DNA from: an uncultured Hyphomonadaceae bacterium | GTDB taxonomy: Bacteria > Pseudomonadota > Alphaproteobacteria > Caulobacterales > Maricaulaceae | Direction: 5' to 3' | NCBI GenBank assembly: GCA_913058335.1 | Contig: CAJXPX010000002.1 | Span: 1-64,000 of the forward strand | DNA: 64,000 nt | In this document: positions 1 to 64,000 of the stretch, piece by piece | How the letters are laid out: every line of letters begins with the position of its first letter | Numbering within the stretch: position 1 is the first letter of the stretch | Notes under the pieces: model-generated | Databases searched by the model: none | The model's input: the letters and a program-made list of their open reading frames with translations, nothing else | What the model was told of the DNA's origin: nothing | Position numbers and translations under genes: made by a program

Positions 1-137
1 ATTTATTTTATAAGGGATTGAGAAAGTTGGGCTTTTAAAATCAATAAGCGGGGATGAATGTCTGACCCTTTCTATTATTCCCCGATATAAATAGAGACGT
101 TTAACGGCCGTCTTACGGGCGGGTCTTCTCCCCCGTT

Positions 138-1088
138 TTAAGAACCCTTGAGTATAGCCTCAAAGGTTGCGTCACTAAGTGTATTCTTAAACTGTGCCCC
201 GGCAAAATTGTCGTTTTTCCAGACCAACCGGCACGTAAACCAATCGCCGTTCAAATCAATGCGGATTTTTCGCTGCCGTTTAATAAGCCCGTCATGTTTG
301 AATTTCAGACCCTTTTGCGTGATGTCGATGATCGTCATTTGATAGTGTTTTTTGCCGATTTTAAACGCTGCATCCCGATGGATAAGATGGCGGTGATCGC
401 GTAGCCGGGAACGTCTGGAGTATCTCCGTCCCGCATAAATCAGGGCTATGACAAGAAGCACCATTGAGAAGAATAAGAGGGGACGGCCCTTAATGTCGAG
501 GCTCGGCCCGTTGCTGATTGATTTTGGTAAAGTGCGGGGGCTGGCTTTCTCTGCTGACGGAATGTCTCCGGATGTGAGAGATGTCGAAAGGCCCTTTTCG
601 GTTTCGCTAGCTGAGAGGGCCTTACCCTTTCTAACTGTGTTATCATTATTTAGCGGTCCCTCTATTTCGTTTGCTATCTCGCTATTTGTACAATTCCAAT
701 ACCCATTAAGGGTCAGCAAACTTTGTGAAATTATAGCCGGGCTAGAGTCCTTCAAAATGCCCAGAGCCTCGTCATCATAACCCGCTCCCGCATGGGCGAC
801 GGCTTGCCGAAGATTAGATATATAAATAAAGAGCGCCCGGCTTTCGTCAGGGAAGGCCTCACGGAAAGGCTCGGGCTGAAGGGAAGGGAGGGAAATTCGG
901 GAGAGAGTTGTTTCTAACCCATATATAGTGTCGTCATATAGTGTTTCATTATCGAGGAATTTAGCACTGCGAAGAAGAGAAACTGTTTCCAGAACATCAT
1001 CCACATTTTCGCAGGCAGGCGTGGCTCCTGCGGACTGAAAAAAGCCCAAGAGTAAAGCGATGGATAGGATGAGACGGCAGGCAAACAT
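138..1088 (-). CDS. Membrane-anchored PilZ-like domain protein
   Basis: This 316-residue protein has a signal peptide (about residues 1-22), a mainly helical periplasmic part (about 25-195, with cysteines at 26 and 133), one membrane segment (about 203-220), a basic stop-transfer stretch and a C-terminal cytoplasmic PilZ-like domain (about 235-310). PilZ domains bind cyclic di-GMP through an RxxxR motif and a DxSxxG-type motif. Here arginines at 228-238 precede the domain and residues 255-260 read DITQKG, a near match with Thr for Ser. The layout suggests that a periplasmic input is coupled to second-messenger binding, which is inference. It lies 75 bases downstream of aroC on the same strand and may be co-transcribed. 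The periplasmic part is not recognised. Confidence 0.6.
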   Translation of the reverse strand: MFACRLILSIALLLGFFQSAGATPACENVDDVLETVSLLRSAKFLDNETLYDDTIYGLETTLSRISLPSLQPEPFREAFPDESRALFIYISNLRQAVAHAGAGYDDEALGILKDSSPAIISQSLLTLNGYWNCTNSEIANEIEGPLNNDNTVRKGKALSASETEKGLSTSLTSGDIPSAEKASPRTLPKSISNGPSLDIKGRPLLFFSMVLLVIALIYAGRRYSRRSRLRDHRHLIHRDAAFKIGKKHYQMTIIDITQKGLKFKHDGLIKRQRKIRIDLNGDWFTCRLVWKNDNFAGAQFKNTLSDATFEAILKGS

Positions 1089-1163
1089 GCCATCAGACTA
1101 GGCGCGATAAGTTAAATTAATGGGAATGGGCCGCGTTAAACTCAGTTTTTTGGAAGCTCTGAA

Positions 1164-2234
1164 TTAGCCTATCTGACCCCGATGCCGGAGCTTATGATCC
1201 GCGAGCACCACAGCCATCATGGCTTCGGCGACGGGAACGCCGCGTATGCCGACGCAGGGGTCATGGCGACCTTTGGTCTGGACGTCGATCTCTTCGCCTT
1301 TGGAGGTCACAGAGCGGGTCTTTTGCATCATGGAGGAGGTCGGCTTTATCGCAATGCGGCAAACGATTTCATCGCCATTGCTAATGCCGCCTAAAATCCC
1401 GCCGGATTTATTTGAGAGAAAGTCAGGGCCGTTTTCGCCGGCGCGCATTTCATCCGCGTTTTCGACGCCCGACATGGCGGCTGTTGCAAAGCCGGCGCCG
1501 ATTTCGACGCCTTTGGCCGCGTTGATGCTCATCATCCCCATGGCAAGGTCAGAATCGAGCTTGCCATAAATTGGCGCGCCCCAGCCAGCAGGCACGCCGG
1601 AGGCCCGGATTTCAAGCAGAGCGCCGACGGAATTGCCGTCTTTGCGGACTGAGTCGAGATAGCCTTCCCAGTCTTTGGCGGCTTGCGGGTCGGGACACCA
1701 AAACGGGTTTTGCGTTGTTTGCGCCCAATCCCAATTTTCAGGATTTATTTTTTTCTCTCCGATTTGCACAACCGCGCCGCGGATTTGAATCTTTTCGCCC
1801 AGAACTTTTCGCGCAACGGCGCCTGCCGCGACCCGGTTGGCCGTTTCGCGGGCAGAGCTACGCCCGCCGCCGCGATAATCGCGAATGCCGTATTTGGCGT
1901 CATAGGTCATATCCGCATGACCGGGGCGGTATCGGTCTTTGATGTCTGAATAATCGCGGGAACGTTGGTCGGTGTTCTCTATCATCAGAGAAATCGGTGT
2001 CCCCGTGGTTTGGCCGTCAAAGACTCCGGAGAGGATTTTGACCGCATCCGGTTCCCGTCTTTGGGTGACGAAACGCGATGTGCCGGGTTTGCGTTGATCG
2101 AGAAAGGTCTGGATGTCGGATTCGGTCAGGGAAAGGCGCGGCGGGCACCCGTCAATGACGCAGCCAATAGCCGGGCCGTGACTCTCGCCCCAAGTTGTAA
2201 ATCTAAAAAGTTGGCCGAATGTATTGTGTGACAT
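1164..2234 (-). CDS. aroC: Chorismate synthase
   Basis: Converts 5-enolpyruvylshikimate-3-phosphate to chorismate, the last step of the shikimate pathway, using reduced FMN in the cytoplasm. At 356 residues it has the usual family length. The N-terminal signature GESHGPAIG (residues 16-24), the central [12 protein letters not shown] segment and the C-terminal RHDPC...VAEAM region (about 323-340) are all present and collinear with the family. It starts with ATG and runs to a stop 75 bases before the PilZ-like gene. A 143-base divergent region separates it from the OmpA-like gene. Nothing unusual is visible. Confidence 0.97.
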
Positions 2235-2377
2235 GAGGGCGTCTTAACGGGGTTTTTTCAACCGGGCTAGTCTTAAGGAAAGGCGAAATCGGGAACGATA
2301 TAGCGTTAAACGGGTTTAATCTTAAGTCCATGACGGGCTGAACTGAGCAAATTCTGATGTAAAGAGAGAGAGAATTC

Positions 2378-2815
2378 ATGAAACATATTCTGACCGCAAC
2401 TGCCGCCCTGTCGCTTGCCCTTGGCTTGAGCGCCTGTGCGACGATGAAAGATAAAATGGGTATGGAGGGCACTGAAGCCTGCGCCGCCCAGAGCTACGCT
2501 GTCTTCTTTGACACTGGAAGCGCCGATTTTGACGAGTCCGCTTCAGGCGTTCTGGACAATATTGCGATGGCCTATCAGGGCTGTGATGTGGCCCAGCTTG
2601 AAATTCTCGGCTATGCCGATTCCGTTGGCACAAGTGAAGCCAATCTTGAGCTTTCGGATAATCGCGCCGAAGCCGTTTTAGGCGCTTTGGAAGAGCGGGA
2701 CGTTTTGGCGAACCGCGTTCGGATCGTACCAATGGGCGACAGAACCGCTCCTGTAAAAGGTGAGTCTAACCCGTTTGAGCGCCGCGCTGTCGTGCGTTTG
2801 AATTCTGACTTTTAA
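2378..2815 (+). CDS. OmpA-family lipoprotein
   Basis: A 145-residue lipoprotein with a lipobox ending LSAC (Cys20) after a hydrophobic signal, followed by a single OmpA C-terminal domain (about 45-143). The stretch SYAVFFDTGSADFDESA opens the domain, and LELSDNRAEAVLGAL carries the conserved Asp/Arg side chains used by Pal/OmpA domains to hold diaminopimelate of peptidoglycan. It probably tethers the outer membrane to the cell wall. It is shorter than Pal and has no Tol genes around it, so it is not called pal. A GAGAGAGA purine tract at 2365-2372 precedes the ATG, and a strong terminator follows 14 bases after the stop. Confidence 0.85.
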   Translation: MKHILTATAALSLALGLSACATMKDKMGMEGTEACAAQSYAVFFDTGSADFDESASGVLDNIAMAYQGCDVAQLEILGYADSVGTSEANLELSDNRAEAVLGALEERDVLANRVRIVPMGDRTAPVKGESNPFERRAVVRLNSDF

Positions 2816-2829
2816 AAGACGATAAAGTA

Positions 2830-2857
2830 AAAAAACGGGCTTAAGGGCCCGTTTTTT
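2830..2857. terminator. Bidirectional intrinsic terminator
   Basis: Stem ACGGGC (2835-2840) pairs with GCCCGT (2847-2852) around a short loop. An A-run lies on the left and a T-run on the right, so it can act in both directions. It sits between the convergent OmpA-like and J-domain genes. Confidence 0.85.
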
Positions 2858-2900
2858 CATTACCTAATACCGTTTTTTTATAGTTTCTCGGCTCTAGACC

Positions 2901-3116
2901 TTAAAACGCTCTGGCGCCCGCTCTGACGCGAATGGATTGCGGCGCTGGGGGAATAAGGGTTTCATAAGCCGCTTTGGCTTGAAGGAAAGCCTGCATATTT
3001 GAATAAGGGCTGTCGGGATGAAAAAATTTGGCCTTTTTGCGCCATGCGGCTCTAATATCGGCTTCACGGGCGCCCATCGGAAGTCCTAATGTCATCATAG
3101 CTTGCTGGCGGGTCAT
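2901..3116 (-). CDS. Small J-domain protein
   Basis: A 71-residue protein that is essentially one J domain. Helix II is basic (AAWRKKAKFF), the HPD tripeptide is at residues 33-35, and helix III contains FLQAKAAYETL. J domains stimulate the ATPase of DnaK-type Hsp70 chaperones. It lacks the Gly/Phe region, zinc finger and C-terminal substrate-binding domains of DnaJ, so it is a minimal co-chaperone whose client is unknown. It is transcribed divergently from pdxH across 179 bases that contain a candidate CtrA half-site. An AGGAGGC purine stretch lies just upstream of the ATG. Confidence 0.8.
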   Translation of the reverse strand: MTRQQAMMTLGLPMGAREADIRAAWRKKAKFFHPDSPYSNMQAFLQAKAAYETLIPPAPQSIRVRAGARAF

Positions 3117-3198
3117 TAATGGAGCCTCCTTTATTTTTTATTATCCCTAACAGAGGGTTTATATGTGACGGGAAGTGGTTAATAACGCCTTATAGAGC

Positions 3199-3206
3199 AT
3201 GGTTAA
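3199..3206 (-). promoter_or_regulatory. Candidate CtrA half-site
   Basis: The octamer ATGGTTAA (reverse complement TTAACCAT) matches the CtrA half-site known from Caulobacter. It lies in the divergent J-domain/pdxH intergenic region. The motif is short, so a chance match is possible; two more copies occur in other intergenic regions of this window. Confidence 0.25.
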
Positions 3207-3295
3207 TTTTGCCTTTCCGGAAGAATAATTTTGATAATTTTCCAATTTTCGGAAAGACTGTTTGAACTTTCGCCCAAGAGAACTGAAACGCATTC

Positions 3296-3955
3296 ATGGC
3301 CCCGTCTAATACCGTTATTCCCGCCACGCCCTCGGATAAGAAATACTCTGAGTCGGAGGTTGCCGAGCTTGAGTGGCTTGAGGCGGATGACCCGATTGCA
3401 TTGTCCTTATCGTGGCTGGCTCAGGCGGCAGAAACCGAGCCGGCTGACTCTAATGCAATGTCTCTTTCAACGGTTGACGAAAATGGTCTACCTGATGCGC
3501 GTATCGTCTTGCTCAAAGGGTTGGATGAGCGGGGTTTTGTTTTTTACACCAATGGAGAAAGCGCTAAAGCTCAACAACTGCGCGGCGGTAAGGCGGCGCT
3601 GTGTTTTCACTGGAAAAGCCAGAAGCGTCAACTTCGGGTGAGGGGCTCTGTCAGTCCTGTCTCGGCCGAAGAATCAGATGCCTATTTCGCCCAACGGGCC
3701 CGGGGCTCACGCCTTGGCGCCTGGGCTTCTGATCAATCCCGCCCTGTTTTGGACCGCCCCACGATGATTAAACGCGTCGAGGAGGTCGAACACAGATTTG
3801 AGGGGCGAGACGTGCCCCGGCCGCCGCATTGGTATGGCTGGCGCGTCCATCCGGAGGCTATTGAGTTTTGGCAGGATGGAGCGTTTCGCCTGCATGATCG
3901 TATAGTCTTTACGCCTTCCGAAGAGGGCTGGACGAAAACGCGGCTCTATCCGTAA
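3296..3955 (+). CDS. pdxH: Pyridoxamine 5'-phosphate oxidase
   Basis: An FMN-dependent cytoplasmic oxidase that makes pyridoxal 5'-phosphate from pyridoxine or pyridoxamine 5'-phosphate. It has 219 residues, typical of the family. Recognisable segments are AMSLSTVDENGLPDARIVLLKG (FMN-binding start of the split barrel), the FHWKSQKRQLRVRG strand, the SRLGAWASDQSRP motif, RPPHWYGWRV and the diagnostic C-terminal RLYP. The start gives an N-terminal tail of normal length. The next gene begins 8 bases after the stop and is probably co-transcribed. Confidence 0.96.
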   Translation: MAPSNTVIPATPSDKKYSESEVAELEWLEADDPIALSLSWLAQAAETEPADSNAMSLSTVDENGLPDARIVLLKGLDERGFVFYTNGESAKAQQLRGGKAALCFHWKSQKRQLRVRGSVSPVSAEESDAYFAQRARGSRLGAWASDQSRPVLDRPTMIKRVEEVEHRFEGRDVPRPPHWYGWRVHPEAIEFWQDGAFRLHDRIVFTPSEEGWTKTRLYP

Positions 3956-3963
3956 GGGAAACG

Positions 3964-4422
3964 ATGGAAGGCTTCTTCATAATTCTTGTCTTTATTCTGA
4001 TCGCCTTTGGTTTCGTGATCAGCAAAGGAACCGGCGCTCCGTCGCCAGCGGGGAGCAAAAACGCAGCCCATGATATTCCATCCACGCTTCGGGCAAAATG
4101 GAATGCCGAGGACGCCTCAGCTCGCCAGCGGAGAGTGACCTCTGATAAGGAAAAAGATGCGCCGGAGCGGAAACCAGCTATATCGCGCGATGAACGGGAG
4201 CAGGAGGAAGAAACCCGGCGGCAATCGCGACGCGATGATCACCGAACAAAAGCCCAGAGAAAAGCGATGGCAAAGCTCGGACGAGGCGAGCCAAGCGATC
4301 AAAATCCGAACCGCCGACACGATTGGGGGCAGCGAGGACATTTAAGCGGCGGGTGGCTGACACCGGCTATTATCAGCCTGTTGAGTGCAGGCGCCGTCGC
4401 GGCGTTGTTTGCCAGCAGTTAA
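3964..4422 (+). CDS. Hypothetical protein with terminal membrane segments
   Basis: A 152-residue protein that I do not recognise. A hydrophobic segment at about 3-20 and another at about 131-150 flank a strongly charged, Arg/Lys/Glu-rich middle (about 35-128) that is probably disordered or coiled. Both ends would anchor in the inner membrane, with the basic linker probably cytoplasmic. It follows pdxH by 8 bases and precedes the DUF1499 gene by 32 bases, so it is probably part of one transcript. No function can be assigned. Confidence 0.6.
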   Translation: MEGFFIILVFILIAFGFVISKGTGAPSPAGSKNAAHDIPSTLRAKWNAEDASARQRRVTSDKEKDAPERKPAISRDEREQEEETRRQSRRDDHRTKAQRKAMAKLGRGEPSDQNPNRRHDWGQRGHLSGGWLTPAIISLLSAGAVAALFASS

Positions 4423-4454
4423 AGCGCTAAAGAAATTTAAATAAAGGAGGTCGT

Positions 4455-5357
4455 ATGACCCAGAACGATAATTCGGCTCCGGAAGAAAATCCGATCCCTA
4501 AACGAAAACCAGCACAGCAGACCTCTATGTCTGTTCCGTCTCCGAAAGAAACCGGACAAAAGCGGCGCAATATTCGCAAATGGGTCTTACGCGTATCATT
4601 GGCTTTGACAATTCTCGGTCCCTTGATTTTCATCCTTGCAGCCATCGGCCATAAAATCGGATTATTCAGTTTAGGGTTTAGTTTGGGAACGCTGACACGC
4701 GGAATTGGCCCAAATGTTCTGATAGCCGGATTGATAGTGTCGATCTTGGCGTTAATCCTTGCCATTATTATAAAGCCAAAAAAAGGTATTCTAATCGGAA
4801 TAGTCGGCATTTTAGTGCCGGTGATAGGCATGGGATATGGCATTCAGGTGAAGAATAAGGCGCAACGATTGCCCTTTATCCATGACATCACGACAGACAC
4901 GCAAAATGTCCCGCAATTCGGGCCAGAGATTATGGCCGAGCGCGCCAAAACCGAGGGCGTTAACACGACGGACTATGCCGGAAAAATGGCAAGATCTCAG
5001 GACGCGCAAGGCAATGAAACGCAATCCCTTGTTTCTGTGCTTCAAACCCGCGGCTATCCGGACATCCGCTCTATTGTCGTGAGCGATGAAAAAGACGCGG
5101 CTTTTGCCAAAGCAGAAGCCGCCGCAAGGCAAATGGGGTGGAAAATCAAAGCCATAAATCCGGACGCCGGAACCATTGAGGCAACAGACACGACGTTCTG
5201 GTATGGATTTAAGGACGACGTCATTATACGTCTTCGTAATTCCGAAGGCGGGGGCACCTTGGTCGATATACGGTCAATTTCTCGTATTGGGGGCTCAGAC
5301 CTTGGAAAAAATGCCGAGCGGGTGCACAGTTTCCTGGATCTTATGAAACAGGCCTAA
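4455..5357 (+). CDS. DUF1499 family membrane protein
   Basis: A 300-residue protein with a disordered Pro/Lys-rich N-terminus (1-42), three predicted membrane helices (about 44-64, 86-107 and 110-130) and a C-terminal DUF1499 domain (about 140-298). Typical DUF1499 features are VLQTRGYPDI, the segment ending TFWYGFKDDVIIRLR and the closing VDIRSISRIGGSDLGKNAERV. The biochemical role of DUF1499 is not established. A good Shine-Dalgarno (AAAGGAGG) precedes the ATG. Its stop codon overlaps that of the convergent MBL-fold gene by three bases, and no terminator lies between them. Confidence 0.85.
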   Translation: MTQNDNSAPEENPIPKRKPAQQTSMSVPSPKETGQKRRNIRKWVLRVSLALTILGPLIFILAAIGHKIGLFSLGFSLGTLTRGIGPNVLIAGLIVSILALILAIIIKPKKGILIGIVGILVPVIGMGYGIQVKNKAQRLPFIHDITTDTQNVPQFGPEIMAERAKTEGVNTTDYAGKMARSQDAQGNETQSLVSVLQTRGYPDIRSIVVSDEKDAAFAKAEAAARQMGWKIKAINPDAGTIEATDTTFWYGFKDDVIIRLRNSEGGGTLVDIRSISRIGGSDLGKNAERVHSFLDLMKQA

Positions 5358-6250
5358 GCGGGGTAGTAGCTCTGCTTCAAACCATCCGGCCCGTCAGCTT
5401 TGACCCGACCGTCTTGGCGCATATGGATGATATGCGACAGGACGCTGTGGGCGGCGGCCGGGTGAAGACGTTTATCAACAGCCGCATAGAGCTTTTCGAC
5501 AATGGCAAATATGTCTGTTAGCCCGCTTTGCAAGGCGTCGGTAATTTGAGCTTCCCGGGCCAAGCGGTGGTCGATATAGGCTTTTACAAAGACATCGACA
5601 TCCTTAATGGCCGGACCATGGGTTGGACGTAAAATATCAAAATGGCGATCATAAACACGGCGCAGACTGTTCAGATAATCGCCCATATCTCCGTCAGGCG
5701 GGCTGACCACACTGGTTGACCACCCCATAATATGGTCGCCGGAGAAAAGCGTGTTTTCTTCCTTAAGATCATAGCAAAGATGATTGGACGTGTGTCCCGG
5801 CGTGTGGATGGCTTCGATCGTCCATCCGTCGCCTTTTATGAGTTTGCCGTCACGGATTTCGACGTCCGGTTTGAACGTAAGGTCATCCCCGGCTTCCAAC
5901 CGAACTTCTTCGGCCTGAGGGGTCCGGGGTTGCAGGCCATAGCCATAAACCAAGCAGTTATGGGCATGAGCCAGAGGTTGGGCCAAAGGGGAGTGGTCTA
6001 TGTGGTGATGCGTCACCAGCACATGAGTAACCCTACGCCCGGTCAAGGCTTTATCTAGCGCCGCTTTATGCGCCGGTATATCGGGACCGGGATCTATGAC
6101 AGCGACATTTTGGTCGCCCACAATAAAGACGCCTGTGCCGGTGTAAGTGAAAGGGCCTGGATTATCGGCGACTACGCGCTGGACCATTGGGCTGAGTTGA
6201 TCACAACGCCCATACTCAAAGTCAAAATTTCGAATAAATGGTATCGACAC
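5354..6250 (-). CDS. MBL-fold metallo-hydrolase
   Basis: A 298-residue metallo-beta-lactamase-fold hydrolase. The metal-binding motif HHHIDH is at 81-86, followed by a His in HTPGHTSNH, the bridging Asp in FSGDHIMGWSTSVVSPPDGD and a His in RPTHGPAI. The C-terminal part (about 235-295) looks like the winged-helix tail of LACTB2-type proteins. The substrate cannot be told from sequence; relatives act on RNA or thioesters. The start is GTG with AAGGGGA upstream. The ATP-grasp-like gene ends 13 bases before this start, so the two are likely one operon. Confidence 0.88.
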   Translation of the reverse strand: MSIPFIRNFDFEYGRCDQLSPMVQRVVADNPGPFTYTGTGVFIVGDQNVAVIDPGPDIPAHKAALDKALTGRRVTHVLVTHHHIDHSPLAQPLAHAHNCLVYGYGLQPRTPQAEEVRLEAGDDLTFKPDVEIRDGKLIKGDGWTIEAIHTPGHTSNHLCYDLKEENTLFSGDHIMGWSTSVVSPPDGDMGDYLNSLRRVYDRHFDILRPTHGPAIKDVDVFVKAYIDHRLAREAQITDALQSGLTDIFAIVEKLYAAVDKRLHPAAAHSVLSHIIHMRQDGRVKADGPDGLKQSYYPA

Positions 6251-6263
6251 CGATCTTCCCCTT

Positions 6264-7184
6264 TTAAGAGCTGTCTAGGGCAGGGGGATAATGAAAATCA
6301 ACCGCCTCGCGTAAAGCGAGCCCCAATATCTGCGTAGACCGTAATTTTTCGTTTAAGGGCAAAGCGAGAGGAGGTCCCATATCTGTTTTGTTCACATCGA
6401 CAATATATATTTTGCCGTCCTCTGCATTCCGTAAGATATCAAGACCGCCCCAGTCCAGATTCATTTTTTGACAAAATTGTGAAACCTTCGTCAGTTCTTC
6501 AGGGGAGAGGTGGTCTAGTGTCTCGGCCAAACGGCATCGACAATTCGTATTGGAAAACCGGGTTTTCACCGGTCGTTCCTTTACGTAGATCAGCGGAATT
6601 TTTCCAAAAAGGGTGACGGCCCGTAAATCCACAACTGTGCCGTCCGGCGTTTCGGTCCGAATAAGCTTTTGATAGACCCATCCCTGCTGCGGCTCGCAGT
6701 TTTCTGTACTGACATAGCCGTCATGGCGGCCGTTAATTTCGGATTTACAAATAAAAGGCGGAGGAGAGGTGCGCGGATCGACCTCGAGCGGATAGCCGAA
6801 CACCTCTTTGAAAACGAAAGCGACTTTGCTTTTGCTGATATTAGTGCAGTCCCGGTTCAGCCCGGCAGGCGCCTCTGCCTCATCGGGCAGATAGGTTTGG
6901 TCTTTGAAATAGACATGGATATCGGCAAGGGCATCCGGCCCCGACGCCTTGAGCCCCGCTTGCCGCATCGCCCCCCAGAGGAGATAATGCGGCTGCACCG
7001 CCCGCGGATGGCAAGCCACTCTGCGTTTCGGTTTTTGAACAATGATCGGTGTTTTTTGCTCTGCCTGATAATATTTCCACCAAACCCGCAAGTCCTGCAA
7101 TAAGGCATAGTTAAACGGAACAAAAGCTCCGGTTTCACGCACCAAAACGCCGCGAATCGACCATTTCAAGTCAGTCGGTTTCAT
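6264..7184 (-). CDS. Hypothetical ATP-grasp-like protein
   Basis: About 306 residues when started at the ATG at 7184. An in-frame TTG at 7277 would add 31 residues that look non-conserved, and neither start has a clear Shine-Dalgarno. The C-terminal third resembles an ATP-grasp active-site region: LDWGGLDILRN followed by KIYIVDVNKTDMGPP, where the Asp and Asn would bind magnesium. The rest is not recognisable. A cysteine in the DCTN segment and two in the NTNCRCR stretch are notable. It is coupled upstream of the MBL-fold gene. ATP-grasp enzymes ligate a carboxylate to an amine or thiol; the substrates here are unknown. Confidence 0.55.
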   Translation of the reverse strand: MKPTDLKWSIRGVLVRETGAFVPFNYALLQDLRVWWKYYQAEQKTPIIVQKPKRRVACHPRAVQPHYLLWGAMRQAGLKASGPDALADIHVYFKDQTYLPDEAEAPAGLNRDCTNISKSKVAFVFKEVFGYPLEVDPRTSPPPFICKSEINGRHDGYVSTENCEPQQGWVYQKLIRTETPDGTVVDLRAVTLFGKIPLIYVKERPVKTRFSNTNCRCRLAETLDHLSPEELTKVSQFCQKMNLDWGGLDILRNAEDGKIYIVDVNKTDMGPPLALPLNEKLRSTQILGLALREAVDFHYPPALDSS

Positions 7185-7310
7185 GGGGGAGGGGGCTAAA
7201 GGAGATTGCGGGGATGCGAAAGTTCTAATTCTAAAAAGAAAAGATCGAAAATTTACTAAACAGTTTAAAACAGGCAAATCTTAGGTGACCTATAAACCAT
7301 CGTTCAGTGA

Positions 7311-7340
7311 CAATTTTGCAACAATTTTGCAACAATTTTG
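7311..7340 (+). repeat. 11-bp tandem repeat
   Basis: CAATTTTGCAA occurs twice back to back (7311-7321 and 7322-7332), followed by an 8-base partial copy (7333-7340). It lies about 125 bases upstream of the TonB-dependent receptor start. The 11-bp period equals about one helical turn, so it could be a regulator-binding array, or simple replication slippage. Confidence 0.6.
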
Positions 7341-7463
7341 GAGAGAATAGAATGCTTCTGTATTTTTGTTCATTTAAGCTCTTGAGTGTTCTTCATTAAT
7401 AGATTTTAATGGACGGTAATGCAGGCCTCCTGCGCAAATCAAACCAGTCCGAAGGGGTTTATA

Positions 7464-10400
7464 ATGACCATATCCGATAAAACACGCTTGCTGCAGACAT
7501 CCATACTAACCAGCTTGGTTATCAGTATGGCAGGTGTCTCGTTTGCTCAGGATGCCGCTACTCAGGAAGAGGAAATTGATGTTATTCCTGAATCAACCCA
7601 ACCTGTTGAAGATACAGAGGGTTCAGCGCAAGCGACCGGAGACGAAGTTGTTGTTACGGGCTCACGTCTAAAGCGTGACACATTCTCAAGCATCTCTCCT
7701 CTCCAAGTAATTGATACAGAAATTGCCGCAGAAAAAGGTTTGTTCAACCCGGTTGAAATTCTTCAGTCTTCATCAACAGCGGGCGGCCAGCAAATTGACT
7801 CTACATTCCAAGGCTTCGTTCTTGATAACGGTCCTGGTTCTGAAACAATCGACCTCCGTGGTCTTGGCGCGAACCGGACATTGGTCCTTGTAAATGGCCG
7901 TCGCCTTGCCCCAGCGGGTGTTGAGGGAGCGCCAACACAGCCTTCTATCAACCTGATACCACGTACAATGGTTGACCGTTATGACATCCTCACTGATGGC
8001 GCGTCTTCTATCTACGGTTCAGATGCGGTTGCTGGTGTTATTAACATCAATCTGAAAAATGAGTTTGACGGCCTTGAAGTCGACATTTTTGCTGACACGC
8101 CAGAGCAGGGTGCGGGCCAGGATTATACCTTGGGCGCATCTTACGGCATAAGCAATGACCGCGGTTTCATCGGCGGCGCGATTGAGCACCGTTATCAGGA
8201 TCCGTGGACAACAGCAGACCGGGACTTCCTTTCCGGATGTACAACTAACCTTGAGGAAACTGAGAGCGGCGAAATCCGCACGGTAGATATTACAGACGAA
8301 TATGTTGCTAACCAATTGGGGCTTAACATCGCGACGAGCGGCTGTATCCCTGATCGTCTGGTTCAGCGTATCCAGGAATTTGGTAGCGATGTGACTGGTT
8401 TCACTAACTACGGTTCAATTTACTATCAGCCTGGTATTTCTAACTCCAACATTCCAGGTTTCAGTGAAAACTCTCTCTTCGGCGTTCCTGTGGATGGTGA
8501 CGGCAATGGGGTAGTTGATGTATCTATCTTTGACTTTTCTCCGAACGGCCAACAAGCTGGTGTGCGAACGATTGTAAATGAGCAAGAGCAAACGAGCTTG
8601 TTCTTGACTGGTGAATACACATTCGAGGGTAATGCGAATATCACGCCTTATTTCGAACTTTCATATTCCCAAAACAAGATTTTTGCGCAAAGCGGACAGG
8701 GGCAGTTGTTCCCATTTGTGCCTGCGAACAACCCATTTAACCCATGTAACACAAACCAACCTGACGGCGTAGATTGTGGATTGGCATTTGATGAGTTGCT
8801 TCTGAACAACCAGAATTACCGCGATGCCTTCGCCGCTTATTACTCCAGCCCTGATCCATTTTTGGGCAACGGAACTTGCGCTAGTGAAGCTGGCTGTACT
8901 CCTGAAGCTTTCGGTTTGCTCAGTGGCCCGGTTGGTCCTGTCCGCGTTCGTCCGATTATCGGTGTTCGGGGTGACCGGAACATAAATGATGTGAAGATTG
9001 AGCAAAACCGCATCGTTGGGGGTATTAGGGGTGACTTACCTTTTGTGAACTTCGGTTCGGTCAAGGATTTCTCTTTTGATGTCTATGCCTCACATTCTTA
9101 TTCAAATGGCGAGTCTTCCCGTTCAGGTATCCGCGAGGACAAGCTTAACTTTGCTCTCGGCGTCGACCCGAACACAGGGGCCTCATTGTCAGCGCCTTGT
9201 ACGCCAAATGCAGACAGCAATATTTCTGCTGTGTTTGCGGAAGGGTGCGTGCCAGTTAACCTATTTGCGCCGTCTTTGTTAAACCAAGCGATTGGTGACT
9301 TTGCGACACAAGCAGAGCGTGACTACGTCTTTGATAGCCGTGACTTTAACACATATTATGCTCAAACTGTTGTTGATGGTATTATCCAGGGAGATCTCTT
9401 TACCCTTCCGGGTGGGGACGTTTCACTCCTTGTCGGTGCTCAGTACCGTTTGGATGAAATCAACTCACAGCCGGATGATATTGCTCGCGATGGTCTTTTC
9501 TTCGGCTTCTTTGCTGATGGCGGTGCCCGCGGTGAACGGAAAACGAAAGAAGTCTACGGTGAAGTCGCTATTCCTCTCGGACTCGGAAAAACATTTTTCC
9601 GTCAATTTGATTTGAATCTAGCGGGTCGTCTTACAGATGATGAGTTTTACGGAACGAATGAAACCTACAGCATCAAAGCTGGCTGGCGCCCAATCGACTC
9701 TTTGTTCTTCAAAGGAACATATGGGACTTCATTCCGTGCGCCAAACTTGCGTGAATTGTTCCTCGGCGGACAGACTGGGTTTACTAACGTTGCTGACCCT
9801 TGTGCAGTTCCAACTGAAGCTTTCGATCGTCTGAATGGATATAACGCTTCGAATGATAATCGGTCCGACACAGTGCTTGCTAACTGCGTGGCTCAAGGTC
9901 TCGATCCAACATCTTTCCTCGGTGGTCAGTTCACAACTTACAGCGTTGAAGTTAATACCGGTGGTACGACTGATTTGGAGCCAGAGACTTCAGACAGTTT
10001 CACTGTAGGTGCGTCGTTTGACCAACCTTTCACAGATTTCTTTGATCTGGAAATTGGCGCGACTTATTACGAAATCGATATTCAGGATACGGTGTTGTCA
10101 CCATCGACAGCATTCATTTTGAATGATTGCTACAATCAACCTAACCTGACGTCCGCCTTCTGTTCACGTATTACACGTGACCCGAATGATCCTGCTAACC
10201 CTGGTGTGATTTCGTTCCTTGATGCTGGCTTTATTAACCGGGATCAAGAAACTGCGCGTGGTATCGATTTCTCAGCCGATTTCGAGAAAAGAGATATCAG
10301 CGTCTTTAATCGCAACTTTGATTTCTCCGCAACAGCACGTGTTAACCGTCTGCTTGAGCGTAAAAATGTTGATTTGATTAATGACGTTCGTTTGGAAGAA

Positions 10401-10835
10401 GAGTTCAAAGGTGAGTTCGGCTATTCCAAATGGCGTGGTCAGGCGACTGCGAATATTAGTTACGACAAGTTCCGTTTCTCATGGACAACTCTTTTCCAAT
10501 CTAGTGTTTCACTTGACGAAGAAGACAAGAACCAGCCTGGTTTCGACAACTTCCTTGATGGTGGTAACGTTGTAACTTGTTCCGGGCCAAGCAATGGCGA
10601 CGTAAACTGCCGCCCCGTTGCAGACGCAGATGCTTATCAGGTTCATAATGCCTCAGTGAGCTATCGTGAAGATGACTGGAGCTTGATTGTGGGTGTGAAC
10701 AACGTTCTGGATAAGTCTCCAGCTTTGGTTGACCCGTACGAGCTGATCACCTCAATCAGTAACGTGCCGCTCGGTAACGGATACGATCTTGAAGGACGTG
10801 AATACTTCATCCGCGTGAGCAAATCTTTCCGCTAG
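7464..10835 (+). CDS. TonB-dependent outer-membrane receptor
   Basis: A receptor of 1123 residues from the ATG at 7464, chosen because GAAGGGG precedes it and the signal peptide (ending VSFAQ) starts there; an upstream GTG at 7419 lacks both. After the signal comes an acidic linker, a TonB-box-like EVVVTGSR, the plug domain (ISPLQVIDTE, TIDLRGLGANRTLVLVNGRR, then the DILTDGASSIYGSDAVAGVIN motif) and a large 22-strand barrel ending in the aromatic SKSFR. Barrel loops contain several Cys pairs. It imports a large ligand across the outer membrane using TonB energy. The adjacent secreted S9 peptidase suggests peptides, which is inference. A terminator follows. Confidence 0.95.
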   Translation: MTISDKTRLLQTSILTSLVISMAGVSFAQDAATQEEEIDVIPESTQPVEDTEGSAQATGDEVVVTGSRLKRDTFSSISPLQVIDTEIAAEKGLFNPVEILQSSSTAGGQQIDSTFQGFVLDNGPGSETIDLRGLGANRTLVLVNGRRLAPAGVEGAPTQPSINLIPRTMVDRYDILTDGASSIYGSDAVAGVININLKNEFDGLEVDIFADTPEQGAGQDYTLGASYGISNDRGFIGGAIEHRYQDPWTTADRDFLSGCTTNLEETESGEIRTVDITDEYVANQLGLNIATSGCIPDRLVQRIQEFGSDVTGFTNYGSIYYQPGISNSNIPGFSENSLFGVPVDGDGNGVVDVSIFDFSPNGQQAGVRTIVNEQEQTSLFLTGEYTFEGNANITPYFELSYSQNKIFAQSGQGQLFPFVPANNPFNPCNTNQPDGVDCGLAFDELLLNNQNYRDAFAAYYSSPDPFLGNGTCASEAGCTPEAFGLLSGPVGPVRVRPIIGVRGDRNINDVKIEQNRIVGGIRGDLPFVNFGSVKDFSFDVYASHSYSNGESSRSGIREDKLNFALGVDPNTGASLSAPCTPNADSNISAVFAEGCVPVNLFAPSLLNQAIGDFATQAERDYVFDSRDFNTYYAQTVVDGIIQGDLFTLPGGDVSLLVGAQYRLDEINSQPDDIARDGLFFGFFADGGARGERKTKEVYGEVAIPLGLGKTFFRQFDLNLAGRLTDDEFYGTNETYSIKAGWRPIDSLFFKGTYGTSFRAPNLRELFLGGQTGFTNVADPCAVPTEAFDRLNGYNASNDNRSDTVLANCVAQGLDPTSFLGGQFTTYSVEVNTGGTTDLEPETSDSFTVGASFDQPFTDFFDLEIGATYYEIDIQDTVLSPSTAFILNDCYNQPNLTSAFCSRITRDPNDPANPGVISFLDAGFINRDQETARGIDFSADFEKRDISVFNRNFDFSATARVNRLLERKNVDLINDVRLEEEFKGEFGYSKWRGQATANISYDKFRFSWTTLFQSSVSLDEEDKNQPGFDNFLDGGNVVTCSGPSNGDVNCRPVADADAYQVHNASVSYREDDWSLIVGVNNVLDKSPALVDPYELITSISNVPLGNGYDLEGREYFIRVSKSFR

Positions 10836-10860
10836 TACCGAAGTAATGTTAAATTAATTT

Positions 10861-10892
10861 AACCCACTGGCCTCGGTCAGTGGGTTTTTTTC
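10861..10892 (+). terminator. Intrinsic terminator after the receptor gene
   Basis: AACCCACTG (10861-10869) pairs with CAGTGGGTT (10878-10886), a 9-bp stem with an 8-base loop, followed by a T-run. It separates the receptor gene from the peptidase gene. Confidence 0.93.
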
Positions 10893-10953
10893 TTGCCATT
10901 TTAAGTAATCTTATTAGGCTTTTGAAAATACAAAGAATAAAGATAGGGATTCA

Positions 10954-13101
10954 ATGAAAAAGTTTCTGGTCACGAGTATTGCGGCTATAGCTCTTTCGAG
11001 CGTACCACATATTGCGTTAGCGAACACAGCTGCAGAAGGCTACACTGCGGCGACTCCATTACCGATAGATAATTGGGCGGTGCGGGACATTATCAGCGCC
11101 GTCGAGATATCACCGGATGGTAAACATATCCTCGTGATGAAAATTGAAAGCAAAGAAGGGGAAAATGTTCTCGAAATATATGACACCAGTAATATGTCAG
11201 AGCCTCTGCGTCGTTTGAATGCTGACCCAATGGAATTCATCTCTGCCTCTTGGGTTACAGATAGTCTGGTCTATGGAACCGCTTGGCAAGTGGTCAGAAA
11301 ACGTGTTGGTGGTCCTGAAGAAGACGTTCGAGAATATAAATCTTACTCTTATAACCTGGATACAAATAAATTCTCAGAATCAAGAGGCCAGTCTTCTATT
11401 GTAAGTAAGCTCCCCAAAGAGCCAAATGAGGTTCTGATCTCTACGGGTTTGGATAGCTCAAGCTCACTCGGTGTGGATCCATTCGCGGCTTTCCGTCCTC
11501 GGTCTTATTATAAATATAATCTTGAAACAGGTGCGAAATCCTTAGTTTTAAGAGGTTCAAGAAAGTACGCAAATGTCGGTTTTGATATCGACGGGAACCC
11601 CCGTTACGCTATCGGTATCGACGGAGATGATGTTATTGAATATTACCGCAAGCCTAGTGATACAAGCTGGACTGAGTTTAACCGTTATGACCAAAGCGAC
11701 CATGAGAATCTATACAAAATGCTCAGCGGGTTTCAGGGATTTGCTGGTGTAAATGCGAATGACCCGTCTAAGGGCTATATGATCGCGATACGAGATGGTA
11801 GCGACAAAGCCGCTCTCTGGGAGTTTAATTTCAACACCGGTCAATATGGCAAAAAGTTGTTCGAAGCTCCGAATTCTGATGTGATCGGTGTTCAAAACTC
11901 CTCAAATTATTGGGCGGGAGACAGCAAGGTCGTTGCCGCTATTTATCCAGATGAAAAACGAGAACGTCACTGGTTCGACCAAACAGAAGAAGCGCTTATC
12001 ACTCAGCTTTCTGCTAGCATCGAAAACGCTCATTCAGTTAGCATCACAAGCCGGTCTCGCGACGGAAACAGCATGATCGTTTATAATTCTGGTCCGAAGG
12101 ATCCGGGATCGTACTATTACCTAGCGGATGGTAAACTGTTGAAATTGGGTAGCAGAAACCCTCTCGTTAAGTCGTCTGACCTCTCAGAAGTTGAATTTGT
12201 CCGTTACGAAGCGCGAGATGGAAAATCAATTCCAGGATACATCACCAAGCCAAAGGGAGAGGGTCCGTTCCCCACCATTATTCTACCACATGGTGGACCT
12301 CACGTGAACGAGGTTATAGGTTATGATGAATGGGGGCAATTATTGGCAAATAATGGGTATTTGGTTTTTCAACCACAATACCGCATGTCAACGGGCTGGG
12401 GAAAAGATCACTTTGACTCTGCTTACGGCCAGCATGGCCTTGCGATGCAAGACGACAAGGATGACGGAGCGAAATATTTGGTTGAACGCGGCTTAGCTGA
12501 CCCAAATCGGATTGCAATGTTTGGGTGGTCTTATGGGGGATATGCCGCTCTGGTCGCCGCGTCTCGGACACCCCAAATTTATCAGTGCACAATTGCAGGT
12601 GCTGCAGTCGCAGATCCAGAAAAAGTTTACGAAATGCGCAAAAATCCATGGAGCCCCAAGGCTCTGGATGATTGGTCACAACGACGGGGTGGTAAAGTCG
12701 GTATTAACCCGATTGATGAAGTTGGAAAGATCAACATTCCCGTTATGATGATCCATGGCGACGTTGACGCTCGTGTGCTGTATTTCAATTATAAAGACTA
12801 TAGAAAGGAAATGGAAGACGTCGCGAAATCTAGCGAAGTCGGAAAATGTTCTGGCGGTGTCGATGATACTGAATGCTTGACGACTTTCTATCCAGAAGCG
12901 CGTGGAAACAGAGACTCCGTTATCCCTATGTCGACCACGACCAACGCAGAAATAAACGAGCCTTATCAAGGCAAAAGTCGTTTTGTTACCCTGACAGGGG
13001 CGGATCATTTCTATTCGACGCTGATGTATAAACATCAGAAGAAATTTTACACAGAGATGCTCGACTTTTTGAAGAATGATTGTGGCCCCGGCGGGCTATA
13101 G
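10954..13101 (+). CDS. S9 family peptidase, exported
   Basis: A 715-residue serine peptidase of the prolyl-oligopeptidase family (DPP/acylaminoacyl-peptidase type) with a signal peptide (about 1-23). The N-terminal part (about 40-400) is the beta-propeller gate, and the C-terminal alpha/beta-hydrolase domain carries GWSYGG with Ser526, HGDVD with Asp605 and GADHF with His685. About 80 residues separate Asp and His, compared with roughly 30 in DPP IV, so an extra segment of about 45 residues (with the CSGGVDDTEC cysteine pair) is inserted there. It probably trims peptides in the periplasm or at the cell surface. It lies just downstream of the TonB receptor gene but behind a terminator. Confidence 0.93.
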   Translation: MKKFLVTSIAAIALSSVPHIALANTAAEGYTAATPLPIDNWAVRDIISAVEISPDGKHILVMKIESKEGENVLEIYDTSNMSEPLRRLNADPMEFISASWVTDSLVYGTAWQVVRKRVGGPEEDVREYKSYSYNLDTNKFSESRGQSSIVSKLPKEPNEVLISTGLDSSSSLGVDPFAAFRPRSYYKYNLETGAKSLVLRGSRKYANVGFDIDGNPRYAIGIDGDDVIEYYRKPSDTSWTEFNRYDQSDHENLYKMLSGFQGFAGVNANDPSKGYMIAIRDGSDKAALWEFNFNTGQYGKKLFEAPNSDVIGVQNSSNYWAGDSKVVAAIYPDEKRERHWFDQTEEALITQLSASIENAHSVSITSRSRDGNSMIVYNSGPKDPGSYYYLADGKLLKLGSRNPLVKSSDLSEVEFVRYEARDGKSIPGYITKPKGEGPFPTIILPHGGPHVNEVIGYDEWGQLLANNGYLVFQPQYRMSTGWGKDHFDSAYGQHGLAMQDDKDDGAKYLVERGLADPNRIAMFGWSYGGYAALVAASRTPQIYQCTIAGAAVADPEKVYEMRKNPWSPKALDDWSQRRGGKVGINPIDEVGKINIPVMMIHGDVDARVLYFNYKDYRKEMEDVAKSSEVGKCSGGVDDTECLTTFYPEARGNRDSVIPMSTTTNAEINEPYQGKSRFVTLTGADHFYSTLMYKHQKKFYTEMLDFLKNDCGPGGL

Positions 13102-13153
13102 AAAAGCTCAATAAACGAAGAACCATTCTCTCGTGACTCTTCTAACATTCGCC

Positions 13154-13175
13154 CCTTCCTTTGGGAGGTTTTTTT
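13154..13175 (+). terminator. Intrinsic terminator after the S9 peptidase gene
   Basis: CCTTCC (13154-13159) pairs with GGGAGG (13163-13168) around a TTT loop, with a run of seven T after the stem. It lies between the convergent peptidase and sppA genes. Confidence 0.7.
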
Positions 13176-13180
13176 GTTTC

Positions 13181-14938
13181 CTACTTAATCTCCGGTAGGT
13201 CGGCTTTCATTTCCTGGCCTATGCGGCTGGCGTCCCGGGCTCGCAGGGCCGCTTGGACTTCGGGGAGCGCGGTTATTTTACGTAAGGCCGCGATGTCACT
13301 TTGCATTTTCGTTGTGCCGGTGAAGAGCTTTTCGAGTTGCTCTGCCGGGCTGAGGGCACGCGGGAAGCGTTTAAGACGAATCTCTTCCTCCGGCTCTATC
13401 CCCGCAAGTTCTTTGGCAACGTCAACTGCCTTCATAAAGCCGCCGAGTTCATCAACCAAGCCGAGTTCCTTGGCTTGTTCGCCTGTCCAGACGCGGCCTT
13501 TGGCGATCTCTTTGACGCGAGACAGCGGAATATCCCGCCCGAGAGCGACGCGGCTCGTGAAATCTTCATAAATATCTTCAAGCTGCCCGTGATAGGCTTC
13601 GCGCTGGGAGTCGGAGAACGGCGTATCAGCGGAAAAAGCGCCGGCAAATTCGCCGCCAACCCTGATTCCTTCAATATTATAACCGACTTTTGCAAAAGTA
13701 TCCTCTAAAGCGACCTTGCCGCCATACACGCCGATTGAGCCTGTAATCGTAGTGGGGAGCGCCACAATCTTATCTGCTGTCGCGCTGATATAATATCCGC
13801 CCGAGGCCGCATATTGTCCCATAGAGATCACCACGGGTTTTCCGGCTTCTTGCGCGCGTTCAGCGGCGGCAAGGATTTGATCGGACGCCGCCGGGGAGCC
13901 GCCGGGAGAGCTGACCCTGAAAACAATGGCTTTGACATTATTATCCTCGATGGCTTTATCAAACGCTTCCGCCAAAGTGTCGCCGCCAATGGTGACGGAA
14001 CCTCCAAAAGGGCCGCCGGACGAAGACGGGCCGGGTAAAATGGGGCCTTGCCCCCCAATATAGGCAATCGTCGGGGCGGAGAAAGGAGAGCTGGGCTTGT
14101 ACTCCTGTATAGGCAGGAAGACGGAGCTTTCGCCCCCGGCTTTGAGTTTGACATACTCTTTGACAGCTTCGATATGGCCCAGTTTATCGACCATGCCGGC
14201 CGCCAAGGCGTCTTCGGCGCTATGCGGGGCGGAGTTCAGCACCGCTTTAGCGGCGTTGATATCCAAACCCCGGTCCTGGGCAATATGGGCGAGAGCGCTA
14301 TTATAAAGACTGGTTAAATATGATGTCGTGGCTTCGCGGTGTTCATCAGTGAAGCCCGTTTGAGTGTAGGTGTTGACGGCATTCTTATATTCATAAAATT
14401 GCTCGAACTCTGGATTAGCCCCAATTTTTTCCATGACTCCGCCGAAAAATTCTGTTTCCGAGTAAAGCCCGGAGACCGCGAAACCGGTTGTATCCTGCAT
14501 CCAGACTTCATCAGCTCCGGCAACTGTCATGTAAGGAAAAAGAGTGGGTGATTCAAATCCCTGAGCGTGGGCAATGACAAATTTGCCGCTCGATTTGAAC
14601 TCAAGAATCGCCAAACGCAGCTCCTCGGCGCTGGCCGGGGCAAGCCCTGCGCTGTCGGCGCGGATGAATAAGCCTTTGATTCGATCATCTGTCTTGGCCC
14701 CCTCCAAGGCACGAACAATTTCCACCACTCCATTAGAGGGCCCGAACAAGCTATCCCCCAACCCATGATCCGGAATCCCGTCTCGCATATCGAGGCTTAA
14801 CACCTGATCGGGCTTGGGTTTCATGGAGTCGCCCGCGGCTCCGAGTAAGCCCAAGCCAACCAACAACAGAATCAGCAGAATGAAAAAAGCAAAGAGGCCG
14901 ACGACAACGCCGATAACTGTGATAAAAAATTGGCGCAT
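13181..14938 (-). CDS. sppA: Signal peptide peptidase, 67-kDa type
   Basis: A 585-residue inner-membrane protease (family S49) that degrades cleaved signal peptides. It has one N-terminal membrane helix (about 7-33) and two tandem S49 domains, the long form as in E. coli. The Ser/Lys dyad can be placed: Lys185 in YEYKNAV of the first domain and Ser379 in AASGGYY of the second. Their spacing of 194 is close to that of E. coli (Lys209/Ser409). The active domain also has the VSSPGGSPAASDQI loop and the TITGSIGVYGG segment. It is convergent with the S9 peptidase gene. No partner gene follows. Confidence 0.95.
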   Translation of the reverse strand: MRQFFITVIGVVVGLFAFFILLILLLVGLGLLGAAGDSMKPKPDQVLSLDMRDGIPDHGLGDSLFGPSNGVVEIVRALEGAKTDDRIKGLFIRADSAGLAPASAEELRLAILEFKSSGKFVIAHAQGFESPTLFPYMTVAGADEVWMQDTTGFAVSGLYSETEFFGGVMEKIGANPEFEQFYEYKNAVNTYTQTGFTDEHREATTSYLTSLYNSALAHIAQDRGLDINAAKAVLNSAPHSAEDALAAGMVDKLGHIEAVKEYVKLKAGGESSVFLPIQEYKPSSPFSAPTIAYIGGQGPILPGPSSSGGPFGGSVTIGGDTLAEAFDKAIEDNNVKAIVFRVSSPGGSPAASDQILAAAERAQEAGKPVVISMGQYAASGGYYISATADKIVALPTTITGSIGVYGGKVALEDTFAKVGYNIEGIRVGGEFAGAFSADTPFSDSQREAYHGQLEDIYEDFTSRVALGRDIPLSRVKEIAKGRVWTGEQAKELGLVDELGGFMKAVDVAKELAGIEPEEEIRLKRFPRALSPAEQLEKLFTGTTKMQSDIAALRKITALPEVQAALRARDASRIGQEMKADLPEIK

Positions 14939-15156
14939 GGGTATTTATCTCGAATAGAATTAGGGTGGGCCTGACACTCACTATAATAGGAGAGAGCAAA
15001 CACTGACAAATTGTTTGTTGTTATTCGATAAAATAATCACAGTCGGTCCAATATCAAGGGGAGGGGGAGAGAATACTGAAGAAAGAGGCAAAATCCCGTT
15101 GCAAAATCATTTTCCTCCTCTTAGAAGGCGCACTTCTGGTCGGCAGGGTCTTTTAT

Positions 15157-15230
15157 TGGGGCGTAGCCAAGCGGTAAGGCATCGGGTTTTGATCCCGTGA
15201 TCGTTGGTTCGAATCCAGCCGCCCCAACCA
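15157..15230 (+). tRNA. tRNA-Gln (anticodon TTG)
   Basis: A full cloverleaf with encoded CCA. The acceptor TGGGGCG pairs with CGCCCCA, the D arm is GCC/GGC, the anticodon loop TTTTGAT contains TTG, and the T arm is GTTGG-TTCGAAT-CCAGC. Two oddities are visible. The top anticodon-stem pair is a T-T mismatch, and the discriminator base is A (15227), where the bacterial tRNA-Gln sequences I recall have G. Confidence 0.95.
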
Positions 15231-15354
15231 CCGACCCCGATTTGCGGTTGTTGCAAAAGTTTCTTATTAAAAGCTGGAACGAAACACTCTGACTGTGAGT
15301 ACAGCTTGTGGATTTCATGCAAGTATTATATTGTAATGTTATCACAAGAAATTT

Positions 15355-15362
15355 ATGGTTAA
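15355..15362 (-). promoter_or_regulatory. Candidate CtrA half-site
   Basis: ATGGTTAA (reverse complement TTAACCAT) lies about 155 bases upstream of the first DUF3450 gene, in a 284-base AT-rich intergenic region that otherwise shows no gene. A related GTAACCAT lies near 15417. The match is to the Caulobacter CtrA half-site. Confidence 0.25.
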
Positions 15363-15514
15363 TATCAACAGGACGTTATTTTAAATATCGTAAAAAAAAT
15401 CGATTTTCACGGTAATGTAACCATTGATTAAGGTCTGAGGCGCGTGTAAGCGAACAGTCTAAACCTGCGTTAGCCCCGATAAGAGGGCGCGGAAATGAAT
15501 ATTGGAGGACTTGC

Positions 15515-16384
15515 GTGGTGATTTCTAAGGCCGCTCTTAAAATGTTATATGCCAGTGCTGCTCTAGGCCTAATGGTCGGGGGTTCTGCGTTAACTGCTAC
15601 TGCCCAGGACACAACAGAAGACACTGCAGAAGACGCGACGGAAACCGTCGTTCCGGCGGCCCCGGCCGTAGACCCGGCAGATGCTTATTCCCGAGTATTA
15701 CAACAGATCGCCGACACTCAGGCGAGTACAGACCAGCGGCGCCTCTATTTACAAAAACAACAAGAGCAAATCGCGGCGCTACGTTCGCAGCTCGCTTCAA
15801 TGGATGATACAAAGGCGGCTATTCGCCCCTTGGTCGTCGAGATGGCGGCGTCTGTAGAAAAAGAAATGATTCAGGACGTTCCGTTTAAGGTCGTTGAGCG
15901 TTTTGCTCGCCTAGATCGTCTAAAAGAAGATCTGGGGGATGAAGCAGCTCCGATTTCAAGCTTATTCCGTCAAGCTATCAATCTTTATGATATTGAAGTC
16001 ATCGCGGGCAATTCTATCGAGGCCTATAGCGGGGATCACCCGACTGAGCCCGGAACGCGATTGGCAGCTTGTGATGAGGATTTAAATAGTTCTGAATGTG
16101 ATCTTCCGGATGAACTCCGTGAGGAACTACCGGAAGGCGCCACTCAGGTGGAGCGTGAGGATTTGCGTGATAATCTGAAAGATGGCGCCTATGTGCATTT
16201 TGGCCGCCTTTCTCTCATTTATTTGCAACATGACAGTTCAGAAGCCTGGCGTTGGGATAAGACGACAGAAGCTTGGGTTCAGATGTCTGGTTCAGATGTT
16301 TTGGACGCGCGTCGGGCGGTTCGAATCGCACGGGGTGAAAGTGCACCGGGGGTTATTCTCTCTCCGATCCGGATTGATGGGTAA
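15515..16384 (+). CDS. DUF3450 family periplasmic protein (copy 1)
   Basis: A 289-residue exported protein with a signal peptide ending TATAQ and a coiled-coil N-terminal half typical of DUF3450 (ADTQASTDQRRLYLQKQQEQIAALRSQL, about 70-97). A conserved C-terminal core follows: EAYSGDHP, FGRLSLIYLQ, RRAVRIARGESAPG. DUF3450 genes commonly precede ExbB/ExbD/TonB clusters of the Vibrio TonB2/TtpC kind; their precise role is not settled. This copy has an extra acidic stretch with two Cys (about 188-222) that copy 2 lacks. Two adjacent GTG codons (15515 and 15518) can serve as start, with TGGAGGA just upstream. It is the first gene of the run to 22519. Confidence 0.88.
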   Translation: MVISKAALKMLYASAALGLMVGGSALTATAQDTTEDTAEDATETVVPAAPAVDPADAYSRVLQQIADTQASTDQRRLYLQKQQEQIAALRSQLASMDDTKAAIRPLVVEMAASVEKEMIQDVPFKVVERFARLDRLKEDLGDEAAPISSLFRQAINLYDIEVIAGNSIEAYSGDHPTEPGTRLAACDEDLNSSECDLPDELREELPEGATQVEREDLRDNLKDGAYVHFGRLSLIYLQHDSSEAWRWDKTTEAWVQMSGSDVLDARRAVRIARGESAPGVILSPIRIDG

Positions 16385-16455
16385 ATTGAGATAAACAGAA
16401 TTCAACCGCGTTAAGTGGTCAGAATAAAAATGAAAAGCAGACTTGGAAGGACACC

Positions 16456-17217
16456 ATGTTAAAAACTTTAATTGCCAAGCGTCTTATGCTTGCCAGCGCA
16501 GTGGGGCTGATGATGGCCGTGCCGGCGCAGGCTCAGCTCGAAAGCGCCCTCAGTACAGCGAAAGCTTCAACGGCGGCCAGTGCCGCATCGCAAAGCCGCG
16601 TCGAAGAATCTGATGATGCTGCCGATACGGCTGCACGTGAGTATCGGGCTGTTTTGCAGCAGAAAGATAATATCGCGCTATTCGTAGCGCAGCAGGATAT
16701 TTATCTTCAGTCGCAAAAATCCGAAATTCAGTCTCTCCAGCGTCAGTTGGGTACGGTTGAGTCCATCAAGCAGGGCATGGCGCCCATGATGCTCCGGATG
16801 ACGGCTCAGCTCGAAGATGCGATTAATGCTGATCTGCCTTTCAATATTAATGAGCGTAAGGCTCGGATTGAAAATGTGAAGATGATATTGTCGGACCCGG
16901 ATGTGTCCCCGGCGGAGCAATATCGCCGCGTTCTCAATGCCTATAAGATTGAGGTTTCTTACGGTCAGGGTATCGATAGTTACGAAGGATCCCATCCAAC
17001 TCGCCCGGGAAATATTGTCAACTTTATTCGGTTTGGCCGGACGTCTCTGGTTTATGTAACCAAGGATGAAAGCGAAGTTGCGAAATATAATACCGAAACC
17101 GGTGAGTGGGAAGTTTTGGGCGATGCGGACGCCTTGGCCATGCGCCAAGCCATTCGGATTGCGCGAGGTGAAGCGGCCCCTGGTATCGTTTACGCCCCCG
17201 TCACCATCAGAAATTAA
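16456..17217 (+). CDS. DUF3450 family periplasmic protein (copy 2)
   Basis: A 253-residue protein with a signal peptide ending VPAQAQ, a coiled coil (about 60-100) and the same C-terminal core as the gene before it (DSYEGSHPTRPG, FGRTSLVYV, RQAIRIARGEAAPG). The two are diverged tandem duplicates, and this one is the compact, canonical form. AAGGAC precedes the ATG. It is separated by 71 bases from copy 1 and by 18 from the TtpC-like gene, indicating one operon. It probably interacts with the periplasmic part of the TtpC-like protein, by analogy to other DUF3450-TtpC clusters. Confidence 0.88.
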   Translation: MLKTLIAKRLMLASAVGLMMAVPAQAQLESALSTAKASTAASAASQSRVEESDDAADTAAREYRAVLQQKDNIALFVAQQDIYLQSQKSEIQSLQRQLGTVESIKQGMAPMMLRMTAQLEDAINADLPFNINERKARIENVKMILSDPDVSPAEQYRRVLNAYKIEVSYGQGIDSYEGSHPTRPGNIVNFIRFGRTSLVYVTKDESEVAKYNTETGEWEVLGDADALAMRQAIRIARGEAAPGIVYAPVTIRN

Positions 17218-17235
17218 GCCGAGGACATCAGAACA

Positions 17236-18642
17236 ATGAGTATGACTATGAAATTTTTCACAAAAGCCACGGCGGCCGTTATCGGTTCTGCTGTGATGCT
17301 GTCTGCCATTCCGGCGTCAGCGCAAATTAGCTCTGTTGACGACCTTCTAAGTAAGGTTCGTCAGGACTCTGCCCGGGTCGAACAGGAAAACCGTCAACGT
17401 GAAGCCACTTTCCGTGAACGTCGTGACCAGCAGGAAGCGCTTTTGGCGCAAGCCCGCGGCGAGTTGAACGCACTGGAAGGTCAGGCCGCTGCTGTTGAGC
17501 GGACATTTGATGGTAACCGTGAGGTTATCGACGGGTTAAAGGCTGAACTTCGCGCCGCTCAAGGTGATTTTGGTGAAGTGTTTGGTTTGGCCCGGGGTAA
17601 AGCCGGCGAATTTAAAGCGCTTCTTGATAGCTCACTGATTACGGCGCAATATCCTCGCCGGACAGAAATTTTGGGGACTGTTTCAGAATCCGAAGCTCTG
17701 CCAAGCAGTCAGGATCTGAACGCGATTTACGAATTGATGCTTCAAGAAATTCAGGCTCAACGTGAAGTGGCTACATTCCAAGCTCCTGTTGCCAACGTAA
17801 ATGATGGCGCCGAGCAGGCTGTGACGCGGGTTGGTCCATTTGCTATCTTTACCGCAGATGCCGGGAATTTCCTGGATTACAATGCGCCGACAGAAGAGGG
17901 CAATCAAATCCTTCTCAGCAAATTGCCAAAGCAACCCGGTGGCCAGATTCAATCTGCTGCTGATGCTGTGACAAACGCCTCTGCTGGCGATTTGGTATAT
18001 GCTCCACTTGATCCGACTCGCGGCGAATTGCTGAAGTCATTCGAGCGTGTGCCGGATGTACGTGAGCGTATTTCCTATGGCGGAACTATTGGTTATATCA
18101 TCGTTGCGTTGCTAATTGTTGGTGTGCTTTTCGGTGTAATCAACATTATCCGTCTGTTCCTTGTCAAAATGGCTGTTTCCGGTCAGAAGCGTAAGGCTCA
18201 GCCGTCTAAATCCAACCCGTTGGGTCGCGTGATGATGGCTTATGACTCTTCCAAAACGAAAGATGCGGATACTGTTGAGCTGAAACTTGACGAAGCTATC
18301 TTGAAGGAATCCCCTAAGTTTGAGTTCGGTCTTAACCTTCTTAAACTCTTTGCCGGTATCGCACCGCTCTTGGGTCTTTTGGGTACCGTTACAGGTATGA
18401 TCAAAACCTTCCAAGCTATGATGATTTACGGAACAGGTGATCCCCAGTTGATGGCCGGTGGTATTTCCGAAGCGCTTGTCACGACAATGTTGGGTCTGAT
18501 TGCGGCTATCCCGCTACTCATCCTCCACAGCTTCTGTTCTTCCCTTGCTCGCTCTATCCAGGGCACTCTTGAAGAGCAAAGTGCAGGTATCGTGGCTCGC
18601 CACGTTGAGACCCGCACAACAGGCGGAACAACCGCTCTATAA
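17236..18642 (+). CDS. TtpC-like MotA/TolQ/ExbB protein with periplasmic coiled coil
   Basis: A 468-residue protein with a signal peptide (about 1-30, ending ASAQ), a long periplasmic coiled coil (about 40-110), a linker domain, a membrane helix at about 283-305 and a C-terminal MotA/TolQ/ExbB domain (about 365-455). The last contains the hallmark GIAPLLGLLGTVTGMIKTFQAM and the following LVTTMLGLIAAIPLLI. This is the architecture of Vibrio TtpC, the extra component needed by TonB2 complexes. It probably transmits proton-motive force together with the short ExbB that follows. An 8-bp hairpin lies between it and the next gene. Confidence 0.92.
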   Translation: MSMTMKFFTKATAAVIGSAVMLSAIPASAQISSVDDLLSKVRQDSARVEQENRQREATFRERRDQQEALLAQARGELNALEGQAAAVERTFDGNREVIDGLKAELRAAQGDFGEVFGLARGKAGEFKALLDSSLITAQYPRRTEILGTVSESEALPSSQDLNAIYELMLQEIQAQREVATFQAPVANVNDGAEQAVTRVGPFAIFTADAGNFLDYNAPTEEGNQILLSKLPKQPGGQIQSAADAVTNASAGDLVYAPLDPTRGELLKSFERVPDVRERISYGGTIGYIIVALLIVGVLFGVINIIRLFLVKMAVSGQKRKAQPSKSNPLGRVMMAYDSSKTKDADTVELKLDEAILKESPKFEFGLNLLKLFAGIAPLLGLLGTVTGMIKTFQAMMIYGTGDPQLMAGGISEALVTTMLGLIAAIPLLILHSFCSSLARSIQGTLEEQSAGIVARHVETRTTGGTTAL

Positions 18643-18656
18643 TTAAACCCTTCGGT

Positions 18657-18684
18657 GGTCGCGGCGGAAAATTCTTCCGCGACC
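18657..18684 (+). promoter_or_regulatory. Intercistronic hairpin between the TtpC-like gene and exbB
   Basis: GGTCGCGG (18657-18664) pairs perfectly with CCGCGACC (18677-18684) around a 12-base loop. No T-run follows, so it is more likely an mRNA-stability or processing element than a terminator. It could set stoichiometry between the two channel proteins. Confidence 0.55.
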
Positions 18685-18720
18685 CGTTAAGTTTCCCCAG
18701 TTTGAACTTACAGGTGCTCT

Positions 18721-19239
18721 ATGTTTGCTAATGTCTTTAACGGTCTCCAGGAATTTCTCGCCGCAGGCGGACCCGTACTTTTCTGGATTATGCTGGCGAC
18801 GCTCGCCATGTGGACCTTTATTGTCGAACGCTTTGCTTACTATCTTTTTGCCCATAAGCCGATGAAAGACCGTCTTCAGGCAGAGTGGGACGCTCGCTCA
18901 GACAAAACATCTTGGAGAGCTCACGCCATTCGTGATGAGATGGTGAGCCAAATCAAAGAACGTACAGATACAAATGTAGGGATTATCAAAACCCTAGTTG
19001 CCTTGGCGCCCCTATTGGGTCTTCTCGGAACGGTTACAGGGATGATTGAAGTGTTCGATACCATGGCCCTTTCCGGGTCGTCTAATGCGCGCCTTATGGC
19101 CGGCGGTGTGTTTAAAGCCACTATCCCGACAATGGCGGGTATGACGGCGGCACTTTCTGGTCTGTATTTTTCGACTATATTGCCTCGCAAGAGTTCGCGG
19201 GAAACGGCCCGCTTCGCTGACGACCTTCAGGTCGAGTAG
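18721..19239 (+). CDS. exbB: ExbB proton-channel protein
   Basis: A 172-residue inner-membrane protein of the MotA/TolQ/ExbB family with three helices. The first (about 18-37) is followed by a cytoplasmic loop and the conserved pair of helices in VALAPLLGLLGTVTGMIEVF and KATIPTMAGMTAALSGLYF. It lacks the long periplasmic domain of the upstream TtpC-like protein. With ExbD it forms the proton channel that powers TonB. It is followed after 21 bases by the first exbD. Confidence 0.93.
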   Translation: MFANVFNGLQEFLAAGGPVLFWIMLATLAMWTFIVERFAYYLFAHKPMKDRLQAEWDARSDKTSWRAHAIRDEMVSQIKERTDTNVGIIKTLVALAPLLGLLGTVTGMIEVFDTMALSGSSNARLMAGGVFKATIPTMAGMTAALSGLYFSTILPRKSSRETARFADDLQVE

Positions 19240-19260
19240 CCCCAAAGATAAGAGGATTTT

Positions 19261-19683
19261 ATGAGACGCGGACGTAAACATAACGCCGACGAAGCTGATG
19301 TCGATATGACCCCGATGCTGGACATCGTGTTCATCATGCTCATCTTCTTTATCGTGACTGCCACATTTCTGGACGAGGACGGCATCGATTTGACGCAGCC
19401 TCCGCCCCCGCCTGAGGACCTTCCTCCTCCGCCTGATCAACCCCGCGCGATTACTGTTTTTGTTGATGCCCGGAATCAGTGTTCAGTGGATCAACGCAGC
19501 ACAAGTTGCGACCGCGTTACGCTCGCTGTGGAGCGTCTCTTGGCCGATAAGCCGGGTGCCAGCGTTATTTTGCGGATGGATGAACGCTCCAAGCACGAGA
19601 TTCTTGTTGAACTTAAAGACGGGTTGGACGCCGGTGGACGCCCGACAAAAATTGAAATCGTAGAAGCAAACGCCGGGGCTTAA
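19261..19683 (+). CDS. exbD: ExbD (copy 1)
   Basis: A 140-residue protein with one N-terminal membrane helix preceded by VDMTPMLDIVFIMLIFF. The Asp in MLD corresponds to the essential Asp25 of E. coli ExbD. A proline-rich stretch (QPPPPPEDLPPPPDQP, about 44-60) links it to the periplasmic domain, which is unusual for ExbD and more like TonB. The two cysteines (about 74 and 82) in the periplasmic domain may form a disulphide. AGAGGAT precedes the ATG. It is the partner of exbB. Confidence 0.92.
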   Translation: MRRGRKHNADEADVDMTPMLDIVFIMLIFFIVTATFLDEDGIDLTQPPPPPEDLPPPPDQPRAITVFVDARNQCSVDQRSTSCDRVTLAVERLLADKPGASVILRMDERSKHEILVELKDGLDAGGRPTKIEIVEANAGA

Positions 19684-19730
19684 GTCTCCGCTTTTGCTAA
19701 ATATGATTTGCCCAGGTTGATATAAGTCTA

Positions 19731-19758
19731 GGTTCCAAATGATATTTTCTCTGGAACC
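19731..19758 (+). promoter_or_regulatory. Intercistronic hairpin between the two exbD genes
   Basis: GGTTCCA (19731-19737) pairs with TGGAACC (19752-19758) with a 14-base loop. It lies in a 113-base gap, the longest before TonB in this operon. It may be a processing site, or part of an internal promoter region. Confidence 0.4.
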
Positions 19759-19796
19759 GATTTGCATCTGCCACGTAAATGTGATAAGGTAACAAT

Positions 19797-20192
19797 ATGT
19801 CAAGACGTAGTAGAGTTTCGGTTCCGGAAGAAGATACAGAATTGAACATGACACCCATGTTGGATGTTGTTTTCATTCTCTTGATCTTTTTCATCGTGAC
19901 CTCTGTTTTCGTGAAAACGCCGGGGATCGACCCGACAGAGCCAGTCGCGACAACGGATAAAGAGTGGAAGCCAACAATCCTTATTGCCGTAAATGCGGCA
20001 AATGAGATTTGGATCGATAAGCGACCTTATGATGTGTCAGAAATTCGCCCCGTTGTGACAGCAATCCGGGATGAGAGCCCAAAGGCTCAAGCCATTATTA
20101 AAGCCGACCAAGACGCTGAAGTCGGGACGGTTATGGCGGTGCAGGATCTCATGCAGGAACTTGAAATTAACACGCGCGTCGGCACTGAATAA
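19797..20192 (+). CDS. exbD: ExbD (copy 2)
   Basis: A 131-residue ExbD. The helix motif LNMTPMLDVVFILLIFF carries the essential Asp, and the periplasmic part includes WKPTILIAVNAANEIWID and AIIKADQDAEVGTVMAVQDLMQE, typical of the family. It lacks the proline-rich linker of copy 1. The two paralogues are well diverged outside the helix, so the complex may contain hetero-oligomeric ExbD, which is inference. It is followed by tonB after 30 bases. Confidence 0.93.
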   Translation: MSRRSRVSVPEEDTELNMTPMLDVVFILLIFFIVTSVFVKTPGIDPTEPVATTDKEWKPTILIAVNAANEIWIDKRPYDVSEIRPVVTAIRDESPKAQAIIKADQDAEVGTVMAVQDLMQELEINTRVGTE

Positions 20193-20222
20193 GCTGGTTC
20201 TCGAGTAAGAAAGGACGTTATT

Positions 20223-20852
20223 ATGGGTAATATTTTACGATGGGTTATTGGGGTTCCGGTTGCAGCGATTGTAACAATTGGGCTTTTCATCCTTATGACG
20301 GTTCTTATCTCGGCCGAGTTTGAACCGGAAGAAAAAGTCGAAACCGCGACATTTGAAATCAACCCAAAAGTTGAAGATATCAAAGTTATTGAACGTGAAA
20401 CTCAAGTCGATCAGGTTAAAAAAGTTGTCACACCTCCGCCTCCGCCCATGATTGAGCGTGCGCAGGCTGACAAGCCCACAGAACGCATTGCGTCTCTTGA
20501 AGGGGCTGTTCCTGAATTTGAGACTCCCAAGATTGATCGCCAAAGCTTCAAAATTGCGGTTTCTGACCGCGATGCGCAGCCTTTGGTTCGTATCCCGCCA
20601 ATTATGCCAACACGGGCCGATAAATCCGGTCACTGCAAAGTTCGCTTCGATGTGAGCCCGGAAGGCCAGCCGTTTAACGTAACGGCCACATATTGCACAG
20701 AGAGTCTTTTCGAGCGCGCCTCAACCAAGTCAGTTGAGAAATGGAAATATAATCCAAAAGTCGTCGAAGGCCGTAATGTCGCCCGGAGCGGTGTGGAAAG
20801 CCAAATCACGTTCCGCCTGACGGATGAGCGCGGCAATATTATTCCTGAATAG
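20223..20852 (+). CDS. tonB: TonB family energy transducer
   Basis: A 209-residue protein with one N-terminal membrane helix (about 7-28), a short proline segment (TPPPPPM, about 72-78) and a C-terminal TonB domain (about 120-205). It is shorter in the proline-rich span than E. coli TonB and resembles TonB2-type proteins. The C-terminal domain begins LVRIPPIMPTRADKSGHCKVRFDVSPEG and ends with the KSVEKWKYNPKVVEG motif. Cysteines in GHC and TYC may form a disulphide. It couples the ExbB/ExbD complex to the TonB box of receptors such as the one at 7464. Confidence 0.93.
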   Translation: MGNILRWVIGVPVAAIVTIGLFILMTVLISAEFEPEEKVETATFEINPKVEDIKVIERETQVDQVKKVVTPPPPPMIERAQADKPTERIASLEGAVPEFETPKIDRQSFKIAVSDRDAQPLVRIPPIMPTRADKSGHCKVRFDVSPEGQPFNVTATYCTESLFERASTKSVEKWKYNPKVVEGRNVARSGVESQITFRLTDERGNIIPE

Positions 20853-20962
20853 GCCGGTTTAGCCGTCTGTTCAAATTGGGCTGGATTTGCTTCGAGCCTA
20901 TAAAATACAAAGGGGCGGTTGTCTGCCCCCTCACAGCGTCTGCTTATCCCTTTGGGCTGTAG

Positions 20963-20989
20963 TCGTCGTAACGCCGTAATCGTCGTAAC
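20963..20989 (+). repeat. Short direct repeat upstream of the TPR gene
   Basis: TCGTCGTAAC occurs at 20963-20972 and 20980-20989, a 17-bp period, about 30 bases before the TPR gene start. A GGGGC/GCCCC hairpin without T-run lies just upstream (about 20912-20929). Possibly regulatory. Confidence 0.35.
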
Positions 20990-21019
20990 ATAGTGAGCTA
21001 ATGCTTTAAGGAGATTGTG

Positions 21020-22519
21020 ATGAGCCTATCACTTACAAAAATGATCCGAAACGGGTTAAGCGCCAGTGCTTTTGCCTTGGCAACAGTGACCATGGTCGCG
21101 GCTGTTGCGCCGATGACAGCGCAGGCTCAGGATAATGAAGAACAGCCGCAAGAGGGCCGCCAGTTCGGAGCTAAAGCGGGTGCGCTGGTAAGTGAAGCCA
21201 ATGAGCTGACGACGGCGAATAAATTCCAAGAATCTATTGCCAAGCTGAATGAAGCTTTGGCTTTGTCTGACCTTAATCCTTATGAGACATCTATTATCTA
21301 TCAGGTTCAGGGGACGAATTATTACGAACTAAATAACTACTCACAGGCTATTCAAGCTTTTGAAAACTCCATTAGCGCCGGGGGTCTTCTCCCGAATGAA
21401 GCGTCCAGTCTGCGTGTAAATATTGCGCAGCTCCTGATCGGTAATGAGCAATTTTCCGAAGGCGCGACCATGCTGGAAAACTATCTGGCTCAAGGCGGGC
21501 AAGAAAAGCCTAAATATGTTGAATACATCACCCAAGCATGGGTACAGGCCGAAAATTATCAGAAAGCTCTGCCATGGGCGGAGAAATGGTTTAATAATGC
21601 TAGCCCGAAAGAGCGGAAGCACTTTGATCTTCTGAATTTCCTTTATAATAACTTGAATATGCCTGCCAAACAGGCCGATATTGTCAAAGAGATGATTAAT
21701 CGCTGGCCACAAGAGAAGCAGCTATGGGAAGCTTGGGCTTCCATGCTGGCGAATGGCGGACGTGAGCAAGAAGCCTTTGAAGTGACTAAAATGCTTTATC
21801 TTGGCGGAGCTTTGTCTAGCGAACAGGATCTCATGAAAGTTGTTCAGTATTACAGCTTTTACGATATGCCTTTCCAAGCGGCAGAAATCCTTGAACGCGA
21901 GATTGATGCAGGCCGGATTTCCCAAGATTCAGACAAGCTCGTCCAGCTTTCCAACCTCTATCGCCAGGCCCGTGAATATAAACGCGCTATTCCTGTTTTG
22001 GAACAAGCCGCTGCGAGTTCAGGCACAGCCAAGCTTTATGCCGATTTAGGCGAAGCTCTTTATAATGAAGGCCAGTGCCAAAAGGCTGAGACAGCTTTTA
22101 AAGAAGCGATTAACCGCGGGTATGACTCTGGTAAATCATGGATGCTTATCGCGACCTGTCGTTATGAGACGACTCAAACTCAGGAACGTCTCACTTGCGG
22201 CATGTCACCGGAAGAGATGAATAATGCGCCGATTACGCGTAGTCGTGCCTCCGCGATTGAAGCTTTTAATAACGTACCAGCCTCTTCTCGTGAAAATCGC
22301 AACGCCGATAAGTGGGTTTCATTTATCCGGGCGGAACGCGAAGCGCTTGAGCGTCGTTGTGAATTTGAAGCCAATATCGAAAAAGAATTGTGCTTCCAGA
22401 AAATCAAAGGCGCTTATGACAATGAAATCTTTGCAGGCGAATTTGAGCTCGAAGACGAAAATTGTCTGAAGTTCAAGCCTGAATATGACGCGAAATATAT
22501 CGTCAAAACGACAGGATAA
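21020..22519 (+). CDS. TPR-repeat periplasmic protein of the TonB cluster
   Basis: About 499 residues with a signal peptide ending MTAQAQ and a string of tetratricopeptide-like helical repeats (about 50-400), for example NPYETSIIYQVQGTNYYELN and LYADLGEALYNEGQCQKAE. The C-terminal tail holds several cysteines. TPR proteins close many ExbB/ExbD/TonB2-type clusters and probably act as scaffolds; no enzyme motif is seen. The ATG at 21020 is preferred over the overlapping GTG because AAGGAGA sits 6 bases upstream. A strong terminator follows and ends the operon. Confidence 0.88.
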   Translation: MSLSLTKMIRNGLSASAFALATVTMVAAVAPMTAQAQDNEEQPQEGRQFGAKAGALVSEANELTTANKFQESIAKLNEALALSDLNPYETSIIYQVQGTNYYELNNYSQAIQAFENSISAGGLLPNEASSLRVNIAQLLIGNEQFSEGATMLENYLAQGGQEKPKYVEYITQAWVQAENYQKALPWAEKWFNNASPKERKHFDLLNFLYNNLNMPAKQADIVKEMINRWPQEKQLWEAWASMLANGGREQEAFEVTKMLYLGGALSSEQDLMKVVQYYSFYDMPFQAAEILEREIDAGRISQDSDKLVQLSNLYRQAREYKRAIPVLEQAAASSGTAKLYADLGEALYNEGQCQKAETAFKEAINRGYDSGKSWMLIATCRYETTQTQERLTCGMSPEEMNNAPITRSRASAIEAFNNVPASSRENRNADKWVSFIRAEREALERRCEFEANIEKELCFQKIKGAYDNEIFAGEFELEDENCLKFKPEYDAKYIVKTTG

Positions 22520-22545
22520 TTTCCGTCTCATTCAAAAGTAGATTT

Positions 22546-22573
22546 AACCCGGCCCTGTGGCCGGGTTTTTTAT
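22546..22573. terminator. Intrinsic terminator ending the TonB operon
   Basis: AACCCGGCC (22546-22554) pairs with GGCCGGGTT (22559-22567), a 9-bp stem with a CTGT loop and a T-run. The A residues on the left make it weakly bidirectional, which would also serve the convergent oligopeptidase gene. Confidence 0.93.
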
Positions 22574-22702
22574 TTGGAAAATAATCTAACCCAGATGGGA
22601 CGCTTTCTGAATAGTGCCTCTGAAAATCAGACGGGGGTCAGGGTCATTATTAGAGATAAGCCTTGATATAGACGGCCATTCATAACTATTGGCTATTGTT
22701 AA

Positions 22703-24868
22703 TTACTGATTGACCTGACCGAGACAGGCCAGAGCAAAGGCATATTCGAGGGCGGTTTCCTTTAGCGAGTCATAACGACCGCTTTCGCCTTGATGCCCCG
22801 CTTCCATATTGGTTTTGAGAAGGATTGGCGCGCCGCCCGTCTGGTGATCGCGCAATTTGGCCGCCCATTTCGCTGGCTCCCAATAAGTCACGCGGGGATC
22901 GGTAAGGCCCGCCGTGATCAGGGTGGGGGGATAGGCCTTGTTTTCGACGCGGTCATAAGGCGAGTATTCATCAATACGGTCATAGGCCTCCGCCTCTAAT
23001 AGAGGATTGCCCCATTCCGGCCATTCCGGCGGGGTAAGGGGCAGGGTTTCGTCCGACATCGTATTTAAAACATCAACAAAAGGCACAGCCGCGATGACGC
23101 CGGCAAATAGCTCCGGCGCTTGATTAAGAGCGGCTCCCACGAGCATGCCGCCGGCAGAGCCGCCATGCGCGACGAGCTTCCCTTCGGAGGAATAGTCTTT
23201 TTCGCAAAGCCCCCGCCCGACATCGACAAAATCATTGAATGTATTGATTTTCTTTTCGAGTTTACCGTCCAAATACCATTGATAGCCTTTGGCCATGCCG
23301 CCGCGAATATGGGCGATGGCATAAATGAAACCGCGATCAACGAGCGAGAGAATGGTCGTCCGGAAGGCCGCCGGAATGGTAATGCCGTAAGAGCCGTACC
23401 CATATAGGAGCAAAGGGGCGCTACCGTCTGTGGGGGTATCGCTCCGGCGTAAAATTGTAACAGGTATGGTTTCGCCGTCGCGGGCTGTGACACTAACCCG
23501 TTCCGTTTGGTAATCTGACGGCTCATGTCCGCTCGGGACAATTTGAGTTTTCACGAGCGCTCTTTCCCGTGTTTTCATATTATAGGCAAAAACCTGCGAA
23601 GGTGTGGTAGGCGAAGCATAGGAGAAATAAAGTCGATCTGTTGCATATTCATATCCGGACATAAGACCGAGGGAATAGGCGGGCTCATCCATCTCCAGGC
23701 TGTGCTCTTCGCCATTGCGCATATCGCGAATGACAATCCGCGGTAGGGCATTTTCGCGCTCAAGCCGGACCAGGAAATGCTCGAAAGCTTCCAGACCCAA
23801 AATAAGCGTGCCGGGTTTATGGGAAATAAAATCGGCCCATGTCTGGGCCGGGCCTCTCTCCTCGGCGACTTTAATCTGAAAATCGACGGCGCTGTTTGCA
23901 TTGGTTAAAATATATGTCTGCCCGCCCTGATCGTGAAGGCTATATTCAAGCCCCTCCTCACGCTTGGCAAAACAAAGAGCCGGCGCTTTGGAGTTATTGG
24001 CCGGGACGCGCCAAATTTCAGACGTTGTATGATTATGCGCGCTGATTTCGATATGGGCCATGTCATCGGAAGAGCCAACACTGACGAAAAATCCCGGATC
24101 ACTTTCTTTATAAATAAGTTCAGGCTCGCTCTGGTCGTTGAAAATATCCTGACGAAAAACGGCGTAGGGACGCTGATTATCGTCGCGCTCCACCCAATAA
24201 AGCGTGCGGGAGTCTTCAGCCCACACCAACGCTCCAGCGGCCTGCTTTATTTGCGTCTCGATTGCTTCGTCTTCCGCGTCGTTTTTCATGCCGAGTTTGC
24301 GAAGAAATACCTGGTAATTTTCAGATCCCTTGCCATCCACGCCATAGGCAAGCCATTTGTGGTCCGGGCTATGCGAGACAGAGCCGAGGTCGAAATAGCC
24401 GGGATAGGATTTAGAGAGGGTTTCCGCGTCTAGAACCTCCTCTGACCTCGCCAGAACAGTTTCAGTTAGAGTGACGGGCGTCTCGGGAGACTCTTGAAGA
24501 ATGCGGGCAAAGACGCCGTGCTCATCTCCGGTTCGGTAATGGTGAAAATAGGCCCATTTCCCATCCGGCAGGGGCGTACTGGCGGCTTCCGGCTCTAGCC
24601 GCGCTTTCAACTCTTCGAATATCTTGTCTTTTAAGGACTCATAAGGTTTTAACAGCGCCTCGGTATAGCTGTTCTCGGCTTCCAAATGGGTTTTTATTGA
24701 GACGTTCAATTTGGAAGGGTCCCGCATGACCTCTTGCCAGTTTTCATCTTTCATCCAAGCATAGTCATCAACCCGTTGACGGCCAAGCTGATTAATTGTC
24801 ACTGGCTTCTTTTCGGCTTTTGGGGGCAGGGCAGAGGATTTGAAAATTTGAGGCATAAATCGGTCCAT
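22703..24868 (-). CDS. ptrB: Oligopeptidase B (S9A family)
   Basis: A 721-residue serine oligopeptidase with no signal peptide, therefore cytoplasmic. The N-terminal beta-propeller (about 80-430) gates a C-terminal hydrolase domain. Catalytic residues are Ser571 in GGSAGG, Asp657 in TDPRV and His692 in EAGHQG. The family cleaves short peptides after basic residues. An in-frame ATG four codons in is an alternative start. It is convergent with the TonB/TPR operon and could finish degradation of imported peptides, which is inference from context only. Confidence 0.93.
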   Translation of the reverse strand: MDRFMPQIFKSSALPPKAEKKPVTINQLGRQRVDDYAWMKDENWQEVMRDPSKLNVSIKTHLEAENSYTEALLKPYESLKDKIFEELKARLEPEAASTPLPDGKWAYFHHYRTGDEHGVFARILQESPETPVTLTETVLARSEEVLDAETLSKSYPGYFDLGSVSHSPDHKWLAYGVDGKGSENYQVFLRKLGMKNDAEDEAIETQIKQAAGALVWAEDSRTLYWVERDDNQRPYAVFRQDIFNDQSEPELIYKESDPGFFVSVGSSDDMAHIEISAHNHTTSEIWRVPANNSKAPALCFAKREEGLEYSLHDQGGQTYILTNANSAVDFQIKVAEERGPAQTWADFISHKPGTLILGLEAFEHFLVRLERENALPRIVIRDMRNGEEHSLEMDEPAYSLGLMSGYEYATDRLYFSYASPTTPSQVFAYNMKTRERALVKTQIVPSGHEPSDYQTERVSVTARDGETIPVTILRRSDTPTDGSAPLLLYGYGSYGITIPAAFRTTILSLVDRGFIYAIAHIRGGMAKGYQWYLDGKLEKKINTFNDFVDVGRGLCEKDYSSEGKLVAHGGSAGGMLVGAALNQAPELFAGVIAAVPFVDVLNTMSDETLPLTPPEWPEWGNPLLEAEAYDRIDEYSPYDRVENKAYPPTLITAGLTDPRVTYWEPAKWAAKLRDHQTGGAPILLKTNMEAGHQGESGRYDSLKETALEYAFALACLGQVNQ

Positions 24869-25095
24869 GTGTGTTGCTGTTTCCGCCTAGACAATGCGCG
24901 CGGCAGCTTCAACTGCGAAGCGTGTTTGGCGGCGGGATTTGGCAGTCACAAACGGGAAAGAAAGAGGTGGAAATAGTCACGCTTGGTTAACGGCTTTTGA
25001 CTATTCTAGCGGGTAAAGCATTATGTTGCAGAAATTTTTGCGGCCAGGAATTTGGCCTTTACGTTTGGCAAAAGGGCGCAGGAGAGGTTTCATTT

Positions 25096-26370
25096 ATGGT
25101 ATCCATGCCGGCACAGTCCCGCAAAATGCGCTCTGACCTCCCGCCTCTCAAAGAGGCGGAGAACGGACCCGTATTGCAGGAAGTCCCGACGCTCTCGGAT
25201 GAAGGCAACACCCGCCGCCAACTCGCCAAACGCCTTGCTGATGTTATCTGTATTCCCGCCAGCCAGCTTACCCCCCAAGAGCGCCATATGGCCGGGGACG
25301 TCTTGGTGGAGTTACTGCGCGACGCAGATATTGATGTGCGCGAAAGTGTCGCCAAACGCCTTGTTATGCTGAATGAAGCGCCGCGCACGATTTTGGTCAT
25401 TCTGGCCAAGGATGATATACGGGTAGCCAAACATATTCTGGAAAATAGCTTGTCTCTAACGGATAGCGATCTGATTCAGGTGGCTCAGAAAGTCTCAGGC
25501 GAACACCGCAAAGTTATTGCTCATAGACGTAAACTCTCTGATTCTGTTGTGGATGCGCTCGTACAATTTCTCGAAGAGGATGTTGTCGAAACTCTTTTGA
25601 AAAATAACGGCGCGGAATTTAGCGAAACGGCCTTGCAGCGTATTTTGACTGTGTCCCGGAATTACGCGCCCTATGTAAGCTTGCTCAACCGCCGCGAAGA
25701 ACTCCGCCCCAGCCATGGGCTCACCATGTTTTGGTGGGCGGACCGATCTACCCGCCGACGTATCTTGCACCGTTTTGCGGTGACTCGCTCTGTCTTGCAG
25801 GAAAGCTGTAATGATCTGTTTGCTGAAGCGGCCAAAGAAGGCTGGCAGGATGCAAGCGTCAGAAAAGCCCTGCAATTTGTCGAACGCCGCCAGCGCAACC
25901 GCGCCGCGATTGCCAGAAGTGATTTCGACGGTTTGGAATCCGCGATTGAAATCGCCTCAGCTCACGGGCTGACAAAAAAGCTGATTGAAGAAATTTCTTA
26001 TATGTCCGGTATAAAACCGGCAACGGGGGCTCAAATTCTAACCGATATGGGCGGAGAGGCGCTCGCCGTTTTGTGTAAATCGACGGGTTTGAAACGCGAT
26101 ATGCTGGAAAAACTCTGGCGCGCCGTTTACCGCCCGCCTGAGGATGAAATGGAGCAAGAACACCCGCATCTTACCCGGGTGATTGAGGCCTATGATGTGA
26201 TTTCGACCGATAAGGCCCAGACCGTTTTAAGGTATTGGAATTGGTCGCTGACCTCCTCTCTGAATGAAGATGTTCTGCGCTACATCAAAAACGGTGTGAT
26301 TCCCCGCGAAGAAGAGCACGGCGCAGCCGCGATCACGGCTGCCCTCGTTTTTGGGCACCGAAAAGGCTAG
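25096..26370 (+). CDS. DUF2336 domain protein
   Basis: About 424 residues from the ATG at 25096, which has AGGAGAGG 8 bases upstream; an in-frame start at 24997 adds 33 implausible residues. DUF2336 covers most of the protein. It is all-helical with HEAT-like repeats, for example VLVELLRDADIDVRESVAKRLV and ILVILAKDDIRVAKHILENSL. These proteins are largely confined to alphaproteobacteria and have no established enzymatic role. A helical scaffold or regulatory function is likely. It stands alone, 158 bases before the antiporter operon. Confidence 0.85.
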   Translation: MVSMPAQSRKMRSDLPPLKEAENGPVLQEVPTLSDEGNTRRQLAKRLADVICIPASQLTPQERHMAGDVLVELLRDADIDVRESVAKRLVMLNEAPRTILVILAKDDIRVAKHILENSLSLTDSDLIQVAQKVSGEHRKVIAHRRKLSDSVVDALVQFLEEDVVETLLKNNGAEFSETALQRILTVSRNYAPYVSLLNRREELRPSHGLTMFWWADRSTRRRILHRFAVTRSVLQESCNDLFAEAAKEGWQDASVRKALQFVERRQRNRAAIARSDFDGLESAIEIASAHGLTKKLIEEISYMSGIKPATGAQILTDMGGEALAVLCKSTGLKRDMLEKLWRAVYRPPEDEMEQEHPHLTRVIEAYDVISTDKAQTVLRYWNWSLTSSLNEDVLRYIKNGVIPREEEHGAAAITAALVFGHRKG

Positions 26371-26528
26371 CAAATCGAGCCTTTTCAGCGCGCGCGTTAC
26401 TAATCCACAAAACATTTGCACACTTTGGCCGTGTTTAGCCTTTAAATGCGTAATTCCGCCCTTTAAGACGACAGCTGAGAGGGTGGATTGGGACATCCTA
26501 AAATCTTGGGTGAGGAGCGCTGAATAGC

Positions 26529-27035
26529 GTGATACGGTATAGTCTCATAATGATAATTGCCTTGGTCGCCACTTGGCTGACCTTGTCCGGCTATTTCACG
26601 CCTATGTTGCTGACCCTTGGGGCGATCTCGATCGCCCTTGTCATAGGGGCTTGCCTGCGGATGAACATTCTCGATAGAGAAACAGCGCCTTATCTGTCTA
26701 TGCCAAAAACACTCATCTATTTCGTTTGGCTGTTCAAAGAAATTATCAAAGCCAACGTGCAGGTTGTCCGCGCCGTTCTAAAGCCGGACATGCTTGTCTC
26801 CCCGACACTGACCAAAATTCCTTACTCCCAAGAAATAGATCTAAGCAAAGTCATGTTTGCCAATTCCATCACTTTAACCCCAGGAACGGTGAGCGTGTTG
26901 ATGGAAGAGGATCACATTTTGGTTCATGCCTTGCTCAGCGAAATGAGCGATCCGGAAGACTTTCGCGAAATGGGCGCGCGTGCGTCCAATGCTGTGGGCG
27001 AAAAGGTCACGCAAACAGCTGAGGATAAATCATGA
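26529..27035 (+). CDS. mnhE: Na+/H+ antiporter subunit E (Mrp/Mnh)
   Basis: A 168-residue inner-membrane protein with N-terminal helices and the family signature MFANSITLTPGTVSVLMEEDHILVHALL. It is a non-channel subunit of the multi-subunit Mrp cation/proton antiporter. It starts with GTG, with GAGGAG about 11 bases upstream. It is the first gene of a tightly packed operon whose members overlap by a few bases through to 34730. The order E-F-G first and the ND5-type genes last is the reverse of the classical A-to-G order. Confidence 0.92.
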   Translation: MIRYSLIMIIALVATWLTLSGYFTPMLLTLGAISIALVIGACLRMNILDRETAPYLSMPKTLIYFVWLFKEIIKANVQVVRAVLKPDMLVSPTLTKIPYSQEIDLSKVMFANSITLTPGTVSVLMEEDHILVHALLSEMSDPEDFREMGARASNAVGEKVTQTAEDKS

Positions 27036-27346
27036 GTGTCGCCCTGGGATATATTTTTCTAAGCGTGGCCTTTCTTATCATCGTATCCATGGTCATGATG
27101 CTCGCGCGGCTTATTGGCGGCCCAACGCTTTATGATCGTCTTTTGGCGGTAAACTCATTTGGCACAAAGACGGTTCTCTTTCTTTGCGTGTTTTGTTTCA
27201 TTATTGACCGGCCGGACGGCGTGGATATTGCCTTGCTTTATGCGTTGATGAATTTCATCGCGACAATCGCCGTTTTGAAATTTTTTAATTATAAAGCCTT
27301 GAATGTTGGCCTGCTTGCCAGACCGGATGTGGAGGCAGAAGAATGA
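27032..27346 (+). CDS. mnhF: Na+/H+ antiporter subunit F (Mrp/Mnh)
   Basis: A 104-residue protein with three membrane helices and the MrpF-typical segment ARLIGGPTLYDRLLAVNSFGTKT, followed by DIALLYALMNFIATIAVLKFF. It overlaps mnhE by 4 bases (ATGA), indicating translational coupling. It is a small structural subunit of the antiporter. Confidence 0.93.
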   Translation: MSVALGYIFLSVAFLIIVSMVMMLARLIGGPTLYDRLLAVNSFGTKTVLFLCVFCFIIDRPDGVDIALLYALMNFIATIAVLKFFNYKALNVGLLARPDVEAEE

Positions 27347-27762
27347 ATATTCTTCTTATGATTTTGGCCGCCGCCCCTGCCGCTGCAGAACTGGCAGGGC
27401 CATCAGGCCCGCCCATAGAGTGGGTCTTCCTCTTGCGCTTCCTGTTGACGACCGCGTCGCTATTTGCCGGCCTCTTTTTCGTACTGGCCGGCACTCTGGG
27501 CGTGTTGCGTTTGCCTGATTTTTATACCCGGCTTCACGCGGCGGGTATGACAGATACATTGGGCGCTGAACTCATTCTTTTGGGGTTAATAATTCAATCC
27601 GGTTTTTCACAGCTGACTTTGAAGCTCATGCTGGTCGGATTTTTCCTTCTGGTGACGAGCCCAACGGCGACACATGCTGTGGCGCATTCTGCGTATAAGG
27701 CGGGTGTGAAACCTGTTTTAGGCCGTTTCCGCGCTCCGTCTCTGGATGAAGAGGAGAGCTAA
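27343..27762 (+). CDS. mnhG: Na+/H+ antiporter subunit G (Mrp/Mnh)
   Basis: A 139-residue membrane protein. GTLGVLRLPDFYTRLHAAGMTDTLGAELILLGL is the diagnostic MrpG motif, followed by LMLVGFFLLVTSPTATHAVAHSAYKAG. It overlaps mnhF by 4 bases. The N-terminal 25 residues are an extra Ala/Pro-rich leader relative to short MrpG proteins. Confidence 0.93.
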   Translation: MNILLMILAAAPAAAELAGPSGPPIEWVFLLRFLLTTASLFAGLFFVLAGTLGVLRLPDFYTRLHAAGMTDTLGAELILLGLIIQSGFSQLTLKLMLVGFFLLVTSPTATHAVAHSAYKAGVKPVLGRFRAPSLDEEES

Positions 27763-28532
27763 TGTTTGCCAGCGTCTCTTTCACGCCGCCGACTATTCTG
27801 CTGGATATTAGTCTTTTGGCGATCCTCGTTATTGTCGCGGTGTCTATTGTGCGAATGCGAAGCCTGTTCGGCATTGTGATGTTGCAAGGGGTCTATTCCC
27901 TCGTTAGCGCCGCTTGGTTTGTTAGTCTGGACGCCGTGGATGTTGCCTTTACCGAAGCCGCTGTCGGCGCGGGCGTGTCCACTGTCCTCATGTTGGCGGC
28001 AATGCTTCTGGCAGATCGAAAATCCGCCCCTGTGCCTTTGTCACGGCAATGGGGCCCGCTTTTGATCGTCATTTTTGTGGGAATGGCCATGTTTTATGCC
28101 ATTGGCGATATGCCGGCTTACGGCGATGCAAATTCAGCCGCCAATAGCTATGTCGGCCTGGATTATATGGCCAAAACAGCCGAAGAAATTCATATACCGA
28201 ATGTGGTGACGGCTGTATTGGCGAGTTATCGGGGATATGACACATTTGGCGAAACAGTTGTGATTTTCTCTGCCGGTCTTGGGGTCTTGTTACTCTTGGG
28301 ATTGAACGGAAATGCCGGGCGTTGGCACGCGGAATGTAAAGGTCAGCGGATTTCAAGGTCGTCTGCGCCGTCTGCCAGCACAGAAAAGAGCGCCTCTGAG
28401 AGGGCTGAGCCTGAAACGCCACCGACAAAAGCTGCTGCAAAAAAGGCTCCGGCGAAGAAAGCTGCGCCTAAGAAAGCTGCGCCTAAGAAAGCCGTAGCTA
28501 AGAAAACGAATAAGGGAGGGGCAAATGGCTGA
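27762..28532 (+). CDS. MbhD/MbhE-like antiporter subunit with Lys/Ala-rich tail
   Basis: A 256-residue protein. The first part (about 10-85) is a DUF4040/MbhD-type unit (LLAILVIVAVSIVRMRSLFGIVMLQGVYSLVSA, VDVAFTEAAVGAGVSTVLMLAA). The next (about 95-185) resembles MbhE, including SYRGYDTFGETVVIFSAGLGVLLLLG. In classical Mrp systems these units form the C-terminal end of MrpA; here they are a separate protein, as in Mbh-like systems. The last 65 residues are soluble and end in a Lys/Ala/Pro repeat resembling histone H1 or AlgP tails, encoded by 15-bp DNA repeats. Such a tail on an antiporter subunit is odd. It overlaps mnhG by one base and mnhB by 8. Confidence 0.85.
   Translation: MFASVSFTPPTILLDISLLAILVIVAVSIVRMRSLFGIVMLQGVYSLVSAAWFVSLDAVDVAFTEAAVGAGVSTVLMLAAMLLADRKSAPVPLSRQWGPLLIVIFVGMAMFYAIGDMPAYGDANSAANSYVGLDYMAKTAEEIHIPNVVTAVLASYRGYDTFGETVVIFSAGLGVLLLLGLNGNAGRWHAECKGQRISRSSAPSASTEKSASERAEPETPPTKAAAKKAPAKKAAPKKAAPKKAVAKKTNKGGANG
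28455..28499 (+). repeat. 15-bp tandem repeat encoding KKAAP
   Basis: AAGAAAGCTGCGCCT occurs exactly twice (28455-28469 and 28470-28484), with a diverged third copy (28485-28499) and a degenerate copy upstream. It encodes the KKAAPKKAAPKKAVA part of the tail and could change length by slippage. Confidence 0.75.
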
Positions 28533-29016
28533 ACGTAAAACCCGTCCTTCCAAGCCGAGCAAGGAAGAAATGGCCCCGAGGGATCCGCATGTTCTCCTTC
28601 GGGTCATGGCAAAATTCCTTATTCCCCTTATTGCGCTCTTTGCGCTTTACGTCCATTTCCACGGCGATTACGGGCCCGGAGGTGGATTTCAGGCAGGGGT
28701 GATTTTTGCGGCCTCTATCATTCTATACGCCCTGATTTTTGGCCTGGATGCAGCCAAGCAGGCCTTTCCGCCGAGCTGGATTCGCATTGGCATGACCCTT
28801 GGCGTTTTGCTTTATGGTGGAACGGGGGTGGTGACGTGGCTGCTCGGCGGAGAGTTTCTGAATTACGGCGTTCTCGCGCATGAGCCAAGCCATGGACAAC
28901 ATTACGGAATTTTGGCGGTTGAACTAGGCGTATTGGTAACGGTGACAACGGTTATGATTGCCATTTTTTACGCCTTTGGATCACGGCAACCTGAAACGTC
29001 CGAGGAAGATTGGTAA
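28525..29016 (+). CDS. mnhB: Na+/H+ antiporter subunit B (MnhB domain)
   Basis: A 163-residue protein with four membrane helices and the MnhB signature HGDYGPGGGFQAGVIFAASIILYAL, followed by the LNYGVLAHEPSHGQHYGILAVELGVLVTV segment. It overlaps the previous gene by 8 bases. The N-terminal 25 residues are basic and cytoplasmic. Confidence 0.93.
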   Translation: MAERKTRPSKPSKEEMAPRDPHVLLRVMAKFLIPLIALFALYVHFHGDYGPGGGFQAGVIFAASIILYALIFGLDAAKQAFPPSWIRIGMTLGVLLYGGTGVVTWLLGGEFLNYGVLAHEPSHGQHYGILAVELGVLVTVTTVMIAIFYAFGSRQPETSEEDW

Positions 29017-29561
29017 TGCTCGCCGATATTTTCGAACAATATAATTATGCCATTGTCATCATCTTGATGATGACCGGTCTTTATGTGGTGTTTTCTTCGC
29101 GTAATCTCATTAAGAAACTGGTCGGTCTGTCGATCTTCCAGACTTCCGTTTTTCTTTTATATATCACTATAAGCAAAGTGGCCGGAGGACAGCCGCCCAT
29201 CTTGGTGGATGATCATGGTGAGAGTTCCGGCGAAGAAGGACACGGCGCCGCCGACGCTATTCAAAGTGCCGCCGAGGCCTTGGAGCCAGGGGCTGACGCC
29301 TCAGAGCAAGCGATAGAGGTCGTGGCCCAAGCCGCAGAGGCCGGACAAGTTGTTTACTCAAATCCATTGCCTCATGTTCTGATTCTGACGGCGATTGTGG
29401 TGGGCGTGGCAACCTTGGCGATTGGACTGTCGCTGGTTGTACGTATCCGGGAAGTTTATAAAACGATTGAAGAAGACGAGATAGACGCTTTGGATTATGC
29501 TTATAATCTCGAAGGCACAGGCCCTTCGCCTCTCGCCCCTGAAACGGGAGCGAAATCATAA
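29016..29561 (+). CDS. mnhC: Na+/H+ antiporter subunit C (NuoK-like)
   Basis: About 181 residues from the ATG at 29016, which overlaps the preceding TAA by one base and has GAGGAAG upstream; a TTG six bases earlier is less likely. Three helices are homologous to complex I NuoK (NYAIVIILMMTGLYVVFSSRNLIKKLVGLSIFQTSVFLLYI, then VLILTAIVVGVATLAIGLSLVVRI). A long acidic, Ala-rich loop of about 55 residues (about 65-115) between helices 2 and 3 is an expansion compared with typical MrpC proteins. Confidence 0.92.
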   Translation: MLADIFEQYNYAIVIILMMTGLYVVFSSRNLIKKLVGLSIFQTSVFLLYITISKVAGGQPPILVDDHGESSGEEGHGAADAIQSAAEALEPGADASEQAIEVVAQAAEAGQVVYSNPLPHVLILTAIVVGVATLAIGLSLVVRIREVYKTIEEDEIDALDYAYNLEGTGPSPLAPETGAKS

Positions 29562-31114
29562 TGGACCTTAGTCTTTATATGCCTGAATGGCTTGTGACCC
29601 ATGGTCCGGCTTTTCTGATTGTGCTGCCCCTTTTAATGGCCGCCATTACAGCCGTTTTTCCGGGCCGCAAGCTCGCTTGGTGGACGACGACTTTCGTAAC
29701 TCTCATTTTGGTTCTCAGCGCCGTTGCCTTGGCGCAATTTGAGCTGGCAAACGGTATGGATGTCTATCAGATGGGCGGGTGGGCTCCTCCGCACGGAATT
29801 TCTCTAAAAATTGACGCGCTTTCTGCCCCGGTCCTCGTGCTTATATCGGCAATGGCGTTAGTCACGATGATATACGCTATGCCTGCGACATTGGCAGAGA
29901 TTGAACCCAAAAAACGCGCGCCTTATTATGCGGCTTTCCTGCTTTGCATAGCCGGTTTGCTGGGAATGGTTGTCACGGAAGATGCGTTTAATGTTTTTGT
30001 CTTTCTAGAGGTCAGCTCTATCTCCACATATGTTCTGGTCGCGCTGGGCTCCAGTCGCGACCGCCGGGCTTTGGTGTCAGCTTATAACTATCTCATTCTC
30101 GGCTCTATTGGCGCGACCTTCTTTGTTATCGGTATCGGTTTTCTTTATATGGAAACCGGGACGCTTAACATGGCCGACATGGCGCGTATTCTAACCGAGT
30201 TGAATGGTGGTTCGCGCGTTTCCATGGTTGCATTCGGGTTTATTATTGTCGGACTTGGGTTAAAGCTTGCCATGTTCCCGCTGCATACTTGGCTGCCGGG
30301 GGCTTATGCTTACGCGCCGACGCAGGTTACGGCTTTCCTTGCTTCAACCGCGACAAAAGCCGCGCTTTATCTTTTACTGCGCTTTACGTTCTTTATTTTT
30401 AGTCCGGACTTTGCCTATGTTGACGCCGTTCTTGTGTTCCTCATATTTGGTCTTGGCATTGTCGGAATGATCTTTGCGTCTCTTCAGGCCATTTTCCAAA
30501 CGGATGCCCGCCGGATGCTCGCTTATTCTTCCGTCGGTCAGGTCGGTTATATGCTGCTGGGAATCGGCATCGCGACAACCGCCAGCCTCAGCGCCGCCTA
30601 TCTTCACCTTATCAACCACGCCGTGATCAAAGGCGGCTTGTTTTTGGCGCTTGGCGCCATGTGGTATCGCTTCGGGATTACCCGCGTTGATGATTTTCGG
30701 GGTCTTTCGAAAACCATGCCTTGGACAATGGGCGCTTTCACCCTTTGCGGGTTTTCACTGATAGGCGTGCCTTTTACCGCTGGTTTCGTTTCTAAAGTTG
30801 CCTTGGCCCAGTCGGCTGCGGCCGGAGGCTATTGGTGGGCTGTAGGCTTTATCATGGTCAGTTCGATTCTCGCCGTCATTTATGTCGGGCGGGTTTTAAT
30901 GGTGGCCTATTTCCGCTCTCCGCCCGAAATTGACGGCAAGCCTTGCGTTAAAAATGAAGCGCCGCTGAGGATGCTTGTGCCAATGTGGGCGATGGCGCTG
31001 CTGTCCATTGCGGTCGGAATGAATATTTTCGGGGCCTCTGACATTCTTGTCGGGGCGTCGGAACGGGCGGCATCTTTATTGACGGGAACGACGTTCCCAG
31101 GAACGGGAGGATAA
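29561..31114 (+). CDS. mnhD: Na+/H+ antiporter subunit D, ND4/5-type (first)
   Basis: A 517-residue polytopic protein of the proton-translocating ND2/4/5 family, with about 14 helices. The conserved core includes FVFLEVSSISTYVLVALG (with the essential helix-5-type Glu), KLAMFPLHTWLPGAYAYAPTQVTAFLASTATKAALY and MLAYSSVGQVGYMLLGIG. It is closest in form to MrpD. It is coupled to mnhC by a one-base stop/start overlap. It probably provides one of the ion pathways of the complex. Confidence 0.93.
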   Translation: MDLSLYMPEWLVTHGPAFLIVLPLLMAAITAVFPGRKLAWWTTTFVTLILVLSAVALAQFELANGMDVYQMGGWAPPHGISLKIDALSAPVLVLISAMALVTMIYAMPATLAEIEPKKRAPYYAAFLLCIAGLLGMVVTEDAFNVFVFLEVSSISTYVLVALGSSRDRRALVSAYNYLILGSIGATFFVIGIGFLYMETGTLNMADMARILTELNGGSRVSMVAFGFIIVGLGLKLAMFPLHTWLPGAYAYAPTQVTAFLASTATKAALYLLLRFTFFIFSPDFAYVDAVLVFLIFGLGIVGMIFASLQAIFQTDARRMLAYSSVGQVGYMLLGIGIATTASLSAAYLHLINHAVIKGGLFLALGAMWYRFGITRVDDFRGLSKTMPWTMGAFTLCGFSLIGVPFTAGFVSKVALAQSAAAGGYWWAVGFIMVSSILAVIYVGRVLMVAYFRSPPEIDGKPCVKNEAPLRMLVPMWAMALLSIAVGMNIFGASDILVGASERAASLLTGTTFPGTGG

Positions 31115-31117
31115 GAC

Positions 31118-32602
31118 ATGATATTATCTCCTGAATTTGCTTTGCTCCTTTTGCTGCTTATCCCGCTTTCCGCCGCTGTTCTCATCCCTTTTGCCGGAAA
31201 GTGGCCGAATATTCGCGAAGCCATAACCTTTGTCGCCGGCGCTGCTTTGTTGGGAGTCGTTATTTTTCTCTGCCGCGAGGTCGCCTCAGGCGGACGGCCA
31301 GAACTTTATCTCGGCCGCTTCGCCGGAAACTTCGAAGTCAAATTTGTACTCGAACCTTTGGGCGCAACATTTGCGGCAATCGCCAGCTCGCTCTGGATCG
31401 TCAATTCGGTTTTCACCCTGGGATATATGCGCGGGAATAATGAAAAACATCAAACACGTTTCTATACTTTTGTCGCCATTGCCATTGCCTCTGCGATGGG
31501 GATTGCCGCGTCCGGCAATTTGATCACGCTGTTCATTTTTTACGAAGCGCTGACGATTTCGACTTTTCCACTGGTTTCGCATAAGGGTGACGCCAAGGCG
31601 CGAAAAGGCCTGACGATTTATGCGCTTATCCTGATGGGGACGTCACTGGCGCTCTTGCTGCCTGCGATTATCGGTACGCAAGTCATTGCCGGCACAACTG
31701 ATTTCCAGTTAGGGGGCGTTTTCCCGCCCGGAACGTCTTTACTGGCAACATCTATCCTGCTCTTTCTTTTTGCGTTCGGGATTGCCAAAGCGGCGCTTAT
31801 GCCGACACATCCTTGGTTGCCCAATGCGATGGTCGCGCCGACGCCGGTTTCCGCATTGCTCCATGCCGTGGCCGTTGTGAAGGCTGGGGTGTTTACGATG
31901 CTTAAAGTCGTGGTGTTCACTTTCGGGCCGTCATTGGCCGCCGAAACCCCGGCCTCCACCACTTTGTCTTGGGTGGCGGCGATATCGATTGTGCTCGCCT
32001 CTGTGATCGCTTTGCGTCAGGACAATCTGAAAGCCCGTTTGGCTTATTCCACGGTGTCGCAACTTTCCTATATTACGCTCGGCGCTATGCTCGCCACGCC
32101 TCTCGCCATACTTGGCGGCGGATTGCAAATCGTTATGCATGCCTGGGGTAAAATTACGCTCTTTATGTGCGCGGGCGCGATTTATACAATTTCCCACAGA
32201 ACCAAGATTTCACAACTGGATGGATTGGGACGGACTATGCCGTGGGTGTTTGGCGCGTTTCTGGTCGGAGCGCTTTCCATTATCGGAATCCCGCCCATGG
32301 GCGGCTCGTGGCCGAAATTCTTTTTAATGGCGGGCGCGCTGGACAGCGGGAAAGGCATTTTGATTGCTGCGCTGATTGCGTCTTCCATTCTTAATATTAT
32401 CTATCTTGTGCCGATTGCCATTCGCGGATTTATGAAGCCGCCGGCTGATATCGCCGCCGATGCGATTATCGCGCAGGAGCAGAAGAAGCACCTATGGGTA
32501 ATTATCCCGCCTGTCTTTACGGCGGCGGGCAGCCTTGTCCTGTTCTTCTTTGCCGGAGATATGGCCGAGTTCCTCACGCCAATTTTGGGAGGAGCCTCAT
32601 GA
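31118..32602 (+). CDS. Antiporter subunit D-like, ND4/5-type (second)
   Basis: A 494-residue ND4/5-family transporter. Core motifs are LFIFYEALTISTFPLVSHKGD, KAALMPTHPWLPNAMVAPTPVSALLHAVAVVKAGVF and ARLAYSTVSQLSYITLGAML. It carries the HAVAVVKAGVF helix more typical of MrpA/NuoL than of MrpD, and so may take the role of the MrpA N-terminal domain. It starts 3 bases after the first subunit D. It is full length and intact, hence a true second transporter rather than a remnant. Confidence 0.92.
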   Translation: MILSPEFALLLLLLIPLSAAVLIPFAGKWPNIREAITFVAGAALLGVVIFLCREVASGGRPELYLGRFAGNFEVKFVLEPLGATFAAIASSLWIVNSVFTLGYMRGNNEKHQTRFYTFVAIAIASAMGIAASGNLITLFIFYEALTISTFPLVSHKGDAKARKGLTIYALILMGTSLALLLPAIIGTQVIAGTTDFQLGGVFPPGTSLLATSILLFLFAFGIAKAALMPTHPWLPNAMVAPTPVSALLHAVAVVKAGVFTMLKVVVFTFGPSLAAETPASTTLSWVAAISIVLASVIALRQDNLKARLAYSTVSQLSYITLGAMLATPLAILGGGLQIVMHAWGKITLFMCAGAIYTISHRTKISQLDGLGRTMPWVFGAFLVGALSIIGIPPMGGSWPKFFLMAGALDSGKGILIAALIASSILNIIYLVPIAIRGFMKPPADIAADAIIAQEQKKHLWVIIPPVFTAAGSLVLFFFAGDMAEFLTPILGGAS

Positions 32603-32988
32603 GTAAGGACTCTGCAAACCCCGAGGTTCAAGAACATGCGGCGGAAGATATTCATCCGGCGGCCAAACCTTTTCTGTTTTTAGTAGGCAGCACGTTCAAG
32701 CGTAACTTTCTCTGGATTCCGCTCGTGGGTATTCTCATCACCACTATTTTAGGCGTTATGCATCCTTTGAAACATCCAGCCCCTTGGGACGTCATCCCGG
32801 GCTCCTGGGCTGTGTTCGGCTTTCTGGCCTATTCCTTTATTGTGTTCATGGCGCGGCCTCTTTTTAAACTTCTGAGCCGCGATGAGAGCTATTACGGGGA
32901 GGGCGGACTGCCTGATCCTTATGTGAGCGCGGAAGGCCATAGTGAAACAAACCCTGAGACGTCGGACAAGTCGGGGGACAAATCATGA
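32599..32988 (+). CDS. Small two-helix membrane protein of the antiporter operon
   Basis: About 129 residues from the ATG at 32599, which overlaps the preceding stop (ATGA) and has GGAGGAG upstream; a longer upstream ATG frame lies inside the previous gene and is rejected. Two membrane helices (about 33-52 and 68-86) lie between a charged N-terminus and an acidic C-terminal tail of about 40 residues. I do not recognise a family. Its position between two ND5-type genes with overlaps on both sides implies an accessory subunit of the antiporter. Confidence 0.75.
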   Translation: MSKDSANPEVQEHAAEDIHPAAKPFLFLVGSTFKRNFLWIPLVGILITTILGVMHPLKHPAPWDVIPGSWAVFGFLAYSFIVFMARPLFKLLSRDESYYGEGGLPDPYVSAEGHSETNPETSDKSGDKS

Positions 32989-34730
32989 TTGACCTGATGA
33001 ATATCAATCCGGGTTTGTGGATAATTCTTGCCGGACTCATTTGCGCCCTGTTTCCCAAAACCGACGGCACGCATTACATTCGGAAAGTCTTTTTAATTGC
33101 CGCCCCAATCTTTGCCGGTTGGCTGATTTTTCAGATGCATTCGGTTGAGCCGGAATATATTCGCGGCGTTCTTAATTTCGGCGGCATAGAGCTGACTACT
33201 TTGCGGATTGACGGGCTCTCGCTCGTCTGGGGTTACCTCTTCTGTCTCGCGGGACTGATAAACGGCATTTACGGCCTACACGAAAAATGCCGTATTACGG
33301 ACAGCTCCGCCCTGATTTATACCGGCGCGGCCGTAGCGGGGGTCCTTGCGGGGGACATGATTACCCTGTTTATCTTCTGGGAATTGACGGCCATATCCTC
33401 TGTCTTTCTTGTCTGGAAAGGCGGTGAACACGCTTACGCTGCGGGCCTTCGCTATCTGGCTATCCATGTCTTTTCAGGCGTTTTGCTCTTGGCCGGCGCC
33501 GTCATGGTCGCTCAGAGCCGGGGCGGGGATTTCACCTTTAATTTCATTGGGCTGAACACGCCCGGCGGTTGGTTGATGATGATTGCCATGGGCATTAAAT
33601 GCGGTTTCCCGCTGCTCCATAACTGGATGCAGGATGCCTATCCCAAAGCGTCTATAACCGGCACAGTTATCTTGGCCTCCTTTACGACAAAATTTGCAAT
33701 TTACGCTCTGGCGCGCGGATTTGAAGGCGTAGATATCCTGATTTGGATCGGAGCGATTATGACCTGCTTCCCGGTCTTTTTCGCTGTGGTGGAAAACGAC
33801 CTTCGCCGCGTCTTGGCGTATTCGCTTAACAACCAGCTTGGCTTTATGGTCTGCGGCATTGGTATTGGCGGCGCGCTCGCCATGAACGGCGTCGTGGGAC
33901 AGGTTTTTGTTCACGTTATTTTTAAGGGCTTGCTCTTTATGTCTATCGGCGCGGTCATGTACCGAACCGGGACGGCCAAGGCGTCCGAGCTTGGCGGTCT
34001 GTTCCGCTCTATGCCGTTTACGGCTGTGCTCTGCCTTATCGGGGCGGGCTCTATTGCGGCTTTCCCGCTTCTCGCGGCCTTTGTGACAAAGGCTATGATC
34101 CTTGCCGCCGCCCTCGAAGAACATCTCTGGGTTCCATTTGCGATGATGCTCTTTGCCTCAGCAGGTGTGATGGAACATTCCGGCATTAAGGTACCGCATT
34201 TTACGTTCTTCGCGCATGATAGCGGGCGACGGGTGAAAGAAGCCCCTTGGAATATGCTGGTGGCTATGAGCCTCGCCGGACTGCTCTGCATTGTTTTGGC
34301 ATGGCCTTGGGGCGGGTATGAGCTTCTCTACTCCCTTATGCCATTTGAGATGGAAGCCTATAAACCCTATACTTGGGATCATGTGGTCTTTCAGTTGCAG
34401 CTCCTCTTTGCGGCGATCTTTGCTTTCACTTTGCTCAAACGGTTCGGCGTGTATCCAGCCGAGCGGCGGGCCGAGATTATCGACTCGGACTGGCTCTATC
34501 GGCGTCTCGGTTTAAATGTGGCGCTCTGGACCTCTGCCATGTGGGACAGATTGAACTTTCAGGTTAACCGTCTGACCAAGCGCTCTCTCGGACAGGTCGG
34601 ACAAAAGCTTTATCAAATGTTCAGTCCGGCGGGCACAATGAGCGAAGCGGCGCCTTCCGGCCTTCCGGCGGTGCTTGTGGCGGGAACATTACTCGTGACC
34701 TTGATTGTCATTTATGTCCTCGGCACCTAA
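32985..34730 (+). CDS. Antiporter ND5-type transporter (third)
   Basis: A 581-residue ND4/5-family protein. The core is LFIFWELTAISSVFLVWKGG (conserved Glu), GIKCGFPLLHNWMQDAYPKASITGTVILASFTTKFAIYAL and LRRVLAYSLNNQLGFMVCGIGIG. A C-terminal extension has an extra helix after a soluble stretch (about 490-581), recalling the NuoL/MrpA C-terminal arm. The lysine in FTTKFA may be a proton-path residue. It overlaps the small protein gene by 4 bases. It is the last structural gene of the antiporter operon, and its end overlaps the start of mucR by 17 bases. Confidence 0.9.
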   Translation: MIDLMNINPGLWIILAGLICALFPKTDGTHYIRKVFLIAAPIFAGWLIFQMHSVEPEYIRGVLNFGGIELTTLRIDGLSLVWGYLFCLAGLINGIYGLHEKCRITDSSALIYTGAAVAGVLAGDMITLFIFWELTAISSVFLVWKGGEHAYAAGLRYLAIHVFSGVLLLAGAVMVAQSRGGDFTFNFIGLNTPGGWLMMIAMGIKCGFPLLHNWMQDAYPKASITGTVILASFTTKFAIYALARGFEGVDILIWIGAIMTCFPVFFAVVENDLRRVLAYSLNNQLGFMVCGIGIGGALAMNGVVGQVFVHVIFKGLLFMSIGAVMYRTGTAKASELGGLFRSMPFTAVLCLIGAGSIAAFPLLAAFVTKAMILAAALEEHLWVPFAMMLFASAGVMEHSGIKVPHFTFFAHDSGRRVKEAPWNMLVAMSLAGLLCIVLAWPWGGYELLYSLMPFEMEAYKPYTWDHVVFQLQLLFAAIFAFTLLKRFGVYPAERRAEIIDSDWLYRRLGLNVALWTSAMWDRLNFQVNRLTKRSLGQVGQKLYQMFSPAGTMSEAAPSGLPAVLVAGTLLVTLIVIYVLGT

Positions 34731-35163
34731 AAAGTCTATCCCGAAAGAACCTGTCGGGGACAGCTTGTCTCCTAAGTTTCTTTTGGCGCAGACTTCTAAA
34801 ATCGCGGCGGCCTATCTGTCTCATAACGCCGTTGAGGCGAAGGCCATTCCGGACTTGCTCGGCTCTATTTATGACGGATTAGTAGAGGCCGCCTCAGAGG
34901 ATGAAAGCTCGCAATCCGATAAAGAGCTTATTCCTGCTGTCCCGATTGAAGAGTCTTTGAAAGACGATGTTATTATCTGTCTGGAAGACGGGCAGCCTTA
35001 TCAATCACTGAAACGGCACCTTCGGGTGAAATATGGGATGAGTCCGGAAGAGTATCGCGAAAAATGGGGTCTTGCCGCTGACTACCCTATGGTCGCACCG
35101 GCTTATGCCAAACGCCGCTCCGAGCTGGCAAAGCGTACCGGGTTAGGCAAGAGTCGTTCCTGA
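34714..35163 (+). CDS. mucR: MucR/Ros family transcriptional regulator
   Basis: About 149 residues from the ATG at 34714 (an in-frame TTG at 34705 is the alternative; neither has a clear Shine-Dalgarno). The C-terminal two thirds is the Ros/MucR zinc-finger DNA-binding domain: IICLEDGQPYQSLKRHLRVKYGMSPEEYREKWGL and then YPMVAPAYAKRRSELAKRTGLG. In Caulobacter, MucR proteins work with SciP and CtrA in cell-cycle control; in rhizobia they control surface polysaccharides and motility. It overlaps the last antiporter gene and may be co-expressed with it. Confidence 0.93.
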   Translation: MSSAPKKSIPKEPVGDSLSPKFLLAQTSKIAAAYLSHNAVEAKAIPDLLGSIYDGLVEAASEDESSQSDKELIPAVPIEESLKDDVIICLEDGQPYQSLKRHLRVKYGMSPEEYREKWGLAADYPMVAPAYAKRRSELAKRTGLGKSRS

Positions 35164-35217
35164 TTTAGAGCCTGATTTCGCTCTCAAAATTCAAAATCAA
35201 CATCCTTTCTGAAAGTC

Positions 35218-35233
35218 GAATCGGAACCGATTC
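35218..35233. promoter_or_regulatory. 16-bp dyad upstream of the PAS gene
   Basis: GAATCGG-AA-CCGATTC, a perfect 7-bp inverted repeat with a two-base centre, lies in the 191-base region between mucR and the PAS gene. No T-run follows, so an operator is more likely than a terminator. Confidence 0.45.
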
Positions 35234-35269
35234 AAAAAACCGTGCCTTTTTGTGTCAATTCCTAAAAAT

Positions 35270-35277
35270 ATGGTTAA
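35270..35277 (-). promoter_or_regulatory. Candidate CtrA half-site
   Basis: ATGGTTAA (reverse complement TTAACCAT), followed by CGAAAGG, about 78 bases upstream of the PAS gene start. Matches the Caulobacter CtrA half-site; unproven. Confidence 0.28.
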
Positions 35278-35354
35278 CGAAAGGTTGCCGCCGGGACTCG
35301 CTTTTTCAATAAAGACTAACGGAGCAGAATAAGGGCTGCTTTTGGGAGGGTTTC

Positions 35355-35858
35355 GTGATTAAGGGCAATGCATTGCGCCATCAAATGGTGCTTCCTCAGC
35401 AACAGAAAGTTTATGATTACTGGCGCTCGAAATGTGTCGGAGGTCAGTTGCCATCCCGTCATGACATAGAGCCTTACGAAATTGGCAAACAGCTCCCCAC
35501 AACAACCATTACTGAAGTGTGCGAGGGCGCAAAACGGTTTCGTATTCGCTTAGCCGGAACTGGTTTCTGGAACCTGTTTGATAGCGAAATTCAGGGCCGC
35601 CATATTGACGAATTACCACTGGGATGCCGCAAAGATTATTGGCAGCGCGTTCTGCGAAATGTGGTGCATAATAAACGCGCCTATGCCGGCGTCACCCGTC
35701 CGGGGACGCCTAACGGGTCGCATCTGGCGCAGTTTTGGATTCGGATGCCCTTATCTGAAAACGGCACTGACATAAACATGATCCTTGGTTATGATCATTT
35801 CGTGAAAATGGAACGGGCGGCTCAACCAGACTCCGATCAGGATAAAATTTACGCTTGA
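35355..35858 (+). CDS. PAS-domain protein (PAS_5 type)
   Basis: A 167-residue single-domain protein. The pattern YDYWRSKCVGGQLPSRHDIEPYEIGKQLPTTTITEV, then FRIRLAGTGFWNLFDSEIQGRHIDEL and a C-terminal MILGYDHFVKME, matches PAS_5 proteins, which are common in alphaproteobacteria as stand-alone sensors with unknown partners. It starts with GTG, with GGGAGGG upstream. It lies between mucR and the GTA locus. No output domain is present. Confidence 0.82.
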   Translation: MIKGNALRHQMVLPQQQKVYDYWRSKCVGGQLPSRHDIEPYEIGKQLPTTTITEVCEGAKRFRIRLAGTGFWNLFDSEIQGRHIDELPLGCRKDYWQRVLRNVVHNKRAYAGVTRPGTPNGSHLAQFWIRMPLSENGTDINMILGYDHFVKMERAAQPDSDQDKIYA

Positions 35859-35938
35859 TTTCAAAGACTTATAGACTCTTCTCCCGTCTATCCCACGCTT
35901 AGATGTTGACTTTTTGTTCTCTTTTATAGGAATATAAT
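35859..35938 (+). promoter_or_regulatory. Candidate promoter region of the gafY-like gene, with IHF-like site
   Basis: A perfect TATAAT lies at 35933-35938, about 53 bases before the start codon. TTGACT at 35906-35911 is 21 bases upstream of it, too far for a standard spacer, as expected if an activator is required. TTTCAAAGACTTA at 35859-35871 matches the IHF consensus with one mismatch. IHF and GafY co-activate the GTA promoter in Caulobacter. Weak evidence. Confidence 0.3.
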
Positions 35939-35991
35939 CCTCACTTATGATTTTCGGGCTATACTGCCTTCTGTCATGACCGGAGGATTAT

Positions 35992-36351
35992 ATGAGACGT
36001 CAGCCCCACCCCAGAATCATTGCCCGCCAGACCCATCAGGCCGGACTCGTCATTGCGGCGGTTGCGCTTGAATTCGGGCTCACAGAACCGGATTTAATTG
36101 ATCCCCCTCGAGCCACCTCGCATTTACGGTTTGCCCGTCAGATTGCGATGTATCTTATCAATACGGTGTATGAACTCAATCCGAGCCACATCGCCCGTAT
36201 CTTTACAAAAGACAGATCGACCGTAACCCATGCGTTCAAAGTCATTGAGGAATGCCGGGAAGATCCGGTTCTGGATCTAAAGATTATTCATTTGGAAAAT
36301 TTTCTGAGGCAGGCCCCAAAAACCGTGCCTCTTAAGGCGGAGGCCGCATAG
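35992..36351 (+). CDS. DnaA-domain-IV-like HTH protein, GafY-like GTA activator
   Basis: A 119-residue protein. Residues about 45-100 match the DNA-binding domain IV of DnaA: ARQIAMYLINTVYELNPSHIARIF and then the DRSTVTHAFKVIEE signature (74-87). It has no AAA+ ATPase part, so it is not an initiator. In Rhodobacter the GTA activator GafA begins with such a domain. In Caulobacter the equivalent is the separate protein GafY, which works with GafZ and IHF. GGAGGA precedes the ATG. The DUF6456 gene starts at the very next base after the stop, and the GTA cluster follows, which strongly supports the GafY assignment by context. Confidence 0.8.
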   Translation: MRRQPHPRIIARQTHQAGLVIAAVALEFGLTEPDLIDPPRATSHLRFARQIAMYLINTVYELNPSHIARIFTKDRSTVTHAFKVIEECREDPVLDLKIIHLENFLRQAPKTVPLKAEAA

Positions 36352-37179
36352 ATGTTAAGTCCGCACCAAGTCCAAATCCTGCGCCGGCTGATTCACCACA
36401 AGGCGGTTATCTGTGTGAACACAGGCTGTGACGCCATGCCGGCCAAACCTTTGGGCGATAAGCGTAAACGCCCACATTTTTGGGTTCCCGTTAAAGACGT
36501 TCAGGCCTTAGAGTCTTACGGCGCGCTGGAACTTCATAAGGACGGCTACCGCGTCGCGAAATCGGCAGAACGGCGTCTGAAACATGGCCGCGAGGGCACT
36601 GCTGAAAATCAACATTATAGTTTGGAGGAACGGGATGTTTATGTTCACGGCGGGGTAAAGCGTAAGGCCTCGGTCAATACCCGTCTCACCGCGCTTGACC
36701 GTCTGGCCCGCCGAACGGATTATGACGGACGCCCATTACTGGACGCGCCATTGGTTGAGGCGGGGGAGCGCATTACCCGCGATTATCACGCCTCGGGCCA
36801 CGGCCTAACTGCGACGCAGCGTTATGACACCGCCGGCGTAGAAGAGGGCGGCCACGGCAATAGCGCGGAGGATCAATTCATCCGCGCCGCAGACGCCAAA
36901 GCCCGGGTCCAAGATGCGCGCGAAGCAATGGGGACGGGTCTCGACGTGGCGGTCATTGCCGTCTGCTGTCTGGATCAGTCCCTAGAGTCCGTCGAACGTG
37001 CAGAGCGATGGGCCAGTGGCAGCGGTTTAACTGTCCTAAAGCTCGGCCTTCAAAAACTTTCTGCCCATTACGGAACGGTCGCGGGCGTCAAGCGCGGCTC
37101 TGACCCTCTCCCATATCCTTATTCCTATGCTGAAGGTAACACCCATGACTCACCCAAAAAATATGCCGGAAGAAAATGA
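36352..37179 (+). CDS. DUF6456 protein, GafZ-like anti-terminator
   Basis: A 275-residue protein. An N-terminal region with a winged-helix look (about 1-75) is followed by a DUF6456 domain (about 105-240): LTALDRLARRTDYDGRPLLDAPLVEAGERITRDYH, then ARVQDAREAMGTGLDVAVIAVCCLDQSLESVERAERW and LTVLKLGLQKLSAHYG. From memory, Caulobacter GafZ is of this kind and acts as an anti-termination factor with RNA polymerase and Nus proteins. It abuts the GafY-like gene with no gap and overlaps the next gene region, so it is read with the GTA cluster. Two sequences resembling strong terminators inside the cluster would need such a factor. Confidence 0.75.
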   Translation: MLSPHQVQILRRLIHHKAVICVNTGCDAMPAKPLGDKRKRPHFWVPVKDVQALESYGALELHKDGYRVAKSAERRLKHGREGTAENQHYSLEERDVYVHGGVKRKASVNTRLTALDRLARRTDYDGRPLLDAPLVEAGERITRDYHASGHGLTATQRYDTAGVEEGGHGNSAEDQFIRAADAKARVQDAREAMGTGLDVAVIAVCCLDQSLESVERAERWASGSGLTVLKLGLQKLSAHYGTVAGVKRGSDPLPYPYSYAEGNTHDSPKKYAGRK

Positions 37180-37549
37180 CGCGCTCTTATTTGACGCGGA
37201 GGCTCCGCAAGTCGCAATTTTGCGATTGCTGGAGGAAATGAGCCTCGTGGCCGAGAAAACGCATGAGGAGGGGGAAGCCTCCGGCTCTGCGCGTCAGACG
37301 GCTGAAACCCTGGATAAAATTGCCCGGTCTATGAGCAGTACGCTGAAGTGCCTGTCTGACCTGCAAGCCCAAAATGACCGCATTCGAAAAGCGGACTCAG
37401 AGAAGAAGTTCACACGTTATGAAGACCTTCCCCCGCCTCGTCCCGAAGACCGAAAACGCTTCTTGGAACGGCTCGATCATCTCGTCGCTGAGATTGAACC
37501 TCTCTCCGACGAAGCTGCTGCTGCTCGTCTGGAGTCTCTCCGGAAATGA
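37145..37549 (+). CDS. GTA small terminase-like protein (gp1)
   Basis: About 134 residues from the ATG at 37145 (GAAGG about 10 bases upstream; an earlier ATG at 37127 lies inside the GafZ-like gene without a Shine-Dalgarno). Mostly helical, with a predicted coiled region around 28-78 (ILRLLEEMSLVAEK, ETLDKIARSMSSTLKCLSDLQ). Position before TerL and size match RcGTA gp1, the small terminase that has lost site-specific packaging. Sequence recognition alone is modest, so the call rests mainly on synteny. Confidence 0.65.
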   Translation: MTHPKNMPEENDALLFDAEAPQVAILRLLEEMSLVAEKTHEEGEASGSARQTAETLDKIARSMSSTLKCLSDLQAQNDRIRKADSEKKFTRYEDLPPPRPEDRKRFLERLDHLVAEIEPLSDEAAAARLESLRK

Positions 37550-38768
37550 TCCGTATCAGTTTTTTAAAAACTGGGAGATCTGGCAGCGAGACGATCAACG
37601 AAACGAGACGGACTGGCTGATTTGGCTTTTGCTTGGCGGCCGCGGCTGCGGCAAAACCCGTACCGGGGCCGAATGGGTGCGCCGCAAAGTTTTAGAGACA
37701 GGCCGGATTGCTTTGGTTGCCCCGACACTGGCTGATGCCCGCGAGGTTATGCTCGACGGAGAAAGCGGCCTTCTCAATATCGGATATCCTCTCGAACGTC
37801 CGGTTTACTCCCCGTCCCGCCGGCGTCTCGACTGGTCCAATGGCGCGGTCGGATATTTATTCTCCGCCGAAGATCCGGACAGCCTGCGCGGCCCGCAATT
37901 CGGCGCGGCTTGGGCGGATGAGTTCTGCGCCTGGAGCTATCCCGAAGACACTCTTTCAAATCTGCGGTTTGGTCTGCGGGTGGGGAGGCGTCCTCAATTA
38001 GTGATAACAACGACGCCCAAACCTATCCCCGCGCTCAAATCTTTAATGTCGGCCTCCGGACTGGCAGTCAGCCGGGCTCGAACCGGCTCAAATGCGGCAA
38101 ATCTGTCTCCGGCTTTTCTTTCCGCGATGGAGGACAGCTATGGGGGCACTCGCCTGGGCAGGCAGGAATTGGAAGGCGAGATATTATTTGATCAGGACGG
38201 AGCGCTGTGGTCGCAAAATATTTTCGAGATGTGCCGGCTTAACGGGCCGATTCCGCCGCTGGACAGGATTATAGTCGCGATTGACCCGCCCGTGACGTCC
38301 GGCGATCGGTCGGATCAGTGCGGCCTGATTGTGGCGGGCGTCCAAGGCGAAGGATCAACGGCGCGGGCCTATGTTCTGCATGACGGCACCGTTCAGGGAC
38401 TTTCTCCAAAGGACTGGGCCAAAGCCGCCATTTCACTCTATTGTGTGTGGGAGGCGGACTCTCTTTTGGTCGAGGTCAATCAGGGCGGGGATATGGTGAA
38501 AACAATTTTGCACACGATTGACCCAAATGTCCCTATCAAAACCGTCTTTGCCAGAAAAAGCAAAGTCGGACGGGCCGAACCTGTGGCGCTGCTTTATGAG
38601 CAAGGCCGAGTCTTTCATGCCGGACGGTTTGATGCGCTGGAGGCTGAATTGCGACAAATGGGAACGGCTGGCCGCCGGAAAAGCCCTGACCGGGCTGACG
38701 CACTCGTCTGGGCTCTGACCCATTTATTAATCCCTAATAGGGCAAACCCTATCATACGTCGGCTTTGA
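37419..38768 (+). CDS. GTA large terminase (gp2)
   Basis: About 449 residues from the ATG at 37419. Walker A GGRGCGKT (about 73-80) and Walker B WADE (about 165-168) mark the packaging ATPase, followed by a TTTPKP coupling segment. The nuclease domain begins IIVAIDPPVTSGDRSDQCG and closes with SPDRADALVWAL, giving the acidic metal-binding residues. It packages random host DNA into GTA heads. The start is uncertain: 37419 overlaps gp1 by 131 bases with a weak Shine-Dalgarno, while an in-frame TTG at 37494 would shorten the overlap but has none. The conserved ATPase begins after either start. Confidence 0.93.
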   Translation: MKTFPRLVPKTENASWNGSIISSLRLNLSPTKLLLLVWSLSGNDPYQFFKNWEIWQRDDQRNETDWLIWLLLGGRGCGKTRTGAEWVRRKVLETGRIALVAPTLADAREVMLDGESGLLNIGYPLERPVYSPSRRRLDWSNGAVGYLFSAEDPDSLRGPQFGAAWADEFCAWSYPEDTLSNLRFGLRVGRRPQLVITTTPKPIPALKSLMSASGLAVSRARTGSNAANLSPAFLSAMEDSYGGTRLGRQELEGEILFDQDGALWSQNIFEMCRLNGPIPPLDRIIVAIDPPVTSGDRSDQCGLIVAGVQGEGSTARAYVLHDGTVQGLSPKDWAKAAISLYCVWEADSLLVEVNQGGDMVKTILHTIDPNVPIKTVFARKSKVGRAEPVALLYEQGRVFHAGRFDALEAELRQMGTAGRRKSPDRADALVWALTHLLIPNRANPIIRRL

Positions 38769-38778
38769 GACTGATTTT

Positions 38779-38866
38779 ACTCACTATTTTTGCATAATCC
38801 TAGATTTTTAAAGTCTCCTTAACCCTACGCCTTCACAGTTAGGGCCAAATTAACTCTCTATTTTTG
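38779..38866 (+). repeat. Direct repeats in the gp2/TPR intergenic region
   Basis: ACTCACTATTTTTG (38779-38792) and ACTCTCTATTTTTG (38853-38866) agree at 13 of 14 positions and are 74 bases apart. The second ends 20 bases before the inserted gene at 38886. They may be regulator sites or a trace of insertion. Confidence 0.45.
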
Positions 38867-38885
38867 AGGGCTGTGGGGACTAAAA

Positions 38886-39323
38886 ATGGTCAAGAATGCA
38901 ATACCGAATCTAAAAGAAAGCTTGGAAGCAAAGCTCGAGCGAACGACCTCTCAACTTGGCGAGCTGAACAGGGAATTAGCGGCGCAGATGATTAAACTTG
39001 CGGCGCAAACCAATGATACGACCCCGTTAATTCAGGCGGTTGAGGCCCTGAATAAAGCCAAGACATATTATAAAATTGATACGGCCCCGAAAGAGGCGCT
39101 GATTGTGCAATGCGCTCTCGCGGATACTTTGTTGAAACTTGGCCAGAAAAACTGTGACCGTGCGGCGCTGGAAACCTCCCTCGTCGCCTATCGCCGGGCT
39201 ATCACCTTGGCCTCGCTTGTCGGTGACGAGATTCGTCGTCAGGACTTAAAGGTCAATTATAAGCTGGCCCAGACCCTGACCGGCCGTCATAAAAAAACTC
39301 CGTCCCTGTTTAAGGTTGCGTAA
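38886..39323 (+). CDS. Unassigned TPR-like helical protein inside the GTA cluster
   Basis: A 145-residue soluble protein that I do not recognise. The N-terminus (about 8-40) is a likely coiled coil (LEAKLERTTSQLGELNRELAAQMIKLA). The rest looks like two or three TPR-like helical pairs (ALNKAKTYYKIDTAPKEALIVQCALADTLLKLGQ, LETSLVAYRRAITLASLVG). It sits between the large terminase and the portal gene, where RcGTA has no gene. It has its own 117-base leader and a 131-base structured gap behind it, unlike its tightly packed neighbours. It could be a regulatory or assembly factor, or a later insertion. Confidence 0.65.
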   Translation: MVKNAIPNLKESLEAKLERTTSQLGELNRELAAQMIKLAAQTNDTTPLIQAVEALNKAKTYYKIDTAPKEALIVQCALADTLLKLGQKNCDRAALETSLVAYRRAITLASLVGDEIRRQDLKVNYKLAQTLTGRHKKTPSLFKVA

Positions 39324-39333
39324 AACCTAACAG

Positions 39334-39349
39334 TTTCAAAGCTTTGAAA
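39334..39349. promoter_or_regulatory. Perfect 16-bp palindrome before the portal gene
   Basis: TTTCAAAGCTTTGAAA is a perfect palindrome starting 11 bases after the TPR-like gene. Two hairpins follow in the same leader: TCCGC-AGTTA-GCGGA (39368-39382) and GTGCGT/ACGCAC (39414-39433). The palindrome could be an operator; the hairpins suggest structured leader RNA. Confidence 0.45.
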
Positions 39350-39454
39350 GCAATTTACAGAGAATGATCCGCAGTTAGCGGAATGGGGGTATAAACACCT
39401 TATCGCCGGAATTGTGCGTTGCGCCTCACGCACCGCCCGAAAGGATAAGCCCCT

Positions 39455-40630
39455 ATGTTTGATTTTCTAAAGCCCGCTGCAGGCCGCAGCGGGTTTTTTA
39501 CTGCGCCGCCTTCTCATACGCCTGAAACCAAAGAGGCACAGCCTCTTATCGCCCTGCAACTGGCCTCCGGGGCGCATTGGACGCCGCGTAATTTCTCGAG
39601 TCTCTGCCGAGAAGGCTTTGCCCGTAACCCTATTGTTTATCGCTGTGTGCGCCTGATTGCAGAAGCCGCCGCAAGCGTTCCGTTTTCTGTTCAGGGCGAA
39701 GAAAGCGCGTCCGAGTTTTTAACCCGCTCGCCGCTTCTGTCGAGTTCAACGGAAACCCTCGAATCCTTTTACGGTTATTTGCAACTCTCCGGGGAGGCGT
39801 TCCTTGAAGCCCGAATGATCAGCGGCACCCCCTCTTTTCTGTTTGCGCTTAACCCAGAAGAGGTCTCGCCGCTTCAAACCCGAACAGGCGCTCAGACGGC
39901 TTGGGATGTTGAAACCAATGACGGCGCAAAACGCCGTCTCCACCTTGACCTCGCAACAGGCCGATCCCCTCTTTTGGCGATGCACCTTTTCAGCCCGCAA
40001 GACAATGTCTCGCCTTTGCAAGCAGCGGCGCAGGCCGTGGATTTACACAATGAGGGCGGGCGTTGGGCCAAAGCGCTTTTAGAAAATTCCGCCCGCCCCA
40101 GCGGCGCGCTCATCTATAAGGGAGCAAGCGGGTCTGATCATTTAACCGAAGACCAATTCGGGCGTTTGAAATCCGAACTTGAATCCGGCCATGCCGGGGC
40201 GCGCCATGCCGGGCGTCCTTTGATCTTGGAGGGCGGTCTTGATTGGAAATCCATGAGCCTGTCGCCGACGGATATGGATTTTATTCAAGCGCGGCGTGAA
40301 GCCGCTCGTGAAATTGCTTTGGCTTTTGGAGTGCCGCCCCTATTGCTTGGCCTGCCGGGGGATAATACTTACGCCAATTACCGAGAAGCCAATCAGGCGT
40401 TTTGGCGGCAAACGATTATTCCGCTCGTCCGCAAAACCTCTGACGGCTTGCAAAGTTGGCTCCGTCCCTGGTTTGGCGATGACCTGCTCATTTCACCGGA
40501 TCTCGAAAAAGTGCCGGCCTTATCCGAAGATCGCAACACCCTTTGGCAAAGACTGACCACTGCTGATTTCCTGTCTGATGCCGAGAAACGCGCGCTCGCC
40601 GGACTAACGCCGGACGGAGGCAAGATATGA
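39455..40630 (+). CDS. GTA portal protein (gp3, HK97 family)
   Basis: A 391-residue HK97-type portal. The conserved core includes NPIVYRCVRLIAEAAASVPF, the PLQAAAQAVDLHNEGGRWAKALLENSARPSGALIY region and the C-terminal FGVPPLLLGLPGDNTYANYREANQAFWRQTI. It forms the dodecameric DNA gate at one head vertex. AAGGAT precedes the ATG. Codons about 7-15 contain a sequence that reads as a textbook intrinsic terminator. It overlaps the next gene by 4 bases. Confidence 0.95.
   Translation: MFDFLKPAAGRSGFFTAPPSHTPETKEAQPLIALQLASGAHWTPRNFSSLCREGFARNPIVYRCVRLIAEAAASVPFSVQGEESASEFLTRSPLLSSSTETLESFYGYLQLSGEAFLEARMISGTPSFLFALNPEEVSPLQTRTGAQTAWDVETNDGAKRRLHLDLATGRSPLLAMHLFSPQDNVSPLQAAAQAVDLHNEGGRWAKALLENSARPSGALIYKGASGSDHLTEDQFGRLKSELESGHAGARHAGRPLILEGGLDWKSMSLSPTDMDFIQARREAAREIALAFGVPPLLLGLPGDNTYANYREANQAFWRQTIIPLVRKTSDGLQSWLRPWFGDDLLISPDLEKVPALSEDRNTLWQRLTTADFLSDAEKRALAGLTPDGGKI
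39473..39499 (+). terminator. Intragenic terminator-like hairpin at the start of the portal gene
   Basis: CCCGCTGC (39473-39480) pairs perfectly with GCAGCGGG (39486-39493) around AGGCC, followed by six T (39494-39499). This lies 18 bases after the portal start codon, in frame, so it is both coding sequence and a canonical terminator. A GafZ-like anti-terminator encoded upstream would explain read-through. Confidence 0.75.
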
Positions 40631-40911
40631 GTAAGGATTTGAGCCAACAGGACAACAAACCCTATTCTTTTAACCGTACGGTTACGCTCGGCATGTTGAT
40701 TACCCTGTCTATTCAGACTGCGAGCGGCCTTATCTGGGCAGGCGGCGCCAATGCGCGTCTCGAAGCGGTGGAGACACAACTTGTTCTGCGGCAGCCCTCT
40801 TTAGAACGTCTTGCTCTGCTCGAAGGGCAAATGGATATGATCCGCCAGAGCCTGACCCGTATTGAACGGCAAGTCACGCTCAATGCGATTGAAGCGGAGC
40901 GAACAAAATGA
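40627..40911 (+). CDS. GTA gp3.5-like small membrane-segment protein
   Basis: A 94-residue protein with one hydrophobic segment (about 18-38, TVTLGMLITLSIQTASGLIWAGG), followed by a short coiled coil (EGQMDMIRQSLTRIERQVTLN). It overlaps both the portal and the protease gene by 4 bases. Size, topology and position fit the small ORF between portal and protease in alphaproteobacterial GTAs. The role is unknown; the coiled coil after the helix recalls phage proteins of holin/spanin type, but that is speculation. Confidence 0.7.
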   Translation: MSKDLSQQDNKPYSFNRTVTLGMLITLSIQTASGLIWAGGANARLEAVETQLVLRQPSLERLALLEGQMDMIRQSLTRIERQVTLNAIEAERTK

Positions 40912-41375
40912 GCGCTTCCTTGCGAATTAGCGGCTATGCCAGCCTGTTCAACCAGACAGATTTATCCGGAGACAAAGTAGGACGGGGCGCTTTTTCGGCG
41001 TCTATTCTCTCTCTGACTGAGGGACGGCTCCCCATGTTGTTTGGCCATGAAACGGCCTCTCCCATCGGGGTCTGGGACCGCTTGGCCGAGGACCAAAATG
41101 GGCTTTTTGTTTCGGGCCGTCTCATTGGCGGCACAACGCAGACAGACCGGATGGTGAAACTGGTCCGTGAAGGGGCCGTCTCCGGTTTGTCTATCGGCTA
41201 CCGCGTGAGGCGATCGGTGAAAACCGAAGCCGGACGTCTGCTGACAGAATTGGATTTATGGGAAGTCTCGGTCGTGGCTTTTCCCATGCTCCGCTCCGCG
41301 CGGATCATCCAAATTGACGATCTTTTTCCCTCACTCCCAACCTTGTCAGAAAAAGGAAACATGGCTTATGCCTGA
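40908..41375 (+). CDS. GTA prohead protease (gp4, HK97 family)
   Basis: A 155-residue serine protease of the herpesvirus-assemblin-like fold. Characteristic segments are ISGYASLFNQTDLSGDKVGRGAF at the N-terminus, MLFGHETASPIGVWD carrying the catalytic His, and VSGLSIGYRV carrying the nucleophilic Ser, followed by LTELDLWEVSVVAFPML. It trims the capsid scaffold during head maturation. It overlaps the capsid gene start by 8 bases. Confidence 0.93.
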   Translation: MSASLRISGYASLFNQTDLSGDKVGRGAFSASILSLTEGRLPMLFGHETASPIGVWDRLAEDQNGLFVSGRLIGGTTQTDRMVKLVREGAVSGLSIGYRVRRSVKTEAGRLLTELDLWEVSVVAFPMLRSARIIQIDDLFPSLPTLSEKGNMAYA

Positions 41376-42558
41376 CTTAGAAACTAAAGACTTGAAAGCA
41401 GATTTCGCCAAGACGTTCTCGGCGTTTAAAGATGCCAATGACGCGCGGTTAAAAGCGCTGGAAACCAAAAACTCGGACGTCTTGCTTGATGAGAAAGTCT
41501 CGCGTCTGAACGCGGCGCTCGATGCACAATCCAAACAGATCGACAATCTGTCCGTCAGCCTTTCAACACCTTTGAACGGAGGACGGGCCCATACCGAAGC
41601 GAAATCGGCTTGGTCCTCTTTTATTCGCACAGGCGATGCAGGGGCGCTTACTTCCCTCGAAGGGAAGTCTTTGTCCAGTACGGACGGCGAGGGAGGCTAT
41701 ATCGCCCCGCCCGAAACTGAAAGCCGGATAGATCGGGCGCTGACGGAAAGTTCTCCGTTCCGCTCTATCGCAACGGTGCGCCGGATCGGCGCGGGCCTGT
41801 TCAAAAAACCTGTCTCCTCGTCGGGCGCCGCCTCAGGCTGGGCCGGAGAAACCGACGCCCGAATTGAAACGCAAGCGCCGCAACTTGAATTGCTCGATTT
41901 CCCGGCCGGAGAGCTTTACGCCATGCCCGCCGCAACTCAGGCTTTACTGGATGACGGTGTTGCCGATGTGGATCAATGGCTGGCGGATGAGGTGCGGGAC
42001 GTTTTTGCGGCGCAGGAAACCGCCGCTTTCGTCAACGGAGACGGAACGAATAAACCCCGGGGTCTTCTTGATTATACACAGGCGGCGAATGGCTCGCAGA
42101 GCTTTGGAGAGATTGGCATTGTCAGCACCGGCACCGCCGGGGCATTTGATGCGGCGACGCCAGTGGATGCGTTGTTGGATTTGATTTACGCGGGGAAAAG
42201 CCGCTACCGCGCGGGGTCCAGCTTTGTCATGAACCGCCGAACGGTCAATGATATTCGTAAATTCAAAGATGCGGACGGAAATTATATCTGGCAACCGGCG
42301 GCTAAAGCCGGACAGCCTTCGACATTGCTTGGCTATCCTTTGGTCGAAGCCGAAGACATGCCGGATGTCGCCAGCGGAGACGCTGCTATTGCGTTCGGGG
42401 ATTTTCGCCGCGGCTATTTGATTGTGGATCGCCAAGGCGTCCGCGTTTTGCGCGATCCCTATTCTGCCAAACCTTATGTGCTGTTTTATACTACCAAACG
42501 CGTCGGCGGCGGGGTTCAGGATTTCGACGCGATCAAGCTGCTGAAAGCAGCGGTTTAA
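41368..42558 (+). CDS. GTA major capsid protein (gp5, HK97 fold)
   Basis: About 396 residues from the ATG at 41368; an in-frame start at 41314 lies inside the protease gene. The first about 80 residues are the helical scaffold (delta) domain that gp4 removes. The mature part shows the HK97 capsid pattern: STDGEGGYIAPPETESRIDRAL, ESSPFRSIATVRRI, FVNGDGTNKPRGLLDY and RAGSSFVMNRRTVNDIRKFKDADGNYIW. It builds the GTA head shell. It is followed by a 112-base gap with a strong terminator-like hairpin, the only sizeable gap between canonical GTA genes. Confidence 0.95.
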   Translation: MPDLETKDLKADFAKTFSAFKDANDARLKALETKNSDVLLDEKVSRLNAALDAQSKQIDNLSVSLSTPLNGGRAHTEAKSAWSSFIRTGDAGALTSLEGKSLSSTDGEGGYIAPPETESRIDRALTESSPFRSIATVRRIGAGLFKKPVSSSGAASGWAGETDARIETQAPQLELLDFPAGELYAMPAATQALLDDGVADVDQWLADEVRDVFAAQETAAFVNGDGTNKPRGLLDYTQAANGSQSFGEIGIVSTGTAGAFDAATPVDALLDLIYAGKSRYRAGSSFVMNRRTVNDIRKFKDADGNYIWQPAAKAGQPSTLLGYPLVEAEDMPDVASGDAAIAFGDFRRGYLIVDRQGVRVLRDPYSAKPYVLFYTTKRVGGGVQDFDAIKLLKAAV

Positions 42559-42620
42559 ATAAGGCAAGCTATCCCCTGTCAGCCCGCCTCAAGCGCGGAA
42601 TGACAATTTCTAATTTCCAC

Positions 42621-42648
42621 AAGGTCGCCTGCCGGGCGGCCTTTTTTA
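42621..42648 (+). terminator. Intrinsic terminator between capsid and connector genes
   Basis: AAGGTCGCC (42621-42629) pairs with GGCGGCCTT (42635-42643; one G-T pair) around a TGCCG loop, with a T-run to about 42648. It would stop most transcripts after the capsid gene, giving high capsid dosage, unless anti-termination occurs. Confidence 0.85.
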
Positions 42649-42670
42649 TTGCCAAAATCAGGAGGACATT

Positions 42671-43234
42671 TTGATAACCGATATAACCCCCCCGCCGATT
42701 GAGCCGATTACGCTCGAGGCGGCGAAGCTCTTTTTACGGCTGGATGACGACGTCGAAGATACGTTGATTTCAGACCTAATCCAAAACGCGCGCGAGCAGG
42801 TGGAGACGCTGTGCCGTCAAACGCTGATTGAACGGCCGCAACGTGTGACATTGACCCCGCCTTTTAACCGCGTTCTTTATTTGAATATTGCCCCCATAAA
42901 ATCTGTGACGGATTTGACCCTGCACCTCACAAATGGGGACGAGGAGATTTTGCCCTCCGCCACGTTGAAAATTAATCTTCGCGCGGCGCCTGTTTCAATT
43001 CAGAAACAGACTTTGGGACTTTGGAGCTGGCACAGCCGATCAGACATTGCTTCTGTCACGGTTGATGTCGTGGCAGGCTACGGAGAGACGCCGGACGACA
43101 TTCCCATGCCCCTACGTCAGGCCATGCTCCTGTTGATTGGGCAGGGATATGAGCATCGGTCGGGCAAAGATCTGCCGGGTATTCCAATGATGGTCGATGC
43201 CCTCGTCATGCCTTACCGGAGCCTGAAATTATGA
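42671..43234 (+). CDS. GTA head-tail connector (gp6)
   Basis: A 187-residue protein with the phage gp6/QLRG connector pattern: PIEPITLEAAKLFLRLDDDVEDTLISDLIQNAREQVETLCRQTLI at the N-terminus and IPMPLRQAMLLLIGQGYEHR toward the end. It forms a ring below the portal. It starts with TTG at 42671, supported by GGAGGA 4-5 bases upstream and no better ATG. It overlaps gp7 by 4 bases. Confidence 0.9.
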   Translation: MITDITPPPIEPITLEAAKLFLRLDDDVEDTLISDLIQNAREQVETLCRQTLIERPQRVTLTPPFNRVLYLNIAPIKSVTDLTLHLTNGDEEILPSATLKINLRAAPVSIQKQTLGLWSWHSRSDIASVTVDVVAGYGETPDDIPMPLRQAMLLLIGQGYEHRSGKDLPGIPMMVDALVMPYRSLKL

Positions 43235-43548
43235 TCGGGCAATTACGCAGCCGGATAGGACTTTACGCACCCTCAATCGTCGCGGATGACCTCGGCGGCA
43301 CTATCACAACATGGAGTTTTCAACGTGCGCTCTGGGCCGCGATTACGCCGAAAACCCTCTCTGAGACCCGTGAAAACGGCCGGTTGAGCGTCACGCAAAG
43401 CTATCAGGTTACGATCCGATACCGTCCGGATTTCCCGGAGCGGGCGAGGCTTATATGGGGGAATCGTATTCTCCGCGTCATTGCGGCCTCTGACCCCGAT
43501 ACACGCAGAGAAAGACTTCACCTCATTTGTGAGGAGGAACGGCAATGA
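43231..43548 (+). CDS. GTA head-tail adaptor (gp7)
   Basis: A 105-residue small beta protein of the phage head-tail joining family (SPP1 gp16-like): IGQLRSRIGLYAPSIVADDLGGTITTWSFQRALWAAI, then YQVTIRYRPDFPERARLIWGNRILRVIAASDPD. It joins the connector to the tail. It overlaps both neighbours by 4 bases. Confidence 0.9.
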   Translation: MIGQLRSRIGLYAPSIVADDLGGTITTWSFQRALWAAITPKTLSETRENGRLSVTQSYQVTIRYRPDFPERARLIWGNRILRVIAASDPDTRRERLHLICEEERQ

Positions 43549-43958
43549 ATCTAGACCAAATTGCCAAGGCGATACATTTCGTTTTGGCGCATGATAGCGC
43601 TCTACAGGATGGGCTCGGGACGCCGCCCAGACTTTATGATACGGCCCCCGAAGATCCGGTCTTTCCCTATCTCAGTTACGGCGCCCTGCGCCGCGAAGAT
43701 GTGAGCGGTGATGCGACCCGTTTATGTCTGCATCAAATGACGCTGCACCTCTGGTCGCGATATTCCGGACGGGCAGAAGTGATGTCGCTTTTGCAGCGTG
43801 TCGAAACGGTCGTGACAGATTTGGACGCCCTGTCGGCGCAATTTCCGTCGGACAGTCTCGTCAGCGCAACAGTTATATATTCCGATATTTTGCGCGCGCC
43901 GGACGGGCGCACCCATCACGGTCTGCTGCGCCTCTCTTTGCTCTCTCAATGCCCTTAA
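43545..43958 (+). CDS. GTA tail terminator (gp8, DUF3168)
   Basis: A 137-residue DUF3168 protein: LGTPPRLYDTAPEDPVFPYLSYGALRREDVSGDATRLCLHQMTLHLWSRYSGRAEVMSLL is the typical core. In RcGTA this protein caps the tail tube at the head-proximal end. It overlaps gp7 by 4 bases and precedes the tail tube gene by 22 bases. Confidence 0.9.
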   Translation: MNLDQIAKAIHFVLAHDSALQDGLGTPPRLYDTAPEDPVFPYLSYGALRREDVSGDATRLCLHQMTLHLWSRYSGRAEVMSLLQRVETVVTDLDALSAQFPSDSLVSATVIYSDILRAPDGRTHHGLLRLSLLSQCP

Positions 43959-43980
43959 AATTTATGGAAAGGAGCCTCCT

Positions 43981-44391
43981 ATGAGCGCTCAACGCGGACG
44001 GGATATGCTCGTCAAACTCAAACAAGACGATGACAGCTATGTCACCTTAGCGGGGTTGCGGACCAAAACTTTCCGCCTGAATGCGCGGGTTGTAGATGTG
44101 ACTGACAGCGATTCTGCAGAAGGTTGGAAAGAACTCCTGCCTCATGCCGGCGTCAAATCCGCCGAAATTTCGGGGCAGGGGATATTTCGAAATGAGGCCT
44201 CGGCCGCTCAAGTCAGGCAGGCCTTTTTTGATCAAACAGCCTTGGCGCTACGGTTTTTTCTGCCCGGATTCGGCCAAATCGACGGCGCATTTTTAATCGT
44301 AAATCTGTCCTATTCAGGCAGCTATCAAGGAGAGGCTGGATTTGAGATAACGCTGATGAGTGCCGGTACGCCGGTTTTCAGCGCATTATGA
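43981..44391 (+). CDS. GTA major tail tube protein (gp9)
   Basis: A 136-residue tail tube protein of the TP901-1 family. MSAQRGRDMLVKLKQDDDSYVTLAGLRTKTFRLNARVVDVTDSDSAEGWKELL and the end YQGEAGFEITLMSAGTPVFSAL are typical. The ribosome-binding site AGGAG (43970-43974) is immediately followed by its complement CTCCT just before the ATG, so local pairing could limit initiation. It polymerises into hexameric rings of the tail. Confidence 0.92.
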   Translation: MSAQRGRDMLVKLKQDDDSYVTLAGLRTKTFRLNARVVDVTDSDSAEGWKELLPHAGVKSAEISGQGIFRNEASAAQVRQAFFDQTALALRFFLPGFGQIDGAFLIVNLSYSGSYQGEAGFEITLMSAGTPVFSAL

Positions 44392-44714
44392 CTCCGCATA
44401 GCCGCTCCGTCCGTCTCGGCGGTCAGACTTATATACTTCGTTTCACTCTTGCGGCGTTGGCTGTCCTCTCTCGCCGCTTGAAGTGTCCGGGGCCAAAGGC
44501 ACTCTCCCTCTGCCTGCAAAGCCCCAACCGGTCCGCGCGTCTTACGACTGCGCGGATCCTGCTGGCCTGCCTGCTCTCTCCTAATACGCCTTTTCAGGAG
44601 AAGGCAGGCAGGTTCCGGCCTGAAAAATTGGCTGCCGGCGCAAATGAGGCCGAAATAGCAAAGGCCATGAGCGTTATGGCCGAGATGATTGAGGAGGCGT
44701 TCGAGAATGTCTGA
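44388..44714 (+). CDS. GTA tail assembly chaperone-like protein (gp10)
   Basis: A 108-residue protein. The start MTPHSRSVRLGGQTYILRFTLAALAVLSRRL resembles RcGTA gp10 (GTA family protein, GTA_gp10). These act like the G part of G/GT tail chaperones, holding the tape measure before tube assembly. It overlaps gp9 by 4 bases and gp10.1 by 8 bases. Confidence 0.82.
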   Translation: MTPHSRSVRLGGQTYILRFTLAALAVLSRRLKCPGPKALSLCLQSPNRSARLTTARILLACLLSPNTPFQEKAGRFRPEKLAAGANEAEIAKAMSVMAEMIEEAFENV

Positions 44715-44919
44715 GATGTCAAATTGGCCGTTTGAAATATGGCTCCGTTTAGCGGTTTTACAAATGGGTCTGGCGCCGGAGACGTTCTGGGAAATGGATG
44801 TTCGTGACTGGCTGACCCTCTGTAAAAGAGAGGAAGGAAAGGCGCTGTCACCCGCGGATTTTGAGGCACTACAGAAACTATTTCCTGACAAGGGGGTGAC
44901 AGATGACAGATCTAAATAG
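44707..44919 (+). CDS. GTA gp10.1-like tail assembly chaperone
   Basis: About 70 residues from the ATG at 44707 (an in-frame start at 44689 lies further inside gp10). NWPFEIWLRLAVLQMGLAPETFWEMDVRDWLTL is the hallmark of the small phage tail assembly chaperone (TAC) encoded between gp10 and gp11 in alphaproteobacterial GTAs. It overlaps gp11 by 17 bases. A gp10/gp10.1 pair of this sort is the counterpart of frameshifted G/GT in other phages. Confidence 0.85.
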   Translation: MSEMSNWPFEIWLRLAVLQMGLAPETFWEMDVRDWLTLCKREEGKALSPADFEALQKLFPDKGVTDDRSK

Positions 44920-45313
44920 AGCGGCTCGCGCTGTTTCAGATTTTGATATTGAGGGCGCGGGGGACGCTGCCAAGGACATGGCTGAAGTTTTTGAGCAGGC
45001 CGGGAATCGCATCTCAAATGCTCTGGAAAGGGCCGCTAAAACAGGGGAGTTTTCCTTCTCGAATATGGCGGAATCTATCACCCGCGACCTGGCGCGCCTG
45101 GCAGTGCGGGAGCTGATTTCCGACCCCTTACAAACGGTTTTCACCAGCGCTTTACAGGCCGCATCAGGGCAGGGGGCCTCCCTTAAATCCCCGCCTGTAA
45201 ATGTGACAATGAATGTGTCCGGCATAAGCAATGTTGCCGATTTCCAGAAGTCGGAAACACAGCTCGCGGCGGGGCTGTCCCGCGCCATAAATCAAGGGCG
45301 GAAGCTCCTTTAA
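44903..45313 (+). CDS. GTA tape measure protein (gp11), short form
   Basis: A 136-residue protein. The C-terminal half is the recognisable part (NMAESITRDLARLAVRELISDPLQTVF, then NVTMNVSGISNVADFQKSETQLAAGLSRAINQGRKLL). The N-terminal half is helical. It is shorter than the RcGTA gp11 that I recall (about 200 residues or more). As tape measure length sets tail length, a shorter tail is possible. It overlaps gp10.1 by 17 bases. No frameshift is seen that would extend it. Confidence 0.82.
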   Translation: MTDLNRAARAVSDFDIEGAGDAAKDMAEVFEQAGNRISNALERAAKTGEFSFSNMAESITRDLARLAVRELISDPLQTVFTSALQAASGQGASLKSPPVNVTMNVSGISNVADFQKSETQLAAGLSRAINQGRKLL

Positions 45314-45336
45314 ACTTATTGAAAAAAGAGATGATT

Positions 45337-45960
45337 ATGACGGAATTTCACGATGTCCGTTTTCCGGTTTCGCTCGCTTTCGGGGCGAGCGGGGGACCGA
45401 ATTTTACAACAGAAATCACACAGCTTTCGAGCGGGAAAGAACGACGAAACGCCCCACACGCCCTACCCAAACGAAAATACAATGCTATCGCAGGGATTAA
45501 GTCAACCAAACAACTCTCTGAAATAATGCAATTTTTTATATCCCGAAAAGGGCGATTGCATAGTTTTCGTTTCTCTGACCCCTTTGACAACACCTCCTGT
45601 TCTATAGAAAGAACGCCTTCAAATCTTGATCAACCCTTGGGATTTGGTGATGGCGAGACGACAGAATTTCAACTTGTCAAACTCTATGGTGAGCAGATCC
45701 GGCCAATCACCAAACCGCTGGAAGATTCAGTTCTTTTAGCCGCTAACGGGCAGGCCATAGAGGCGTCCGAATTTAGGGTAAGTGCCCTAACTGGAATAGT
45801 TATATTTGCTGCGCCGCCGACCTCCGGAACGGTCCTGACCGCAGGGTTTTCTTTCGACACTGTTGTTCGTTTTGACACGGATTTTCTAGACATGATTTTA
45901 GAGGATTTCGGCGCGGGTCAATTGCAGAACCTGCCGATGGTGGAGCTGCCTTATGCGTGA
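45337..45960 (+). CDS. GTA distal tail protein (gp12, DUF2460)
   Basis: About 207 residues from the ATG at 45337, with AAAAGAG about 8 bases upstream; a TTG at 45319 is less likely. FHDVRFPVSLAFGASGGPNFTTEITQLSSGKERRNAPHALPKRKYNAIAGIKS is the DUF2460 signature, followed by ISRKGRLHSFRFSDPFDN. It forms the hub that ends the tail tube. It overlaps gp13 by 8 bases. Confidence 0.93.
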   Translation: MTEFHDVRFPVSLAFGASGGPNFTTEITQLSSGKERRNAPHALPKRKYNAIAGIKSTKQLSEIMQFFISRKGRLHSFRFSDPFDNTSCSIERTPSNLDQPLGFGDGETTEFQLVKLYGEQIRPITKPLEDSVLLAANGQAIEASEFRVSALTGIVIFAAPPTSGTVLTAGFSFDTVVRFDTDFLDMILEDFGAGQLQNLPMVELPYA

Positions 45961-46612
45961 TCTCTCACCGGATATAATTAATTCTCTTTCGGGGGCCGTC
46001 ACAACTTTTTGCACAGCCTGGAAATTAGAGCTGAAAGACGGACGGTGTTTCGGGTTTTCCAGTCATGACCGCGACCTGATTATTGACGGCACCGTTTTTG
46101 CTGCCGGGTCAAGCCTGTCAGAATCCGAAGCGGAAAGCCGTCTCGGTTTTGCTTCTGACAATGGAGCGATACAAGGCGTTTTCGACGCCGCGTCAATTTC
46201 AGAGAGCGACATTGCGGAAGGAGTTTTGAAAGAGGGGACGCTCTCGCGGCTGATAGTAAACTGGCAAGAGCCGACACAATTCATTGTGCTTTCGGTTGGG
46301 GAGCTGGGGCAGGTGACGACCCGGCGAGGGCATTACGAAATAGAGTGGCTTGGCCTGTCTCATAAACTTGACCGATCCACGGGGCGGGTCTTTTCAAAAA
46401 AATGCGACGCTGAATTTGGCGGCGCGCGTTGCGGTGTGGACACGGCCCAATTTCCGGACGGCACAATCTGCCCGAAAACCACTGAAGCCTGCGGCGCGCA
46501 ATTTGACAATCTTATAAATTTTCAGGGATTTCCGTTTCTGCTGGGTGATGACGGGCTATATTCCGGCCCGAAAGACGCGGCGCGTAAAGACGGCGGCTCG
46601 CGCTATAAATGA
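45953..46612 (+). CDS. GTA baseplate hub protein (gp13, DUF2163)
   Basis: A 219-residue DUF2163/BR0599-type protein. CTAWKLELKDGRCFGFSSHDRDLIIDGTVFAAGSSLSESEAESRLG and the C-terminal FSKKCDAEFGGARCGVD with its conserved cysteines are diagnostic. In RcGTA the equivalent binds an iron-sulphur cluster through such cysteines; conservation here fits that. It overlaps gp12 and gp14. Confidence 0.92.
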   Translation: MRDLSPDIINSLSGAVTTFCTAWKLELKDGRCFGFSSHDRDLIIDGTVFAAGSSLSESEAESRLGFASDNGAIQGVFDAASISESDIAEGVLKEGTLSRLIVNWQEPTQFIVLSVGELGQVTTRRGHYEIEWLGLSHKLDRSTGRVFSKKCDAEFGGARCGVDTAQFPDGTICPKTTEACGAQFDNLINFQGFPFLLGDDGLYSGPKDAARKDGGSRYK

Positions 46613-47052
46613 GCGATATTCAAACGCGCGTCCTCGCCGAGACAAAGCGTTGGCTTGATACGCCGTATCAACATCAAGCAAGCCAATGCGGGGCTGGATG
46701 TGACTGTCTCGGCCTGATTCGCGGGATCTATCATCATCTTTACGGCGCGGAACCCGTCCCCCCGCCTCCTTATACGCCGAATTGGGCGGAGGAGAGAGGA
46801 GAAGAAACTTTGCGTCAGGCCGCGCAAACATGGCTTTGCGAAATCCCGAATGGCAAGGCCGAACCCGGCGATGCGCTCCTGTTTCGCATGAGCCCGAACG
46901 CGCCTTGTAAACATATCGCCATTCTTTCGGCGCCCCACATCATTACCCATGCCTATTGGGGCCGCGCCGTCGTGGAGAGTTATTTCGTCCCCTATTGGCG
47001 TCGCCGCTGGGTTCATAGTTTCCGCTTTCCTGAAAAAGGAGTATCAAGATGA
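46609..47052 (+). CDS. GTA cell-wall peptidase (gp14, NlpC/P60)
   Basis: A 147-residue NlpC/P60 family endopeptidase. The catalytic Cys lies in QCGAGCDCLGLIRGIY (about 27-42) and the His in CKHIAILS. It lets the particle cross the peptidoglycan of the recipient during DNA delivery. It overlaps gp13 and gp15 by 4 bases each. Confidence 0.93.
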   Translation: MSDIQTRVLAETKRWLDTPYQHQASQCGAGCDCLGLIRGIYHHLYGAEPVPPPPYTPNWAEERGEETLRQAAQTWLCEIPNGKAEPGDALLFRMSPNAPCKHIAILSAPHIITHAYWGRAVVESYFVPYWRRRWVHSFRFPEKGVSR

Positions 47053-50000
47053 GCACTCTTGCTGTCACCGCCGTCAATATTGCAGCCAACACGGCCACAC
47101 AAGCGGCCACCGCTTTTGCCTTGTCGACGGCTAATCGCGCTATTTCCAATGTTTTCGATAATCGTGTCTTTGAGGGACCGAAATTGGAAAGCCTTCATGT
47201 CCAAACCTCGCGCGACGGCGCGCCCATGTCTCGAATTTACGGACGAGTGCGTCTGGCGGGGCAGGTGATCTGGGCGTCGCGCCTTCGTGAAATCCGCACA
47301 GAAGAAGAGGTGCAGAGCGGCAAAGGCGGCGGGCCGGTACAGACGAATTATAGCTATTTTATGAACTTCGCTATCGGACTATGTGAAGGGGAAATATTAG
47401 GGGTGGATCGACTCTGGGCCAATGGGGAGCCTCTGGCAACGGCAGGACTTACCTTCCGTGTTTACAAGGGTACGGCCGACCAAATGCCTGATCCGATAAT
47501 CAGCGCGATTGAAGGCGAAAACGTCCCCGCTTTCCGAAATACCGCTTATATCGTCTTTGAGGATTTTCCGCTGGACGGCTTTGGCGCGCGCCTGCCGCAA
47601 ATCAATGCTGAAGTCATACGGGTGCCGCCGTCCCATGGACAAGCGGCCAAACTTGAATCGCTGGTGAAATCCGTCAATTTATTGCCGGGTTCTGGCGAAT
47701 TTGCCTATGCGGCCCAGACGGTTGAAGAAACGCCAGAACCGGGCGTCACCCGGCCAATTAATATGAATAACCTGTCAGGGCAGGCTGATATACTGCTCGC
47801 GCTGGATCAGCTCGAAGACCAGCTTCCGAAATGCCGACACGTGTCGATTATTACGGCGTGGTTTGGCACCGATCTGCGCTGCGGGACGTGCGAGATTAGA
47901 CCCGGTGTGGAATGCCGAGACCGCATCATCCCGAACGGACAATGGCAAGTCGGGACAGACAGACGCGGTCAGGCTTATCTGGTTTCCTCTGACGTCGAAG
48001 GGCGGCCCCATTTTGGGGGCACGCCGTCTGATACGTCACTTAAGCAAGCTATTTCGGCGCTGAAACAGCGGGGGTTCGCCGTAACTCTCTACCCCTTCTT
48101 GCTCATGGATATTCCCGACGGGCCGACCCCGTTTCCGTGGCGGGGACGGATCGGCTCCAGAGATGGGACCGAGGGCCATGCAGGGATTACTGACCAAGTC
48201 GAGCAGTTCTTTGACGGAGCGAACGGATATCGCCATTTCATTTTGCATTACGCCAAGCTGGCGCAGGCCGCCGGAGGCGTTGACGGATTTATTCTCGGCT
48301 CTGAAATGCGGGGCCTGACGACATTGCGCGGGCCAAGGGTAGCCGGAAAATCGACCTATCCTGCCGTTTCAAAATTCGTGAGTCTCGCCTCGGAGTTGCG
48401 CAATTTTCTCGGCTCTCAAACCACGCTGACCTATGCCGCCGATTGGAGCGAATATTTCGGCCATCATCCGCAAGACGGCAGCGGCGATGTCAGCTTTCAC
48501 CTCGACCCGCTTTGGGCCAGTCCAGATATTTCTGCTGTGGGCATCGACGCGTATTTCCCGCTCTCTGATTGGCGCGGCGGCGCCCATCTGGATGAGGACT
48601 TCGCAGAGAGTGTTTACAGCGTCGCCTATCTTCAGAGCCAAATTGAGGGCGGCGAAGGCTATGATTATTTCTACGCTTCTCAATCTGATCGCGGCGCTCA
48701 AAACCGCACGCCCATTACCGATGGCGGGGAAGGAAAACCTTGGGTCTTTCGATATAAAGATGTCCGAAATTGGTGGTCAGAGCCGCATTATGACCGGGTC
48801 GGCGGCGCGGAAGTGGCAGAGCCCACGGCGTGGCAACCCCAATCCAAACCTATCCTCTTTACGGAAATTGGCTGCCCTGCTGTGCATTTCGGCGCGAACC
48901 AGCCCAATGTGTTTTTTGACGCAAAAAGCAGCGAAAGCCAATTACCCTATTTTTCAAATGGCGGGCGCGATGATTTGATACAGAGGCGCTATCTCGAAGC
49001 GCTGATTTCTTATTGGGACGATCCGGCAAATAACCCTATTTCAACAGAATATGCGGGGCGGATGGTCGAGACGGGCCAGATGAGCGTCTGGGCGTGGGAT
49101 GCGCGGCCTTTTCCGGATTTTCCAGCGCGAGAGGATGTCTGGTCGGACGGCACAAATTGGCAAAGAGGGCATTGGCTCTCGGGCCGTCTGGGCCTCGTCC
49201 CGCTTGCCGATATTGTGCGCGATATTGCAGCGCAAAGTGGATTGATCAACATTGATACGAGCGAATTGAACGGTTTGGTTCAGGGCTATCACCTTGACCG
49301 CCCGATGAGCGCCCGTGCCGCGCTCTCGATCTTAAGCGAGCTTTACAGCTTTAGTCTGGCAGAGCGTGCCGGGACAGTGTCTTTCTTCTCTTTGGGGCAG
49401 GGCGCCGTTCAGGCGCTGATAGCCGATGACCTTATACCGGATAGTCAGGGGCCCATAACCCGACATTACCCTGATCCGCAGGAAATATTGCGGGACGTCC
49501 GGCTGCATTTTATCGATTCCGGCGCGGATTATCAGCTCGGACTGGCCTCTGCGCGGGACCGGGCGTCTGAAACAGAACGGGTGCTCGATATTCAAGCGCC
49601 GGTCGTAATGGACAAAAGTTTTGCCAATTATCTCTGCGACACGCTTCTGCCCCGGTTTGAAAGGCAAAGTGAAAGCGTCCGGTTTTCCTTGTCCCCGCAA
49701 AAGGTGAGTGCGGAAGTCGGGGATCATATCACCTTGCCGGAAACGGAGGGGGTTTGGCGGATTGACACACTGGACGGACGAAACGTGCAGGCAAGACGCG
49801 CCTTGCAAGCCCCCCTCTTGGCCAATTCCGGCGGAACCCCGGGAGAGGCCGCCCCCGTCTTCTATCCCGGGGCTCCCGTGCCGATAGCGCTGGATCTGCC
49901 GGCGCCATTTACAGGACTGGCGGTCGGCGCGCTCTATGATCCGTTCAGAGAGACGGTTATTGAAAGCGCAGGGCAAAGAACAGAGCTTTTCCAGCCTTTG

Positions 50001-50717
50001 CGCCTCGGGGCGTTGCTGACCGATATTCCGCCCGGCCCCACCGCTTATTTTGATCGGGCGTCCGGCTTTGAAGTTTTGATGGCCGGAGGAGGTCTCAGTC
50101 GTAAGTCGGAAGAGGCCGTTCTTGCCGGGGCCAATCGTTTCGCTGTTGAAACCCAAAACGGGTGGGATATTTTACAAGCCGCCGACATCACGCTTATTGG
50201 GCCTAATCATTATCGCTGCGATACTGTCTTGCGCGGCGTCGGGAGTGAGGGATTTAGCCGGAACGGGGTGGCCTCCGGCGCGCGAATAGTGTGGCTCGAT
50301 GGCGGCGTAAACATGCTCGCCGTTAATCCAGACTACATTGGGGAAACGCTATCGCTCACCGCTCTGGCCGCCGGACGACAAAGTGAGCCATCGGAATTTG
50401 TTTATAAGGGGAGCCATTTGAAACCGCTAAGCCCCGTTCAATTAAACGCGAAAAGGGATGACGGCACGCTTCTTCTTACCTGGATAAGACGAAGCCGTTT
50501 GGAGGCCGATAGCTGGCAAGGTGAGGTTCCACTGGGGGAAACCCAAGAGCGTTACCTAGTTCGATTGTGGAACGGCGAAACCTTGGTGGAAGTGGCAGAA
50601 GTCTCGCAGCCGGCCTTTCACTCGATGGCCGCGGACGTAACCCATTTCGACGTTGCCCAGGGCTCTGATTTGGTAGGGTGGGGGACATTTGCAAAATTCA
50701 TAATTTCCGCGCCCTAA
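47049..50717 (+). CDS. GTA host-specificity / baseplate megatron protein (gp15)
   Basis: A 1222-residue protein, full length for the family. Beyond an Ala-rich N-terminal helix, it contains SLHVQTSRDGAPMSRIYGRVRLAGQVIW, a central GTA TIM-barrel-like glycosidase domain (about 430-780, for example TYAADWSEYFGHHPQDGSGDVSFHLDPLWASPDISAVGIDAYFPL) and phage-tail-3-type domains after about 800. The C-terminus is a receptor-binding end. It forms the tail tip. The last GTA gene of the run; no terminator is evident before the chaperone gene 30-39 bases downstream. Confidence 0.94.
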   Translation: MSTLAVTAVNIAANTATQAATAFALSTANRAISNVFDNRVFEGPKLESLHVQTSRDGAPMSRIYGRVRLAGQVIWASRLREIRTEEEVQSGKGGGPVQTNYSYFMNFAIGLCEGEILGVDRLWANGEPLATAGLTFRVYKGTADQMPDPIISAIEGENVPAFRNTAYIVFEDFPLDGFGARLPQINAEVIRVPPSHGQAAKLESLVKSVNLLPGSGEFAYAAQTVEETPEPGVTRPINMNNLSGQADILLALDQLEDQLPKCRHVSIITAWFGTDLRCGTCEIRPGVECRDRIIPNGQWQVGTDRRGQAYLVSSDVEGRPHFGGTPSDTSLKQAISALKQRGFAVTLYPFLLMDIPDGPTPFPWRGRIGSRDGTEGHAGITDQVEQFFDGANGYRHFILHYAKLAQAAGGVDGFILGSEMRGLTTLRGPRVAGKSTYPAVSKFVSLASELRNFLGSQTTLTYAADWSEYFGHHPQDGSGDVSFHLDPLWASPDISAVGIDAYFPLSDWRGGAHLDEDFAESVYSVAYLQSQIEGGEGYDYFYASQSDRGAQNRTPITDGGEGKPWVFRYKDVRNWWSEPHYDRVGGAEVAEPTAWQPQSKPILFTEIGCPAVHFGANQPNVFFDAKSSESQLPYFSNGGRDDLIQRRYLEALISYWDDPANNPISTEYAGRMVETGQMSVWAWDARPFPDFPAREDVWSDGTNWQRGHWLSGRLGLVPLADIVRDIAAQSGLINIDTSELNGLVQGYHLDRPMSARAALSILSELYSFSLAERAGTVSFFSLGQGAVQALIADDLIPDSQGPITRHYPDPQEILRDVRLHFIDSGADYQLGLASARDRASETERVLDIQAPVVMDKSFANYLCDTLLPRFERQSESVRFSLSPQKVSAEVGDHITLPETEGVWRIDTLDGRNVQARRALQAPLLANSGGTPGEAAPVFYPGAPVPIALDLPAPFTGLAVGALYDPFRETVIESAGQRTELFQPLRLGALLTDIPPGPTAYFDRASGFEVLMAGGGLSRKSEEAVLAGANRFAVETQNGWDILQAADITLIGPNHYRCDTVLRGVGSEGFSRNGVASGARIVWLDGGVNMLAVNPDYIGETLSLTALAAGRQSEPSEFVYKGSHLKPLSPVQLNAKRDDGTLLLTWIRRSRLEADSWQGEVPLGETQERYLVRLWNGETLVEVAEVSQPAFHSMAADVTHFDVAQGSDLVGWGTFAKFIISAP

Positions 50718-50755
50718 GCCATTGAAAACCCCGTCATCCCGCCTACATGCCTATC

Positions 50756-51685
50756 ATGGCAAAAAACCCTTATACTTTATTGGGGGTGAAGAAAGACGCG
50801 ACTAAGGCCGAGATTAAAAAAGCTTACCGGACGCTCGCGAAAAAACTTCATCCTGACGTGAACAAAGATGACCCGAAAGTCGCCGACCGATTCAAAGAAG
50901 TGACGGCGGCCTATACGCTGCTGACCAATGACGAGATGCGAAAGCAATATGACACCGGACAGGTGGACGCGTCAGGTCAACAACAAAACCCTTTTGCGGG
51001 CGGCGGCGGAAATCCATTTGGCCAAGGCGGGCCGCAAACCGGCTTTGGCGGATTCGGAGGCTTTAACCAGCGGTCTCGCGCTGGGGGTCAGGACGATATG
51101 GCCGACCTGTTTTCGTCTCTTTTCGGGATGAATATGGGCGGTATGCAAGGCGGGATGGACCGTCCGCCTATGCGCGCTCAAAAAGGCGCGGATGTCCGTT
51201 ACAAAATGCAACTCCCTCTGGTGACAGCTTTGGAAGGCGGGACGAAAACCCTGCAAGGTGGACTTAAAGTCAAATTGCCAAGCGGCGTCAAAGACGGGCA
51301 GGTTTTACGGTTGCGCGGTAAAGGCCGGCCCGGAGTTAATGGCGGCCCGGCGGGTGACGCCAAAATCGAAATTACGATCAAACCGCATAAGAATTTGCGC
51401 CGTGAGGGTGATGATCTGCATCTTGATTTGCCGATTACACTTTCCGAAGCGGCAAAAGGTGCCAAAGTCGATATCCCTATGCCCCAAGGCACAGTTAAGC
51501 TGACGATTCCGCCGGGAACAAATACCGGAAAACGCTTCCGCCTCTCTGGAAAAGGCGCCGCAAAGGGCGATCTTTACGTGACGGCCCATATTAAATTAAC
51601 TGACGCCGAACTCTCGGCTTTGCCTACTATGGCGAAGAATTGGCCGGATATGGGCGGGGCTGACATTCGAAACGGATTGCTCTAA
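50756..51685 (+). CDS. CbpA-like DnaJ-class chaperone
   Basis: About 309 residues from the ATG at 50756; an ATG 9 bases earlier is equally possible, and neither has a good Shine-Dalgarno. The J domain (about 4-68) has HPD in KLHPDVNKDDP, then a Gly/Phe-rich linker (about 78-130), and two C-terminal substrate domains (about 140-300, RFRLSGKGAAKGDLYVTAHIK). No zinc-finger cysteines are present, so it is the CbpA/DjlB type, not DnaJ. It follows gp15 by under 40 bases on the same strand and might be read through from the GTA cluster. Confidence 0.9.
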   Translation: MAKNPYTLLGVKKDATKAEIKKAYRTLAKKLHPDVNKDDPKVADRFKEVTAAYTLLTNDEMRKQYDTGQVDASGQQQNPFAGGGGNPFGQGGPQTGFGGFGGFNQRSRAGGQDDMADLFSSLFGMNMGGMQGGMDRPPMRAQKGADVRYKMQLPLVTALEGGTKTLQGGLKVKLPSGVKDGQVLRLRGKGRPGVNGGPAGDAKIEITIKPHKNLRREGDDLHLDLPITLSEAAKGAKVDIPMPQGTVKLTIPPGTNTGKRFRLSGKGAAKGDLYVTAHIKLTDAELSALPTMAKNWPDMGGADIRNGLL

Positions 51686-51710
51686 GCGTTATTTCCTAGC
51701 CTGAATCAGA

Positions 51711-51728
51711 TATTCAGATGTTATTCAG
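51711..51728 (+). promoter_or_regulatory. PhoP-like direct repeat upstream of the PepSY-RR-HK operon
   Basis: TATTCAG (51711-51717) and TATTCAG (51722-51728) are an exact direct repeat with an 11-bp period, the geometry used by PhoP/OmpR-family regulators. The set is nested in a wider inverted repeat GCCTGAAT (51699-51706) / ATTCAGGC (51723-51730). It lies 24 bases before the first gene. Probable autoregulation, inferred. Confidence 0.55.
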
Positions 51729-51751
51729 GCTTATATTGCTAATTAGGGCGC

Positions 51752-52066
51752 ATGATGACGTTTCGGTCCATATTTATCACTGCTGCCGCGCTTTTTTTGA
51801 GCGCCGGAACGGCTATGGCGGCGGTGCCATTGCCAACGCAGATGATGGATAAGTCCCCCGCGTCAGCTTCTTCGACATCCTATCTGCAATATGCACAGAA
51901 CCGAATCTCTGCATCGAGAGCGAAATCGATTGCTTTGTCGCGGGTGCGCGGCGGAGAATATGTTGATCTGCGTTTGGTCGGAAACACTTATATCGTTCGC
52001 GTGCGGGCGCCGGGCGGGCGGATTGTTGATATTCGTATTGACGCGGCGACCGGTCGGGTGAAATAG
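51752..52066 (+). CDS. Exported PepSY-domain protein
   Basis: A 104-residue protein with a signal peptide (about 1-23, ending AMAA) and a single PepSY-like domain (about 55-104): SRAKSIALSRVRGGEYVDLRLVGNTYIVRVRAPGGRIVDIRIDAATGRV. PepSY proteins often lie beside PhoPQ-like two-component systems and are thought to modulate proteases or sensors in the periplasm. The response regulator gene follows by 52 bases. No clear ribosome-binding site is seen; the start is ATG at 51752 or 51755. Confidence 0.8.
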   Translation: MMTFRSIFITAAALFLSAGTAMAAVPLPTQMMDKSPASASSTSYLQYAQNRISASRAKSIALSRVRGGEYVDLRLVGNTYIVRVRAPGGRIVDIRIDAATGRVK

Positions 52067-52118
52067 ATATTTTCTATAACACGCCAAAGCAAAGTATTCT
52101 TTTTCCGATAGGTTTTTC

Positions 52119-52796
52119 ATGCGTATTTTAATTGTCGAAGATGATCCCGATTTATCCCGCCAGTTGCGGACTGCGCTGAAGGATACAGGATATGCCGTGG
52201 ATGTCGCTGAAAATGGCGAGGACGGTCATTTTCTGGGGGATACAGAACCTTATGACGCGGTACTTCTGGATTTGGGATTGCCTTTGATTGATGGGGTTTC
52301 TGTCCTTCAGAAATGGCGCGCCGCCGGAAAGACCTTCCCGGTAATGATTCTCACTGCCCGCGATCAGTGGAGCGAAAAAGTCGCCGGATTTGATGCCGGA
52401 GCCGATGACTATGTGACCAAACCTTTCCATACGGAAGAGCTTCTGGCGCGGTTGCGTGCGTTATTAAGGCGCGCTTCTGGCAATAGCACAGATACTATAG
52501 ATATTGGCGAGCTCTCCATTGATAATCGGTCTGCTCGGGCCTTCGTGAATGGCATGGCGATAAAGCTCACGAGCCACGAATTTCGATTGCTCGCCTATAT
52601 GGCGGCGCATCAAGGCCGCGTAATTTCTCGTACGGAACTTGTGGAACATATTTACGAGCAGGATTATGACCGCGATTCCAACACAATCGAGGTCTTTGTT
52701 GGACGGCTGAGACGAAAAATCGGCACAGACCGCATCGAAACTGTGCGGGGCTTAGGCTATCGCTTGGTTGATCCGGCGGCCGAGAAGGCCGACTGA
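52119..52796 (+). CDS. OmpR-family response regulator (PhoP-like)
   Basis: A 225-residue regulator. The receiver domain has Asp51 as phosphorylation site (VLLDLGLP) and Lys101 in TKPF; the C-terminal winged helix (about 130-222) has ISRTELVEHIYEQDYDRDSNTIEVFVGRLRRKIG and ends TVRGLGYRLV. It pairs with the kinase 26 bases downstream. The direct repeat before the PepSY gene is a plausible target. Confidence 0.93.
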   Translation: MRILIVEDDPDLSRQLRTALKDTGYAVDVAENGEDGHFLGDTEPYDAVLLDLGLPLIDGVSVLQKWRAAGKTFPVMILTARDQWSEKVAGFDAGADDYVTKPFHTEELLARLRALLRRASGNSTDTIDIGELSIDNRSARAFVNGMAIKLTSHEFRLLAYMAAHQGRVISRTELVEHIYEQDYDRDSNTIEVFVGRLRRKIGTDRIETVRGLGYRLVDPAAEKAD

Positions 52797-52822
52797 TTTC
52801 TCGCGGGAAAGAAGCCTCTGCC

Positions 52823-54229
52823 ATGACCGAACCCCGCAACCCCCGCTCTCTCGTCACCGGACTTGTACGCGGGGCCGCGATGTGGGCTATTCCCATTCTG
52901 ATTATTTCGGCCATTGTGCTGACTTGGCTTTATCGAACGACCACATATCGCATTTTTGATGACCCTCTTGATAGCGCCGTAACCTCACTTATCGCGGCCG
53001 TGGACGTAGATGAAAGCGGCGGTGTTTCCGTTTCCCGGGAGCCGTTGGACCCGAGATACCAACGCGCTCTCTCGGGCCGCTACTGGCTCATCGGACAAGC
53101 CGGAGGAGAGGCGCGTGCACCTCTTGAAATCCTGGCCGCCTCTCGATCTCTCTATGGCGAAAGCCTGATTTTGGAACCTGCCGTTTTACGAAATTTAAAG
53201 TCCAATATGGGCGAAGCTGTGCGGGCCTCCAGCCGGGGGGTGGATACAGGGGAAACTCTGCGAGTCGTCGCCCGTCAGGTAATTTTGCCGGGAGCAGAGC
53301 AACCCGTTATTGTCTTGGCTGGCGCCGATAAACGGGCGGCAACGCGCGATATTCAGAGATTTGCGCTGACGGCCATCGCGTTAATGGCCGCGCTCTGTCT
53401 GGCACTTATTTTTGCGGTCTATACGCAGGTGCGAGTCGGGTTGAGCCCGTTATTCACCTTGCGCGATAAGGTGGCCGATGTCCGAGAGGGGAAAGCCGCA
53501 CAGGTTGAAGGGGTTTATCCTCCTGAAATTGCCCCCTTGGCCGAAGAACTGAATAGTTTGATTAGTCACAATAAAAATATCGTCGAGCGGGCGCGTACCC
53601 ATGTCGGCAATTTGGCTCATGCTCTGAAAACACCTTTGGCAGTCTTGCAAAACGAGGCGCAAAGCGGAGCGAAAACCCCGTCTGTTTTAGTCGCCAAGCA
53701 AACCGAAATTATGCGTCAGCAAGTGGATCACCACCTCCGACGTGCCCGGGCCGCGGCCAGAGGTCAGTCCATAGGCGTCACAACTCCGCTTGAAGATGTC
53801 ATTGATCCTTTGACGCGGACTTTGCCACGCATCTACCGCGATAAGGATTTGTTTATAGATGTCGATACGGAAAGCGCTCTCGTCTTTCGCGGGGCAAAAC
53901 AGGACATTGAGGATATGGTCGGAAATTTGATGGATAATGCGGCTAAATGGACCAAAACAGAGATCAAAGTCAGAGCGGAAACGGATGAAAACCGGTCTGA
54001 TATGATGCGAATAACGATTGAAGATAATGGCGCAGGGCTAGAGCCCAAAGAATATGAAGAAGCCCTGAAACGCGGAGCCCGATTGGATGAGGCGACGCCC
54101 GGTAGCGGTTTGGGACTGGCTATTGTTGACGATCTTGCCCGTGCTTATAAAGGTCAGTTTAATTTATCCAGATCTGAAATGGGGGGCTTGCAGGCTGAGT
54201 TGATTTTGCCCAAGGTCGGCGCGTCATGA
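52823..54229 (+). CDS. Sensor histidine kinase (PhoQ-like)
   Basis: A 468-residue kinase with two membrane helices (about 15-37 and 178-200), a periplasmic sensor of about 140 residues, HAMP-like linker, dimerisation domain with His266 in NLAHALKTPLAVL and a C-terminal ATP-binding domain (NLMDNAAKW, DNGAGL, GSGLGLAIV). The HALKTPL variant of the H-box is typical of PhoQ-type kinases. It is cognate to the response regulator upstream. Its last bases overlap the methyltransferase gene by 4. Confidence 0.93.
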   Translation: MTEPRNPRSLVTGLVRGAAMWAIPILIISAIVLTWLYRTTTYRIFDDPLDSAVTSLIAAVDVDESGGVSVSREPLDPRYQRALSGRYWLIGQAGGEARAPLEILAASRSLYGESLILEPAVLRNLKSNMGEAVRASSRGVDTGETLRVVARQVILPGAEQPVIVLAGADKRAATRDIQRFALTAIALMAALCLALIFAVYTQVRVGLSPLFTLRDKVADVREGKAAQVEGVYPPEIAPLAEELNSLISHNKNIVERARTHVGNLAHALKTPLAVLQNEAQSGAKTPSVLVAKQTEIMRQQVDHHLRRARAAARGQSIGVTTPLEDVIDPLTRTLPRIYRDKDLFIDVDTESALVFRGAKQDIEDMVGNLMDNAAKWTKTEIKVRAETDENRSDMMRITIEDNGAGLEPKEYEEALKRGARLDEATPGSGLGLAIVDDLARAYKGQFNLSRSEMGGLQAELILPKVGAS

Positions 54230-54864
54230 CAAAACCTCCGATAGCTCTTGAAGACAGACAACAAAGCGGCGCGCGTCGTTTTTCGCCGAGTTCGGGCCGA
54301 AATAAAGAGGTTATCGCGAAAGAGCTTGAGAAGATTCTGCCTCTTGAGGCGCATGTCCTCGAAATTGCATCAGGGACAGGGGAGCATGGTCAGGCCGTCT
54401 GCGCGGTTCGAAACGATATTAGCTGGCAATATTCCGACCCCGATGCCGAGTCCCGCGCCAGCGAAGATGATTGGCGTCTAGAGAATCCGATGCAGCTTCG
54501 CCCGTCTTTGCCGCTCGATATGACGGCGCCGGATTGGTGGGGCGGTTTGCCGGATTATAACGCGGTCTTTTCTGCGAATATGATTCATATCGCTCCACTG
54601 GAGGCCTGTGAGGGATTAGCTCTGGGGGCGGCGCATCTCCTTAAAGACGGCGGCATTATTGTCCTGTATGGCCCGTTTCTCGACAAGAGCCGCTCGGCTG
54701 CTTCCAATCTGGAATTTGATAAGAATTTAAAAGCTAGAAATCCAGATTGGGGCGTGCGCGAGCAAGAACTTGTTAAGCATATCTTTGCAAAGGCGGGGTT
54801 TAATGAGTCTCGCCTGATTGAGATGCCCAAAAACAATCATATCTACGTTTTTACGCGCGATTAG
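54226..54864 (+). CDS. DUF938 SAM-dependent methyltransferase-like protein
   Basis: A 212-residue protein of DUF938. RRFSPSSGRNKEVIAKELEKILPLEAHVLEIASGTGEHG includes the SAM-binding glycine motif (ASGTGEH), followed by WQYSDPDAESRAS, VFSANMIHIAPLEACEGL and LYGPFLDK. The substrate is unknown. It overlaps the histidine kinase gene by 4 bases, so it is translationally coupled to the two-component operon. Confidence 0.9.
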   Translation: MTKPPIALEDRQQSGARRFSPSSGRNKEVIAKELEKILPLEAHVLEIASGTGEHGQAVCAVRNDISWQYSDPDAESRASEDDWRLENPMQLRPSLPLDMTAPDWWGGLPDYNAVFSANMIHIAPLEACEGLALGAAHLLKDGGIIVLYGPFLDKSRSAASNLEFDKNLKARNPDWGVREQELVKHIFAKAGFNESRLIEMPKNNHIYVFTRD

Positions 54865-54972
54865 GCCCCAAAAAGCGAGCTTTCCTCAGTTCATGACTTC
54901 CTTGTCATGTTTTGGACAGGTTCTTGAAAGTCCATTTCCCCCATGGTGGGGCCAAGCTGGAGGATTCGAAGA

Positions 54973-56571
54973 GTGTTTTTGCACGACCTTTTGACATCAC
55001 GAAAAATACTACTGAGCCTGACAGGCGCGGTTGCGCTCGTTTCTGCCCCCGCCTGGGCGCAGCAGAACGCTCCGTCCGAGACTGCGCGGCTTGCCGAGGG
55101 GATCAATAATAATTCCGCTCAGCCCGCGCAAAATCAGACGGAAGGCTTCACTCCCTTGCGGGCGCAAGGCACAACGGGGCAGCCAAATCCACAAAACGAG
55201 GCTTCTGAAAAAATGACGCCTCCTGCAGAGCTTTCTTCCGCGCCAAGGGCCCTAACGCCCAAAAACCTCATGAATATGCCGGTTTCTTCGCTTCCGTCCA
55301 TTGCAGACCTCGTTGAAAATGTCAGCCAGTCCGTGGTTAACATTGTCGTTCGCACAGAAAGCGGCGAAACGACCTCGGAAGGGCAGGGCTCGGGCTTCAT
55401 TATTTCCGATAAGAATGAAGTCGTCACCAATTACCACGTTATTGAAGGCGGCAATTCCATCAATGTCGAATTTAATGACGGCCAGGTTTATCCGGCTCGT
55501 GTGCTGGGTACAGATGAAGAAACGGATCTCGCTCTTCTTCAGATTAAAACGCAAGAAAAAATACCGCATCTATCTTTTAAACAGGACGGAGATATCCGTA
55601 TCGGCGATTGGGTCGTAGCCATTGGCAATCCCTTCGGAATTGGCCAATCAACCAGTCTGGGGGTCATCTCAGCAATTGGCCGTGAGCGCGTGGATAGCGG
55701 AAACTACGTTGATTACATCCAAACGGACGCCACCATTAACCGGGGGAATTCGGGCGGGCCATTATTTAATCTTGACGGGGACGTGGTCGGTGTGAACTCC
55801 GCGATTTACTCTCCGACAGGCGCCAGTGTCGGGATCGCTTTTGTCATTCCGCATAGCACAGCAGAACAAGTGATAAACTCTTTGCGAACGGATGGCCGGG
55901 TACGGCGCGGTTATCTCGGCGCGGCCCTACGCGACGCGGAATTTGAAATTGAAGGTCAGCCCGGTATTTTTAAGGCCGGCGCCTTGGTCAATAGCGTCGT
56001 CCCGGGAAGTCCGGCGGCGCAATATGGATTGCAAGTAGATGACATCATTTTGCGGGTAAACAATCAAGCTGTCCGGAATGCCGTGGAAGCCACGCGCGTG
56101 ATTGGTGAAATGCAGCCAGGCGATGTGGGACGGTTTATTTATGAGCGGGACGAAAAAACTTACGCCCTGAATATTTCCATTACAGAACGCCCGGATAAAC
56201 ACGAGGTCGAGACAGCCAAGGCCATAACGCAAGGCATGCCGCCTCCCGCACCAAAACAGCCGGATAGAGGCACAATCAATGTAGACACGGGTTTACAAGT
56301 TCTTGATATTTCATCCGAATTTCGAAACGCGATCAAAATGCGGTCGGATCAGGTCGGCATTTATGTCGAGTCGGTCACGCCCGGAAGCGCCGCCGAATCC
56401 GCTGGGTTTAAAATGGGCATGGTATTGCTTGAAGCTGAAAGTGAACCTTTAGCGGAGACAGACGTTCTGCGCACAGTGGTATTAAATGCCAAGCTGGATG
56501 AAAAGGAAAGCATCTCTCTCCATGTCCGGCTCAAGGACGGAGGGGAGACCTATATGGTTTTGCCATTATGA
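54973..56571 (+). CDS. degP: Do-family serine protease (DegP/HtrA)
   Basis: About 532 residues from the GTG at 54973, preferred because GGAGGA lies about 9 bases upstream and the signal peptide (ending APAWAQ) starts soon after; an ATG at 54943 would precede it. The trypsin-like domain has His155 (NYHVIEGG), Asp185 (TDLALLQ) and Ser260 (GNSGGPLF). Two PDZ domains follow (about 300-385 and 430-525). It is a periplasmic protease-chaperone for misfolded envelope proteins. It is followed after 85 bases by a two-component system, suggesting a stress-response unit. Confidence 0.95.
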   Translation: MFLHDLLTSRKILLSLTGAVALVSAPAWAQQNAPSETARLAEGINNNSAQPAQNQTEGFTPLRAQGTTGQPNPQNEASEKMTPPAELSSAPRALTPKNLMNMPVSSLPSIADLVENVSQSVVNIVVRTESGETTSEGQGSGFIISDKNEVVTNYHVIEGGNSINVEFNDGQVYPARVLGTDEETDLALLQIKTQEKIPHLSFKQDGDIRIGDWVVAIGNPFGIGQSTSLGVISAIGRERVDSGNYVDYIQTDATINRGNSGGPLFNLDGDVVGVNSAIYSPTGASVGIAFVIPHSTAEQVINSLRTDGRVRRGYLGAALRDAEFEIEGQPGIFKAGALVNSVVPGSPAAQYGLQVDDIILRVNNQAVRNAVEATRVIGEMQPGDVGRFIYERDEKTYALNISITERPDKHEVETAKAITQGMPPPAPKQPDRGTINVDTGLQVLDISSEFRNAIKMRSDQVGIYVESVTPGSAAESAGFKMGMVLLEAESEPLAETDVLRTVVLNAKLDEKESISLHVRLKDGGETYMVLPL

Positions 56572-56574
56572 GAA

Positions 56575-56611
56575 CAAATTTAGAATAAGACCATATTTGG
56601 GTCAAATTTAG
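56575..56611 (+). promoter_or_regulatory. Direct repeat upstream of the second response regulator
   Basis: CAAATTTAG occurs at 56575-56583 and 56603-56611, 28 bases apart, in the AT-rich gap after degP. It may be a response-regulator site or part of a promoter. A partial palindrome CCATATTTGG lies between the copies. Confidence 0.4.
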
Positions 56612-56656
56612 TAGAAATAATAAAAGTGAAAGTCTGGGGGACTAGTGGAGAAAGAA

Positions 56657-57328
56657 ATGAGAATACTCGTTGTCGAAGATGATGAAGTAGCAGCTGAATA
56701 TGTCCGTAAGGGCCTTATGGAAGCCGGGCATGTCGTTGACCTCGCCCCTGATGGCGATCTGGGTCTCGAAATGGCGAAGGCGGCTGACTATGACGCTCTG
56801 ATCCTCGACCGGATGCTTCCCAAACGGGACGGTCTGGAACTATTGGGTGACTTACGCGAAGACGGAGACGCTACCCCTGTATTGATCCTCTCAGCGCTTG
56901 GCGAAGTCGACCACAAGGTCGAAGGCCTGCGCGCAGGGGGGGACGACTATCTGGCGAAACCCTATTCCTTCACCGAGCTACTGGCCCGGGTTGAAGCGAT
57001 TGGGCGACGGTCTGATCCGAATGCGGCTGTGACCAAGCTTAAAGTCGGCGACCTTGAGATGGACTTGCTGGCCCGCACTGTGCGCCGCGCCGGGCAAAAA
57101 ATCCTGCTCCAGCCTCGCGAATTTCGTTTACTGGAATGTTTAATGCGCAATGCCGGTCGGGTCGTGACCCGCACCATGTTACTTGAAAAAGTCTGGGATT
57201 ATCACTTTGACCCCCAGACCAATGTCATCGATGTCCACATTTCACGCCTGCGCGGGAAAATCGATAAGGAGTTCGATGAGCCTTTGCTGCATACTGTTCG
57301 CGGCGCGGGTTATCGATTGCAGGTCTAA
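56657..57328 (+). CDS. OmpR-family response regulator (DegP-linked)
   Basis: About 223 residues from the ATG at 56657, where the receiver begins MRILVVEDDE; a GTG four codons earlier is possible. Asp51 in LILDRMLP is the phosphorylation site, with Lys in LAKPYSF. The winged-helix output (about 125-220) includes VVTRTMLLEKVWDYHFDPQTNVIDVHISRLRGKI. It pairs with the kinase 24 bases downstream. Its place after degP suggests envelope-stress control. Confidence 0.93.
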   Translation: MRILVVEDDEVAAEYVRKGLMEAGHVVDLAPDGDLGLEMAKAADYDALILDRMLPKRDGLELLGDLREDGDATPVLILSALGEVDHKVEGLRAGGDDYLAKPYSFTELLARVEAIGRRSDPNAAVTKLKVGDLEMDLLARTVRRAGQKILLQPREFRLLECLMRNAGRVVTRTMLLEKVWDYHFDPQTNVIDVHISRLRGKIDKEFDEPLLHTVRGAGYRLQV

Positions 57329-57352
57329 TGGCCGCTCTTTAAGCGTCTGATT

Positions 57353-58942
57353 GTGATTGACGCTATCAAAAAATTATTGCGGAACACGATGTTCCGACTT
57401 TCCTTATTGGGCGCAACGCTGACTATGGTCAGCGTTGCCGCTGCGCTGGGACTTGTCTATTATTCCATGATCGAGGCCGAATTGCGCCGCGTGGAACAAT
57501 CCAATATCGACGAAATTGCCGAGCTCCAAAATCTTTATGATGAAGGGGGAATTTCCCGCGTGCGCGCCGCCAAAGCGGCCGGGATTGTGCCGCAGAATTT
57601 GTCCTCGAATACCAGCGAGTTTAAGCAGCTTTATGACCGGGGCGGCATCACGGCTGTGGAACGCGCTGTTACGGTTCGGGGCGCCAGCTATGAAGCGCTT
57701 TATTTTCTGCAAGCGCGGCGTCAATCGCAGGTGCTCATTCGCGGCAACATTCTTGGACAAGGCGATCTCTTAGCGAGCGAAGCCATTGCTCAAGATGATC
57801 TTAACAATAAAGGTTATTCAAAAATCCAGTTTCTTTACTCTGATCCAAATTCAGATTCAGGTGACTTTATTGATCGCCGAGCCCGCGGAATTGTGGGGAA
57901 TTTGAAATTGGGCGAAGATAATGTCGCCGCCATAATTGTCGGCCGGGACGTCGAAGCTATTTCCAGAACCGGTGATAAAATTCGCTCGACCCTCGTTCCG
58001 GCCCTTTTGCTGGCGGCGATTTTAGGGCTGATTTCCTCTTGGTTTGTGTCGCGCAGTTTCGCGGCGCGGGTTGAGGCCTTTAACCGCCTGGCAACAGATG
58101 TACGCGCGGGTAATCTGGACAGGCGGGCGCCGCGGAATTATTCTGAAGATGAGATGGACCTTCTGGCCGAGCATTTGAATTCCATGCTCGACCACATTGA
58201 CCGACTTATGCAAGCCATGCGCTATGCGGGGGATTCAATTGCCCATGACCTACGCTCTCCTTTGACCCGGCTAAGGACACGTTTGGAAAGCGCGGCTGTT
58301 GAACTTGGAGATGCGCCGGAAGCGGATGTTCTCTTTTCTGCCGCAGAAGACGCAAGCGAACTTTTAACGACTTTTGACGGCGTTTTACGCATTGCGCGAT
58401 TGGAAGCCGGGGAGAGGCGTGAGCTATTGCAACCAACCGACCCCAAACCCTTATTGGACGATTTGGCCGAGCTTTATGAGCCGGCTTGCGAGGACGCGGA
58501 ACTACAATTTACCGCTGATATTGCCAAAGGGACGGATATTTTGGCCGATAGAGGGCTTTTATCTCAGGCGGTTTCCAATTTGGTTGAAAATGCGATTAAA
58601 TATACCCCGAAAGGCGGACGTATCCATCTCGACCTGCGAAAGACGCGTAATGGCCGCATCGCAATTTCTGTCACGGATGATGGCCCCGGCATCCCGTCCT
58701 TAGATCGGGAGCGGGTGAAAGAACGTTTTGTTCGATTGGATAAGAGTCGAACTTTGCCGGGTAGTGGTCTGGGCATGGCGCTTGTAGATGCGGTGGCGGA
58801 TTTACACCGCGCGGAGTTTATCTTGGAAGATGGATTCGATGATAGAGACACTCTCGGTCTAAAAGCCAGCCTCATCTTGCCGCGCCGCCGCCCCGGATTA
58901 GGGGTTGATGAAGGCAAACCTAAACCCGTTGATAAAGCCTAG
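57353..58942 (+). CDS. Sensor histidine kinase (DegP-linked)
   Basis: A 529-residue kinase with two membrane helices (about 14-38 and 212-232), a periplasmic sensor of about 170 residues, a HAMP region (SRSFAARVEAFNRLATDVRAGNL), His298 in SIAHDLRSPLTRLRTRLE and an ATP-binding domain (NLVENAIKYTP, DDGPGIP, GSGLGMALV). The start is probably GTG at 57353; no clear Shine-Dalgarno is visible. It is cognate to the regulator upstream. It is convergent with the large kinase at 58951, with only 8 bases between the stops. Confidence 0.92.
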   Translation: MIDAIKKLLRNTMFRLSLLGATLTMVSVAAALGLVYYSMIEAELRRVEQSNIDEIAELQNLYDEGGISRVRAAKAAGIVPQNLSSNTSEFKQLYDRGGITAVERAVTVRGASYEALYFLQARRQSQVLIRGNILGQGDLLASEAIAQDDLNNKGYSKIQFLYSDPNSDSGDFIDRRARGIVGNLKLGEDNVAAIIVGRDVEAISRTGDKIRSTLVPALLLAAILGLISSWFVSRSFAARVEAFNRLATDVRAGNLDRRAPRNYSEDEMDLLAEHLNSMLDHIDRLMQAMRYAGDSIAHDLRSPLTRLRTRLESAAVELGDAPEADVLFSAAEDASELLTTFDGVLRIARLEAGERRELLQPTDPKPLLDDLAELYEPACEDAELQFTADIAKGTDILADRGLLSQAVSNLVENAIKYTPKGGRIHLDLRKTRNGRIAISVTDDGPGIPSLDRERVKERFVRLDKSRTLPGSGLGMALVDAVADLHRAEFILEDGFDDRDTLGLKASLILPRRRPGLGVDEGKPKPVDKA

Positions 58943-58950
58943 TTTCAAGA

Positions 58951-61900
58951 CTAGGCGGCAGAGTTCCGGTAAGGGTTCGGCAGTTGCGGAGGCGCGGATT
59001 GGGATCGTTGAGGGATTTGGCCCGGAGTAGGGCCTTGGTTCGGAGTAGGGACTTGGCTCGGAGTAGGGACTTGGTTCGGTGTAGGCACTTGGTTCGGTAT
59101 AGAACCTTGGCCCTGAGCCTGGTTTTGCCCACTGGAGGGCGCAGAAGCGGTTCTAGGCGGCGGGGCAGGCTTAACCGCGCCGGAAGGCTGTGACTGCGTC
59201 TGTTGCAAATTTTGGGCGGCGGCGCTGGATTCTTCCATTCGGGCTTCGCCGGCAGAGAGAACAACAGCAATATCATTTGCCAATTTGGTAATTTCACTGC
59301 CCACTTCTGTAGACTCATCTTTTTCCTGTTTAACGGGCGGACTGGATGGCAGCGTAAAGGTAACAGTTGTGCCTTCACCTAGCTTGCTTTCCATGCTGAA
59401 ATTCCCGCCATGGAGCTCTACGAGGGATTTGGAAAGAGCAAGCCCCAGCCCGGTGCCTTCGTGTTGACGGGAATGCTGGCTGTCAATTTGTTCAAAAGGT
59501 TGGGCCAATCGTTCAATATGCTCTTGGGAGATGCCTATCCCTGTATCGGTTACTCGGACAATAAGACCCGCTGATTTTGGCTCGACAGCAATCGTGACGG
59601 AACCGCCTTCCGGGGTGAATTTGATGGCGTTTGTAATCAGGTTGAGAAGAACCTGTTTAACGGCCCGGGGATCAGCTTCAATTTCTTTAGCAGGTTTTTC
59701 CTCAAAGATAAGTTTCAAGCGATTCTCATCCGCGCGGCCTCTGACGATACGAATGACCTGTTCCACCATTTCGTTGATCTGAAGTTCCTCTGTATTGAGG
59801 GACATTTTACCAGCTTCAATTTTGGACATGTCCAGAATGTCATTAATCAGACTAAGCAAATGTTGCCCTGAAAAGAGGATGTCGCTGACATATTCTTTAT
59901 AGCGAGCATCTCCGAGCGGTCCGAACAGCTCTTTCTTCATAATATCTGAAAAGCCATTAATTGCATTTAGGGGTGTGCGAAGCTCATGGCTCATATTGGC
60001 GAGAAACTCGGATTTAGAATGGCTTGCTTCTTCGGCCCGGATCTTTTCCTGTTCGTAATTCTCCGCCAATTCGACAATGCGAATCTGGGATTTTCGCAGA
60101 ACACTGATGGTTTTTTCCAGCGCGTCTTGATTAACTTGAAGTTCTCTTTCCCGGGACCGGATGGCTGTCACCTCGGTGCCGATACTTACGCGTCCGCCAT
60201 CATTTGTGAAGGTTTCGGAATATCGGATCCAACGTCCATCCTGTAATTCCATCTCATTACCTTCGGCCCGCTCTGTCACGCTGACCACGTTCTTCATGCC
60301 GTTATATTCTACTGTGGCGTGATCTATACCGACTTGAAGCTGTCCCGGTTGAAAGTTGAAAAAACTTTCAAACCGCTCGTTCCAGATCAAAAGCCGGTCA
60401 GACTGATCCCAGATCACAAAACTATCCGTCATGGATTTCAGCGCGTCAAACAGACGGGATTCAGCCGCTTGCAACCGGGCCTGCGCGCCGCGCATTTCAG
60501 TAATATCCAGCGCCATCCCGATGATGATTTTCGCGTGATCCGAGCCCCGAACTGAAGGGCGCCCGCGGCAAGCCATATAAAGTGGCAGATGGGCGAGGCC
60601 CAGTTCCACATCAAAATCACCACTGACATGGCTGCGCCGAATGGCGGCAAATAAACGCTCCCTGTCAGCGGGCGCAAACAAGCCAAGAAATTGGGGCATA
60701 GACACAGTTGTATGAGTTTTTGGCAGGTTAAAAACTTGCGCCAGAGAAGGGCTCAGATAAGCGGTGTTCTTTGTGAGGTCGATTTCCCAGACGCCGCCGC
60801 GAGAGCCGTCAACCGCCGCTTGATAGCGTTGAATCGAGATTTCATCCGAGTTTTGACGCTCCCGCATTATATCCATCTGGCGCATTAATTGGCTGGCGAG
60901 CATCCAGATCAGCCACCCCATGCCTAGCAAAAGAAGAGCGAATAACATCAGGTTTTCTTTTAAACCGGAGGAAATTCCGCGGGGCTGAATGTCAATGACC
61001 GACAAAAAGGATTTTGGCACAGGGGCTGTTCCCAACCAGACTTTGGATTTTCCGGTTTCAAACGGGATGAGCGAGGTTTCTTCGGAATTTTTAGTCAGAC
61101 CTGCCAGACGTTGTGCATTGATATTATAGACAGTGAGCGCGTCAGCGGAGCTCACATTTCCTCCGCCGTCAATCACTCGGCCCCCATCCATAATGAGGGC
61201 GGCATTCGGCGATAGCTCGCCGATAAAGGCTTGCGGCGACATGGCGGTGAGCAAAAAGACATCATTTCGGCGGCGAATTATGACCGGAATAGCGGACCCG
61301 TTTTTAGCCACCAGAGAGAGGATCTGAACTTCACCCGTAGGATAGTTTCGAGAGTCCAGTTTGGCGACAAGCCCTCCGAGCGTCCCCGCCTGGGCCAGTT
61401 GCGTACCGTTTGCATCGACCATGGCGACCCCTTCAATCACGTCGCGCTGAGAAATGAAATTCACAATCTGTTCTGCTGTGCCTTCGCTGAAAAGAACCTG
61501 ATCAATCCAAGCGATTTCTGTATCAATTCGGCGGGACACATTCGCAGCCAGATTGTTTAGGGACTGAGAAAAGTTTGTCTGGGTTTGTTTGCTGAAACGC
61601 TCATTGTCATAATAGAATTTCGTCAAGGCCAGGATCGTCAGGAGAACGAAAAATGCCCCAACAGCAAAAAGAAGTCTTTTCAAAGACTGCGTTCCTCCAA
61701 CGCGGTTAGAAATGCGGTCGATCCGTTCTGTCAGAGGGCTGCTTTTAGGAGTGTCCAGACGTTGGGAAGGTTCTGTATCTGACGGGCTGTATGAGCGTGA
61801 ATGATCCGAGTGAGAGGGGGGCTGAGGGGCAAGAGCCTGACTTTGCCGGGCATTGGAATAAGCGGAATTTGAGGAAGCCGGGGCAGGCGCGCGGACGGGC

Positions 61901-62052
61901 TGGTTTTGCGGTATTTGGCCTTGCCCGCGCAAACGCTCTGGACCGGATGCATGTTCAGCGGAAGCGATAGAGCCGTCCACAGCTCGTCGCTGGGCCGCGT
62001 TCTGACCATTTGGCTGCGCATATTGCGGTTGGCTTGGAGACCCTCTTTGCAC
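58951..62052 (-). CDS. Large PAS histidine kinase, PleC/DivJ-like core, proline-rich ends
   Basis: A 1033-residue kinase, GTG start with GGGGG about 8 bases upstream. The N-terminal 115 residues are Pro/Gln/Ser-rich, cytoplasmic and disordered. Two helices (about 125-146 and 366-387) flank a periplasmic sensor of about 220 residues, and two PAS domains follow (about 410-650). The kinase core has His689 in SHELRTPLNAINGFSDIM and then FGPLGDARYKEYVSDILFSGQHLLSLINDILDMSKIEAGK, the pattern of PleC/DivJ/PdhS. The ATP domain ends about 930. The last about 100 residues are again Pro/Gln-rich, with five 6-residue repeats. Its target may be DivK/PleD-type regulators, inferred from the H-box. Confidence 0.88.
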   Translation of the reverse strand: MQRGSPSQPQYAQPNGQNAAQRRAVDGSIASAEHASGPERLRGQGQIPQNQPVRAPAPASSNSAYSNARQSQALAPQPPSHSDHSRSYSPSDTEPSQRLDTPKSSPLTERIDRISNRVGGTQSLKRLLFAVGAFFVLLTILALTKFYYDNERFSKQTQTNFSQSLNNLAANVSRRIDTEIAWIDQVLFSEGTAEQIVNFISQRDVIEGVAMVDANGTQLAQAGTLGGLVAKLDSRNYPTGEVQILSLVAKNGSAIPVIIRRRNDVFLLTAMSPQAFIGELSPNAALIMDGGRVIDGGGNVSSADALTVYNINAQRLAGLTKNSEETSLIPFETGKSKVWLGTAPVPKSFLSVIDIQPRGISSGLKENLMLFALLLLGMGWLIWMLASQLMRQMDIMRERQNSDEISIQRYQAAVDGSRGGVWEIDLTKNTAYLSPSLAQVFNLPKTHTTVSMPQFLGLFAPADRERLFAAIRRSHVSGDFDVELGLAHLPLYMACRGRPSVRGSDHAKIIIGMALDITEMRGAQARLQAAESRLFDALKSMTDSFVIWDQSDRLLIWNERFESFFNFQPGQLQVGIDHATVEYNGMKNVVSVTERAEGNEMELQDGRWIRYSETFTNDGGRVSIGTEVTAIRSRERELQVNQDALEKTISVLRKSQIRIVELAENYEQEKIRAEEASHSKSEFLANMSHELRTPLNAINGFSDIMKKELFGPLGDARYKEYVSDILFSGQHLLSLINDILDMSKIEAGKMSLNTEELQINEMVEQVIRIVRGRADENRLKLIFEEKPAKEIEADPRAVKQVLLNLITNAIKFTPEGGSVTIAVEPKSAGLIVRVTDTGIGISQEHIERLAQPFEQIDSQHSRQHEGTGLGLALSKSLVELHGGNFSMESKLGEGTTVTFTLPSSPPVKQEKDESTEVGSEITKLANDIAVVLSAGEARMEESSAAAQNLQQTQSQPSGAVKPAPPPRTASAPSSGQNQAQGQGSIPNQVPTPNQVPTPSQVPTPNQGPTPGQIPQRSQSAPPQLPNPYRNSAA
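59021..59110 (-). repeat. 18-bp tandem repeats in the kinase tail
   Basis: Five units of 18 bp (59021, 59039, 59057, 59075 and 59093 onward), each close to TTCGGAGTAGGGACTTGG on the + strand. They encode the hexapeptide P-T-P-N/S-Q-V/G on the minus strand. The repeat is coding and could vary in copy number. Confidence 0.85.
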
Positions 62053-62176
62053 TCATTTCCCCCGAATCACACTTCAAACGCTAAAGATTGTCGTCAGTGA
62101 AGTCGAACAAAACGTAGTTAATTTTTCATTTACCGTAGTAAGAAAATACTGAAAAACTGTGTTTTATAGCTCGAAG

Positions 62177-62926
62177 CTAAGACTTTATACGTGTTTCTGG
62201 CTCTGGTCGGCCAATTGCGTATCCTTGCGCGGCGTCAAAACCCATTTCTATAACGAAGTCTTTTATCTCGGGTGTTTCGACGCCCTCTGCGATAAATTTA
62301 ACATCCAGAGCGTCCCGCAGAGATAAGAGAGCTTTCAAAATTGCACGGTCGCGCATAGAATTTAAACTGGCCGTGACAAACCCGCCGTCAATTTTAAGCC
62401 AGTTGGCGGGAAGAGCGCGAAGATAACGTATAGACGCCGCACCGGCACCGACATCGTCGAGACACACCGGATGGCCTCTTGATTTCAAATCAGTCAACAA
62501 TGTCTCTGCGAGGACAAGATTGTCCATGTCCCAGCTTTCGGTCAGTTCAATAATCAACTTGCTCGGAGATGCTTCCAGCGCGGTCAAACAGGCCGTGACA
62601 GATCCCCGAAATGTTTCTTTATCGACCGAAGCGCCTGACAAATTTATCGCAATGCCAGTGTCTTCGGGATAATCGTTCAAGACCAATATGGCCTGCGCGA
62701 GCATGGAGAGATCCAAATCCCGAATGACGCCGCTCAGTTCGGAGGCGCGGATCACGCCTTCGACATGTTTGTCGTGATCAAAACGAACGAGCCATTCGTG
62801 ATGATGGATATGGCCGTCTTTCAGATCAACAATTGGCTGACGCAACACGGTGAAACGCTGCTCTGACACATGCTCCCGAAACCCATCTACGGTTCGGATC
62901 TCGGATATCTTTCGAACATTGTCCAT
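62177..62926 (-). CDS. EAL-domain protein (cyclic di-GMP phosphodiesterase-like)
   Basis: A 249-residue stand-alone EAL domain. The EAL tripeptide reads EWL (44-46). Other active-site residues are present: Asn95 (INLSG), Glu127 (IELTES), the Asp pair 157-158 (LDDVGAG), Lys178 (LKID), Glu214 (AEGVET) and Gln234 (AQGYAIGRP). Since Glu44 remains, activity against cyclic di-GMP is likely. The normally Phe-containing DDFG loop reads DDVG. It lies downstream of pepN on the same strand, with 71 bases between. It is one of two cyclic di-GMP-linked genes in the window, with the PilZ-like protein at 138. Confidence 0.88.
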   Translation of the reverse strand: MDNVRKISEIRTVDGFREHVSEQRFTVLRQPIVDLKDGHIHHHEWLVRFDHDKHVEGVIRASELSGVIRDLDLSMLAQAILVLNDYPEDTGIAINLSGASVDKETFRGSVTACLTALEASPSKLIIELTESWDMDNLVLAETLLTDLKSRGHPVCLDDVGAGAASIRYLRALPANWLKIDGGFVTASLNSMRDRAILKALLSLRDALDVKFIAEGVETPEIKDFVIEMGFDAAQGYAIGRPEPETRIKS

Positions 62927-62997
62927 CCTTACATTTTAACGCGATTCTCCTAAGAGAGCCTTACCAAGAAAGAAAGGAGTCCGGCCCGAATCCGCAA

Positions 62998-64000
62998 TTA
63001 CTCCACGCCGAGCGTTTTGGATGCAATCTCAAGTGTATTTTTGGACGGCTTAGCCGCGATAATATAGCGGAGTTGCGCCTTGATTAGATCCTGCCGCTGG
63101 TCATCAAGCTTACGCCATATTCCATAAGCGCCTAAAAGACGCGCTGCGACTTGAGGGTTTCGACTGTCCATATCTAAAACTTGAGACGAAAAGAAGTCAT
63201 AGCCGCTCCCGTCCGGTGCGTGGAACAAATTGGGATTTGCCATTGCAAAACTTCCGATCAGAGCGCGAACGCGGTTCGGATTTCGGCGATCATAGGCGTC
63301 ATGTTCGATCAGCGCTTCGAGCGCGGAGATGCCTTCTACATGGTGGCGCATTCCCTGAACGGAGAACCATTTATCCATGACCAGCGGATTAGATTTCCAT
63401 TTCTCGTAAAACTTCTCCATGGAGGTGTTGACCCGCTTTCCGCCGAGCTTAGTCAGAGTCATGAGCGCGGCCAGCTCATCCGTCATATTGGTGGCTGTGC
63501 CGAGCTGTTCCGTTGCAAGGCCCGCCGTGACAGCGTCGCGCCCGGACGCCAAAAGGGAAAGGCAACGATTACGCAAAGCCCGCCGTCCGGCAGACTCCGC
63601 ATCCGGACTAAAAGTACCCTCATCGGATAGGGCGTGGTAACGCATCAGCAAGTCATCCCGAAGCCGATTTCCGACGGCGCGGGAAAGCCAGTCGCCTGCC
63701 AAATAGACAGCAACAGGGTCGGATTTTTCAAGCGATTGCAGAATTTCGGCTGTGCTGGGCGGCGTTAAAGCCAAAGCCTTGAAGCTGTTGTCAAAATTTT
63801 GGTCATGGAGTGTGTTGCGCAGCGCTTCACAATACTTTCGTAGCGCGTTATCCGTTTCCGGAATTATGCCGCTTTCAAGAGCAAGGGCGATCGTGCCAAT
63901 CAGTTTGCGCGCCAAAGTTTGCCCGGCTTCCCAGCGGTTAAACGCATTAGGGTCCTGAGCCATTAGCCGAAGCTGATCTTTAGAGGTTTGTTGCGAGTTC
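62998..64000 (-). CDS. pepN: Aminopeptidase N, C-terminal part (gene cut by window edge)
   Basis: The reading frame is open to the right edge; codons before the internal Met at 63963 read NSQQTSKDQLRLMAQDPNAF, so the visible part is the C-terminal 333 residues. DPNAFNRWEAGQTLARKLI and the alpha-helical repeat domain with FHAPDGSGYDFFSSQVLDMDSRNPQVAARLLGAYGIWRKLD match the C-terminal domain of E. coli-type PepN (M1 family). The catalytic GAMEN and HEXXH motifs would lie outside the window. It removes N-terminal residues from peptides in the cytoplasm. Confidence 0.93.
   Translation of the reverse strand, partial: NSQQTSKDQLRLMAQDPNAFNRWEAGQTLARKLIGTIALALESGIIPETDNALRKYCEALRNTLHDQNFDNSFKALALTPPSTAEILQSLEKSDPVAVYLAGDWLSRAVGNRLRDDLLMRYHALSDEGTFSPDAESAGRRALRNRCLSLLASGRDAVTAGLATEQLGTATNMTDELAALMTLTKLGGKRVNTSMEKFYEKWKSNPLVMDKWFSVQGMRHHVEGISALEALIEHDAYDRRNPNRVRALIGSFAMANPNLFHAPDGSGYDFFSSQVLDMDSRNPQVAARLLGAYGIWRKLDDQRQDLIKAQLRYIIAAKPSKNTLEIASKTLGVE

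Follow-up and report, generated by a model that had tools for sequence, protein, structure and literature searches.

A terminator-like hairpin in the first portal codons of a gene transfer agent cluster and its possible place in GafZ-type antitermination control

Introduction

In the pR'-tR' region of phage lambda, on which Q acts, a promoter is followed by a short leader and an intrinsic terminator, and the antiterminator loaded at the promoter opens the late genes. In Caulobacter, GafZ is reported as an antiterminator for the expression of a gene transfer agent (GTA), its binding element being a palindrome located between the -35 and -10 sequences (Tran and Le 2024, PMC11150451). The promoter concerned, PgtaT, includes an IHF site, a -35 sequence (AATCAT), the palindrome needed for GafZ binding and a -10 sequence (TATCTTT), and terGTA, found just downstream of the terminase gene, is made up of three GC-rich direct repeats, each of 150 bp and with imperfect inverted repeats (PMC11150451). 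The same paper describes GafZ as unlike known antiterminators, Q among them, in both sequence and structure, and calls for structural work on the modification of the polymerase, the terminator used there being the atypical repeat one. In Pseudomonas aeruginosa, AlpA recognises a promoter element, and the polymerase then bypasses a downstream intrinsic terminator (PMC9371919).

The present work deals with a window of 64,000 nucleotides, i.e. the whole stretch of DNA analysed, from an uncultured Hyphomonadaceae bacterium. An earlier note had pointed to a hairpin followed by T residues near the start of the portal gene and had read it as an off-switch relieved by GafZ-type antitermination. Neither a portal-start terminator nor a portal promoter of this kind was seen in the accessible parts of the open-licence literature, including PMC11150451, PMC9632790, PMC11841831 and PMC13236601; a 2025 study of antitermination in the GTA of Bartonella could overlap.

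Organization of the GTA cluster

The hairpin belongs to an RcGTA-type cluster borne by the + strand, in which gafY-like and gafZ-like genes are followed by genes for the terminase, orf145, the portal protein, the prohead protease, the capsid, the head-tail adaptor and closure proteins (Table 1). The gafY-like and gafZ-like genes are adjacent and upstream of the hairpin, the latter by 2.3 kb. The hairpin itself stands downstream of the terminase gene and upstream of the structural genes, between the regulator and terminase genes on one side and the head and tail genes on the other.

The portal start codon is backed by a Shine-Dalgarno-like AAAGGA (39440-39445) and by a relative with 68% identity, whose alignment begins at residue 1. 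The DUF6456 gene is referred to as GafZ-like from its family match and from the distribution of the family in 14 control genomes, among which Caulobacter vibrioides alone carries it, DUF6456 being presumably the family of GafZ. The accessible main text of the 2022 GafZ paper leaves the DUF of GafZ unnamed.

The small gene orf145 was matched in 13 of the 14 same-genus stretches fetched, its PHROG matches being weak. The gap between the terminase gene and orf145 carries a 17-nt direct repeat (88%; 38776-38792 and 38850-38866). As regards repeats of the terGTA type, no tandem repeat was found between 37300 and 39600, and a single 17-nt two-copy direct repeat was the only one between 38700 and 39520.

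Table 1. Positions of genes and sequence elements discussed in the text, numbered from the first letter of the window
Feature	Position	Strand	Remark
gafY promoter-like block: GAATATAATCCTC, 17 nt, TATACT	35930..35965	+	
gafY-like gene, DnaA domain IV helix-turn-helix	35992..36351	+	
gafZ-like gene, DUF6456	36352..37179	+	sole DUF6456 match found in the genome
Terminase large subunit gene	37374..38768	+	start codon uncertain
orf145, conserved small gene before portal	38886..39323	+	
IHF-like site TTTCAAAGCTTTG	39334..39346	+	starts 26 nt before the -35-like block
-35-like block GAGAATGATCCGC	39360..39372	+	
Spacer; palindrome in several relatives (candidate GafZ-loading element)	39373..39389	+	weak in this genome
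-10-like TATAAA	39390..39395	+	17 nt after ATCCGC
Portal gene, Phage_portal, HK97 type	39455..40630	+	
Terminator-like hairpin, 8-bp stem and 5-nt loop	39473..39493	+	portal codons 7-13; sequence read, terminator score
T-run of the terminator, TTTTTT	39494..39499	+	sequence read; T6-7 retained in L154 and L155
Second strong terminator, between capsid and head-tail adaptor genes	42623..42647	+	d=46

A terminator-like hairpin in the portal gene

As the earlier note had described, a perfect GC-rich stem of 8 bp, a loop of five bases and six T are read in the sequence, 18 nt into the portal ORF. The 5' arm CCCGCTGC (39473-39480) and the 3' arm GCAGCGGG (39486-39493), which form 7 G-C pairs and 1 A-U pair, enclose the loop AGGCC (39481-39485) and are directly followed by the T-run (39494-39499). 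The features of an intrinsic terminator are thus present, namely a stable G+C-rich hairpin (-15.8 kcal/mol) and a T-run directly 3' of the stem. The hairpin reaches a d-score of 49, calculated by the d'Aubenton-Carafa method, in which d>0 is terminator-like. In a d-score scan of the + strand of the 64-kb window, it ranks third, after the sites at 22548 (61.7) and 10863 (52.2) and before that at 42623 (46.2), these three being the only other sites with d>=45. A stock terminator scan does not list the hairpin, supposedly because it counts G-T and A-T pairs and so prolongs the stem into the T-run.

Such a structure is rarely obtained from the encoded peptide. When the first 40 portal codons were resampled synonymously (20,000 draws), d>=49 was reached in a single draw (5e-5); the frequencies were 1.0% for d>=30, 12.4% for d>=10 and 25.6% for d>=0. 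The stem pattern, with at most one mismatch, has a single site in the 3.06-Mb genome. Only eight matches with d>=45 were detected in 786,828 nt of ORFs, taken from 120 sequences of which some overlap. Four are portal-start terminators (this window, L154, L155 and, in the leader, L145, which is from the genome of L020), three occupy the post-capsid place in ORF calls starting early (L142 and L032, on one contig, and L140), and one is found elsewhere (L106, five bases into the ORF).

The nearest relatives found are two IMG/VR contigs, L154 and L155, with 87% and 85% portal identity. In both, the stem and the T-run are exactly retained with a different loop, giving d=63 and d=55. When only codons with the same amino acid in all three sequences are considered, those of the stem and T-run are identical in 7/7 cases, versus 0/3 for the loop and flank codons 6, 9 and 10; in the rest of the portal gene, 109/299 such codons are identical, a rate at which 7/7 has P=8.6e-4. 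Codon sets with the same spacing elsewhere in the gene are wholly identical in 0/123 cases. No other IMG/VR contig was found to combine this stem with a near-fixed loop and a T-run.

The hairpin therefore appears to be under selection at synonymous sites and has the look of a genuine intrinsic terminator at the beginning of the portal gene. The earlier note had proposed to judge it by its conservation in relatives, and the answer is divided: synonymous conservation is found in the two closest relatives, and no clean compensatory change of the stem was seen among the relatives compared. Farther away, L156 (72% identity) has no terminator with d>=8 at the portal start, and L002 (68% identity) has a weaker, bulged hairpin with d=13. 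A hairpin of a sister clade, GTCGG-TCCG-CCGAC (L009, L012, L013 and L018; L011 has a paired change), was considered as a case of covariation and discarded, as synonymous resampling gave P of 0.22-0.86 in these five loci and no T-run follows.

A promoter-like block upstream of the portal gene

The noncoding DNA upstream of the portal gene is conserved in the genus and comprises a GAGAATNATCCNC-like sequence, 17-18 nt, a TATAAA-like sequence and then a AGCTTATCG-like sequence. This block is present in 15/15 same-genus clusters with a portal gene, where the distance from its start to the portal ATG is 82-134 nt. It is also found in other genera, as 33/123 loci score >4 with a portal-trained matrix, 15 of these 33 having served to train it; the highest score in 211 control segments was 2.9. 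With each training locus left out in turn, 14/15 score at least 14.0 among the 60 matches listed; the block of L005, absent from those 60, was found by regular expression and scores 17.7 with the full model. Four redundant loci were removed before scoring, two of the 19 viral loci (L165 and L170) were excluded as their portal start lies off the contig, and L017 (10.7 at -370) falls beyond the -300 limit and is uncounted. The 95% redundancy rule applies except between viral loci and the others; clusters were also drawn at 75, 78 and 80%. The same-genus record G017/L027 is the same as L039, labelled Algimonas sp.

An IHF-like motif, WWTCARNNNNTTR, defined from the IHF consensus, occurs in 17/33 block-bearing loci, including 11/15 same-genus ones, versus a rate of 0.006 in shuffled sequences. 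Its spacing from the block is exactly -26 in 16 of the 17 and -25 in the other. The pattern is missing from the remaining 16/33, including L161, the contig of which is too short. Palindromes are enriched in the spacers of the 33 loci, with a mean longest arm of 3.70 versus 3.10 after shuffling (0/300 shuffle means as high), and arms of 6-7 bp are found in eight of them. In this genome the arm has only 3 bp, and it is also weak in the two closest relatives; a palindrome seen by eye, TCCGC-AGTTA-GCGGA, overlaps the -35 block.

The block is best read as a promoter, with a predicted transcription start near 39402, so that the hairpin would lie about 71-91 nt after the start. With this conserved block between orf145 and the portal gene, the hairpin would be a terminator of the leader type, close to a promoter, and not only an intra-operon stop.

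Upstream of gafY, GGAATATAATCCTC is found in 8/8 genus clusters in which this region is readable, this genome included, and is followed by TATA after 16-18 nt in 3/8 of them. The gafY block scores 4.3 with the portal-trained matrix, the next unrelated site of the window scoring 3.5. Because of this small number of TATA sequences and of these close scores, the kinship of the gafY and portal blocks is suggestive only. Genome-wide, the pattern has two exact matches, which are the gafY and portal sites from which it was drawn, and 20 one-mismatch matches versus 4 for the reversed pattern. A wider regulon was searched for among these 22 sites and not retained, no convincing accessory GTA gene being found (L121 and L126 were checked by ORF list). 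One of the one-mismatch matches, L121:1501-1533 (G000 C3:26848-26880), has GGGGGTATA before its -10 sequence, as at the portal gene.

Terminators at the portal start of other loci

Between -200 and +120 of the portal start, d>=30 is reached in 8/110 loci, versus none in 104.5 kb of portal bodies and none in antisense. Weaker scores are not enriched in this interval (12 sense versus 14 antisense for d>=10; 19 versus 32 for d>=0). Between the -10-like sequence and ATG+75, d>=30 is found in 7/33 block-bearing loci, a count that mistakenly uses an upstream ATG for L019, L026 and L015, the anchors of which were corrected in the resampling test. These terminators lie in the coding sequence in L001, L154 and L155 and in the leader in L019, L020, L031 and L158, and their sequences differ between at least three groups, i.e. 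the trio that includes this genome, L019 with L020, and L031 and L158.

Strong terminators near the portal gene are less frequent in loci devoid of the block (4/90 versus 7/33, Fisher 0.008). Once relatedness is considered, the excess is modest, since clusters at 75% nucleotide identity give 4/16 block-bearing versus 3/30 others. In same-genus clusters, d>=30 is observed at the portal start in 3/15 and d>=0 in 5/15. The device is not universal, and most block-bearing clusters have no canonical terminator at this place.

Another strong terminator, scored over 42623-42641, follows the capsid gene in the window (Table 1). Counterparts with d>=30 and different sequences exist in 10/14 same-genus clusters with a capsid match, this genome included; the exceptions are G013 (d=16) and G001, G008 and G017, which have none, the capsid match of G017 being short, and G016 is outside the 14 as its contig has no capsid gene. 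A sense terminator inside the late operon fits a read-through polymerase and may tune the expression of capsid and tail genes.

Proposed mechanism and alternative explanations

The hairpin is probably a working intrinsic terminator that guards the GTA head and tail genes and is bypassed only by a polymerase modified by the GafZ-like protein. RNA polymerase would arrive from gafY-gafZ-terminase-orf145 or start at the block before the portal gene. Unmodified, it would stop at the T-run after a leader of about 90-100 nt; modified by the GafZ-like antiterminator, which would load at the block, it would read into the head and tail genes. Termination in vivo, a promoter starting near 39402, the loading of GafZ and its bypass of the terminator are what this arrangement leads us to infer. 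The central idea of the earlier note is supported, as the hairpin looks like a selected terminator, has GafY-like and GafZ-like genes upstream and parts regulators and terminase from head and tail genes. The conserved promoter-like block had not been anticipated, and the distribution is patchy. Escape through a closely following ribosome, which the note had also allowed for, seems unlikely from geometry: the stop of the preceding ORF, at 39323, is 150 nt upstream of the stem, and the polymerase would come to the end of the T-run only 45 nt after 39455, leaving a ribosome that initiates there hardly any time to load.

A broader scheme can be put forward tentatively, for which the odds are somewhat less than even. 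In this branch of Caulobacterales, a GafY/IHF-type portal promoter that loads GafZ, combined with a terminator placed within about 100 nt in the leader or coding sequence, would form an internal late switch, such that the particle genes are expressed by polymerase carrying GafZ and by no other; the terminator would have arisen repeatedly, its position and not its sequence being selected.

Among the other explanations, a true terminator ending the gafYZ-terminase-orf145 transcript, with structural genes expressed by incomplete termination or from another promoter and without any bypass by GafZ, is rather unlikely. The hairpin does lie downstream of that gene group, terminator efficiencies are seldom 100%, and strong terminators near the portal gene also occur in the 4/90 loci without the block. 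A plain operon-end terminator is nevertheless expected upstream of the following promoter; in the seven block-bearing loci the strong terminator is 3' of the -10-like sequence, the only side covered by that count, and in scans that took in the upstream side, no block-bearing locus showed a terminator with d>=30 ahead of the block. The window also has no other strong sense terminator between the terminase and portal genes. Because RNA structure over the first codons of a gene affects translation, a hairpin at this place might instead tune portal translation or mRNA stability without terminating transcription, as could be argued from L002 (P=0.004) and L004 (P=0.012), in which structure is stronger than in synonymous resampling. 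This is improbable, given that the T-run codons are conserved along with the stem, that the four leader terminators of the previous section are untranslated, and that start-segment structure is unusual (P<0.05) in 5/33 loci versus 7/99 controls and not in the other 28/33.

Chance, by which the peptide KPAAGRSGFF just happens to be coded by an inverted repeat and T residues, is an improbable source of the hairpin: the rarity under codon resampling, the exact synonymous conservation of stem and T-run and the location after a conserved block all speak against it, even if rare things are expected when a whole 64-kb window is examined and most congeners have no hairpin. The least probable explanation is a classical attenuator, in which the leader would alternate between antiterminator and terminator hairpins. 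The predicted leader of about 70 nt between the start site and the hairpin would give room for it, and this leader pairs weakly with the region of the 5' arm (duplex of -10.0 kcal/mol). A protein antiterminator is more likely, because the MFE and centroid structures of the predicted leader both contain the terminator hairpin, which is stabler than the competing pairing, and because no Rfam family matches between 35800 and 43000 at E<=0.1, which also counts against a riboswitch. The foremost candidate for this antiterminator is GafZ, in view of the GafZ-like gene that the cluster carries and of what is reported for Caulobacter.

If the guarded-terminator reading is true, it would explain how a lethal particle operon is kept silent with its regulators in the same cluster. 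Moreover, promoter and terminator would together make up a compact unit (about 170 bp), of which relatives carry natural variants and which would suit in vitro and structural work on GafZ.

Comparison with known systems

As far as the Caulobacter system is described in the accessible text of PMC11150451, this locus resembles it in that an RcGTA-type cluster encoding GafY-like and GafZ-like proteins carries a terminator 3' of its terminase gene. The order of elements is also that of PgtaT, with an IHF-like site, a -35 sequence (AATCAT there, AATGATCC here) and a -10 sequence (TATCTTT there, TATAAA here, and TATCTT in L014, L160 and L164). Palindromes likewise stand between the -35 and -10 sequences in several relatives. 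Unlike the repeats of terGTA, the terminator here consists of one 21-nt hairpin and lies within coding DNA. The block stands before the portal gene, whereas PgtaT precedes the terminase gene, and gafYZ are located inside the cluster, whereas CCNA_01111-01112 form a separate locus in Caulobacter. The proposed action of GafZ is like that of AlpA, which, as reported in the accessible text, controls a programmed cell death pathway and not a GTA. The proposed layout is like lambda pR'-tR', except that the terminator lies inside the coding sequence of the first structural gene. Overall, the locus would represent a variant of GTA control by GafZ and no separate kind of system.
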